From NCBI RefSeq assembly GCF_010672525.1, contig NZ_JAAHGH010000005.1, forward strand, positions 208,672-248,571: a DNA stretch of 39,900 bases, read 5' to 3'. Shown in pieces: positions 1 to 39,900 of the stretch (positions are counted from its first letter, which is position 1; each line of letters starts with the position of its first letter). Below the pieces are notes generated by a model. It was not told the DNA's origin and searched no databases. It was given only the letters and a program-made list of their open reading frames with translations. This DNA comes from Okeania sp. SIO2B3. Lineage in GTDB: Bacteria; Cyanobacteriota; Cyanobacteriia; Cyanobacteriales; Microcoleaceae. The position numbers were made by a program, and so were the translations under genes.

Positions 1-741
1 AAAAAAATTGCGTCAACTTCAACCAAAAATTAAATTTAAACCTCAAATAATTCCCAGAATTATTTCATTAATTTTGATATAGCTATCAGCATTCAGCATT
101 CAGCTATAGACAAAACTTTTAACTATAATGTTTTGAAATTTCTTAGGTTTCCTAATCTGAATGGGTAGTGCTATAACTAATATGAAATAGATAATCGATC
201 AAGAGATAGAGAGATGGGGATATCTGGAAAGTCTTAAATAGCAGAATTACTTGTATTTCATATCAACTTGCTCTGTTACTATTTTCCTCAACTTTCAGCA
301 CCAAAGCTGATAATAAATGTAGTATTATTTTTTGTATTTAATATTAAATCAGGAAGATTTCAATGATTGGAAAAAAAATTGCGTCAACTTCAACCAAAAA
401 TTAAATTTAAACCTCAAATAATTCCCAGAATTATTTCATTAATTTTGATATAGCTATCAGCATTCAGCATTCAGCTATAGACAAAACTTTTAACTATAAT
501 GTTTTGAAATTTCTTAGGTTTCCTAATCTGAATGGGTAGTGCTATAACTAATATGAAATAGATAATCGATCAAGAGATAGAGAGATGGGGATATCTGGAA
601 AGTCTTAAATAGCAGAATTACTTGTATTTCATATCAACTTGCTCTGTTACTATTTTCCTCAACTTTCAGCACCAAAGCTGATAATAAATGTAGTATTATT
701 TTTTGTATTTAATATTAAATCAGGAAGATTTAAATGATTGG
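1..741 (+). repeat. Tandem duplication of promoter and 5' end of the GH108 gene
   Basis: Two copies of a unit of about 371 bp (1-371 and 372-741) lie head-to-tail before the intact gene at 734. Each carries the same leader DNA and a copy of the first ~29 codons of that gene. The ATG at 363 corresponds to the ATG at 734, but an extra A in the A-run shifts the frame and a stop follows within about 14 codons. The first unit is cut by the window edge. Similarity to the real gene ends near 820, where the copies switch to AT-rich filler. No independent gene is seen here. The leader copies probably keep whatever promoter the gene has, so several transcription starts are possible. Confidence 0.9.
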
Positions 742-1411
742 AAAAAAATTGCGTCAACTTCAACCAAAAATTAAATTTAAACCTCAAATAATTTGGGGAA
801 TTATTTCATTAATTTTGACAGTAGGAATCCCGATTTTTATCGATAATAAAATTCCTGCTCAAGCACAAACAGAACAAAAATACGAAGAAAAATTATTTGA
901 AACAGCTCTAGCTTTTACTCTATATTTTGAAGGTGGATTTAGTAATCATCCAGCAGATAAAGGTGGTCGAACTTATAAAGGAATTTTGCAAACTGAATAT
1001 AATGCCTATAGACGAAGACGTGGTTTACCAACCTTAGATGTTACACAAATGTCTGATACTGAACTGATGGAAATTTATCAAAGTTATTGGGATAATAGTA
1101 AGTCAGCTACAATGCATCCTGCTCTAGCTGTAGTTATGTTTGATACGGCAGTTAATTTTGGTATTAATAACTCAGTAACTTTTCTTCAGCAGGCTTTGGG
1201 ATTACCACAAACAGGTATATTTGATGCTGCTACTAAGTCAGCATTAGCAGAAGGTAATAATCGAAATACAGCTCTTCAAATGATTAATGAAAGAATTATT
1301 TATCGTTATAAAAGAGTCCAAAAAGATTCGAGTCAAATGGCTTTTTTTCATGGTTGGTTAGCTCGTGATTATAGTTTGTGGGGCTATGTGGAAAAGCTCA
1401 AAGATCAATAA
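734..1411 (+). CDS. GH108-family lysozyme-like peptidoglycan hydrolase, membrane-anchored or secreted
   Basis: 225 aa. A hydrophobic segment at residues ~18-38, followed by an Ala/Gln-rich stretch, looks like a signal peptide or N-terminal anchor. The catalytic region starts around residue 58 with the family signature FEGGFSNHPADKGGRT followed by KGI; the Glu of EGG is the expected catalytic acid of glycoside hydrolase family 108 (ZliS/secretion-activator type muramidases). The C-terminal half, with NFGINNSVTFLQQALG and a GIFDAATKSAL segment, matches the peptidoglycan-binding domain that normally follows in this family. Length fits the family. By family it should cleave the glycan strands of peptidoglycan in the periplasm, for wall remodelling or envelope-spanning machinery. 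Its 5' end has been tandemly duplicated upstream. The stop abuts the end of the convergent DUF4058 remnant. Family assignment is firm; the physiological role is not known. Confidence 0.85.
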   Translation: MIGKKLRQLQPKIKFKPQIIWGIISLILTVGIPIFIDNKIPAQAQTEQKYEEKLFETALAFTLYFEGGFSNHPADKGGRTYKGILQTEYNAYRRRRGLPTLDVTQMSDTELMEIYQSYWDNSKSATMHPALAVVMFDTAVNFGINNSVTFLQQALGLPQTGIFDAATKSALAEGNNRNTALQMINERIIYRYKRVQKDSSQMAFFHGWLARDYSLWGYVEKLKDQ

Positions 1412-1579
1412 TCAAGCATTTTGAGTGTAATCTATTTTTAAATCGTAACGACCAACATCATAAATAGTCGTTAATAGTCCTTGTAAATCTATAGTTAGGG
1501 TTTGCTGAAAAAGTAATGTAATCCCGGTCATAAATCGGGATGTTCTAATGGGTTCATACCAGGAAATTGGAGATGGCAT
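1412..1579 (-). pseudogene. Collapsed DUF4058 gene (N- and C-terminal ends only)
   Basis: Reading the minus strand from 1579 gives MPSP, then in the next frame FPGMNP-LEHPDL, the characteristic start of cyanobacterial DUF4058 proteins, followed by a stop. After ~30 bp containing the R1 repeat end (GGGTTTGCTGAAAAAGT on the plus strand at ~1498) the sequence resumes as DLQGLLTTIYDVGRYDLKIDY, split here as DLQGLLTTIYD plus VGRYDLKIDY, which is the typical C-terminus of the same family. About 200 central codons are missing and the N-terminal part is frameshifted, so this is a relic. A longer reading frame running up to 1624 is an artefact of the frameshift. The family's function is unknown. Confidence 0.75.
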
Positions 1580-1610
1580 AATTTTTTCTCCTTTTATCGT
1601 TATATCTTTT

Positions 1611-1640
1611 GTAGGGGCAAACAACCGTTTGCCCTCTATG
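1611..1640. repeat. Dispersed hairpin of the GTAGGGGCGAA type
   Basis: Inverted repeat GTAGGGGCAAAC / GTTTGCCCTCTAT with a short loop. It is one of five related short palindromes in the window (also 8339-8365, 31858-31881, 32878-32905 and 34221-34247). Confidence 0.7.
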
Positions 1641-1680
1641 TATTTTTGACTAAATTATAGCGTTGCTATTGGATTTGATA

Positions 1681-1863
1681 TTATTTCTTCTTTCGATTTT
1701 TTAGCATGACTAGCAAAACTGGACGTAATACCCACAGCAAAAAGGCGACTGCTATAATAATAGCGGTTGGACTATTTCCATGCTCTAATAATGGAGTTGG
1801 ATCGATAGGTAAAATATTTGTGCTAGGTTGACTGGTGCAAACCGTATTTTGTTTTGGAAACAT
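1681..1863 (-). CDS. Small single-pass membrane protein, unknown function
   Basis: 60 aa. The first ~30 residues are polar with a Pro/Thr-rich stretch (LPIDPTPLLEHGNSPT), followed by a transmembrane helix at ~33-54 and a basic tail ending RKKK, so the C-terminus is probably cytoplasmic. A good ribosome-binding site (AAGGA, 9 nt upstream) precedes the ATG at 1863, which makes a real gene likely. I do not recognise a named family. It stands alone between the DUF4058 relic and the STAND operon, pointing away from the latter. Confidence 0.55.
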   Translation of the reverse strand: MFPKQNTVCTSQPSTNILPIDPTPLLEHGNSPTAIIIAVAFLLWVLRPVLLVMLKNRKKK

Positions 1864-1935
1864 TCTATTTTTTCCTTGATAATTATGCTGACATTTCTAT
1901 CTGAACATCAAATTTTTGTACTTAAAGCAGAGTTT

Positions 1936-1970
1936 TAGCTCACCGTTTCTAGTTGAAAAAAAGTGAGCTA
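1936..1970. promoter_or_regulatory. Inverted repeat upstream of the STAND operon
   Basis: TAGCTCAC at 1936-1943 is repeated inverted as GTGAGCTA at 1963-1970, about 40 bp before the start codon of the ATPase gene. It could be an operator or a leader hairpin. A Shine-Dalgarno GGAGG at 1997-2001 sits 6 nt before the ATG at 2008. The regulatory role is inferred from position only. Confidence 0.35.
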
Positions 1971-2007
1971 TAACTGAGCCGAAAAAAATTTATTTTGGAG
2001 GTATAAT

Positions 2008-3426
2008 ATGGCGGTTACTCTCAAAGCTTCTAAAGAAGGGTTGCAAAAGGTTGATATAGCTAGAAAAAAGAAAGGTTGGACAAAAACAGAGCGTGCTTGG
2101 TGCGGACTAGCAATAACTTCACGAGCAACTTTAAAACGTTTTTGGGGCAGTCATCCCATTGAACGAGATGCTTTTATTGGTATTTGTGAGAATGTTGGGA
2201 TTAACTGGGAAGAAGTTGTGGATGAAACTACTACCTCATCCCAAAATTCCACAGTAGAATTTTTTGCTTATGATGATGCTTGGGTGGGTAGAGAAGACCT
2301 CATAGCTGAATTGACTACAAAAGTTAAAGAGTCTTGTCGCTTGCTTATTCTTGTTGGTATTAGTGGTATTGGTAAGACTGCTTTGGCAGAAAAATTAGCA
2401 GTGGAGCTACACCAAGAATTTTTGCAGGGAGACTGGAGCAAGTTTCGCCAGGAAAATTTTGATAATGATGGAGAAAGTAGAGATTTTCGTAGTGTTGCTA
2501 TCCGCTGGTTGCAAAAGTGGGGAGAGTCTCTCACTCAAGATGATTATAAAAATGTGGAAAGGTTACTTTATAAATTACTTAATCGCCTGCGACAACATCG
2601 GTATCTGATAATTATTGATTCTCTGGAAAATATTTTGGTGGGAAATGAGGATGAGGGATGGAGTGATTTTCAGGATGAGTTGTGGGTGAGATTTTTTGAG
2701 CAATTTTTGGCTTCTCCAGAATGTCAAAGTCGCATTATCTTGACTTCCCAAGATTTTCCTGGGCAAATTCCGGAACGTTATCAGAATTTCTGGGTGTCTC
2801 AAGCTTTGAGTGGTTTGAGGGAGTCGGAGCAGTTGCAGTTATTTGGGAAAACTGGGTTGGAGGTTGAGGAAAATTCACCTAACCTACGCTATTTACAACG
2901 TATTGGTAATGCTTATGAGGGTCATCCTTTGGCATTGCGAGTAATTGCGGGAGAAGTTGGCAGTCAACCTTTTAATGGTAATGTCGTAGCTTATTGGAAA
3001 AAGTATGGTAATGAAATTGAAGAAGTGGAAAAGGCAATTGAGGAAGCTAAGACTAAGGGGATAACTGCTGGTGCTGATGATAAATTTCAGCTAGACAGAT
3101 ATACCCGTCAGTTGCGGAAAAGAGTCCGAAGGCGACTAGATAAGACTTTTTCACGGTTGCAGAAAGAAGCAATTAATGCTTATCGGTTGATTTGTGTTGG
3201 TGCAATATATAGGTGTGAAGTGCAAGAAAGTTTTTGGCTGAAGCTTTTGAAAAATTGGCCGTGCGATGAAGAAAAGCAAGAGGTGGCCTTGCAGACTTTG
3301 CGCGATCGCTTTTTGGTTGAGGTAGTGGGAGTTTATGAAACTGGTGAATTTCTGCTGAGGCAACATAATTTAATCCGTAGTGTATCACTTGAACATTTAA
3401 AGAAATTGGATGAGGAAGATGGTTGA
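2008..3426 (+). CDS. STAND/NB-ARC ATPase with N-terminal HTH-like domain
   Basis: 472 aa. Residues 1-72 form a basic helical domain (KTERAWCGLAITSRATLKRFW) of the kind found at the N-terminus of cyanobacterial STAND proteins, plausibly DNA- or partner-binding. The NB-ARC core follows: Walker A GISGIGKT at 117-124, Walker B YLIIIDSLEN with Asp204, sensor-like RIILTSQD at 242-249, and GHPLAL at 305-310 in place of the GLPLA motif. A winged-helix-like region completes the protein, which stops at HLKKLDEEDG. Most homologues carry TPR or WD repeats in the same polypeptide; here the TPR part is a separate overlapping gene, so the ATPase ends where its sensor would begin. By family it should be a nucleotide-switched signalling hub that oligomerises on ligand sensing. 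A strong GGAGG site supports the start. The trigger and effector are unknown. Confidence 0.85.
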   Translation: MAVTLKASKEGLQKVDIARKKKGWTKTERAWCGLAITSRATLKRFWGSHPIERDAFIGICENVGINWEEVVDETTTSSQNSTVEFFAYDDAWVGREDLIAELTTKVKESCRLLILVGISGIGKTALAEKLAVELHQEFLQGDWSKFRQENFDNDGESRDFRSVAIRWLQKWGESLTQDDYKNVERLLYKLLNRLRQHRYLIIIDSLENILVGNEDEGWSDFQDELWVRFFEQFLASPECQSRIILTSQDFPGQIPERYQNFWVSQALSGLRESEQLQLFGKTGLEVEENSPNLRYLQRIGNAYEGHPLALRVIAGEVGSQPFNGNVVAYWKKYGNEIEEVEKAIEEAKTKGITAGADDKFQLDRYTRQLRKRVRRRLDKTFSRLQKEAINAYRLICVGAIYRCEVQESFWLKLLKNWPCDEEKQEVALQTLRDRFLVEVVGVYETGEFLLRQHNLIRSVSLEHLKKLDEEDG

Positions 3427-5164
3427 TACTGAAAATAATAATACCGAAGGTGGAGTTGTTCTACCTTCTGCTGAGTCTGTTTTGGAATTGTTAGAGCTTG
3501 ACCCAGATAGTCTTATGTCGATTAAGCCACTTTCCAAACGTCTTCAATATCAGGCTGTTGTTATCTGGTTGACTGACTACAAGTGTCCGCAAGAAGTCAA
3601 CAATAATTTGGAGATAGTGAAAGGATATCTAGAGGCATTTTATCATCTTGGAGAAGTAGAAGACTGGGAACGAGCAAGCAAAATTATTGCCCTTGAGTTT
3701 GATAGTCTCACCCAAGAAGACTTATTAGAAAAATTAAACACTTGGGGATATTATCCAGAGCAAATTGATTTGTGTAGGAAACTCTTGGGAAAAATTAATT
3801 ATACTTGGGATTCTACTTGCCTGAAAAATTTAAGCCAATCCCATAATTCTCTTGGAAACTATCAACAATCAATGAATTTCTGCGAGCAGCTTTTAGTTAT
3901 GGCAAAAAACGCAGGTCACCATATGGACATTGAAACAGCTCTAAGCAATCAGGGTACTGTCCATCACTCCCTAGGAAACTACCAAAAAGCCATGAATTGT
4001 TATCAAGATGGTTTGACTATTGCACGAGAAATCGGAGATAGTTCTGGAATAGAAAAGTTATTAGCAAATATTGGTAGCGTTTACCATTCTCAAGGAGACT
4101 ACCACCAAGCTATTAACTATCGCAAGCAGCATTTAGAAATAACACGAGTAAATAGGGAGCTTGCTAGTGAAGCAAGAGCTCTCAACAATCTTGGCAATAC
4201 ATACAATTTTTTGGGGGAGTATCAGTCCGCAATTGACTGTTGTCAGCAGTCTGTGAAAATTGCGAAGCAGATTAATTATCGCTTTGTTGAAATTGGAGCA
4301 TTGGCCAACCTAGGAATTGCCTACCGTTGTATCGCAGATTATAGCAATGCAATTGAATGCTATAAGCAGAGTTTAAATTTGGCCAGAGAAATAGGAGTTC
4401 GTGCTAATATAGGAAATGCACTAGGAAACTTAGGTATTATCTACTACTTTATAGCAGATTATCCTCATGCAGCCGAATATTGTGAGCAGTGGCTAGTTAT
4501 TGCACGAGAGATAGGGGATGTTTCAGGTATTAGTATGGCTTTAGGAAATTTGGGTAATGTTTACCATTCGTTAGGAAACTATCAAAAATCCATTGAATAC
4601 CATCAGCAAAGTTTAGAGATTGTTAAAGAACTTGGTAATCTTGCAAGTTTAGGTAATGTTCTGGGAAATTTAGGAAATGCCTATTATTCACTAGGAAAGT
4701 ATCAAGAATCTCTTGAATACTATCAACAAACTTTAGAAATTTCTGAAAAAACAGGCGATAAAGCTGTACAAGCTAGAGCAATGTCCGATTTGGGTCTTGT
4801 CTATAAGTCCCTAGGGAATTATCAAAAATCTAGTGATTATCAACAACAGGCTTTAGTGATTGCCAAAGAAATAGATGATATTGCTCAAGTAGCAAGAGTC
4901 AAAGGAAATATAGCAGGCACTTTAATTGAGCTGAAGCGTTACTCAGAGGCTTTAGAGTATTTGCAAGAAGCACTAGCCATTTTTACTAAAATAGGAGAAC
5001 CTCATGGTAAAGCTGAAGCCCTCAAGAATATAGCAGAAACCCATCAACACCTAGGAAATTTAGATGCAGCACGACAGTATTGTGATGAGGCGTTGGCTAT
5101 TTTCACAGAATTAGGGGTGCCAGAATTGAAAGGATGTCAGGAATTGCGGGAGAAGTTGGGCTAG
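3410..5164 (+). CDS. TPR-repeat protein, sensor partner of the STAND ATPase
   Basis: 584 aa. It has an N-terminal helical domain (residues ~15-125, with KPLSKRLQYQAVVIWLTDYK) and then about ten tetratricopeptide repeats of 40 residues each, with the recurring pattern ALxNLGxxYxxLGxYxxAIxYxxQxLxIAREIGD. The gene overlaps the end of the ATPase gene. An alternative start at 3419 gives an ATGGTTGA overlap and lies right after GAGGAAG, while the ATG at 3410 gives MRKMVDTE; the close paralogue has the same double start. Overlap and order indicate translational coupling and a shared complex: the TPR superhelix is the expected ligand- or partner-sensing arm that STAND proteins usually carry in cis. 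What it binds cannot be told from sequence. Confidence 0.85.
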   Translation: MRKMVDTENNNTEGGVVLPSAESVLELLELDPDSLMSIKPLSKRLQYQAVVIWLTDYKCPQEVNNNLEIVKGYLEAFYHLGEVEDWERASKIIALEFDSLTQEDLLEKLNTWGYYPEQIDLCRKLLGKINYTWDSTCLKNLSQSHNSLGNYQQSMNFCEQLLVMAKNAGHHMDIETALSNQGTVHHSLGNYQKAMNCYQDGLTIAREIGDSSGIEKLLANIGSVYHSQGDYHQAINYRKQHLEITRVNRELASEARALNNLGNTYNFLGEYQSAIDCCQQSVKIAKQINYRFVEIGALANLGIAYRCIADYSNAIECYKQSLNLAREIGVRANIGNALGNLGIIYYFIADYPHAAEYCEQWLVIAREIGDVSGISMALGNLGNVYHSLGNYQKSIEYHQQSLEIVKELGNLASLGNVLGNLGNAYYSLGKYQESLEYYQQTLEISEKTGDKAVQARAMSDLGLVYKSLGNYQKSSDYQQQALVIAKEIDDIAQVARVKGNIAGTLIELKRYSEALEYLQEALAIFTKIGEPHGKAEALKNIAETHQHLGNLDAARQYCDEALAIFTELGVPELKGCQELREKLG

Positions 5165-5207
5165 ATGTAGGAGTGGAATGATTAATCTGTCTATCTTTGC
5201 CAGAAGC

Positions 5208-5291
5208 AGTGAATTTCTGCTCAGACAAAATAATTTAATCCGTAGTATGTCACTTAAGCACTTAAAGAAATTGGATGAGGAAGATGGTTAA
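5208..5291 (+). pseudogene. Fossil of the STAND ATPase 3' end
   Basis: In one frame, 5208-5291 reads SEFLLRQNNLIRSMSL followed by KHLKKLDEEDG and a TAA stop. This is nearly identical to the last 27 residues of the ATPase ending at 3426. It sits immediately before, and overlaps, the start of the second TPR gene exactly as the real ATPase tail overlaps the first. It shows that the second TPR gene arose by duplication of a segment that began inside the ATPase gene. Nothing upstream of 5208 aligns clearly. Confidence 0.88.
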
Positions 5292-6738
5292 TACTGAAAA
5301 TAATACCCAAGGTGAAGCTATTCTGCCTACTGCTGAGTCTATTTTGGAATTGTTGAAACTTGACCCAGATGATCTTATGTCGATTAAGCCACTTTCTAAA
5401 CGTATTCAATATCAGGCTGTTGTTATGTGGTTGACTGACTACAAATGTCCTCAAGAAGCAAATGATAATTTAGAGATAGTGAAAGGCTATCTAGAGTCAT
5501 TTTATCATCTTGGAGAAGTAGAAGACTGGGAAAGGGCAAGTAAAATTGTTTTAATTGAATTACCGCCAACTAACGAAGAGTTACACAATCAGCTTAGGAT
5601 ATGGGGTTACTATGAAGAATCTATTAAAATTTACAGTAACCTATTAGACAAGCTAGATGGGTATTGGAATAGTGTTTGTTTAGATGGATTGGGCAATAAT
5701 CATAGTTTACTAGGAAAGTATGGAAAAGGTATTGAATGTTTAGATCAAAGTTTGCAGATTTCTAAAGAAATTGGCAATCGCCATAGAGAAGGTATTGCTC
5801 TAAGGAATTTGGGTAATCCTTACTATTATATGGGAGAGTATCACACAGCTATTTACTATTTTGACCAAGGTTTGCAGATTGCGAAGGAGATTGAAGATAC
5901 CAATGGAGAAGCTACTGCTCTAGGGAATTTGGGTGCTGCTTACGAATCTTTAGGAGAGTATCGCAAAGCGCTCTACTATCACCACCAGCATTTAGAGATT
6001 TCTAGAGAGATTGGCAATCGCTCTGGAGAAGCTACTGCTCTAGGGAATTTAGGTGTTACTTACGAATCTTTAGGAGACTATCAAAAAGCTATTGACTATC
6101 ACCAGCAGCATTTGCAGATTGCTAGGGAGATTGGCGATCGCTCTGGAGAGGCTTATGCCTTGATGAATTTAGGTAGTTCTAACCGTACTCTAGGAAAGTA
6201 TCACATAGCTATTGACTGTTTCCAGGAGAGTTTGCAGATTGCTAGGGAGATTGGTAGCCGTAATTTAGAGAGTCGTGCTCTAGGTGGTTTAGGTCTTGCT
6301 TACAGAAGCCTAAGAGAATATCACAAAGCTATCGACTATCACCAGAAGAGTTTAGAGATTTCTAGAGAGACTGGCAGCCGTAATGGAGAGGTTCGTGCCT
6401 TGGGAAATTTGGGTTTTGCTTACAACTTCCTAGGGAATTATGACAAAGCTATTAACTATTACCAGGAGAGTTTGCAGATTGCTAGGGAGACTGAAGAGCG
6501 TCATGAAGAACTTCGTAACCTCGCAGGATTGGGTTTTGCTTACCTATTTATAGGAGAGTATGGTAAGTCTATTGAAAACAGCAAGCAGAGTTTGCAGATT
6601 TCTAGAGAGATGAAAAACCAATATGTAACAGTTACCTCTATAGGGAATTTGGCTCTAGCTTATTGTGGTCTTATTATTAAAAGAGTTTGGCAATTTTCTG
6701 AAAAATTAGCAGATATGCTGAAGAGAGCAATTCCCTAG
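5275..6738 (+). CDS. TPR-repeat protein, paralogue of the preceding TPR gene
   Basis: 487 aa. The N-terminal domain (residues ~10-100) is close to identical to that of the first TPR protein. The repeat region has been reshaped: about nine 40-residue TPRs remain very similar to each other even at DNA level (120-bp periodicity, e.g. the recurrent Q[I]AREIGDRSGEA pattern), suggesting recent repeat homogenisation. The last repeat breaks off into IIKRVWQFSEKLADML, so the C-terminus may be frayed or frameshifted. The start (5275, or 5284) lies in a fossil of the ATPase tail, as in the original pair. It probably offers an alternative sensor arm for the same ATPase; this is inference. Confidence 0.82.
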   Translation: MRKMVNTENNTQGEAILPTAESILELLKLDPDDLMSIKPLSKRIQYQAVVMWLTDYKCPQEANDNLEIVKGYLESFYHLGEVEDWERASKIVLIELPPTNEELHNQLRIWGYYEESIKIYSNLLDKLDGYWNSVCLDGLGNNHSLLGKYGKGIECLDQSLQISKEIGNRHREGIALRNLGNPYYYMGEYHTAIYYFDQGLQIAKEIEDTNGEATALGNLGAAYESLGEYRKALYYHHQHLEISREIGNRSGEATALGNLGVTYESLGDYQKAIDYHQQHLQIAREIGDRSGEAYALMNLGSSNRTLGKYHIAIDCFQESLQIAREIGSRNLESRALGGLGLAYRSLREYHKAIDYHQKSLEISRETGSRNGEVRALGNLGFAYNFLGNYDKAINYYQESLQIARETEERHEELRNLAGLGFAYLFIGEYGKSIENSKQSLQISREMKNQYVTVTSIGNLALAYCGLIIKRVWQFSEKLADMLKRAIP

Positions 6739-6843
6739 TGAGTTTTATTGATCGTAAAATCTTATTCTCCAAAAAGGAGTCATCTGCACAGAAGAGCGAT
6801 CGCTTTTTGATACACTTGGATTATCCGTTAACAAAAAAATAAT

Positions 6844-7203
6844 ATGAGTGGTATCGACCGCGAAATCTATCTGGAAACTAGAACCAGTTTAATTGATAAG
6901 CATCTCCCTAGTACGGAAAAATCCCAAAGAGAATTAGAAACCGAGGGAATAGTCTATCTGTTCAGCGATCGCGAAACAATGGAAAGAGTCGCATCTGAAA
7001 TCTTTAAAAGAGGAGAACGCACGGGAGTAGATGATATAGGAGACAAATACGAACGCTATGGATTATTTTTTGCCGAACCAATAGGTTATATACTAAAATC
7101 AGATGGAACTCAAATTCCTCTCTATTATGGGGAAATAAAAATCAAAAAGACCACCGATAAATACCATGTCATACCTCGCACAAGACCGCGCACAACCAGA
7201 TGA
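6844..7203 (+). CDS. Small basic protein resembling a polymorphic-toxin C-terminal domain
   Basis: 119 aa, without signal peptide or TM segment. The central part (VYLFSDRETMERVASEIFKRG, then YERYGLFFAEPIGY and LYYGEIKIK) ends in a strongly basic tail KYHVIPRTRPRTTR. The dense conserved-looking polar and aromatic residues near the C-terminus and the compact size resemble toxin modules found at the ends of secreted cyanobacterial proteins, but I cannot assign a nuclease fold or catalytic residues. It overlaps the next gene by 38 bp in another frame, so the two are cotranslated. It follows the STAND/TPR genes after ~100 bp containing a HIP1 site. It may be a stand-alone toxin, an orphan effector domain or an unrelated small protein. 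Confidence 0.55.
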   Translation: MSGIDREIYLETRTSLIDKHLPSTEKSQRELETEGIVYLFSDRETMERVASEIFKRGERTGVDDIGDKYERYGLFFAEPIGYILKSDGTQIPLYYGEIKIKKTTDKYHVIPRTRPRTTR

Positions 7204-7444
7204 ACTAACCCAAAAATCTCAATTATCCACAGAATGGGAGTTTGCAGAAATTTGGGTCGATCCTTATCTTTCTCCACCATATATTTTAATGCTAATTAAA
7301 GAACAGTCGGGCAAATTTTCCATACAAAGTCCAGTGGAAAGCTACAGAACAATCTTTACAGGTGACACCTACGAAGAAGCACAAATGTGGTTGCTTGAGG
7401 ATGAATACGAGCGAGTAACTGGTCGTTTTTCTCAACCAGAGTAA
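7166..7444 (+). CDS. Small acidic protein, possible antitoxin/immunity partner
   Basis: 92 aa, acidic, with no TM segment. The C-terminal half (TFTGDTYEEAQMWLLEDEYERV type pattern; here IFTGDTYEEAQMWLLEDEYE) is an amphipathic acidic helix. The gene starts 38 bp inside the preceding gene in a different frame. A basic small protein followed immediately by an overlapping acidic one is the usual layout of toxin and immunity or antitoxin pairs, although the order toxin-first is more typical of immunity pairs. No named family is recognised. An alternative, shorter start could be used because no Shine-Dalgarno is visible before 7166. Confidence 0.5.
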   Translation: MSYLAQDRAQPDELTQKSQLSTEWEFAEIWVDPYLSPPYILMLIKEQSGKFSIQSPVESYRTIFTGDTYEEAQMWLLEDEYERVTGRFSQPE

Positions 7445-7497
7445 AAATTCGTAGATTTCCATTGTCAAAGAGTTAGGGTTTGGAGACCAAAACAGAA

Positions 7498-7557
7498 GAG
7501 CGATATAGCTGCCGCTAGGCTCCGCCAACGCGTCAGCGGAACGGAGTTCTATCGCTC
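7498..7557. repeat. Palindromic dispersed repeat
   Basis: 60-bp imperfect palindrome: outer arms GAGCGATA / TATCGCTC, inner arms CTCCG / CGGAG, GC-rich in an AT-rich context. It is typical of the small palindromic repeats that litter filamentous cyanobacterial genomes. It separates the small-gene pair from the Uma2 gene. Confidence 0.65.
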
Positions 7558-7634
7558 CCGACTTCCCTTTCTGCAAAAAAATGCTACATTTATTTGCTAA
7601 AATTAAACAACTCAAATGTCACAATCAAATTATT

Positions 7635-8330
7635 ATGGTAAACAACAACCAATTACTCAACCTACCATCAAGTGACGAATTACCTGATTCAGACGACAAA
7701 CCCGTAGATCACGAAATACAAATCCTAATTCCTAACCTGCTAATGTTAATTTTAAATCAGTTATGGGGCGATCGCTATGATTGGTTTTTTGGCGTAAATA
7801 TGGGAATTTTCCACACCACTGGGTCAAGTCCTAGAGTTGCTATAGTTCCTGATGCTTTGCTCAGTCTGGGGGTTCCACGACTCAAAAATAATAAATTGCG
7901 ATCCTCCTATGTTCTTTGGGAGGAAAATTATGTTGTTCCGATATTGGTATTGGAAATTGTTTCTAAAACTTATGGGGGTGAATACGATGAAAAAATGATT
8001 GATTACGCTCAGTTGGGGGTCTTGTATTATGTTATCTATAACCCAGATTATTCCAAGCGAGACCAACATGAGCGTTTTGAGGTGTATCGTTTGGTAGATG
8101 GAGCATACCAACGTTTAGAAGGAAATCCCGTGTGGATGCCAGAAATTGGTCTGGGGATAGGAACTGAAGTTGGTAACCATTACCGTTGCGAACAAGAGTG
8201 GTTGTATTGGTATGACTCTGAAGGGAATAGGTTTATGACTCCAGAAGAGGAAGCACTTCAGCAACGACAACGAGCTGAACAACTTGAACAAATGTTGCGT
8301 TCCCTTGGTGTCGATCCAGAACAGTTGTAG
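7635..8330 (+). CDS. Uma2-family (DUF820) PD-(D/E)XK nuclease-like protein
   Basis: 231 aa from the preferred ATG at 7635; an in-frame ATG at 7581 would add 18 residues with no family similarity. The Uma2 core is present: PDALLSLGVPR with the first catalytic Asp, then VPILVLEIVSKTYGGEYDEK with the second acidic residue, and the YAQLGVLYYVIYNP strand. The C-terminus has the usual Glu/Gln-rich coiled coil (EEEALQQRQRAEQLEQML) ending in LGVDPEQL. The family has a restriction-endonuclease fold and is hugely expanded in cyanobacteria; its biological role is not settled. The gene is the larger, coiled-coil-bearing subtype and appears intact, unlike the Uma2 copy at 22508. Confidence 0.85.
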   Translation: MVNNNQLLNLPSSDELPDSDDKPVDHEIQILIPNLLMLILNQLWGDRYDWFFGVNMGIFHTTGSSPRVAIVPDALLSLGVPRLKNNKLRSSYVLWEENYVVPILVLEIVSKTYGGEYDEKMIDYAQLGVLYYVIYNPDYSKRDQHERFEVYRLVDGAYQRLEGNPVWMPEIGLGIGTEVGNHYRCEQEWLYWYDSEGNRFMTPEEEALQQRQRAEQLEQMLRSLGVDPEQL

Positions 8331-8338
8331 CTATATAT

Positions 8339-8365
8339 GTAGGGGCGAATGGCATTCGCCCTCAT
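8339..8365. repeat. Dispersed hairpin GTAGGGGCGAATG/CATTCGCCC
   Basis: Near-perfect palindrome directly after the Uma2 stop, same family as 34221-34247. Its position could let it act as a transcript-end hairpin, but no T-tract follows. Confidence 0.7.
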
Positions 8366-8468
8366 TGGATCTGGAAATACCGAATTTTCTTTTTTTATTC
8401 CCTTGAAAGGGGATGTTTGGGACTTAATTTTCTGGCCAAACAAAATAAAATTTTATAGAATATAATTG

Positions 8469-9608
8469 CTAATTTTTTCCCAATTTCAACCTTTCTTTTT
8501 CTGACAAATTTTCCTCTAAAACACTAATATTTTCCACAGGAATATTAACTTTAATTTTCTCACCTATAGCATATTGATTCAGATGAAAAGGATTAATATT
8601 TTGTCTACGGATAACTATCTTAGTTTTGTCAGTTAAACGCACTACATAACGAGTGTCTGTACCAATATAAACAATATTTTCTATTATCCCTGAAAAATCA
8701 GATTTTTCTGTAGAAGTTGATGGGTAAATTTCTATTTTTTCCGGTCTGACAACTAAGGTAATAATTGTATCTATTGGCAGATGATGAACTGCGGATATTA
8801 ATAATGGTAAATTTCCATCTATTAACACTAAACTTTTATCCTCTTGATGTGCAGTTATTCGCCCTGTTAAAAAGTTACTTTCCCCAATAAATTCAGCCAC
8901 AAAACGAGTTTTTGGTTGTTCATAAATTTCTACCGGAGTTCCCACTTGTAAAACTTCTCCTTGGTACATAACTGCTATCCGGTCAGACATAGTTAAAGCT
9001 TCTTCTTGGTCGTGAGTAACATATATAAAAGTAATACCTAACCTTTGCTGCATTTGTTTTAATTCCAACTGCATTTCTTTGCGTAATTTCAAGTCTAAAG
9101 CACCTAAAGGTTCATCAAATAATAATACTGCTGGTTGTTTAATTAATGCTCTTGCTAAGGCGACTCTTTGTTGTTGCCCACCAGATAATTGTCGGGGATA
9201 ACGTTTTTCCATATCTGTTAATTTTACTTGAGCTAAAGTATCAGTTACCCGACGATTTATTTCTGGGCGTGAAAGATTTTCCATTTCTAATCCAAAGGCA
9301 ATATTTTCTGCCACTGTGAGATGGGGAAATAAAGCATAATTCTGAAAAACTGTATTGACTGGGCGATGAAATGGCGGACTATTTCCTATTAGTTGACCTT
9401 GAATATAAATTTCTCCGGATGTGGGCATTTCAAAACCAGCTATCATTCTTAATGTGGTTGTTTTGCCACACCCAGAAGGACCTAATATGGAAAAGAATTC
9501 CGATTTTTTTATTTGCAGATTTATATTATTTACAGCAATAAATTTTTTTTGATTTTGACTTTTGAATACTTTGGATATGTTAATGAGTTCGACGGTCTGA
9601 GATAGCAT
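8469..9608 (-). CDS. potA: Spermidine/putrescine ABC transporter ATPase PotA
   Basis: 379 aa, full length. Nucleotide-binding domain: Walker A GPSGCGKT (43-50), Q-loop Gln89, signature LSGGQQQ (~141-147), Walker B VLLFDEP with the catalytic Glu166, and H-loop in YVTHDQEEA. The C-terminal ~130 residues are the TOBE regulatory domain (FIGESNFLTG, VVRPEKIEI). It powers import of polyamines through PotB/PotC with PotD as binding protein, on the cytoplasmic face of the membrane. In most bacteria potA leads the potABCD operon; here it lies at the far 3' end of the same-strand cluster, more than 2 kb beyond potD and separated by a dead patatin gene and repeats, so it is unlikely to share a transcript with them. 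A CysA- or Fe-type specificity is conceivable from the ATPase alone; the neighbours argue for polyamines. Confidence 0.88.
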   Translation of the reverse strand: MLSQTVELINISKVFKSQNQKKFIAVNNINLQIKKSEFFSILGPSGCGKTTTLRMIAGFEMPTSGEIYIQGQLIGNSPPFHRPVNTVFQNYALFPHLTVAENIAFGLEMENLSRPEINRRVTDTLAQVKLTDMEKRYPRQLSGGQQQRVALARALIKQPAVLLFDEPLGALDLKLRKEMQLELKQMQQRLGITFIYVTHDQEEALTMSDRIAVMYQGEVLQVGTPVEIYEQPKTRFVAEFIGESNFLTGRITAHQEDKSLVLIDGNLPLLISAVHHLPIDTIITLVVRPEKIEIYPSTSTEKSDFSGIIENIVYIGTDTRYVVRLTDKTKIVIRRQNINPFHLNQYAIGEKIKVNIPVENISVLEENLSEKERLKLGKN

Positions 9609-10085
9609 ATTTTGGCGTTGGTGAATTAGTGTATGATATTAATCTTAATTATTGAGGAGTCAACCCACCCCTAACCCCTCCGGTGGAGGGGAAGTCAGGA
9701 GTCAGGAGTCAACCCACCCCTAGCCCCTCCGGTGGAGGGGAAGAAAGAAGAATAAAGAGGAATATAAAAAGAAAGTTTTTTGTTCGCGCTCTTATCCAGA
9801 TATGATATCATACCTCTTTTCACCAACGCCCATATTTTTATGATTGACCCTTGAAATATAGAAGGAAGTACCCCTATTTTTTCAGCAAATAAATGCAAAT
9901 TAATATTTTCATAAAGTCCGGTATTTTTAAAGCATTTCAAATGCTAATGTATGACTTTTTTTTTGTTCGAGCTGCCTGTATAAGTTAGTTTTATCTATGC
10001 CAAATATCTACAGATGTATCATTTACTAATTAAGATGAATAAAACGGGCGATCGCTTCTTTAACTAAGAGATAATTTATTTGATT
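9609..10085. other. Gene-free spacer with two copies of a GC-rich repeat core
   Basis: 9663-9743 holds two tandem copies of the ACCCACCCCTAACCCCTCC core with its short palindrome CCTCCGGTGGAGG, linked by GTCAGGAGTCAGGAGT heptamers. This is the same core found inside R1 elements, but without R1 ends. The rest is AT-rich, with a HIP1 site near 10048. I see no gene. Confidence 0.6.
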
Positions 10086-11120
10086 TTATAAGTCTAAATA
10101 AGCAACTTTACCTTGCTCAATAAATGCTTCTGTAACTCTGATTATTTGATTAATCTGAGGTTCTCTAGCATCATCTATTGCTTCACTTACTTTTTCATTT
10201 ATATAAGAGTTAATTACTTTTTTATCATTTGTTCCTTGCTGAAAAATATTATTTAATTCAAACTATAAACGTAAGTAACCTTCAGGATTCTTTGTAGACA
10301 TAATTTGTTCTGCTACAAGGTTATTAGCTGAAGACTGAGAATTCATCAATATATTAATTAGTTTGATTGCCCATTCAGCTAGTCCCCATTGTACTATTTG
10401 CTTATAACTATATGGCTGGCTAGTTTCACCTGTGCCAATAGAAATTATTGAAATATCTTCTAGTTTATGACCTAGTTTAATTGCATAGCTTATTGCTGCT
10501 AATGTGGGATTATTTGCTGCTATTCCTCCATCTATATGTGGTAGACTCAAGTCTCCATTTTTTAATTCATAAGCTGGAAAATAAGTAGGAGCTGATGAAG
10601 AACTAGCACAAATTTCCCACAGAGGGAGATTGTCATACCAAATGGTTTGTTTAGGTATTTATGGATGATAATTTACAAAAATAGTCGGAGATTCCAAAAA
10701 CATATTGTAAGACACAATTAATAAGTTTATTTCACTAATTTATTGAAGTATAATTGCCGTTCTATCTTGTCGTAAAAGGTATTTTTTCAAGACTTTAATT
10801 AAGCCTTCACTGGAAAACTTAGGAGCAGAAATTCCATATTTCAAAATTAAGGGTAATCTTTTGGGCGACAAGCGACTTTGGTATGGAAAAATATTGATTC
10901 CTTCTTCCTGATATAGCTTGAGAATATTAGTGCTTTCTGTTCCTGTAGCAATTAGCGCTGCAATAATTGAGCCAGTGGAAGTACCAGCTATTAAGTCAAA
11001 GTATTCATGTAAAGACTTACCTTTTTGTTCTTTAATTTTTTTTTCAATTTCTATCAGAATTCGTGCTGCAATTACTCCACGAATTCCACCGCCATCTAAA
11101 CTAAGAATTTTGAAAGTCAT
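10086..11120 (-). pseudogene. Patatin-like phospholipase interrupted by three in-frame stops
   Basis: One continuous reading frame of 344 codons runs from ATG at 11120 to TAA at 10086, interrupted at codon 127 (TAA, 10740-10742), codon 154 (TAA, 10659-10661) and codon 286 (TAG, 10263-10265). There is no frameshift. Patatin motifs are all present: oxyanion loop DGGGIRG near residue 10, the nucleophile elbow GTSTGS near residue 48, ASSSAPTYFPAYELKNG, and the catalytic Asp in IDGGIAANNP. Intact members are lipid acyl hydrolases; some act as phospholipase effectors in CBASS defence, but no cyclase or Cap gene is nearby. The stops look like point mutations in an otherwise well-kept gene, so decay is recent. 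The gene lies between potD and potA. Confidence 0.88.
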
Positions 11121-11147
11121 TATAGTTTTGCCTTTATAAATATAATT

Positions 11148-11441
11148 AGGGTTTGCTGAAAAAGTCTTTTAGTAGGGGTAGGAGACAACCCACCCCTCGC
11201 CCCTCCCAGGAGGGGAAGACAGGAGACAGGAGACAACCCACCCCTAACCCCTCCCAGGAGGGGAGAAATGGGAATGAGCGAGGAGGTAGAAGTAAGAATT
11301 GTCCCTTGATTTTTATGTCCAACTATGCGCCTAAAATACTAACTTTTTGAGTGTTTTAGACTGAAACAGGCGCACTTTTTTCGACTCCAAAAATGCTAAA
11401 TTCTTTATATGTCAATGCTTTTATATTTAATCAGCAAGCCT
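11148..11441 (+). mobile_element. R1 element, copy A (MITE-like)
   Basis: 294 bp, with imperfect terminal inverted repeats AGGGTTTGCTGA / TCAGCAAGCCT and flanking 5-bp direct repeats TAATT (11143-11147 and 11442-11446). The interior contains two copies of the ACCCACCCC-type GC-rich core with a CCTCCCAGGAGG palindrome. There is no coding capacity beyond chance frames. It sits just upstream of the patatin relic. Confidence 0.85.
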
Positions 11442-11446
11442 TAATT

Positions 11447-11951
11447 ATTTAACTACTGAATTATATCATTGTTATAGCAATTCCCACATTTGTGAGGTAC
11501 AAAATTCGTGATTTTTAGGGAGTAGGCTAAAACGCATTTAAAATGCGCCTTAGCAAGTCAAAAGTTAGAAGTCAGAAGTAATAGGGGTTGTACTTTTAAG
11601 GGGATAAAAAGGAAGATTTTCCTTTTAGTCAATCTTCTTCTTTTAAAGAAAAGTTCATTAATTGATAATGGATAATTGATAATGGATAATTACCTCTGGT
11701 TAAAACAGTTATGGAATTGAATATAAGGAAATATTATTTCTTCTCTTGGTCGATTGGATATGGCGAGGAGACCCGTTCTTGCAGACCCGCTCCGCTTTAT
11801 ATGTTGCGGAGCAAAACGCCATCCCACCCTCCGGGAAGCTCCGCTAACGACCGCTTTTTTCCCCTTAAAAGGGGAGACTTTAAACCAGAATTATTTAATA
11901 ATTAATTATTAAGTAATTATTCATTATTCATTATTCATTATTCATTATTCA
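11447..11951. other. Non-coding spacer with repeats
   Basis: AT-rich DNA without a supported gene. It includes a GC-rich hairpin GCTCCGC / GCGGAGC (11789-11812) inside a dispersed palindromic repeat (~11763-11865), GATAATGGATAATT direct repeats (~11663-11690), and a TTCATTA heptamer array (~11921-11953) that runs into the potD stop codon. Confidence 0.6.
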
Positions 11952-13028
11952 TTAATTACCAACTCCTAATTTAACTTCTGTCCAAGCTTCATCATATAGA
12001 GTTGTTGCTTGACCAACATCTTGAATATAATCAAGTTTTGCAAATAATTCTGGTGGGGGATAAATGGCAGGATTATTTAAATCGGCAGCTTCGATTAAAC
12101 CTAAATCTTTTGCTGTTTGATTTGGGGTTGCGTACTTAATGAAATTGGAAATTTTTGCTCCTATTTCTGGTTCGAGAATGAAGTTGATAAATTTTTCTGC
12201 AAGTTCTTTATTATTACTTCCTTTAAGAATAACCATATTATCAGTTAAGAGAATACTTCCTTCTTTAGGAATAGCGTAACGAAGGTTGGGATTTTCTTTC
12301 ATAATCTGGAAAATATCTCCACTCCATTCACAGGTTAAATCTACTTCTCCTTGGTCTAATAAATTTTGACCTGTGTCGGGCGCAAAAGCAGCGATCGCCT
12401 CTTTATTTTTAATTAGAAAATCTCTAGCTTCATTAATTTCTTTAGGGTTAGTTGTATTGGGGTCATAACCAAGGGAAATTAAGGCAATTGAAAAGCTACT
12501 TCGCATATCATCTAATAGAGCAACTCTGCCTTTGAATTTAGGGTCAAACATAGTTGACCAACTATTAATTTCACCTTCAGTTGCTTTGATATTATAGCCT
12601 ATTCCCATTGTGCCCCATTGGTAAGCCATACTATATTTATTTCCAGGGTCGTAAGGAGGGTTAATAAATTTTTCATTGAGATTTTTCATATTAGGAATAT
12701 TTTCCTGATTCAGTTCTTCTAACAATCCTTCATAAACCATTATTTCCACCATATAATCACCCGGAAAAGCTACATCATAACCAGGATTTCCTGGCTTGAT
12801 TTTGGCATAGAGGTCTTCATTACTTTCATAGGTATCGTATTGAATTTTGACATTAAATTTATTTTCAAATTCAGTAATTACTTCAGGAGCAATATATGTT
12901 GACCAATTATAAATACTCAGGACGTTATTATTGCTAACCTCTGAAGTATTAGGGCTATTATTACTACAACCAATTGGTAAAATTACAGCCATAGTAAATA
13001 GCAACAAAAAAGTAATCAGTTTTTTCAT
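11952..13028 (-). CDS. potD: Polyamine-binding lipoprotein PotD
   Basis: 358 aa. An N-terminal lipoprotein signal (MKKLITFLLL, then a lipobox LPIGC with Cys21) anchors it to the outer face of the inner membrane. The mature protein begins with the PotD/PotF hallmark SIYNWSTYIAPEV, followed by YDVAFPGDYMVEIMV, YQWGTMGIGYN and the ligand-pocket region GEVDLTCEWSGDI. It captures spermidine or putrescine in the periplasm and hands it to PotBC. The final codons run into a TTCATTA heptamer array. It is separated from potC by a 530-bp gap containing an R4 element, so the element may have cut an original potBCD transcript. Confidence 0.92.
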   Translation of the reverse strand: MKKLITFLLLFTMAVILPIGCSNNSPNTSEVSNNNVLSIYNWSTYIAPEVITEFENKFNVKIQYDTYESNEDLYAKIKPGNPGYDVAFPGDYMVEIMVYEGLLEELNQENIPNMKNLNEKFINPPYDPGNKYSMAYQWGTMGIGYNIKATEGEINSWSTMFDPKFKGRVALLDDMRSSFSIALISLGYDPNTTNPKEINEARDFLIKNKEAIAAFAPDTGQNLLDQGEVDLTCEWSGDIFQIMKENPNLRYAIPKEGSILLTDNMVILKGSNNKELAEKFINFILEPEIGAKISNFIKYATPNQTAKDLGLIEAADLNNPAIYPPPELFAKLDYIQDVGQATTLYDEAWTEVKLGVGN

Positions 13029-13047
13029 ATTTACAGATATTTATTTA

Positions 13048-13343
13048 GAGGTTGTCTAAGAAGTCTCATTTGCTATATCAAAGCCCCCTAAATCCCACAA
13101 AATTGGGGGGCTTTTACCAGCTAATGGATTCTTTTTCCCCCCAGAATTGGCTTGCTCGGGGGGCAAAATTCAGTATTAAGGGACTTCAAAATAAAAAATT
13201 ATCCCATTCAGCTATGAAAGTAAGGCAGTAGGGAAGAAATTGAAAAAGTAAGGAAGTAGAGAGTAGCTAGTTAACGATACTAAGTACAAAAATTGGGATA
13301 ATTTATTTTCTGCTATTCCCTAAACAACTTTTCAGATATCCTC
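13048..13343. mobile_element. R4 element, copy 1 (MITE-like)
   Basis: 296 bp with imperfect ~15-bp terminal inverted repeats GAGGTTGTCTAAGAAG / CTTTTCAGATATCCTC and a 3-bp target duplication TTA (13045-13047, 13344-13346). TNA duplications and GAG-type ends resemble the IS5 family. Inside is a CCCCCTAAATCCC / GGGGGG-rich block. It lies in the potC-potD gap. The remaining part of the gap (13344-13558) has one copy of a dispersed 28-bp repeat, TTTCCTACGGAATGCTGCGC, at ~13362. Confidence 0.8.
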
Positions 13344-13558
13344 TTAGTCATTTTGTAAGAATTTCCTACGGAATGCTGCGCAAACAGTCATTAGCTGTCA
13401 GCTTTCAAGAATTAGTAGTTTGGGGATTTGAGTAATATTGAGTCGTAAGCAAGTAGCTAATTTATTTCAGACTTTTAATTCTGTTAAATCTTTTAACTCT
13501 GATTACTCAAAAAAAGGGCAATTAAGTTAATAGCTGACGGCTGTTTGCTTACGTAATT

Positions 13559-14422
13559 TTAGGTGTTTTTTTGATTCCCTAATTGCTCAAGAAAAAGGGC
13601 AGATATTACCAACATCAAAGAAGCTATTAACATTAAAGTAGATATAGCATTAATTGCTGGTGTTACTGAAAATTTAATCATACCATAAACGAATAATGGT
13701 AATGTCGTCGAACCTACTCCCGCAGTAAAAAAAGTTATCACAAAATCATCTAGTGACAAAGTAAAAGCTAATAAAGCAGCGCTAAAAATTCCCGGCCAAA
13801 TCAAAGGTAAAGTAATACGAAAAAAGGTTCTCCATTCATTAGCACCTAAGTCTAAAGCAGCTTCCTCTAAAGCTGGGTCAAGTTCAGCTACCCGCGCTCT
13901 CACAGTTACTACAACAAAAGAGATACAAAATGCTATATGACCAATAATTACTGTCGGTAAACCTAGCACTAGACGAATGCCTAAAAAATTTTCTATTAGT
14001 TGAAAACTTAGAGAGAAGAAAACTAATAAAGAAAGTCCTATAGTAATTTCTGGAATAATTATTGGTAGAAAAAGTATTGCCTCTAATATAGTCCGTCCGG
14101 GAAAACGAAAACGTTCCAATGCTAAGGCAATCATAGTACCAAAAATTGTGGCGATGATTGTCGAAAGTACTGCTACCAAAAGACTGTTTTTCAAAGCTTC
14201 CCAAATCATCACATCAGTAATAGTATTATTAGTTGCTCCTTGTAATAAATTCCTATACCAATCTAAAGTGAAGCCTCGCCAAATAGCATTAAAACGAGAA
14301 TCATTAAAAGAATAAATTACTAATATAAAAATCGGTAAATAGAGAAAGGCAAAACCTAGAGCAGCATTTAGCCATAACCCAAATTTACCAAGAGAACGAA
14401 TGAGTAAATCTAATTGTTTCAT
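13559..14422 (-). CDS. potC: Spermidine/putrescine ABC transporter permease PotC
   Basis: 287 aa from the ATG at 14422. A longer frame reaching 14533 overlaps potB and encodes unrelated residues, so the internal start (MKQLDLLIRSLGKFG) is preferred; it lies 8 bp after the potB stop. Six hydrophobic segments are visible. The EAA loop that docks to PotA is clear: EEAALDLGANEWRTFFRITL. LSLDDFVITFFTAG is typical of PotC/PotI. Together with PotB it forms the membrane channel. It is cotranscribed with potB. The C-terminus ends LEQLGNQKNT just before the repeat-filled gap to potD. Confidence 0.92.
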   Translation of the reverse strand: MKQLDLLIRSLGKFGLWLNAALGFAFLYLPIFILVIYSFNDSRFNAIWRGFTLDWYRNLLQGATNNTITDVMIWEALKNSLLVAVLSTIIATIFGTMIALALERFRFPGRTILEAILFLPIIIPEITIGLSLLVFFSLSFQLIENFLGIRLVLGLPTVIIGHIAFCISFVVVTVRARVAELDPALEEAALDLGANEWRTFFRITLPLIWPGIFSAALLAFTLSLDDFVITFFTAGVGSTTLPLFVYGMIKFSVTPAINAISTLMLIASLMLVISALFLEQLGNQKNT

Positions 14423-14430
14423 TCTGGCTT

Positions 14431-15318
14431 TTAAAGTGAGATTTTTTTGTCTTCTGAAATCCGGAAATATATAATAACTGGGATTAATACAATTATCATT
14501 AATAAAATTGATAATGCTGAACCAAACGGCCAATTTCTCGCTTTAATAAACTGATTTTGAATGAGATTTCCCACCATCATAGTTTTGGCACCGCCTAAAA
14601 TATCAGGAGTAATAAAAGCACCAAATGCTGGAATAAAAACGAGTAATGAACCAGCAACTATTCCTTTGATTGTTAATGGTAAAACTACACGAAAAAAAGT
14701 TCGTAAATCATTGGCACCCAAATCTTGAGCAGCTTCTAACAAAGAAAAATTAAAGCGTTCAATTGTGGCATATAAGGGTAATATCATAAATGGTAAATAA
14801 CCATAAACCAAACCAATAATCACAGCAAATGGAGTAAAAATTATAGTCAAAGGTTCATCGATTAACTGTAAACTTTGTAGGGCAATATTAAATACTCCTT
14901 CGGTACGAAGTAATACAATCCAAGCATAAGTACGAACTAAAAAATTTGTCCAAAAGGGGATAATTATTAGCATTAGTAAGACATTACGCCAAGGTGGTCT
15001 ACGGGTAGCAATAAAATATGCTAAAGGATAACCAATTAGTAAACAAATAATAGTTGTAATGAAAGCCAAAAATAAAGACCGCCCAAATATTCCCCAATAT
15101 ATTCCTTGAGCTAGTTGTTGATAATTATCTAGGGTAAATTCCCAAACAACACCACCGTAAGTGCCTCTTTCTAAAAAGCTATAAATAAGTACAATTATTA
15201 AAGGGATGATGAAGAAAATTAATATCCAGATAGTTGCTGGAAATAACAGAATTAGTAAATTGGTTAATTTCCGAGTTTCAATGGTTGATGTTGATTGTTT
15301 TTTATTAGTTTGCCACAT
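14431..15318 (-). CDS. potB: Spermidine/putrescine ABC transporter permease PotB
   Basis: 295 aa. Six predicted membrane helices, with the first at ~22-46 (LLILLFPATIWILIFFIIPL). PotB features: DNYQQLAQGIYWGIFGRSL, TRRPPWRNVLLMLIIIPFWT, and the cytoplasmic EAA loop LLEAAQDLGANDLRTFFRVV. It is the first gene of the minus-strand pot cluster, directly followed by potC. The upstream region 15319-15500 carries no clear promoter motif that I can defend, though an inverted GGTATCA/TGATACC pair lies near 15375-15412. Confidence 0.92.
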   Translation of the reverse strand: MWQTNKKQSTSTIETRKLTNLLILLFPATIWILIFFIIPLIIVLIYSFLERGTYGGVVWEFTLDNYQQLAQGIYWGIFGRSLFLAFITTIICLLIGYPLAYFIATRRPPWRNVLLMLIIIPFWTNFLVRTYAWIVLLRTEGVFNIALQSLQLIDEPLTIIFTPFAVIIGLVYGYLPFMILPLYATIERFNFSLLEAAQDLGANDLRTFFRVVLPLTIKGIVAGSLLVFIPAFGAFITPDILGGAKTMMVGNLIQNQFIKARNWPFGSALSILLMIIVLIPVIIYFRISEDKKISL

Positions 15319-16706
15319 ATTAATTAATTGATGACTATTTGTTTATCAACAAAAGATTAAGTAGGGTGTGTGATGGTATCATTTCTGGAATAATGGTCGG
15401 TTTGATACCTCATGCACGACGTGTTTTGGGAGGTGCGCATTATATAATACGTTTCGTAAACTACGCGATCTAATATTTATTTGACAAACAGTCTCTTAAA
15501 TATATAGCGTTTCTCTAACAATTAGTATTTTCGAGTACAAAAAATCTCTATAGATCAAAAACCTGGAACTATTACCAATATTGCCAGATTAATTATTTCT
15601 TTTACCTTAAAAGTATGTTTATAGTTTAAATATAAATGTTGGAGTTTTTTTGCTTTAGACATCTCCAATAATAAAAAATCAAATCAATTATCGCACATAA
15701 ATTATCAATTCTTTTCCCAGTAGTCCTGCTCGCGTAATGGTGAAGATATATATTTTTGCTAGTCCTGCTCGCGTAATGGTAAGTGGAGATAGGGAAAACT
15801 TATACCAATTTCATAAAATATTGCTACAGTGGTTTTCTGTGCTGGTCGGAATTTAGAGATTAATACTGTAACGACCTTTTTTGAATTTGGTATTAGAAAG
15901 GGAACAAGATGCTCCCATTGTCTATACCATTACAAAAATAATTAGAACGGGAGCAAGATACTCCCACTGGTTATACCATTACAATGCACTATTACCATAT
16001 TTTTTAATTTTTTTCCACAGTCCCCATCTCCTCATCTCCCCACACTCTCTGCAATATTTTTCCTTCTTCCTTCCTTCTTCTTCTATGTAGCTATTTTCAG
16101 AAAGATAGAACACACTCCTAAAAATAAAAACCCTTGTATAGACCTTCTATGAAACCTTCCTACCAGAGTCTACTTAAGTAAAAACTACTATAACCCTTAA
16201 TTGATAGGTAGAACTGAGATACCACTATCAGTGTTCTACGCGATCGTCAAAATATCTTCCATCGCAGAAAACATCTCCAGAAGGCAACAGTGGGAAAAAT
16301 CTCCCTTTTTAAATTTCATTACAGTCTATTTCCTGACCAACTCTTTCTTTGTTATACCAGAAGAATACTATCGGATTAGTGACAAGTATCAATATAAATA
16401 AACTTTTATATATTGACAAATTAACAATTTTATGTACTAAGGCTTTAATCCAGATATAATAGAGATCAAAGTATTAAATATTGTCAATTTTTATGTATTG
16501 ACAAATCAACATTTTTGTGAATTTAAAAAAAGTTCAGTAATTTTACGAATCAAAACAACCATGCTATTTAAAGGGTCCGTAAAATTATAGAGATTGTTTT
16601 TAAAGATTTAATGAAGGTATAGAGTGTCTTCAAAAATCGAAGATATCAACTTTTATATATTTTCATCCTGAGCAGTAATTGGCATAATTGAATAAGAAAA
16701 GCATCA
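15319..16706. other. Gene-poor, repeat-rich spacer
   Basis: No supported gene. Contents: a left-end fragment of R7 (AGACATCTCC, ~15657); two copies of TAGTCCTGCTCGCGTAATGGT-like sequence (15721-15741 and 15760-15780, 39 bp apart; motif begins TAGTCCTGCTCGCG); the R5 element at 15803-15892; two copies of a ~50-bp unit with a GGGA(A/G)CAAGAT(G/A)CTCCC hairpin (~15899-15985); polypyrimidine heptamers (~16060-16090); and two ATTGACAAAT-containing direct repeats (~16411 and ~16496). Confidence 0.6.
15803..15892. mobile_element. R5 element, copy 1 (90-bp MITE)
   Basis: Terminal inverted repeats TACCAATTTCA / TGAATTTGGTA, with the target duplication TTA on both sides (15800-15802 and 15893-15895). 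A second copy at 36192-36384 has the same ends and TAA duplications. Confidence 0.85.
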
Positions 16707-16940
16707 ATGTTTTCTCTGGAAATAAAAGACACTCTATATTCAATAAAAAATATGAATAACTTATCTAAAAATAATCAAGAAGGTATTTGGAAAAAGCAGA
16801 TAGTTAAAACTAAAAGAAAAGGATATTTCCGGAATATACAGGAAGTAAAAGTTGTAGCTACAGTAGCAAATATGGTGAAAGAACCATCGACATCAAAATC
16901 TTTTGCTTCAAAAGTTTGGGTAGTTTCTAGCGCTCTGTAA
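16707..16940 (+). CDS. Possible small basic protein, unknown
   Basis: 77 aa, or 62 aa from the internal ATG at 16752. It is Lys/Val/Ser-rich with a segment EVKVVATVANMVKEP and a hydrophobic end VWVVSSAL. It has no recognised domain and no Shine-Dalgarno at either start. The composition looks more protein-like than the surrounding AT-rich DNA, which is the only support. It could be a chance frame. Confidence 0.3.
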   Translation: MFSLEIKDTLYSIKNMNNLSKNNQEGIWKKQIVKTKRKGYFRNIQEVKVVATVANMVKEPSTSKSFASKVWVVSSAL

Positions 16941-17467
16941 AGATAATATCTATATCGATCCGCTTGCTTGAAAAAAAATGGCGATCGTACAAATATTAAT
17001 CAGTATAAGGGTTTCCAAAAATAAAAATTTTGGAAATTTTTTTTATTAAATTTGTTTTTCAGGAACTAAATATTGATTGCCATTAACAAAATATCATCAA
17101 ATTAAGCAGCTTAAAAAAATCAAACACTTACCAATAAATTAATTATGTAAAGACAAATATTTGTATAATTTTATTTTTCAATAGATTAATCATTATATAA
17201 AAATCTTATTTTGCCCAGTCAGAATGTTGATATAGCAGAAGGAAGAAGGAAGAAAGAAGAAGCAGGAAAGTTAATTATTGATATTCCGTTGTTTTAGATC
17301 TTCTATAAAGTCAAAAGTAGTAATGGCAGTTGCTGTATATACAAAATATCAAAACTATTTTCAAAATATCTATAGCGATCGCCGAATAATTGATGACACC
17401 GATGAGGATGATAACCGAGTAGGAGAGACAATACCTATCTCATAACTTATTTTTGACTGCTATAATT

Positions 17468-17907
17468 AGGGTTTGCTGAAAAAGTATTATGGTTAAGGGT
17501 AGGAGTTAAACTACCCCTAATATCATGTCCGGATAATTAGTGATGAAAAAATTTATCATGAGTGCTTAAACAATAAATCTTTCTATTTTCCCCTCCACCG
17601 GAGGGGTTAGGGGTGGGTTCTCTACTCCCCTACTCCCCTACTCCCCCGCTCCCCTACTATCTTAATAATAAGTATTCAACCGGACATGATATAACCCCTC
17701 CCAGGAGGGGAAGGAGCGAGTCAGGAGAAATGGGAATTACAGAGGATGTAGTTGGAAGAATTGTCCCTTAATTTTTCTGTCCTTGTCTGCACAAAATGCT
17801 AACATCCATAAGCTTTCTAGACCAAAAAGCTGGCACTTTTTTTCAACCTAATATGATAAGACTGAAACCTTTATATGTCAATACTTTGATAGTTAATCAG
17901 CAAGCCC
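17468..17907 (+). mobile_element. R1 element, copy B, with an R2 element inserted inside
   Basis: Ends AGGGTTTGCTGA and TCAGCAAGCCC; flanking TAATT at 17463-17467 and 17908-17912. Removal of the 171-bp R2 insert (17521-17691) plus one TAA restores the ACCCCTAACCCCTCC core that uninterrupted R1 copies contain. Confidence 0.88.
17521..17691 (-). mobile_element. R2 element nested in R1 copy B
   Basis: 171 bp with perfect 12-bp terminal inverted repeats TATCATGTCCGG / CCGGACATGATA and a TAA duplication (17518-17520 and 17692-17694). It carries its own CCTCCACCGGAGG core and CCCCTACT heptamers. Confidence 0.9.
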
Positions 17908-18053
17908 TAATTATACTTTTACATACCTACAAAAGTATAAATTAAAAAGTGTGAGAAAAAAAATAGTATGTTATAATACTCATCATAAATGAATTCTAAT
18001 GATTTTTAGGAAAATCACTCTATACCCTCGTCAAGTAGGGGGTCAGAGTTAGC

Positions 18054-19424
18054 ATGACAGCCATCGAATCAATATCATTATTTACTGAACAGTTAGTAAG
18101 AGCTAAAACAGGTAAATCTCTGTCAGACATTGAAAGAGAAGTTCTACGACTATCCTTGTCTGGAAAAACCTATAGTCAAATAGCCTCTAAATCAGACTAT
18201 TCTAGAGATTATATTAGCCAAAATGTGGCTCCTAAATTATGGAAGTTGCTCAGTAATATTCTCAAAGAAAAAATTAGTAAAACTAACTGCCTTTCTGTAT
18301 TAGAAAGACAACTATTGATCGATCAAGCAAGTAAAAAACAACCTATACAGACCAGCTTAATTAATACAAATACAATCCAATCTTCAGAAATTTCCGAAAT
18401 TAATGATTGTAAATTACTAGATGGTAGAATTCCTATGGGTTCTCCATATTATATAGAACGTGCGGAACAATTAATCTGTTATTCAGAAATTAATAAACCA
18501 GGATCGTTTCTGCGTATTAAAGCACCCAGACAAATGGGAAAAACTTCTCTATTAATGAGAGTTATTAATTATGCTATTAAACAACAATATCAGACAGTAC
18601 GATTAAGTTTACGAAGGGTTGATAGTACAGTTATCAAAGATATCAATAAATTTTTAAGATGGTTTTGTGCTAGCGTAACCAGAAAATTACAGCTAGAATC
18701 AAAGTTGAATGAATATTGGGACGAAGATATTGGTAGTATAGAAAGCTGCACTGTATATTTTCAAGACTATTTGCTTTCTATCACAGATAATCCCATTGTT
18801 TTAGCAATAGATGAAGTAGATTATATTTTTCAATCTCCAGAAATAGCTAATGATTTTCTGTCAATGTTGCATTCTTGGTATGGGGAAGCAAAAGAAGTTA
18901 AGCTCTGGCAAAAACTGCGGATAGTATTAGTAAAATCTACAGAAGTTTATATGGCAATGAATATTAATAAATCACCTTTTAATATGGGGATAGCTATAGA
19001 TTTATCCCCATTTAATCTCGAACAAACCCAGGAATTAGCACAACGTTATCAAATAGAGCTATTACCACAAGAAAAAAATCAATTAATGCGATTACTGGGT
19101 GGTCATCCCTATCTAGTTAATACTACTTTTTATTATATTAAATGTCATAATGCCAGTTTAGAAAGCTTAATCAAAACATCAGCTACAGACACAGGTATTT
19201 ATAGTAACCATTTACATCAACATTTACAAAATCTGCAACAATATCCAGAACTTAAAACAGCTTTTGAACAAGTATTGCGAGCTATAACTCCTGTAGAGTT
19301 AGAGCAGGTATTGGCATTTAAGTTAAAAAGTATGGGTTTGGTTGTACAATTAGAAGGTAATTTAGTTATGCCTAGTTGTGACTTATACAGGCGATACTTT
19401 TATAATGTATTTGTTAGTTTATAG
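18054..19424 (+). CDS. HTH plus AAA-like ATPase (AAA_35 type)
   Basis: 456 aa. Residues ~18-75 form a LuxR-like helix-turn-helix domain (LSDIEREVLRLSLSGKTYSQ, then IASKSDYSRDYISQNV), the N-terminal type common in cyanobacterial vWA-MoxR-associated and STAND proteins. The AAA-like ATPase follows: the entry motif GRIPMGSPYYIERAEQL, Walker A RQMGKTS near residue 163, Walker B PIVLAIDEVDYIF near residue 253, and the GGHPYLV motif near residue 350. A C-terminal winged-helix-like region ends with LYRRYF. Such proteins are abundant in filamentous cyanobacteria and are thought to be signal-transducing ATPases; the ligand and output are unknown. The gene stands alone, flanked on both sides by R1/R2 composites. 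Confidence 0.85.
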   Translation: MTAIESISLFTEQLVRAKTGKSLSDIEREVLRLSLSGKTYSQIASKSDYSRDYISQNVAPKLWKLLSNILKEKISKTNCLSVLERQLLIDQASKKQPIQTSLINTNTIQSSEISEINDCKLLDGRIPMGSPYYIERAEQLICYSEINKPGSFLRIKAPRQMGKTSLLMRVINYAIKQQYQTVRLSLRRVDSTVIKDINKFLRWFCASVTRKLQLESKLNEYWDEDIGSIESCTVYFQDYLLSITDNPIVLAIDEVDYIFQSPEIANDFLSMLHSWYGEAKEVKLWQKLRIVLVKSTEVYMAMNINKSPFNMGIAIDLSPFNLEQTQELAQRYQIELLPQEKNQLMRLLGGHPYLVNTTFYYIKCHNASLESLIKTSATDTGIYSNHLHQHLQNLQQYPELKTAFEQVLRAITPVELEQVLAFKLKSMGLVVQLEGNLVMPSCDLYRRYFYNVFVSL

Positions 19425-19444
19425 TTGGGAAGTTTAGGGGCTAA

Positions 19445-19850
19445 TATTATCTCCAGTTGAATACTTAGGGTTTGCGCTCAAAAGTCTTATGGGTTAGGGT
19501 AGGAGACAGGAGACAACCCACCCCTAACCCCTCCGGTGGAGGGGAAGACAGGAGACAGGAGAAAAGGGAATGAGCGAGGAGGTAGGAGCGGGCGTTTTGT
19601 CCTTTGATTTTTCTGCCCAACTATGAGCCTAAAATAATAACTTTTTGAGCATGAAGAGCTGAAAACCAGGCACTTTTTTCGATACCAAAAAGGCTAAAAC
19701 CTTTATCTGTAAATACTTTTAGATTTAATCAGCAAGCCCTACTTATAAATAAATGACGGAGTCCTCAGGAGTCAGGAGTCAGGAGTCAGGAGGGAAAAAG
19801 AGGGAAGAACAGGAGAAAGTTTTTTCATCACTAATTATTCGGACATGATG
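19445..19850 (+). mobile_element. R2 element hosting an R1 element
   Basis: Diverged R2 ends (TATTATCTCCAG at the left, CGGACATGATG at the right) flanked by TAA on both sides (19442-19444, 19851-19853). The R2 body is split by R1 copy C at a TACTT that is duplicated. Joining the two halves gives GTTGAATACTTATAAAT, which is exactly what the uninterrupted R2 at 21050 shows. The R2 interior also carries GTCAGGA heptamers (~19765-19790). Confidence 0.88.
19467..19739 (+). mobile_element. R1 element, copy C, nested in R2
   Basis: 273 bp; ends AGGGTTTGC / GCAAGCCC; target duplication TACTT at 19462-19466 and 19740-19744. The core has CCCCTCCGGTGGAGGGG. Confidence 0.88.
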
Positions 19851-19896
19851 TAACACAAGAGTGAAATTTCTCCTCTTTATTCCTTCCACCCCCTAA

Positions 19897-21030
19897 CTAA
19901 ACTAATGGTTCTTGCTGAGTCGTGCAATGTATTCCTCCGCCTCCGGAAGCAATTTCATCAATATTAATTTGCACAATATCTCGACTGGGGAAAAGTTCTG
20001 CTAGAGTTTCTTTGGCGCGTCTGTCCGACTGGCGATCGCCAAATTTTGGTGCAATAAGAGCACCGTTAATCACATAAAAATTAATATATCCGGCGGCAAA
20101 GTCATCGCTTTCGTATCCCGGTCGTATTCTTTTCGGTGCTGGAAGCACAACAACTTCTAATTTTTTCCCATCCGCATCTGTTGACGACCGCAAAATTTCT
20201 AAATGTTTTTTGGTAACAGCATGGTCAAAAGATTCAGGGTCTGGATCGTATCCAGCAACAACAACACCGGGACGAACAAAACGGGCATAAAAATCTGTAT
20301 GTCCATCGGTAATATCGTAACCTCTGATACCCGGCAACCAGATAATTTTACGCAACCCCAATAAAGACTTTAATTCTGTTTCGCAATCAATTTTGCTCCA
20401 ACCAGGATTGCGATTATTATTGATAATACAACTTTCAGTTACGATCGCTGTACCATTACCATCAACTTCAATACCACCTCCTTCAAATACAAGTTCTGTA
20501 TTGATTAGCGGTACTCCTGATTTTTTTGCTACAAACTTAGCTACTTCAGCATCGCGGTCGTGATATTGCTTATTTCCCCAACCATTAAAATTAAAATCAA
20601 TGGCCGCTTTTTGACCTTTCTCATTCACAACAAAAACTGGCCCTGTATCCCTCATCCAAAGGTCATCTATAGGACAAATAATCAACTCCACACTAGAGCC
20701 ACATTTGGCTGCGGCTACATCATAGTCTGCCTCACGAACTAACATTTTTACAGGTTCATATTCAGCGATCGCTCTGGCAATGTTTGCTAGATTATCTTGT
20801 ACTCCAGAATAGTATTTACGTCCCCAAATATCTTTACTTGCACTAAATGCCATCCAAGTACACAAATGAGGTTCGCCTTCATCTGGCATATAAAACGAGG
20901 TATTTGATGACATAGAAATTGATGTTTGATTTAATAATTGAGGATTAGTTGTGGCAGAGCTGACTAAACTCTTGAGAAAAATATAGCTTGATGTGGTCGA
21001 TATTAACTGGAGAAAAAATCGTCTATTCAT
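19897..21030 (-). CDS. Exported agmatine deiminase / peptidylarginine-deiminase-family protein
   Basis: 377 aa from the ATG at 21030. The N-terminus MNRRFFLQLI with a hydrophobic stretch to ~residue 25 is an export signal (twin-Arg start, but not a full Tat consensus). A longer start at 21042 would lie inside the R2 terminal repeat and is unlikely. Family motifs: substrate-binding IDDLWMRDTGPVF, the EGGGIEVDG loop, the catalytic DGHTD, and the nucleophile loop GGGGIHCTTQQEP with Cys near the C-terminus. Agmatine deiminase hydrolyses agmatine to N-carbamoylputrescine and ammonia, leading to putrescine; bacterial PAD enzymes act on peptidyl-arginine. A signal peptide is unusual for the agmatine enzyme. 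No ribosome-binding site is visible, since R2 begins 7 bp upstream of the start. It is linked thematically, not by operon, to the pot genes. Confidence 0.85.
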   Translation of the reverse strand: MNRRFFLQLISTTSSYIFLKSLVSSATTNPQLLNQTSISMSSNTSFYMPDEGEPHLCTWMAFSASKDIWGRKYYSGVQDNLANIARAIAEYEPVKMLVREADYDVAAAKCGSSVELIICPIDDLWMRDTGPVFVVNEKGQKAAIDFNFNGWGNKQYHDRDAEVAKFVAKKSGVPLINTELVFEGGGIEVDGNGTAIVTESCIINNNRNPGWSKIDCETELKSLLGLRKIIWLPGIRGYDITDGHTDFYARFVRPGVVVAGYDPDPESFDHAVTKKHLEILRSSTDADGKKLEVVVLPAPKRIRPGYESDDFAAGYINFYVINGALIAPKFGDRQSDRRAKETLAELFPSRDIVQINIDEIASGGGGIHCTTQQEPLV

Positions 21031-21081
21031 AAATTTTATCATGGCCGGTTGAATACTTATAAATAACTTAGCGAGGAGTCA

Positions 21082-21183
21082 TACCATTTCTCTGTAAAAA
21101 TGCGCTTAATCATTATTGCTCAAACCTCATTAAACTGACTATTCTCATCTTTATATTAAGTGCAACTTCATGGAGAAATGGTA
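21082..21183. mobile_element. R3 element (102 bp) nested in R2
   Basis: Terminal inverted repeats TACCATTTCTC / GAGAAATGGTA with the target duplication TCA at 21079-21081 and 21184-21186. It has split a GGAGTCAGGAG heptamer block of the host R2. Confidence 0.88.
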
Positions 21184-21222
21184 TCAGGAGGGAAGAAGAA
21201 GATAAGAAAGTTTTTGATCGCT

Positions 21223-21324
21223 AGACCTCTCCAAAAATCAAAAGTAAAATCAATTCTTATCCATAGATTATCAATTACTTCTCCCTATTGCCCATTGCCT
21301 ATTCCCTATTTTCTGGAGATGTCT
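21223..21324. mobile_element. R7 element (102 bp) nested in R2
   Basis: Ends AGACCTCTCC / GGAGATGTCT. Flanks GCT and ACT look like a 3-bp duplication with one change, since an uninterrupted R2 reads ATCACTAATTAT here. Another R7 copy lies at 32846-32972. Confidence 0.75.
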
Positions 21325-21469
21325 ACTAATTATCCGGACATGATATAAATCTTATCAGTTTTCAAGAGTGGTAATTGTTAATTATTAATTGTTGAAGATT
21401 GGTTACTGCCAGAGGAGGATGAAGCGTGGCACTATTTATTAAGAGTGATGTGGTTGTTGTTTCATTTTT

Positions 21470-22102
21470 CTATTCCTTATTCTCTTCTTCAAATCCAGTG
21501 ATAATTGCTACTAAAATTGCCATTAATTCTTCTAAATCATTAGGTGCTCGATCTAAATTTAGGTCTTGTTTAACTTGTTTTTCTTGTCGTTTCAACAGAG
21601 AAATTTGCCAAATATTTCCGATAGAAACAGCTCCATATAATAAATTTTGTTCTGCTTCGATTCCTTTATCGAGAGCAATTAGCTCAGTCACAAATTGCTT
21701 AAAACCTCTTTCTAAGTTTTCATCCTTTGCCTCAATAACTAATAAATTATTTCCTGCTTGTAAAAAATAATCTAGAGAACCTTTGAGTTGAGATGAAATT
21801 TCCAAAGGATAGGAAACTTTTAGTTTTGCCTGACAATAATCGACTAATTCTATTAAAACTGGAGCAATTAAAAATTCTCGCCTTGCCATCTCACTATCTA
21901 AAGTAATATAGGGAAGACTTTTCCTAAATCTTTGCTTGAGATTTTCTACCCCATCAACTTGCTGTTGAGACTTTGGCAAAACCAATTCTTCTGTTATTAA
22001 TTGATAACCAAAATAATTTAATATATCTTCCGGGTAATAATTCAACTTGAAATAATCTGAAAAATTGCAACTATCGGGTAATGTAATTGATATATTTTTC
22101 AT
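21470..22102 (-). CDS. Conserved cyanobacterial protein with PD-(D/E)XK-like motif
   Basis: 210 aa from the ATG at 22102 (MKNISITLPDSCNFSDYF); the frame continues to 22186 but those extra codons lie in the R4 element and are not native. Residues ~76-126 carry REFLIAPVL, then GSLDYFLQAGNN and LLVIEAKDENL: an Asp (111) followed by E-x-K (124-126) at the end of a hydrophobic strand, the PD-(D/E)XK nuclease arrangement. A conserved helix RGFKQFVTELIALDKG follows. I do not know a characterised member; it could be a nuclease or an inactive relative. The R4 insertion begins ~30 bp upstream of the start and may have removed the native promoter. Confidence 0.65.
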   Translation of the reverse strand: MKNISITLPDSCNFSDYFKLNYYPEDILNYFGYQLITEELVLPKSQQQVDGVENLKQRFRKSLPYITLDSEMARREFLIAPVLIELVDYCQAKLKVSYPLEISSQLKGSLDYFLQAGNNLLVIEAKDENLERGFKQFVTELIALDKGIEAEQNLLYGAVSIGNIWQISLLKRQEKQVKQDLNLDRAPNDLEELMAILVAIITGFEEENKE

Positions 22103-22132
22103 AAGTTTTGCCAGAATATTCTGATGGTTTAA

Positions 22133-22473
22133 GAGGTTGTCTGAGAAGCCCCATTTGCTACATCCAAGCCCCCTACATTCCCCCAATTTGGGGGGACTAG
22201 AGCAAGCAAATTGACTCTTGTTCCCCCCAAAGTTGGGGGGGGCTAGGGGGGCAAAATTCAGTGACCCCGCGCATCCCCAAATTTTGGGAGACTAGAGCAA
22301 GCAAATTGACTCTTGTTCCCCCCAAAGTTGGGGGGCTGGGGGGGCAAAATTCAGTGACCCCGCGCATCCCCAAATTTTGGGAGACTAGAGCAAGCAAATT
22401 GACTCTTATTCCCCCCAAAGTTGGGGGGGCTAGGGGGCAAAATTCAGTATTAAAAAACTTTTCAGATATCCTC
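22133..22473. mobile_element. R4 element, copy 2, with internal ~94-bp tandem repeats
   Basis: Ends GAGGTTGTCTGAGAAG / ACTTTTCAGATATCCTC; target duplication TAA (22130-22132 and 22474-22476). The interior contains 2.7 copies of a 93-95 bp unit (starts of the ACTAGAGCAAGCAAATTGAC segment at 22196, 22291 and 22384). Reading frames of ~70 codons across it on both strands are by-products of the repeat. Confidence 0.87.
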
Positions 22474-22507
22474 TAATACCCCGCCATCTACCTTACTTCT
22501 TCCTTCT

Positions 22508-23137
22508 TCAACCTTGAAATATTTGGTTAGCGGTTAAATCTAATCCAGGAAAAGTAGTGGGTTTAATTAATTCATTACCTCTAAAACATTGGACTTGATA
22601 TTCATCATCAATAAGCTGATAAATAGAAATAGTTGGTTGTTTTGGATTACCAAGATAACGATAACCACCTATTCCTAGATAATCGACAATCCAATATTCA
22701 TTAATGCCAATTTCCTCTCTTCGAGACGCTACGCGAAAGTAATCCCTTAATTTAGTTAAATAATCATCTCGCCAATTACTACTCACAATTTCTATTACTA
22801 AGGGAATTGATTCTCCTTTTGTTAGGGTTGAATATTTTTCCCACAAAGGTTCGTCTTTAAGAGCATTTCTATCTACAACTAATGCATCAGGTAAATAACC
22901 ACTATTTTCATTGGGTACTTTTACTAATGCTTGTTTGGGTAAAAAATATGATAGTTTACTCTGTCTAAAAAAAACAGCCAATTCAACTGCTAAAAATCCT
23001 GAAATTTATTCATATTTTCCTTTTGGCTGCATTTCTACAATCATTCCCTTATATAATTCATAATGCCCATTTTCTGCTTTACAGTCAAGAAATTCATTAA
23101 AGGTCATTAATTTAGGTAAAGCTTGATTTTGTATCAT
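22508..23137 (-). pseudogene. Uma2-family gene with premature stop and in-frame repeat insertion
   Basis: A full-length 209-codon Uma2 frame runs from ATG 23137 (MIQNQALPKLMTFNEFLD) to 22508, but codon 44 is TAA (23006-23008) where GKYEQISG is expected, a CAA-to-TAA change. Restart at the ATG at 22981 would give a 157-residue protein lacking the N-terminal strand region. The catalytic core LPDALVVDR and PLVIEIVSSNWRDDY is intact. After KLRDY there are seven extra residues FRVASRR, encoded by a TCTTCGAGACGCTACGCGAA-type dispersed repeat (~22718-22738), before EEIGINEYWIVDY. The gene was functional in design, is now broken, and additionally carries a repeat-derived peptide. Confidence 0.85.
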
Positions 23138-23864
23138 CTTAAATTAGCCTCAAATTATTGATAGAGAATAGGGAATAGGGAATAGGAAGATAAAATTTTT
23201 TATTTCATATCTTGAATTGATTTAATTAGGGCTTGCTGATTAATTATAAAAGTATTGACAGATAAAATTTTTAGCGTTTTAGAGTTGAAAAAAGTACCAG
23301 TTTTTCGGTGGCAATAGCTGCATAAAGCTAGTATTTTGGGATGATTATGGCAGAAAAATTGAGAGACAATTCTTAACTCCTACCTCCTCGCTCCCGAGCC
23401 ATTTCTCCTCTCCTGGGAGGGGGAGGGGCGAGGGGTGGGTTGTCTCCTGTCTCCTACAAAGAGCAAAAAGACTTTATTCAACAAACCCTAATTAACACTT
23501 TTGCCAGAGGTCTATCTTTGTTATTGATAGGGAATAGGTAATAGGGAATAGTTGGAAAAACATTTCCTAGTCTAAGATTCATCATCCGCATAAGTCCTAA
23601 GCAATTATTTTTTAGCTATATGATTAATTTCCTGTTATATTGCAACTCTTTTCTTCCTTCTTCCTTCTCATACCAATTCACTTGAAAAATGTCACAAATA
23701 CTTTCAAACTTTAAATGTTAAATAATTTCGGTAAATTAGTGTAGCATCAAAGTTTTGAGCTGATACAATCTAACTTTTAACTTTTAACTTTTAACTTTTA
23801 ACTTTTGACTTTTGACTTATAACTTCTCTTCCTTCTTCCTTCTTCCTTCTTCCTTCTTCCTTGC
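23138..23864. other. Spacer with R1 copy E, an R6 fragment and STRRs
   Basis: GAATAGG heptamers at ~23163-23190 and ~23527-23550; R1 copy E at 23228-23488; a left-end R6 fragment from 23671 (TACCAATTCA, then ATGTCACAAATA as in the copy at 34101) without its right end; TTTAACT octamers (~23771-23820) and CTTCCTT heptamers (~23825-23862). No gene seen. Confidence 0.65.
23228..23488 (-). mobile_element. R1 element, copy E (reverse orientation)
   Basis: 261 bp; ends AGGGCTTGCTGA / CAACAAACCC; target duplication TAATT at 23223-23227 and 23489-23493. The core GGGGAGGGGCGAGGGGTGGG is the complement of the other copies. Confidence 0.87.
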
Positions 23865-25241
23865 TTACTGATACTCTCGCTTAATTGATTTTGCCCACAA
23901 TAAAAATGGTATTACACCACCTCCTAATAATACTGCTAAAGTAAATAAGAAAATGATGAGTCTAGTCAAAAAAGGTAGGGAGCGCGACACCCAAGGAAAT
24001 ACATAAGGTTGTTGTTCTGAATCTACTGAATTATCGGGTAAATTGAGACTAACTTGCACATTATGTAACGAACCACGGTCGGCATTTATTGGCTGAATAT
24101 AGTTAATTTGATACTCATCAAATAAAGCCTCTAAAAATTCGGTCAAACTTGCAGAAATATCCTCAGCATTACCAGAAAATTCAGCAATACCATTAGTTAC
24201 ACCCGCAATTTGTTGTAGTCGTTGTTGATCGACAAATTCTTCAGCAGCAAGTTCGGTTAATTCTTCAGAATTATTACTTTTTTTTCCTCCTCTCACACTA
24301 ATATCTCTAATAGTAGGAAGTTCCTCTAAATCATATTTTTGCTGCAACTGTTGGGGAGTCAAACCATAACCCAAAGTATGCACAGTAATATTAGGATAAC
24401 TCTTCAACATAAACACAAGTTTTTCAAAGTCTTGTGCTTCTAATTCTGGTTCATTTTCTCTATTTCCATAAATACTATGATAGCCATCAGAAAGTAAAAT
24501 TATCGAACGTCTTGGTTGAGATAAATTAGAATTTGGGCGTGGGTTAAAACGAGTATCTTCGGAATTACCAAAAAATTGTACTGCCTGACGCAAAGGTTCA
24601 TAAATATCTGTAGCTGCACAAAGATTATCCAGTTGACTTTCTAGTTTTTTGAGAGATTGTTCAACCTTTCTATTACCTGCTAAAACAAAATTATCTAGTT
24701 CTTTTTTAGTCACTTTATTTCCCGGACAATTTTTACCTCCTTTGCCAAAAGGTACAATAGAAATTTTGGTATTTTCTCCCTTTTCAGCTAAATCTTGATT
24801 GAATTTTCTCATTGCAGCGATCGCTCCTTCTAATTTGGTTTTTTCCCCACTACTATCTAATTGTTTCATACTGCCACTAAAATCTAATAAAACAATTACC
24901 CAAGCAGGGGGTAATTCTGCGGGCAGGGGAATTTTCCAATTAATATCAATGGGATTTAAAGTTTTACATTTTCCAGTTTTAGGCTCTGTTTTGGGCGGAC
25001 AAACTGTTAAATTAAAGTTCTCTTTTTCCAGTTCTCTTACTGGTTTATTTTTTTGGTCATAAACTTTGATTCGTAGGGTAACTTTACCTTCATTACGTTC
25101 AGGAATAGCTTCAATAATTTCCACATTTTTCACTTGAGCAAAGCTAGGATTAATGCAGGAAATTACTATTAACAAAGAAAAACTAACCTTGTGGGTCCAA
25201 GAAGCGATTATAGTAGACAAATCTGAATAATTTTTTACCAT
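23865..25241 (-). CDS. Membrane-anchored von Willebrand factor A domain protein
   Basis: 458 aa from the ATG at 25241, chosen because GAGGGC lies just upstream and the resulting N-terminus (to NPSFAQ) is a normal signal peptide; an upstream ATG at 25271 is possible. A short beta domain (residues ~37-90) precedes the vWA domain, whose MIDAS motif is complete: DFSGS at ~120-124, a Thr in CAATDIYEP, and the Asp in ILLSDGYHS. Several Cys-containing loops suggest an extracytoplasmic location. A C-terminal helix (LIIFLFTLAVLLGGGVIPF) with a basic end KSIKREYQ anchors it. vWA domains mediate metal-dependent protein contacts. It overlaps the upstream FHA-like membrane gene by 59 bp, so the two are made together and probably work together. 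Confidence 0.82.
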   Translation of the reverse strand: MVKNYSDLSTIIASWTHKVSFSLLIVISCINPSFAQVKNVEIIEAIPERNEGKVTLRIKVYDQKNKPVRELEKENFNLTVCPPKTEPKTGKCKTLNPIDINWKIPLPAELPPAWVIVLLDFSGSMKQLDSSGEKTKLEGAIAAMRKFNQDLAEKGENTKISIVPFGKGGKNCPGNKVTKKELDNFVLAGNRKVEQSLKKLESQLDNLCAATDIYEPLRQAVQFFGNSEDTRFNPRPNSNLSQPRRSIILLSDGYHSIYGNRENEPELEAQDFEKLVFMLKSYPNITVHTLGYGLTPQQLQQKYDLEELPTIRDISVRGGKKSNNSEELTELAAEEFVDQQRLQQIAGVTNGIAEFSGNAEDISASLTEFLEALFDEYQINYIQPINADRGSLHNVQVSLNLPDNSVDSEQQPYVFPWVSRSLPFLTRLIIFLFTLAVLLGGGVIPFLLWAKSIKREYQ

Positions 25242-26301
25242 TATAGCCCTCATTTTCGGCATAAAATGCAATTAAATCGTTATGTTTTAGTTTGATTGGC
25301 GTACTTTCCTTCAAGCGATCGCCTTGATATTCTATTTTATTAAAAAACTTGAGATTAGGTACTAAAATTGTTTGGCTAGATGCTAAGTCTAAGTCAGCAA
25401 TATGCAGTGGCAAACCAGGGATACAAATATCCACACCAAATTGTTGACTGCCCATAATTTTTAACTGAGCTGAACCTATTTTAACTTTACCTCTTGCAGG
25501 TAATTGAATTGATAATCCTTCCTCAATTTTATCCGCTAAATCATTACTAACAAATTTAATTCTGGGTGATAATTCTTTCTGAATATGAGGATAATTACTA
25601 GATGTTTCAGACTGATTAAAATTTACATTTTCCGTATATTCAAAACCAGCTCCAGCTCTGAGGGCAACTAGATGACTAGGAGAGGTAGAAAAACTCAAGA
25701 CTAAACCCAATAAACCGCCTAATAAAGAAAAACCTATTGTGTCTTCCCAAACTTGTAAAGCTGTGGGAATTCCATCCATTTGTTGTCGTATCCATTCAAA
25801 GATAATTGCTGCAATTAAAGCAGTCAAAATACTGGTAGTCAAACTAATGGTAAGTCGCTGCAAAAAACGCCGTTTATCTCCTGCTTCTATACTACGCCAG
25901 CGCCAAGTAAAACCTTCAGCTAAACCCACTGCTCCACCAATTAAAATCCACCCTACTATTCTCACAAATTCATCAGGTACAGTTATAACTTTATCTCTTA
26001 ATTGTGGATTGAGTAATATTTGTACTAATCCTCCAGAGGCAATACCGATTAATAATCCTAATCCCGCAGCAATACTTAGGGGTATTATACCTCTGTTGAA
26101 GTTGCGTTTAAATCGAGTGGGATTACTTAAAAATATATCTGTGGCAACTATACCAACTGCTAGAGAAATTGCTGCACAAGGAAATAATACTAATTCAGGA
26201 AATTTTTGTAACCAGCCTAAATCACTGAGGATAAATTGCCCTATACTCCAGCCGATTAATGCTGATGTAATTCCTGATAGAATATATAGATATATTCTCA
26301 T
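25183..26301 (-). CDS. Six-TM membrane protein with C-terminal FHA-like domain
   Basis: 372 aa. Six hydrophobic helices lie at about 3-24, 34-57, 72-96, 112-130, 146-170 and 188-207. From ~residue 255 the sequence becomes a beta-rich cytoplasmic domain: LSIQLPARGKVKIGS, then DICIPGLPLHIADL and IKLKHNDLIAFY. The order and spacing resemble an FHA (phosphothreonine-binding) domain, but the canonical GR and SxxH positions read GS and LHIA, so phosphopeptide binding is uncertain. First gene of a two-gene minus-strand operon with the vWA protein, whose start lies inside it. The organisation recalls cyanobacterial FHA/vWA signalling modules; no kinase or phosphatase is in the window. Confidence 0.7.
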   Translation of the reverse strand: MRIYLYILSGITSALIGWSIGQFILSDLGWLQKFPELVLFPCAAISLAVGIVATDIFLSNPTRFKRNFNRGIIPLSIAAGLGLLIGIASGGLVQILLNPQLRDKVITVPDEFVRIVGWILIGGAVGLAEGFTWRWRSIEAGDKRRFLQRLTISLTTSILTALIAAIIFEWIRQQMDGIPTALQVWEDTIGFSLLGGLLGLVLSFSTSPSHLVALRAGAGFEYTENVNFNQSETSSNYPHIQKELSPRIKFVSNDLADKIEEGLSIQLPARGKVKIGSAQLKIMGSQQFGVDICIPGLPLHIADLDLASSQTILVPNLKFFNKIEYQGDRLKESTPIKLKHNDLIAFYAENEGYNGKKLFRFVYYNRFLDPQG

Positions 26302-26870
26302 AATTTATAATTAATTTTAATTTAGATAGAGTCAGAATTAGCAGATAATTAGTAAATATATGTCAGCATTTCCTGCGGAATGTTGCGCAAACAGCTATTA
26401 GCATTTCCTAGGTCATGTTACGCAAATAGCTTTTGAACGTTAATAACTGACTAAGGTTAGCTTGTTACCTTTTTTTTCTGCGGAATGCTCCCCAAACATA
26501 ATTTTGAATTCTCCTTCTAAGATAATAAGTTGATAACTGATAGCTGACTGCTGATAGCTGACTGCTGAATGCTTACAAATATACAAGTTTTGAATCTTTT
26601 GCATTTTAAATATTATCTTCCAGAATGTCAATAGTATGTTGGCAGAAAGAAAGAACCAACGGCAGGGATTTTTAATACATATTAGACGGAATGAAGAAAA
26701 TAATAATAATACTGTTTTTTATCTTCTTGTTATATTGAATCTTTTTGTCCTAGTTTTAACTAATAAATATTAGGAGCTTAACCGATTTTCTGGGACTATA
26801 TGAGCTAGTAGCAATTACTTTCGACTTTTGATTTTTATTATGGGCACGTTGCTCCAAAATCTCATCAAAA
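26302..26870. other. Spacer with dispersed CATTTCCTGCGGAATG repeats
   Basis: Two diverged copies of a ~30-bp repeat (CATTTCCTGCGGAATGTTGC at ~26367 and ATTTCCTAGGTCATGTTACG at ~26403) and a third partial one (~26476). TAGCTGACTGCTGA direct repeats lie near 26541-26570. AT-rich otherwise. No gene seen. Confidence 0.55.
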
Positions 26871-26896
26871 AAATCTCAAAAAATGGAAGATATAAC

Positions 26897-26925
26897 TTGA
26901 CATAGAATACTTGACAAGATATTAT
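26897..26925 (+). promoter_or_regulatory. Near-consensus sigma-70 promoter, unit 1
   Basis: -35 TTGACA (26897-26902), 17-bp spacer, -10 TATTAT (26920-26925). A second TTGACA lies 8 bp after the first, inside the spacer. All 29 positions are kept in the other three units. Confidence 0.65.
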
Positions 26926-27371
26926 AAATATAATGGAAAAGGTGCGCTCATATATAGTAATAAGAGAAGAGCGAAAAACCCCGAAAAATCAGCTTTACCC
27001 TCAGCCTACGAAAATTTAACCACTAATAAATTTCCGGAATAAGTATTGCATGATCAAATAGTAAAGATTCAGGAGATTTAGGTCAGACATATAAATTGAC
27101 TATCAAAGCCAAAATATGTAATTAAATATCTGTACGAAAAATTCTTAAATCAAGAAATATCCCACAAAGAATACTGATTTATAATCTCCAGGTACATCGA
27201 CAATTTTGAGCCAGACTTTTCACAGTAGAAGTAATAGAGAATTTGTAGATGCTCTGGCGCGCGATCGCCTCACAAATCATCAATGGATAAATTAGATTAA
27301 ATAGAAGGGAAAAACAAGTCAAAATTTACTCTGTCTCTGAGTGAAAAATCTCAAAAAATGGAAGCTCTACC

Positions 27372-27400
27372 TTGACATAGAATACTTGACAAGATATTAT
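27372..27400 (+). promoter_or_regulatory. Near-consensus sigma-70 promoter, unit 2
   Basis: TTGACA 27372-27377, 17 bp, TATTAT 27395-27400; same sequence as unit 1. Confidence 0.65.
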
Positions 27401-27855
27401 AAGTACAATGGAAAAGGTGTGCTCATATATAGTAATAATTAAAGGGTAAAAAACCCGAAAAATCAGCTTTACCCTCAGCCTACGAAAATTTAACCACTAA
27501 GAAATTCCCAGAATAAGTATTGCATTATCAAATCTCAAGAAAAAGGAGATGGTAGTGAGATATATAAATTGACTATCAAAGCCAAAATATCTAGTCAAAC
27601 ATCTGTACGAAAAATTCTTAAATCCAGGAATATTCCACAAAGAATACTGATTTATAATCTCCTGGTACATCGACAATTTTGAGCCAGACTTTTCACAGTA
27701 GAATTAATAGAGAAGTTGTAGATGCTCTGGTGGCGATCAGCTCAAAAATAATCAATGGATAAATAGATTGAATAGACGAGAAAACAACTCAAAATTTATT
27801 CTGTCTCTGATTGAAAAATTTCATCAAAAAAATCTCAAAAAATGGAAGATATAAC

Positions 27856-27884
27856 TTGACATAGAATACTTGACAAGATATTAT
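27856..27884 (+). promoter_or_regulatory. Near-consensus sigma-70 promoter, unit 3
   Basis: TTGACA 27856-27861, 17 bp, TATTAT 27879-27884; same sequence as unit 1. Confidence 0.65.
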
Positions 27885-28330
27885 AAATATAATGGAAAAG
27901 GTGCGCTCATATATAGTAAGAATCAAAGGGCAATAAACCCCGAAAAATCAGCTTTACCCTCAGCCTACGAAAATTTAACCACTAATAAATTTCCGGAATA
28001 AGTATTGGATCATCAAATCGTAAAGATTCAGGAGATTTAGGTCAGACATATAAATTGACTATCAAAGCCAAAATATGTAATTAAATATCTGTACGAAAAA
28101 TTCTTAAATCCAGGAATATCCCACAAAGAATACTGATTTATAATCTCCTGGTACATCGACAATTTTTACCACAACTTTCCAGATGATAAGTAATAGAGAA
28201 GTTGTAGATGCTCTGGCGCGCGATCGCCTCAAAAATAATCAATGGATAAATTAGATTGAATAGACGGGAAAAACAAGTCAAAATTTACTCTGTCTCTGAG
28301 TGAAAAATCTCAAAAAATGGAAGCTCTACC

Positions 28331-28359
28331 TTGACATAGAATACTTGACAAGATATTAT
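28331..28359 (+). promoter_or_regulatory. Near-consensus sigma-70 promoter, unit 4
   Basis: TTGACA 28331-28336, 17 bp, TATTAT 28354-28359. Transcription from here would run antisense into the 3' end of the convergent gene ending at 28543. Confidence 0.65.
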
Positions 28360-28542
28360 AAATATAATGGAAAAGGTGTGCTCATATATAGTAATAAGAG
28401 AAGAGCGAAAAACCCAGAAAAATAGGTTTGACCCTCAGCAACACCGAAAATATTATTAGGAGTAATTAAGAGAAATTATTATCTCATCAGAAAATATCTA
28501 GATCGAGAAAAATCCATTTTTCTCCTCTCATCAGTTTGCCTT

Positions 28543-29076
28543 TTAGCCTTTCGTTTTTCCCGTGTCTTCTATAATTAAACCCCCTAGTGTGATGCAACCT
28601 AGTACAAGACTAGAAGCAAACCACCACCACAGCAGAGGTCCTAGTGTCAATGGATTCAATTTAGCCTCAAAATCACCCAACCCCTCATTAAATGGTCTTA
28701 ATGGATCGAAAGGCACAGTCAAGTTTGTGATAAGTAAATTAGTCTCTGTAGAAGTTTTGTCCTTAAAAGTCATTAATTTGGAGACTGTAGTATCGGCATA
28801 CACAGTAGAATATTCCGAAAGTGTAGGTGTTTTTTCCTCTGTAATAGTTAAGCCTCCAGAATTACCAAACACATCATTGAAAGAATTAGGATCTACAGAT
28901 AAATTATACAATACACCATTAAAATTCTGGTCGATAATGCCCCTGACATGAAGAGTATCTTCAGTATCAACTAAGGGTAAGAAAGCCATAGCAGAGTTAG
29001 TTAAAGCGAACAAAGAAACAGCACTTGTAACTGTAGCAACTAGGAGACCCTGAAAAGATAAGTTGAAGTTTTTCAT
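28543..29076 (-). CDS. Secreted protein with C-terminal membrane anchor, unknown
   Basis: 177 aa. Signal peptide MKNFNLSFQGLLVATVTSAV with a likely Ala-x-Ala cleavage near SAMA at residue ~31. The mature part is a Thr/Ser/Asn-rich beta-type domain (VLYNLSVDPNSFNDVFGNSG). The C-terminus has a hydrophobic stretch (LLWWWFASSLVLGCITLGGL) and a short charged tail DTGKTKG. The layout recalls PEP-CTERM-sorted proteins of cyanobacteria, but there is no PEP motif and the tail lacks the usual basic cluster. I do not recognise a family. The gene converges on the promoter-bearing tandem array, which begins ~100 bp beyond its 3' end. Confidence 0.65.
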   Translation of the reverse strand: MKNFNLSFQGLLVATVTSAVSLFALTNSAMAFLPLVDTEDTLHVRGIIDQNFNGVLYNLSVDPNSFNDVFGNSGGLTITEEKTPTLSEYSTVYADTTVSKLMTFKDKTSTETNLLITNLTVPFDPLRPFNEGLGDFEAKLNPLTLGPLLWWWFASSLVLGCITLGGLIIEDTGKTKG

Positions 29077-29369
29077 TTACACTATTTGATGATAGATGCA
29101 GATTGAGTCTGTTGTTTATTCAGATATCTTAGTGTTTCAACTTTACATCAGTAAAATTTCAGTTGCAAGTGTTTTAGGCCAACTTCATTAAATCTTCATA
29201 AATAGAGACTTATTTTTACTAAATTTTCTATATACAAATTTCATAATTCTGTGGCTAATAAAGGCGATCGCTGTAATTATAGAGCTGTTATAAAGACCTA
29301 AGCAAAATCAAGTAATTAATTTGATTCGCTAAAATTTTTACAACAATTGAATTAATTATCACTATAATT
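29077..29369. other. AT-rich upstream region
   Basis: It contains a HIP1 site (~29263) and no gene that I can support. It presumably holds the promoter of the secreted-protein gene. Confidence 0.4.
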
Positions 29370-29663
29370 AGGGTTTGCTGAAAAAGTCTTTTTGCTGGGG
29401 GGGGTAGGAGACAGGAGACAACCCACCCCTAGCCCCTCCCAACCCACCCCTAGCCCCTCCCAGGAGGGGAGGGGGAGACAGGAGAAATGGCTCGGGAGCG
29501 AGGAGGTAGAAGTAAGAATTGTAAGAATGATTTTTCTGCCCAACTATGCACCTAAAATACGCTCCTTTTTGAGTTTTTAGACTTAAACAGGCGCACTGCA
29601 ATTCGACCATAAAAAGGCTAAAACCTTTATCTGTAAATGCTTTGATATTTAATCAGCAAACCC
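29370..29663 (+). mobile_element. R1 element, copy D
   Basis: 294 bp; ends AGGGTTTGCTGA / TCAGCAAACCC; target duplication TAATT (29365-29369, 29664-29668). It lies 1 bp from the stop codon of the GTPase gene, so it sits in that transcript's 3' end. Short frames on both strands across it are chance. Confidence 0.88.
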
Positions 29664-29669
29664 TAATTA

Positions 29670-31577
29670 TTACCCTTGCTGAAGATAATTATCAAACCTT
29701 TCCCGTAATTGTTCAACCGTCAAATTCTGCATCCAATACTCTACCAAAGCATGACCAAAAGCCCAAGCATTCCGGTCTGGTGAAGAAGGATTTTCTAATA
29801 ACAAAGGCCAAAGTGCCAGTAAGTCAAAACTACCTAAATTTGCATCCCCACTTAAGAGGGAAAATAAGTCGTAAGCCATTTGTAACTTACCAATAACCAC
29901 AGGCAACTCTTCAACCGGAATTTTTTCCGCCAGCAAATAAGCTAAAGTTGGCGAACCAGTTGTCAAAGTAGAAACGAACTGTAACACTGGACTTTTTAAC
30001 AAAGCAGTTAACCCCTGAGTAGTCGCCATTTGGAAAGTGTAACGATCTATAATTTTAGCTGCTGCAACAGTACGAACTTCGCGATCGCGCAAAAACCGAG
30101 CCAGACGTAGTTGTTTAGCAGGAGCAATAGCTTCTAGCAAAGACATAGAAATAGCATCAACATTCCAAGCACCTCTATCACTTTTAATATCCCCCGTAAC
30201 CACAGGCAAAACTTGATTACAAAAATCCCCAAATATTTCCGCACGATATTGAGTCGCCTCCCGAATAGACTTTTCCTTTGCGCCTTTACCCCAAACAAAA
30301 TCATAAGGAGGTTGCCATTCTCGGATAGGTCGCAAACGGTCAACTTGGGTAACAATAACAATAGCTGGCAAATCTGCAATTTCCTGTTTCAATTCTTGGA
30401 GAAAGTCTACATCCATTTGTAGTGCAGGGTCGAGAGCAGGAGTAACCAGCAACAATAGATCGGCAGTTTCAGCATAGTCGAGTACAAGTTCCCGCAAGTC
30501 TGGGCGGTTTGCTTGTTCGTAACCTGGTGTATCCCACAAATTGAGAGTCTCTCCAGTTTGCTGCCATTGATAATTTTGAATTTTATCCGTACTAGGTAAT
30601 ACATCCACTTCGGCACGGTCAGCTTGAAACAGAGTATTAATCAAACTACTCTTTCCCGCTCCCGTGCGCCCCACCAACAAAATATTCACAGGTTTTTGCT
30701 CTACAGTTTCAGCAGGTTGAGCTTGTTCAAGAATTTGTTCGAGGGTTTGAGTTTCTGCTTTTGGGAGAGTAGGAGCAGGAATAACAGACTCAGAAAATTC
30801 TAAGTTGTTGCCCCCGTAGAGAGCGATCGCTTGCTGACATAGATTTCGCAATGCCACTTCCCGTAATATCTGACTGAAATTCATCAATAACTGTTGGTTT
30901 GCCTGGTCACTGTAACGCCGACTTGCTAGTTTAGCTGCTGCTGTTACTGGGTTAAGAAACCATTGTGCCCAACCCCAAACTCGGAAAAGTTTCCGTGCAG
31001 AGGGTTCTAATTTACGATATATTTCATATCCCTGATACGCTTGACCGACAGTTATTTGATTCAAAGTTGGAGATAATTTTTGCATCCATCGGTCCATATC
31101 ATCAACGGTACCTCGAATTAGACCGTAAGCTTGGGGAATGTAGATATTGAGCAGAGGATATTTGCCCTCCGGATGGTAAGTATTAGCAACAGCAACTATT
31201 ACTGCTTGACAACGTTGCCAAAATGTTTGCCAGTCTTCCCACAAAGGAAGGTCGTTGCGGGATAATTTCAGAATTTCTTGCAGAGCGGTTTCTACCTGGA
31301 GAGTTGCATCACTTTTTGTGGGTAGAGTTGTGGTGTCATCAGTAAATTCGATTTGTTTGTTAACTTCTGCTATTACCTTTTTCATTTGTTCAACTGCTGG
31401 TCGCGTCCATTTGACTAGCAACCAACGCCATCCCACAAAAAGGAGGATAAATATGCCCCATATCCAGTTTATTCCCCACTGGTTGATTTGCATTCCAGCA
31501 GATATCATCAGGAAAGCTACAACACTAGCAAGGGGAAGAGCTAAAATTACTAATTGCCAAAGTTTTAATCGTACCAT
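29670..31577 (-). CDS. Membrane-associated Era/YcjX-like GTPase
   Basis: 635 aa. Two N-terminal hydrophobic helices (~8-28 and ~38-56) anchor the protein. A long helical region with Trp-rich segments (SRNDLPLWEDWQTFWQRC) runs to ~290. The G domain follows: G1 GRTGAGKSS (303-311), G3 DTPG (349-352), and G4 TQVD (410-413) in place of NKxD. The C-terminal ~200 residues contain a basic helix pair and a hydrophobic stretch similar to the DUF697-type tails of cyanobacterial membrane GTPases. It probably switches a membrane process, but the target is unknown. Single gene, with its stop directly against an R1 element. Confidence 0.82.
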   Translation of the reverse strand: MVRLKLWQLVILALPLASVVAFLMISAGMQINQWGINWIWGIFILLFVGWRWLLVKWTRPAVEQMKKVIAEVNKQIEFTDDTTTLPTKSDATLQVETALQEILKLSRNDLPLWEDWQTFWQRCQAVIVAVANTYHPEGKYPLLNIYIPQAYGLIRGTVDDMDRWMQKLSPTLNQITVGQAYQGYEIYRKLEPSARKLFRVWGWAQWFLNPVTAAAKLASRRYSDQANQQLLMNFSQILREVALRNLCQQAIALYGGNNLEFSESVIPAPTLPKAETQTLEQILEQAQPAETVEQKPVNILLVGRTGAGKSSLINTLFQADRAEVDVLPSTDKIQNYQWQQTGETLNLWDTPGYEQANRPDLRELVLDYAETADLLLLVTPALDPALQMDVDFLQELKQEIADLPAIVIVTQVDRLRPIREWQPPYDFVWGKGAKEKSIREATQYRAEIFGDFCNQVLPVVTGDIKSDRGAWNVDAISMSLLEAIAPAKQLRLARFLRDREVRTVAAAKIIDRYTFQMATTQGLTALLKSPVLQFVSTLTTGSPTLAYLLAEKIPVEELPVVIGKLQMAYDLFSLLSGDANLGSFDLLALWPLLLENPSSPDRNAWAFGHALVEYWMQNLTVEQLRERFDNYLQQG

Positions 31578-31909
31578 TGTCTATATGTATTAATAGGAGA
31601 GTGGGGGAGTCTGCTTTGCTAAATTCAAGCCCCCGCGCATCCCCCAATTTTGGGGGACTAGAGCAAGCAAATTGACTCTTGTCCCCCCCAAAGTTGGGGG
31701 GCTAGGGGGGCAAATTTCAGTTATCAGTTATCAGTTATCAGTTATCAGTAAAATAATTTTTGAAGGAAGTTTAGGGGGAAATTCCTACCAAGGAATGCTG
31801 CGCAAACAGCGATAGGTACTGATAACTGAAATGACAACCCCCTTCTTCTTCCCTCCTGTACAGGCGAACGGCCGTTTGCTTCGGATAACTATCGTTAACG
31901 CCCCTACTC
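31578..31909. other. Spacer with R4 fragment, STRR and hairpin
   Basis: 31613-31719 is an internal R4 fragment (GACTAGAGCAAGCAAATTGA segment) lacking both ends. ATCAGTT heptamers follow (~31719-31750), then one copy of the CCTACCAAGGAATGCTGCGC repeat (~31785), and a GTACAGGCGAACGGCCGTTT hairpin (31858-31881). No gene. Confidence 0.65.
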
Positions 31910-32797
31910 CTAACTCCTGACTCCTGACTCCTGAAAAAAATTAAGCAACGCCTGAGTTGTTTCCTCTGGAGCTTCCTCTGGCAAAAAGTGACCACAGGGG
32001 AAAGCTTGACCTCGCACATCTATTGCTCTTTCTCGCCAAGTTTCCAGTACATCATAACATTTTTCCATCACCCCGCGCTCTCCCCACAACACAAGTAACG
32101 GACATTCTATTCTACTGTTAATATCTTCTGCATCATGTTCCAAGTCAATAGTAGCTGCAGCACGATAGTCTTCACAAGTTCCATGAATACTGGCAGGGTC
32201 ACTAAAACAACGAATGTATTCTGCAATAGCATTCTCAGTAAAAGCAGCTTGGTCATAACTCCACTGTTTTAGTTTGTTGACAAGATAAAATGCCGGGTCA
32301 GAACCGATCATGCGTTCGGGAATATTGTTGGGTTCGAGCAGAAAAAACCAGTGAGAGTAAGCAGTAGCTAGTTGTTGGTTGACAGTTTGAAAAATTTTCC
32401 TGGTTGGTACGATGTCGAGAACTGCTGCTTTTTCCACACAATGAGGGTGGTCGAGTAAAAGGCGATGGAGAACTCTACCTCCACGGTCGTGACCTGCTGC
32501 CAAGAATTTGGAGTAACCTAGAGCTGCCATGACTTCTATTTGGTCTTGGGCAGTAACTCGTTTGGAATAGGTGAGATGTTGAGGATCGGAGGGTGGTTTG
32601 TCACTATCGCCATAACCGCGTAGGTCTGTACAGATGACGGTGAAGTGTTGGGCAAGAGCGGGAGCGACTTTGTGCCACATAATGTGAGTTTGAGGATAGC
32701 CATGTAATAGTAGTAGTGGATAACCTTTTCCGCCTTTGGCTAAATTAATGGTGGCATTGGAAGTGGGTATTTTGTGGTAGGTAAATTGTTCAAACAT
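31910..32797 (-). CDS. Alpha/beta hydrolase of the fluoroacetate-dehalogenase type
   Basis: 295 aa. Alpha/beta-hydrolase landmarks: oxyanion HGYPQT (32-37), RGYGDSDKP (60-68), nucleophile elbow GHDRGGR with Asp104, general-base loop ending CGH with His270, and likely acid Asp128 in AVLDIVPT. The residues that define fluoroacetate dehalogenases are present: the Arg pair in DRGGR (105, 108), the HW pair (149-150) and a Tyr (211) in EDYRA. By family it hydrolyses haloacetates, or small epoxide- or ester-like substrates; halogenated marine compounds are plausible substrates but unproven. The last residues ESGVRS and the stop come from a CAGGAGT heptamer repeat, so the native C-terminus was replaced or extended by STRR DNA. 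It has its own transcript as far as can be seen. Confidence 0.85.
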   Translation of the reverse strand: MFEQFTYHKIPTSNATINLAKGGKGYPLLLLHGYPQTHIMWHKVAPALAQHFTVICTDLRGYGDSDKPPSDPQHLTYSKRVTAQDQIEVMAALGYSKFLAAGHDRGGRVLHRLLLDHPHCVEKAAVLDIVPTRKIFQTVNQQLATAYSHWFFLLEPNNIPERMIGSDPAFYLVNKLKQWSYDQAAFTENAIAEYIRCFSDPASIHGTCEDYRAAATIDLEHDAEDINSRIECPLLVLWGERGVMEKCYDVLETWRERAIDVRGQAFPCGHFLPEEAPEETTQALLNFFQESGVRS

Positions 32798-33206
32798 GAA
32801 AATTTATTTGGGTTGGTGAACAGTAGGAACTGAGATTTATACAATAGACATCTCCGGAGAAGAGGGAGTAGGGGGTAGTAGGGACGTTGCATGCAACGTC
32901 CCTACAGAGTAGGGAAAAATAATTGATAATTTATGGATAATAATTGATTTATTTTTGATTTTTGGAGATGTCTGATAGGAATTGCTTCTACCCATAGACC
33001 GAAATTTTTACTAGAGGTAGGAGCAAGTATAGTTCTGATATCAAGTCTCATTAATTAGCCATAATAAAAATGTTCTTTTCTTAAAGAAGGAATATTTTTT
33101 CCGTCTCTTGGTGCGCGTTCCGCAAGCGAACTCTCGTCGTCGCGGGCTCGCACCGCTTTGTCATACTGAGCAAACAAATTTCCCCTTGTTTCCTACTCCC
33201 TACTCC
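32798..33206. other. Spacer with an R7 element and palindromes
   Basis: It holds R7 (32846-32972), a 45-bp inverted repeat with arms GGTGCG / CGCACC (33110-33154), and a CCCTACT heptamer run (~33188-33222) that continues into the end of the HTH gene. No gene seen. Confidence 0.6.
32846..32972. mobile_element. R7 element, copy 2, with an internal perfect palindrome
   Basis: Ends AGACATCTCC / GGAGATGTCT. Inside is a perfect 28-bp palindrome with arms GTAGGGACGTTGCA (32878-32905). A clean target duplication is not visible (AAT left, GAT right). Confidence 0.72.
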
Positions 33207-33686
33207 CTACTCCCTACTCCCTTTCTGTGAATTTTCATCTACTTCAGAGAATACCCTATGAGTAATTTGTACTTCTGGGTTAATTTCAATCCATAAATTT
33301 GTTTCCTCAGTATGATGAGAATTATGTTGAGAGGGTTGATAGATAATTTTGCAAGGTCCGAGAATATCAGCTTCATGGCATAAATGATGGCGATCGCCCT
33401 GCTGAATATTAATTGCTGGTAAACAAGTGCCGTTTTGATGATTAGCATTGATAACGGTAGGCAATATCTGAATAACTGTTTTGCTTGTACGTTGTCCTTT
33501 ATTCCAAGTACCATCAGGACCACGCCTACCTGGAATAATTTCTGGTATCCCTTGACTATTCAGAGGAATTAGCCAAGATCGTCCTTTTTTATTAGCTCCC
33601 TTAATTCTACCTTCTTTCAGCAATACCCGCACCCTAGCAGTTGAGATATTTAGGAGAAAAGCTGCTTCTGTTGTACCTACTACCAT
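33207..33686 (-). CDS. Excisionase/MerR-like HTH DNA-binding protein
   Basis: 159 aa. The N-terminal ~45 residues are a winged-helix DNA-binding domain of the excisionase type: VGTTEAAFLLNISTARVRVL, then EGRIKGANKKGRSWLIP. The middle part is Gly/Arg-rich (IPGRRGPDGTWNKGQRTSK). The C-terminal ~80 residues contain a His/Cys-rich segment (QQGDRHHLCHEADILGPC) that might bind metal. The last residues (SQKGSRE) and the stop come from a CCCTACT heptamer array, so the end is repeat-derived. It could be a regulator or a relic of a mobile element; no recombinase lies nearby. Confidence 0.65.
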   Translation of the reverse strand: MVVGTTEAAFLLNISTARVRVLLKEGRIKGANKKGRSWLIPLNSQGIPEIIPGRRGPDGTWNKGQRTSKTVIQILPTVINANHQNGTCLPAINIQQGDRHHLCHEADILGPCKIIYQPSQHNSHHTEETNLWIEINPEVQITHRVFSEVDENSQKGSRE

Positions 33687-34437
33687 CTGAAAAAACCATT
33701 ACGAAACACTTATTTTATTAGTATAACGTATAGTAGGCAACAGGCAACAGGCAACAGGGAATAGGGAATAGGGAATAGGGAATAGAAGACAAATTTAGTA
33801 AGATAATTAATAAAGCTTTTATCGTCAACTAAAAGCAATAGCTGAAGTTCGCAGTTCCGACCATAGGAGGCTAGCTGATGGCTGACGGCTGTTTGCGCAG
33901 CATTCCGCAGGAAATGCTTACATTAATAGTGACATTTATCTATATTTTTAATATTGGGTTTAAGACCCCTAAACTTATTTCCAAAAATTAGTAGTCCGTC
34001 TTTATAGCAGACATGAAACCCCCTTGACATTTCCCTTTTTTTCAAAATTTACAACATTTACAACTGATAATTTAAATAACCCCTTCTTCCTTCTTTCTTA
34101 TACCAATTCATTTTAAATATGTCACAAATAGTTTTGCTCCTTTAAATGTTAAATAACTTCCGTAAATTACTGTAGCATCAAAGTTGTTTTGAGCTGATAA
34201 AATCTTAATGCATGACTTTTGTAGGGGCGAATGGCATTCGCCCCTACTTTTGACTTCTGTGAAACGGTATTCCTTCTTCCTTCTTCCTTCTTCAATAATT
34301 TTTGAAAAATTTGCATAAAAATCCTTTCTAGTGCAGATATATATATGGGGACAAAGATTAGGTCTAAGCCAAAATAGTTAGAACTTTGATAAGCTCAACT
34401 CATAACCTTCAACTGTTGTGATAGGAGAGCGATCGCT
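33687..34437. other. Spacer with STRRs, an R6 element and a gene leader
   Basis: CAACAGG then GAATAGG heptamers (33735-33785); a reverse copy of the TTTGCGCAGCATTCCGCAGG repeat (33889-33918); R6 at 34101-34269; CTTCCTT heptamers (~34271-34295). The leader of the sigma-like gene (34300-34437) contains AGGAG at 34423-34427, followed by a HIP1 site and the GTG start. Confidence 0.65.
34101..34269. mobile_element. R6 element with a nested palindrome
   Basis: Ends TACCAATTCA / TGAAACGGTA, with flanks TTA and TTC (imperfect). It contains a near-perfect 27-bp palindrome GTAGGGGCGAATG-G-CATTCGCCCCTAC (34221-34247), which is absent from the otherwise similar partial copy starting at 23671, so it is a separate insertion. 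Confidence 0.72.
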
Positions 34438-35112
34438 GTGGAGGACCAATTACAAAATCTAATTACCCAAATAAAGCAATATCAAAATCCGAGTCCAGCA
34501 CGCCAGAAAGCTATTAATCGTCTATTGATATTAATTCAACAACTCCCTGGACTATATAGTTCGTCCCACCAGGATTATCTGGAGGCTTTTAATCGGACAT
34601 TAGAATGGGTCTGCAAAAATATTCAAAATTTTGAATCTCGGCCTCCTTCTTGGGAAAGAAGCTTTGTTGTCTGGATTAATGGTTATCTGAAATGGCGTAT
34701 CCAAGACTTATATACCCCAGATAACAGATATGAAAGTTTGGATAAACCTATTAGTGATGAAGGAGAAAAACTAACAACTTTAGGAGAAATTTTACCAGCT
34801 AATAGTCTAAGTTTACTAGAACAGAAAATTGCTGAATTGCAAAAAGCAAAACGTCAAAGAAAAGGTGAATATGTGAGGCAATATATTGAGAAAGACCCAG
34901 AAGAAAAGCTCAGTTCATCTCATCCTAAAAAACATCCTGAATGTAATTGTCAAGTATTAGCTATTCAGTTAAATTTTACAGAACCACCAAAGAAAATATC
35001 TGATATTTGCAAAGAAATAAATATTAGTAACCAAACTGTTTATTCCCACTGGAAGCGCAGATGTATTCCATTATTAAGAGAAATCGCTAATCAATTTGGA
35101 GAAGAATTATGA
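34438..35112 (+). CDS. Sigma-70-like / HTH regulatory protein
   Basis: 224 aa with a GTG start; AGGAG lies 10 nt upstream and a HIP1 octamer fills the gap. Residues ~18-100 (RQKAINRLLILIQQLPGLYS, then YLEAFNRTLEWVCKNIQNFE, and WERSFVVWINGYLKWRIQDLY) resemble sigma region 2 with its helix that contacts core RNA polymerase and the -10 element. The last ~60 residues (ISDICKEINISNQTVYSHWKRR) are a region-4-like helix-turn-helix. It is shorter and more divergent than group 1-3 sigma factors. Its stop overlaps the DUF1822 start (ATGA), so the two are translationally coupled. It may be an alternative sigma factor or a DNA-binding regulator derived from one. Confidence 0.7.
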   Translation: MEDQLQNLITQIKQYQNPSPARQKAINRLLILIQQLPGLYSSSHQDYLEAFNRTLEWVCKNIQNFESRPPSWERSFVVWINGYLKWRIQDLYTPDNRYESLDKPISDEGEKLTTLGEILPANSLSLLEQKIAELQKAKRQRKGEYVRQYIEKDPEEKLSSSHPKKHPECNCQVLAIQLNFTEPPKKISDICKEINISNQTVYSHWKRRCIPLLREIANQFGEEL

Positions 35113-36050
35113 ATATGACTGTTTCACAAGCATTAAAAGTTTTTGTGACCGCAGAAGCTCATCGTTATGCAGAGCAATTTGCAGCAGAACAAGCAACTCC
35201 TGAAAAAGGAAAACAAGTTTATCTAAATACTCTTGCTGTTGTGGCAGTTCAAAGTTATTTAAAGTGTTTAGGTATTCAGACCGCGATTCATCAAGGTGAT
35301 TGTTGGCATTCTGGTTCAAGAGCAATATTTAATGTGGCTGATTTAGTTTTACCAAATATTGGCAAGGTGGAATGTCGTCCGGTATTTCCTGGTGAAAAAG
35401 AATTGTTTTTGGCTCCAGAAGTTATTGATAACCGCATCGGTTATATAGCGGTTCAATTTGGGGAAGATTTAAACCAAGTACAAATATTAGGATTTGTTTC
35501 TGCGAGAAATATTGATGGGTTTCAAGATTCTATTCCCCTCGCACAAATAGAATCTTTGGATGCCTTAATTGACGAAATTGATTGGTGTAAAAAATGGGTT
35601 AATTTACGTCGGTGGTTTGAAGGTTTTTTTCCGGCAGAATGGCAAAGTTTACAGTTACTGTCTACATCTACATCTACAAGAAGTTTAAGAGTTTCAAGGG
35701 ATAGTATTTCTCAATCTCCAACGGATGATTTAAGTATTAGTTGTGGGAAAATTATTAATTGGGGTAGTGGAGTAAATGAAAAATCTACAGAATTAGCGGT
35801 AAAATTGACGGATAATTTTGAGGAGGAAATAGATATTTGTGTGCGACTTTCTACTACGAATAAAATTCCATATTTACCTGCTGGTTTACGAGTACAAATA
35901 TTGGATGAATTTGGTAATTCTTGTATGGAAGCTGAAGCTAGGGAAGCGGATGATTGGATACAATTAGAATTTGGTTGTAAACCTCAAGAACAATTTACTG
36001 TAGAAATGAGTTTAAATGAGCAAATAATTAGGGAAAATTTTGTAGTTTAA
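35109..36050 (+). CDS. DUF1822 family protein
   Basis: 313 aa. The N-terminal half is the DUF1822 signature: AHRYAEQFAAEQATPEKGKQ, VYLNTLAVVAVQSYLKCLGI, then VGKVECRPV-type segment (GKVECRPVFPGEKELFLAPE), RIGYIAVQF and a conserved tryptophan-rich LRRWFEGFFPAEWQSL. The C-terminal ~100 residues form a beta-rich domain (ICVRLSTTNKIPYLPAGLRV, LDEFGNSCMEAEARE). The family is found in filamentous cyanobacteria, typically between a sigma-like gene and a CHAT gene, as here. Its function is unknown; a role as linker or anti-sigma-like partner is a guess. It overlaps the sigma-like gene by 4 bp. Confidence 0.85.
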   Translation: MNMTVSQALKVFVTAEAHRYAEQFAAEQATPEKGKQVYLNTLAVVAVQSYLKCLGIQTAIHQGDCWHSGSRAIFNVADLVLPNIGKVECRPVFPGEKELFLAPEVIDNRIGYIAVQFGEDLNQVQILGFVSARNIDGFQDSIPLAQIESLDALIDEIDWCKKWVNLRRWFEGFFPAEWQSLQLLSTSTSTRSLRVSRDSISQSPTDDLSISCGKIINWGSGVNEKSTELAVKLTDNFEEEIDICVRLSTTNKIPYLPAGLRVQILDEFGNSCMEAEAREADDWIQLEFGCKPQEQFTVEMSLNEQIIRENFVV

Positions 36051-36191
36051 GAGTAAGTATTTCCTGGGTCATGCTGCGCAAATAGCTGTTAGCTGTCAGC
36101 TCTTATGATAAGATTTTAATTAATATAGACTTTAAAGCAAGCTTTGATAGTAGAATTTAATTCTGATTCAATTAGTAAAGCTTTTATCTAA

Positions 36192-36384
36192 TACCAATTT
36201 CATAAAATATTGCAAAGCGTGAGGACACAGGGAACAGGGAACACCTGAACTGTGACCAGTGAAAGAAAAACATAAATATTAAAGAGGAAAAAAGGTGGCA
36301 ATTTTATAATTTATCGAATTTATATTTTTTTCTTTTAGGAATAAATCACAAATTAAGATGTAACTGCCTTTTTTGAATTTGGTA
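36192..36384. mobile_element. R5 element, copy 2
   Basis: 193 bp; ends TACCAATTTCA / TGAATTTGGTA; target duplication TAA (36189-36191, 36385-36387). Confidence 0.85.
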
Positions 36385-36720
36385 TAAAACTAAAAAAAAA
36401 GTAATAGCTGATGGCTGATAGCTGACGGCTGAATACTTAAATTTTCAGATGTAACTGCCTTTTTTGAATTTGGTATAAAACTAAAAAAAAAGTAATAGCT
36501 GATGGCTGATAGCTGACGGCTGAATACTTAAATTTTCAGATGTAACTGCCTTTTTTGAATTTGGTATAAAACTAAAAAAAAAGTAATAGCTGATGGCTGA
36601 ATGCTGACGGCTGAATGCTTAAATTTTCAGATGTAACTGCCTTTTTTGAATTTGGTATAAAACTAAAAAAAAAGTAATAGCTGATGGCTGAATGCTGACG
36701 GCTGAATGCTTACATTTAAG
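36357..36720 (+). repeat. Four tandem 91-bp units derived from the R5 right end
   Basis: Units start at 36357, 36448, 36539 and 36630, exactly 91 bp apart. Each contains the R5 right end (CTGCCTTTTTTGAATTTGGT) followed by an A9 run and TAGCTGATGGCTGA-type direct repeats. The units are almost identical; units 3 and 4 share ATGGCTGAATGC where 1 and 2 have ATGGCTGATAGC. Confidence 0.92.
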
Positions 36721-36736
36721 ATTATCGCAGATAAAT

Positions 36737-39310
36737 ATGGAAGCTATTAAAATTATTAAGATTAAACTTATAGATAGTGGTGAAAATGGGTTTCATGTGA
36801 TTTTAAATTCAATAGGTGCTAATTTTGAGCCTATTGATGGTTTTTTACCATGTCTACCTGCTGAATTAGAAAGTTCTTTTAATCAATGGCAGTCAGCTTA
36901 TTCTCAGTTAGAAGATGTGAGAAAAGTAGCAACTCGTATTAGTCCACAATCAGTAGTTAATTATTCTAGTTATGAAGAAAAAGAGCAAGTAAAAATAACT
37001 CTTAATCAATGGTTGGATGGTGGCGATATTAGTTGGCAACCTGTACGGGATGAATTAATTTCTGTGTTAAGTTCTCTAGGAAGTTATGATTCAGAAATTC
37101 GCTTATTTTTGGATATTCAAAATCCTAATTTATGTCGCATCCCTTGGCAAGAATGGAATTTATTTCAGTCTCGTTTTCCGCAAACAGAAATTGCTATCCG
37201 AGTTAGAGGTAAAGGAAAGTTTAGACGGCCTCGTAAATCCTCAAAAGTAAGAATTATTGTCATAGTTGGTAAGAGTGATGGTATTAATACACAATTGGAT
37301 TTAGAAGTAATTCAAAAGTTAAAAGAAAAGGGTGCAGAAGTAAGATTTTTAAATCAACCAACACAGGAGATTTTATCTGATACTTTGCGGGAGGAACCTG
37401 GTTATCATATATTGATTTTTGCCGGGCATAGTTGTAGTAAAGAAGATGGTTCAATTGGTTGGATATATTTGAACGAGCGGGATAAATTAAGTATTAAAGA
37501 GTTTAAAAATTCTTTGAGATATGCAATAGATAATGGGTTGCAGTTAGCAATATTTAATTCTTGTGATGGTTTGGGTTTAGCAAATCAGTTGGCGAAGCTT
37601 GGTTTATCACGAATTATTGTCATGCGAGAACCTGTTCCTGACCTGGTGGCAGTTAAATTTTTAGAGTACTTTTTTGCAGAATTTGCAAATAATAAATCTC
37701 TATTTAAATCTATGAGAATAGCTCGAGGAAGATTAGAACATTTTGAGTCTGAATATCCAGGGGCGATGTGGTTACCTACTCTTTGTATTCAAGAAACAGC
37801 TTTGTCTCATCCTTTGAGTTGGCAGCAGTTAATTTATCCCAATTTATGGCAGAAAGTTATCAGTAAATCTAAGCTATCTTTAGGATTAACAGCAGGAATT
37901 TTATTGATAATTTTGGCGATAAATTTAGTTAAAAATAAATTCACTGAAACTAAAACGACCGGGATACAACCAGAAATTTTACAAAATATTAGTCAGGGGG
38001 AAAAATTGTTAATTTCTTCCGAGAAAAATCCGGCAAAAGAAGAAGGAATTGAACAATTTTATAATGGTAACTTTGCTCAGGCGATCGCTCAATTTCGCCA
38101 GTCTCTCCAAGTCAAGAAAAATGACCCGGAAACTTTAATTTATTTGAATAATGCAATTGCTCAACAAAAATCTGCTACAAATATTGGGAAAAAGATAGAA
38201 ATAGCAGTTAGTGTTCCTATTAGTCAGGAGTCAGATATTTCCCAGGAAATTTTGCGAGGAATTGCTCAAGCTCAAAGCGAATTTAACTGTGGTTTACCGG
38301 AAATTTCTCTGGCGATTAAAAATCCAGAAAATCAACTAAATTGCCCTGGTAGTTTCAATGGTAAATTTTTAAAAGTTACTATTGCTGATGATGAATATCT
38401 GCCAGAAACTGCAGAAAAAATTGCTCAAGCTTTAGTAGCAAAGGCAGAAATTATTGCCGTTATTGGTCATTATTCTAGTGATATGACTTTACAAGCAGGA
38501 GAGATTTATAACAAAGCAGAATTAGTAGTAATTTCTCCTACCAGCACTTCTATTCTTTTGAAAAATTTCAGTAAATTTGTGTTGAGAGTTGCACCAAATG
38601 ACAGTCTAGCAGCTCAAACTCTATTCAATTATTTAGAGCGACAAAATTGGGCAGATAAAAAAATAGCAGTTGCCTATATACCTGGTAATAGTTATAGTCA
38701 GTCTTTAGCTAAAGAACTTAATAAATTACTGCCAGAAAAATTCGTATATAAGTGCAATATTTTGTCCGGGAATTTTAGTGCCAGTGACTGTGTAGAAGAA
38801 GCACAAAATCAAGGGGCAGAAATAATGTTTTTAGTCCCGGCCACAGACAGAACTTTGAGTAATGTCATAGGTATAATTAATAATGCTAAAGGATTGAAAT
38901 TATTGGGTGGAGATTCTGTTTATAATCCCAGGGTATTAAAAGATGCTGGTAAACAAGCAGACCGAGGAAATTTAACCCTTGCTATTCCTTGGCATCGTCA
39001 CCCTAACTCCCAATTTAGTCAAACAGCTCAAAAGTTTTGGAATGCGGAAATTAATTGGCGTACTGCTAAATCTTATGATGCGACTAAAACTATTATTAAA
39101 GCTGTAGATGAAATGATGGGGAATTATTCTCGTAAACAGTTACAAAGAATCTTATCTAATCCCAATTTTTACCTAGAAGGAGTAACTGGAAAAATTAGAT
39201 TTAGGGAGTCAGGCGATCGGCAGTTTCTTGAGAAGGATAAACCACTGTTAGTTCAAGTAAAATCTAATGCTAAATCTGGAAAATATGAATTTGTAATTCT
39301 GGGGCAATGA
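36737..39310 (+). CDS. Membrane CHAT protease fused to TPR and ABC-type ligand-binding domain
   Basis: 857 aa from the ATG at 36737 (MEAIKIIKIKLIDSG); the frame extends back to 36692 but those codons belong to the tandem repeat. Order of parts: a beta-rich N-terminal region (1-160); a CHAT caspase-like domain with catalytic His231 in FAGHSC and Cys276 in FNSCDGLG; a transmembrane helix at ~378-398 (LSLGLTAGILLIILAINLVK); a TPR-like segment (~425-470, FYNGNFAQAIAQFRQSL); and from ~485 a type-1 periplasmic-binding domain of the amino-acid receptor class (IEIAVSVPIS, VIGHYSSDMT, VVISPTSTS, VAYIPGNSYSQSLAKEL). With one TM helix the protease should face the cytoplasm and the ligand domain the periplasm, making a receptor protease. 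Third gene after the sigma-like and DUF1822 genes. The substrate is unknown. Confidence 0.85.
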   Translation: MEAIKIIKIKLIDSGENGFHVILNSIGANFEPIDGFLPCLPAELESSFNQWQSAYSQLEDVRKVATRISPQSVVNYSSYEEKEQVKITLNQWLDGGDISWQPVRDELISVLSSLGSYDSEIRLFLDIQNPNLCRIPWQEWNLFQSRFPQTEIAIRVRGKGKFRRPRKSSKVRIIVIVGKSDGINTQLDLEVIQKLKEKGAEVRFLNQPTQEILSDTLREEPGYHILIFAGHSCSKEDGSIGWIYLNERDKLSIKEFKNSLRYAIDNGLQLAIFNSCDGLGLANQLAKLGLSRIIVMREPVPDLVAVKFLEYFFAEFANNKSLFKSMRIARGRLEHFESEYPGAMWLPTLCIQETALSHPLSWQQLIYPNLWQKVISKSKLSLGLTAGILLIILAINLVKNKFTETKTTGIQPEILQNISQGEKLLISSEKNPAKEEGIEQFYNGNFAQAIAQFRQSLQVKKNDPETLIYLNNAIAQQKSATNIGKKIEIAVSVPISQESDISQEILRGIAQAQSEFNCGLPEISLAIKNPENQLNCPGSFNGKFLKVTIADDEYLPETAEKIAQALVAKAEIIAVIGHYSSDMTLQAGEIYNKAELVVISPTSTSILLKNFSKFVLRVAPNDSLAAQTLFNYLERQNWADKKIAVAYIPGNSYSQSLAKELNKLLPEKFVYKCNILSGNFSASDCVEEAQNQGAEIMFLVPATDRTLSNVIGIINNAKGLKLLGGDSVYNPRVLKDAGKQADRGNLTLAIPWHRHPNSQFSQTAQKFWNAEINWRTAKSYDATKTIIKAVDEMMGNYSRKQLQRILSNPNFYLEGVTGKIRFRESGDRQFLEKDKPLLVQVKSNAKSGKYEFVILGQ

Positions 39311-39900
39311 ATTAAAATAGTAATCTATTTACTTAGGATAAAATGAGTGTATCTTGTATATTTCATATCAGTTATTAGTACCTATGCAATCAGGAGACTT
39401 GACCTGGGCGAATATTCTCTTTTTTTTATCCCCTTAACAGGGGAGCCACATACCCACAATTTCTCGGTAAAAATACTTTTTTCCTATTCCCTGTTCCCTA
39501 TTCCCTCCATACCTAAAGCGGAAATTAATTGGCGTACTGCTAAATCTTATGATGCGACTAAAACTATTATTAAAGCTGTAGATGAAATGATGGGGAATTA
39601 TTCTCGTAAACAGTTACAAAGAATCTTATCTAATCCCAATTTTTACCTAGAAGGAGTAACTGGAAAAATTAGATTTAGGGAGTCAGGCGATCGGCAGTTT
39701 CTTGAGAAGGATAAACCACTGTTAGTTCAAGTAAAATCTAATGCTAAATCTGGAAAATATGAATTTGTAATTCTGGGGCAATGAATTAAAATAGTAATCT
39801 ATTTACTTAGGATAAAATGAGTGTATCTTGTATATTTCATATCAGTTATTAGTACCTATGCAATCAGGAGACTTGACCTGGGCGAATATTCTCTTTTTTT
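39044..39900 (+). repeat. 474-bp tandem duplication covering the 3' end of the CHAT gene
   Basis: The unit beginning GCGGAAATTAATTGGCG at 39044 repeats at 39518 (offset 474) with no difference that I can find up to the window end at 39900. It holds the last 88 codons, the stop, and ~200 bp of downstream DNA including heptamer-like TTCCCTA runs near the junction (~39480-39506). More copies may follow outside the window. Confidence 0.93.
39518..39784 (+). pseudogene. Duplicated C-terminal fragment of the CHAT/ligand-binding protein
   Basis: It encodes the same last 88 residues (AEINWRTAKSYDATK to KYEFVILGQ) as the full gene. An open frame continues upstream to an ATG at 39347, but those ~57 codons are repeat DNA without protein character, so no functional product is expected. 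The fragment covers only the end of the ligand-binding domain. Confidence 0.85.

Follow-up and report, generated by a model that had tools for sequence, protein, structure and literature searches.

A sigma-like gene, a two-part DUF1822 gene and an EACC2–CHAT receptor protease gene in Okeania: a candidate transmembrane signalling system

The window, a stretch of 39,900 nucleotides from Okeania sp. SIO2B3 (contig NZ_JAAHGH010000005.1), carries genes for a sigma-factor-like protein, a DUF1822 protein and a protein joining a CHAT protease, a membrane helix and a periplasmic binding domain (Table 1). This set, and the ATGA overlap of its first two genes, are as an earlier note on this DNA had described them. 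The frame of gene 3 was listed as 36692-39310, its first 15 codons lying inside or just beyond an array of 91-bp repeats; the ATG at 36737 is the likely start, and it places the catalytic His and Cys at residues 231 and 276, matching the numbering in the earlier note. Genes 2 and 3 lie 686 bp apart, so tight coupling in this locus is limited to genes 1 and 2. The conserved block upstream of this pair can be aligned across nine upstream regions (those of the window and eight relatives); in a genome-wide search allowing up to three mismatches its sole match was itself, and no regulon was found. The locus continues past a scaffold gap of 100 N at the end of the window. Copies of the 3'-end were considered as receptor-tail cassettes, an idea that was dropped as the copies in the window flank this gap.

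Table 1. Features of the locus, in window coordinates.
Feature	Position	Strand	Basis
Conserved upstream block, candidate promoter of the sigma–DUF1822 pair	34314..34343	+	aligned upstream regions
Gene 1, sigma-factor-like protein, short class, 224 aa, GTG start	34438..35112	+	AlphaFold model, weak HTH, gene context
Gene 2, DUF1822 protein, 313 aa, ATGA overlap with gene 1	35109..36050	+	PF08852, E 5.7e-68
DUF1822 N-domain, residues 9-185, putatively sigma-facing	35133..35663	+	model, co-variation with sigma
DUF1822 linker, residues 186-207, predicted disordered, candidate cleavage region	35664..35729	+	model
DUF1822 C-domain, residues 208-313, all-beta, putatively EACC2–CHAT-facing	35730..36047	+	model, co-variation with EACC2
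Four 91-bp tandem repeats, between the DUF1822 and receptor-protease genes	36353..36716	n/a	
Gene 3, EACC2–CHAT receptor protease, 857 aa	36737..39310	+	domain matches
EACC2-like N-terminal domain, residues 5-157	36749..37207	+	HMM built in this analysis
CHAT protease domain, residues 171-350	37247..37786	+	PF12770, E 9.7e-13
Catalytic dyad, His231 and Cys276	37427..37429 and 37562..37564	+	within CHAT domain
Single predicted transmembrane segment, residues 380-398	37874..37930	+	hydropathy 2.45
TPR-like segment, residues 437-470, weak	38045..38146	+	TPR_11, E 0.07, below cut-off
Periplasmic binding domain (amino-acid receptor type), residues 534-830	38336..39226	+	PF13458, E 1.2e-18

The domain layout computed for gene 3 bears out most of what had been read from the sequence alone. 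The PF12770 match scores 48.6 bits (cut-off 24), and the His231/Cys276 dyad is intact, both residues being kept throughout the 140 distinct CHAT domains, each 150 aa or longer, that were examined from EACC2–CHAT proteins. Residues 380-398 form the sole segment above the hydropathy threshold of 1.6, in keeping with the single transmembrane helix proposed earlier, and separate the CHAT half from the ligand-binding half. The amino-acid-receptor type of the latter is upheld by the Peripla_BP_6 (PF13458) match and by PDB matches to amino-acid ABC binding proteins and mGluR ectodomains. The claimed TPR-like segment does give a match, albeit one below the curated cut-off. The NCBIfam model of HetF, a putative CHAT protease and divisome component of heterocyst-forming cyanobacteria (PMC8406250), also matches the CHAT region (E 1.9e-7), at 29.8 bits against a family cut-off of 1200. 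The two proteins have the CHAT domain in common, but the HetF passages of that paper describe no sigma–DUF1822 pair.

An HMM seeded on residues 1-165 of gene 3 matched 92 ORFs, 83 of which also have a CHAT match. The name EACC2 for this N-terminal domain rests on architecture and context in common with PMC8195603, not on sequence comparison. Among the 72 of these 83 proteins that extend at least 40 aa past CHAT, the C-termini are CHASE2 (29), Peripla_BP_6 (17), nSTAND1 (6), PBP_like_2 (5), WD40 (3) and others. CHASE2, Peripla_BP_6 and PBP_like_2, the commonest, are small-molecule receptor types, suggesting a role in environmental sensing.

The earlier note was aware of no mechanism published for these three genes; the set had in fact been described, and a mechanism proposed, by Kaur et al. 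(eLife 2021, PMC8195603). In the sections of that paper covered here, EACC2–caspase proteins vary at their C-termini and are mostly encoded next to DUF1822 and a gene for an ECF sigma factor; the proposal is that the protease is activated first and that transcription driven by sigma then follows. In the published systems the N-terminal alpha+beta domain and the caspase-fold domain are constant, and what comes after them differs from protein to protein (CHASE2 or other small-molecule-binding domains). The window protein resembles them in this architecture, and the variability is found again among the 72 proteins scanned. The string 'Peripla' is absent from the main text of PMC8195603. DUF1822 is treated there as a TPR protein, whereas in the model obtained here an alpha+beta N-domain is joined through a disordered linker to a C-domain of beta structure; the same sections favour autopeptidase activation and assign DUF1822 no role.

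Conservation of sigma-like and CHAT partners beside DUF1822, which had been put forward as a check and whose absence was to count against the idea, was found in a neighbourhood survey of 110 DUF1822 genes, comprising 100 chosen loci among the matches listed and ten loci of the window's own genome (one locus, L019, yielded no DUF1822 ORF and another, L103, yielded two). A sigma-like gene lies directly upstream in 101 of the 110 (54 short and 47 long; eight have none and one is at a contig edge), and an EACC2 gene within 2 kb downstream in 75 (27 have none, two have CHAT only and six are at contig edges). A second set, which overlaps the first, takes the best 80 of 503 loci ranked by similarity to the window DUF1822; here the corresponding counts are 79/81 and 71/81, the latter with six lacking EACC2 and four at edges. 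ORFs outside the length limits, CHAT matches shorter than 150 aa and near-identical operons were left out before counting. The window locus, like most of the surveyed DUF1822 loci, has the ECF-like sigma and DUF1822 neighbours typical of EACC2 systems.

Taken by sequence, the product of gene 1 gives only weak helix-turn-helix matches in Pfam. Its AlphaFold model (pLDDT 83, pTM 0.44) fits the regulator proposed earlier, since the first 31 Foldseek rows all contain a sigma factor, alone or in a complex, and include 1or7 (sigma-E with RseA); a few of the 31 are presumed to be sigma entries from their entry names. The predicted fold is that of a sigma factor, at weak scores (best E 0.0068, none below 0.001, with whole-model TM-scores of about 0.2-0.3). 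Pfam detects Sigma70_r4_2 in 4/65 short-class proteins, region 3 in 1/65 and region 2 in 0/65. For the long class 40 of the 45 listed proteins were scanned, giving region 4 in 17/40 and region 2 in 4/40; assignment to this class is by mutual similarity together with those 17 region 4 matches. The long-sigma profile was built from the 44 ORFs of the main cluster, and these ORFs are counted with a profile to which they themselves contributed.

The predicted model of the DUF1822 protein (pLDDT 86.6) consists of an alpha+beta N-domain and an all-beta C-domain joined by a linker whose pLDDT falls below 50 at residues 187-198 and 201-205. No match was obtained against PDB chains by sequence up to E 10. 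A motif of the form [FLVIMY]R[SGNTA] occurs in the linkers of 54/69 DUF1822 proteins, against a mean of 15.6 and a maximum of 28 in shuffled sequences, and was considered as a cleavage site. The window DUF1822 lacks this strict form. Among long-class DUF1822 proteins a broader form, which also permits A before R, was found in 8/24 with a neighbouring EACC2 gene versus 18/21 without one; the motif was rejected as a cleavage site on account of this lower frequency. Its occurrence is unlinked to CHAT, so that no site of cleavage has support. A 1030-aa ORF considered as a natural sigma–DUF1822 fusion (locus L128) was also set aside, as its sigma part amounts to no more than a 25-bit remnant that follows an NTPase-like stretch.

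DUF1822 evolves as two parts, the N-domain following the sigma-like protein and the C-domain following EACC2–CHAT. This separate evolution of the halves, along with the two-domain build and its disordered linker, is the new element of the present analysis. Mirror-tree partial correlations over 64 non-redundant operons are 0.71 for sigma and DUF1822-N and 0.36 for DUF1822-C and EACC2, and 0.11 for the two halves of the same polypeptide; the value for sigma and EACC2, with the other parts fixed, is 0.07. In partial Mantel tests DUF1822-C and EACC2 given N reach 0.58, with 0/999 permutations as high. The halves are not fully separate, since DUF1822-N and EACC2 given C still reach 0.22 (0/999) and DUF1822-C and sigma given N reach 0.10 (26/999). 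Along the DUF1822 sequence the correlation shifts from sigma to EACC2 near the end of the N-domain and the linker. Likelihoods rank the trees in the same way, the N-domain data losing 160 log units when placed on the tree of sigma and 824 on that of the C-domain; on the other side, no swapped tree passes the AU test, the sigma tree for DUF1822-N being rejected as well.

The distribution of the sigma classes leads in the same direction. The nearest neighbour belongs to the same sigma class in 82/82 cases for DUF1822-N; it does so also in 68/82 for the C-domain and 70/82 for EACC2, which speaks against a clean separation. The mean identity of the C-domain, EACC2 and CHAT between sigma classes is about the same as that within the long class. 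Changes of sigma class number one on the N-domain tree, nine on the C-domain tree and ten on the EACC2+CHAT tree (shuffled mean about 18), and these counts are unaltered when one operon of the tree set, whose long upstream ORF lies outside the 44-member cluster, is removed. Also at odds with a strict division, the 20 operons of the long-sigma set, taken by themselves, keep partial correlations of 0.33 for DUF1822-C and sigma and of 0.36 for DUF1822-N and CHAT.

The gene order sigma, DUF1822-N, DUF1822-C, EACC2, CHAT is also the order of the correlations, and linkage with recombination inside the DUF1822 gene could yield part of the pattern without contact between the proteins. That breakpoints merely happen to fall there, so that each half tracks its neighbour without any adaptor function, appears distinctly improbable: the DUF1822-C–EACC2 link crosses a gene border (the gap has a median of about 52-59 bp and extends up to about 1 kb) and yet exceeds the link across the linker within one gene, and DUF1822 proteins lacking the C-domain are seldom near EACC2.

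This last pattern is visible in the counts. Of 28 DUF1822 proteins with no detectable C-domain, 27 retain the sigma-like gene and one is at an edge. Among all 131 ORFs, EACC2 lies within 5 kb in 1/19 without the C-domain versus 82/100 with it (12 are at edges); 18 DUF1822 proteins have the C-domain but no EACC2 within this distance. The same outcome was predicted beforehand for newly fetched DUF1822 proteins without a detectable C-domain, and EACC2 was found within 5 kb in 1/13 of those with enough sequence. The Fisher p value for C-domain versus EACC2 is 1.6e-10, a statistic which ignores descent, and the short-sigma class without the C-domain may represent few lineages. The C-domain profile was trained on EACC2-linked operons, and diverged C-domains (L051-L055) are scored absent as a result. 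The one C-domain-less DUF1822 near EACC2, at L233, is accompanied by a second DUF1822 piece in which this domain is present. L245, among the 20 loci chosen for having just the N-terminal part, proved to have both the C-domain and EACC2.

Such findings bear on the autoproteolytic model, which was published for the EACC2 gene set by analogy to EACC1 systems (PMC8195603, in the sections covered). There a stimulus would activate the system through an autopeptidase activity of the caspase-like domain. In an extension made here, a released cytoplasmic EACC2–CHAT fragment would then alter sigma activity, with DUF1822 serving as a scaffold instead of a substrate. An invariant dyad beside a widely varying C-terminal part agrees with this model. 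Autoproteolysis alone does not account, however, for a DUF1822 C-domain that evolves along with EACC2 and is found chiefly where an EACC2–CHAT gene is near, and the model is regarded as rather unlikely.

The two-part evolution of DUF1822 lends weight to a protease which acts on the sigma-like or the DUF1822 protein. Together with the pattern of C-domain loss it suggests that DUF1822 is most likely an anti-sigma-like adaptor, by analogy with Csx30 of the CRISPR-associated protease system. In the passages of PMC10028731 considered here, the CHAT protease Csx29 (TPR-CHAT) cleaves Csx30, which inhibits an ECF-like sigma factor when full-length. The N-domain of Csx30 binds sigma and its C-terminal part binds the CHAT domain; the cut falls at residues 427-429, just past a linker at 377-406, and its authors state that how cutting releases sigma remains unclear. 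This CASP/Craspase system (Cas7-11, Csx29, Csx30 and CASP-sigma) and that of the window are alike in having a CHAT protease, an ECF-like sigma factor and a two-part protein between them, but Craspase is activated by target RNA in the cytoplasm whereas the window encodes a transmembrane receptor. DUF1822 is not classed as a Csx30 homologue, given the PDB sequence search and the absence of Csx30 from the best 50 of 856 Foldseek matches to the DUF1822 model; the two may nonetheless work alike.

The reading preferred here, with a probability of about one half, is that the locus encodes a transmembrane receptor protease which controls a sigma factor through a bipartite DUF1822 adaptor that it cuts. 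The periplasmic domain would detect a small molecule, probably amino-acid-like, and the signal would pass through the one membrane helix to the cytoplasmic EACC2–CHAT protease. The DUF1822 N-domain would hold the sigma factor in an inhibited state while its C-domain docks onto EACC2–CHAT. The activated protease would then cut DUF1822, most simply in the disordered linker, freeing the sigma factor to transcribe its target genes.

In a known pathway of sigma release the anti-sigma factor is a membrane-spanning protein, and the first of the proteases works on the periplasmic side. The sequence of signal, protease and sigma release would be common to both, but in the window the sensor is fused to the protease, which is predicted to lie on the inner side.

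Two alternatives retain DUF1822 as an intermediary. As co-evolution of both halves requires contact only, DUF1822 could tether sigma to the receptor at the membrane until a ligand-driven change of shape frees it uncut; the retention of both catalytic residues in every distinct CHAT domain would be unexpected of a mere tether, and the odds of this are judged to be low. It is equally improbable that DUF1822 delivers the sigma-like protein as a substrate to be destroyed or activated. Its two-part evolution would suit a delivery adaptor, but sigma follows EACC2 only weakly, and in the nearest tested precedent it is the sigma inhibitor, Csx30, which is cut. The earlier note had also raised a cell-death-like response, and Kaur et al. 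place EACC2 in a paper on apoptosis and immunity in bacteria of multicellular habit, in the sections covered. That the protease is an effector which kills the cell or counters invaders, with sigma merely regulating its production, is nevertheless considered very unlikely: PADLOC yielded no match for the three proteins of the window, the best-conserved partner is sigma-like, the commonest C-termini are of receptor types and no finding points to cell death in preference to transcription. PADLOC does give a weak SAVED_CHAT match (17.2 bits) for the second protease of the locus.

To return to the cleaved adaptor, a more far-reaching form of that reading is offered tentatively, with the balance tipping slightly against it. 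DUF1822 may be an exchangeable joint in a large class of cyanobacterial pathways that link receptor proteases to sigma factors. Its head would be specific to the sigma factor and its tail, common to the class, would dock on the protease; the two would have been recombined about ten times at the linker, where the protease cuts as a switch. It would plug different sigma factors into different membrane receptors, as a transmembrane counterpart, driven by small molecules, of the CRISPR protease–Csx30–sigma system. If so, the rewiring of sensors to sigma factors would be explained, and a family of unknown function would gain a role. Regulated proteolysis of an adaptor would be used instead of phosphorylation, which would provide a natural design for ligand-to-transcription switches, and the prediction made in 2021 by Kaur et al. 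becomes directly testable. Many cyanobacteria would then have several such pathways working side by side, with a separate sensor for each. The genome of the window holds ten DUF1822 matches, and the family occurs in at least 35 of 39 related genomes among the matches listed.

The three genes reported in the earlier note, encoding a sigma-like protein, a DUF1822 protein and a CHAT receptor-type protein (table), were confirmed, as was the overlap of the first two; the numbering of the CHAT dyad (His231/Cys276) is correct with the receptor start at 36737. Domains in the 857-aa protein follow the order N-terminal domain, CHAT, hydrophobic helix, TPR-like segment (a weak match) and periplasmic-binding-protein domain. 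The N-terminal domain has no Pfam match and is called EACC2 here from architecture and context. The statement that no mechanism had been described for this gene set was wrong, and the locus belongs to an already described kind of system. The accessible text of Kaur et al. 2021 (PMC8195603) presents an EACC2-caspase module that stays constant while its C-termini vary, adjoined in most TRADD-N-independent neighbourhoods by an ECF sigma gene and DUF1822, and proposes autopeptidase activation followed by sigma-mediated transcriptional output. Added here is evidence that DUF1822 joins sigma factors to receptor proteases as an exchangeable connector. The literature searched, with subscription journals and preprints mostly outside its coverage, yielded no adaptor role for DUF1822; one further paper, in its accessible part, names DUF1822 in a mutation table only.

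Features of the locus and of related loci (L-numbers, fetched DUF1822 loci; L011, the window's own locus, reaching past the window end)
Feature	Coordinates	Strand	Remark
Sigma-like gene	34438-35112	+	224 aa
DUF1822 gene	35109-36050	+	313 aa; overlaps sigma-like gene by ATGA
Four 91-bp tandem repeats	36353-36716		96-98% alike to reference copy
EACC2-CHAT receptor gene	36737-39310	+	857 aa
Partial copies of receptor gene 3' end	39041-39340, 39515-39814		nearly identical
Partial copies of receptor gene 3' end	L011 8187-8456, 8888-9157		nearly identical
Peripla_BP_6 protein without EACC2-CHAT	L011 9301-10881		related to receptor
Second EACC2-CHAT protein	L011 11136-13307		sensor domain PBP_like_2
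C14 caspase fused to nSTAND1	L054 2168-5965		directly after long-class sigma-DUF1822 pair

Conserved co-occurrence of DUF1822 with sigma-like and CHAT genes was strongly confirmed. Among 110 DUF1822 genes from 39 relatives and the window's own 10.0-Mb genome, 101 are immediately preceded, on the same strand, by a sigma-like gene: 54 by one of a short class, which includes the window protein, and 47 by one of a long class (none 8, contig edge 1). EACC2, irrespective of whether a complete CHAT domain goes with it, lies within 2 kb downstream of 75/110 (CHAT only 2, neither 27, edge 6). A second, overlapping survey of named loci fetched by DUF1822 similarity (the best 80 of 503) found a short sigma upstream of 79/81 DUF1822 ORFs and EACC2 downstream of 71 (none 6, edge 4). 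DUF1822 is thus tied to the sigma first and to the protease second. Nine downstream proteins examined at loci lacking a close EACC2 comprise a dynamin-like GTPase, a chloride channel, a phosphate transporter, four pentapeptide-repeat proteins, one without a match and one C14 caspase-NTPase fusion. The C14 caspase-nSTAND1 protein of L054 occupies the usual EACC2-CHAT place, and the receptor position, or a place close to it, is taken in L066, L076 and L078 by pentapeptide-repeat proteins (704-774 aa) that follow long-class sigma-DUF1822 pairs.

The DUF1822 protein of the window is 92-95% identical to its Okeania relatives (DUF1822 alignment A3). Its model (pLDDT 86.6) divides into an N-domain of alpha+beta build (9-185) and a beta C-domain (208-312), joined by a linker in which pLDDT falls below 50 at 187-198 and 201-205, unlike the TPR fold named in the accessible text of PMC8195603. 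The sequence had no match among solved structures, and generic beta-sandwich proteins made up most of the 50 fold matches listed of 856, no listed match falling below E 0.001. An Arg-small-residue motif in the linker, considered as a possible cleavage mark, failed its test as support for cutting.

The two domains of DUF1822 evolve as separate parts. In partial correlations of pairwise distances across 64 non-redundant operons, the sigma is coupled to the DUF1822 N-domain (0.71; rank version 0.61), the C-domain to EACC2 (0.36; 0.34) and EACC2 to CHAT (0.66; 0.64), while the N- and C-domains are barely coupled to each other (0.11; 0.07); smaller cross terms join the N-domain with EACC2 given C (0.22) and the C-domain with sigma given N (0.10). 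In a sliding window along DUF1822 the correlation with sigma drops from about 0.8 to 0.33-0.42 and that with EACC2 climbs from about 0.4 to 0.67, the two crossing at the N-domain end and linker. These correlations are mirrored by gene order, so recombination alone could contribute to the two-part pattern, and some cross-correlation in the small long-sigma set counts against a clean split. Placing the N-domain data on the sigma tree costs 160 log units, versus 824 on the C-domain tree; for the C-domain data the cost is 153 on the EACC2+CHAT tree versus 344 on the N-domain tree. Each swap was rejected in the formal test, and the histories thus all differ.

N-domain identity is 20% between sigma classes and 43% and 30% within them, and in 82/82 cases the closest neighbour belongs to the same class. 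C-domain identity is 31% between classes against 36% and 32% within, and for EACC2 the values are 29%, 34% and 28%; same-class neighbours number 68/82 and 70/82 respectively, so some class signal remains in both. Mapped on the trees, sigma class switches a single time for the N-domain, 9 times for the C-domain and 10 times for EACC2+CHAT (shuffled labels, about 18); with weakly supported nodes collapsed the counts are 2, 13 and 10, and leaving out the single doubtful row of the long class does not alter the original 1, 9 and 10. The mosaic pair L210/L211 shares 68% identity over sigma and N-domain, with 34% in the C-domain, 44% in EACC2 and 63% in CHAT.

A prediction concerning DUF1822 without its C-domain was set down before 20 loci matched at the N-terminal part only were fetched. 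The 19 fetched ORFs with no detectable C-domain have a sigma upstream in 18 cases (edge 1) and EACC2 within 5 kb in one (none 12, edge 6). Over all 131 DUF1822 ORFs, counting cases with enough sequence (12 at edges left out), EACC2 lies within 5 kb of 82/100 with a C-domain and 1/19 without, a test somewhat biased by a C-domain profile whose training set was EACC2-linked operons. At the single exception, a C-domain is present in a separate DUF1822 piece encoded by the same locus.

The simplest account is that DUF1822 is a bipartite adaptor whose N-domain handles the sigma and whose C-domain handles EACC2-CHAT. An experimental model exists in Csx30 of a CRISPR protease system (PMC10028731, accessible text): its N-domain binds CASP-sigma, the whole protein inhibits CASP-sigma, its C-terminal part is held by the CHAT domain, and the cut falls at residues 427-429, beyond a linker. 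On these grounds we infer that DUF1822 binds and inhibits the sigma and is cut by CHAT, and a chain from ligand to sigma release is therefore proposed: a ligand would act on the receptor, the receptor would activate the putative CHAT protease, CHAT would cut DUF1822, and the cut adaptor would free the sigma.

The intact dyad was borne out, His and Cys being kept in 140/140 distinct CHAT domains of EACC2-CHAT proteins, an invariance which argues for a working protease. The C-termini scanned (72 of 83 EACC2-CHAT proteins, the others stopping at or soon after CHAT or being cut) carry CHASE2 (29), Peripla_BP_6 (17), nSTAND1 (6), PBP_like_2 (5) and WD40 (3). The single transmembrane helix noted earlier corresponds to a predicted hydrophobic segment, 380-398, between the CHAT half and the binding domain. 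Basic and acidic flanking residues number 3 and 0 ahead of it and 3 and 2 behind it, a weak hint that the protease half is inside. A binding-domain Cys pair, both present in 8/14 aligned rows and both absent in 6/14 (alignment A5), is compatible with an oxidising outside location, although the pattern reflects one insertion.

Sequence profiles of the sigma-like protein detect only a helix-turn-helix. With its AlphaFold model (pLDDT 83, pTM 0.44), the first 31 Foldseek matches are sigma factors or sigma-containing complexes, including E. coli sigma-E with anti-sigma RseA; these matches score weakly (E between 0.0068 and 0.09 among the top five, whole-model TM-scores 0.2-0.3), and a lower match, a sigma-E region 2 structure, reaches 0.65 by target length. 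The long-class proteins (about 400-630 aa) hold the same position beside DUF1822; one similarity cluster takes in 44/47 long upstream ORFs, and 17/40 scanned match sigma-70 region 4. The sigma-like protein and its relatives also carry a conserved Cys-x-Cys following a His-Pro motif, between the sigma-2-like and sigma-4-like parts, each Cys at least 90% conserved (sigma alignment A4) and a His-spaced form present in 50/122 distinct short sigmas; it is possibly a metal or redox site.

Past the window end the locus continues with a second EACC2-CHAT protein, 63% identical to the first over residues 4-364. Its different binding domain suggests that two ligands feed one sigma-DUF1822 pair, so a single pair may serve both sensors; within 10 kb downstream, 4/110 DUF1822 genes have two or three EACC2-CHAT genes. 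The intervening Peripla_BP_6 gene shares 77% DNA identity with the receptor over ~1200 bp, and its product, with a hydrophobic N-terminal stretch judged by eye, is possibly a co-receptor or decoy. The partial receptor copies flank a 100-N scaffold gap that begins immediately after the window end; such copies also occur in L096, L100 and L110, and at least some are therefore real duplications. Within the window, the 91-bp repeats occupy a large part of the interval separating DUF1822 from the receptor gene, and the earlier start codon that they provide at 36692 is spurious. In L073, L080, L089 and L119 a 246-312-aa gene lies 3' of EACC2-CHAT, and a large protein containing CHAT (about 900-1000 aa) is encoded there on the opposite strand.
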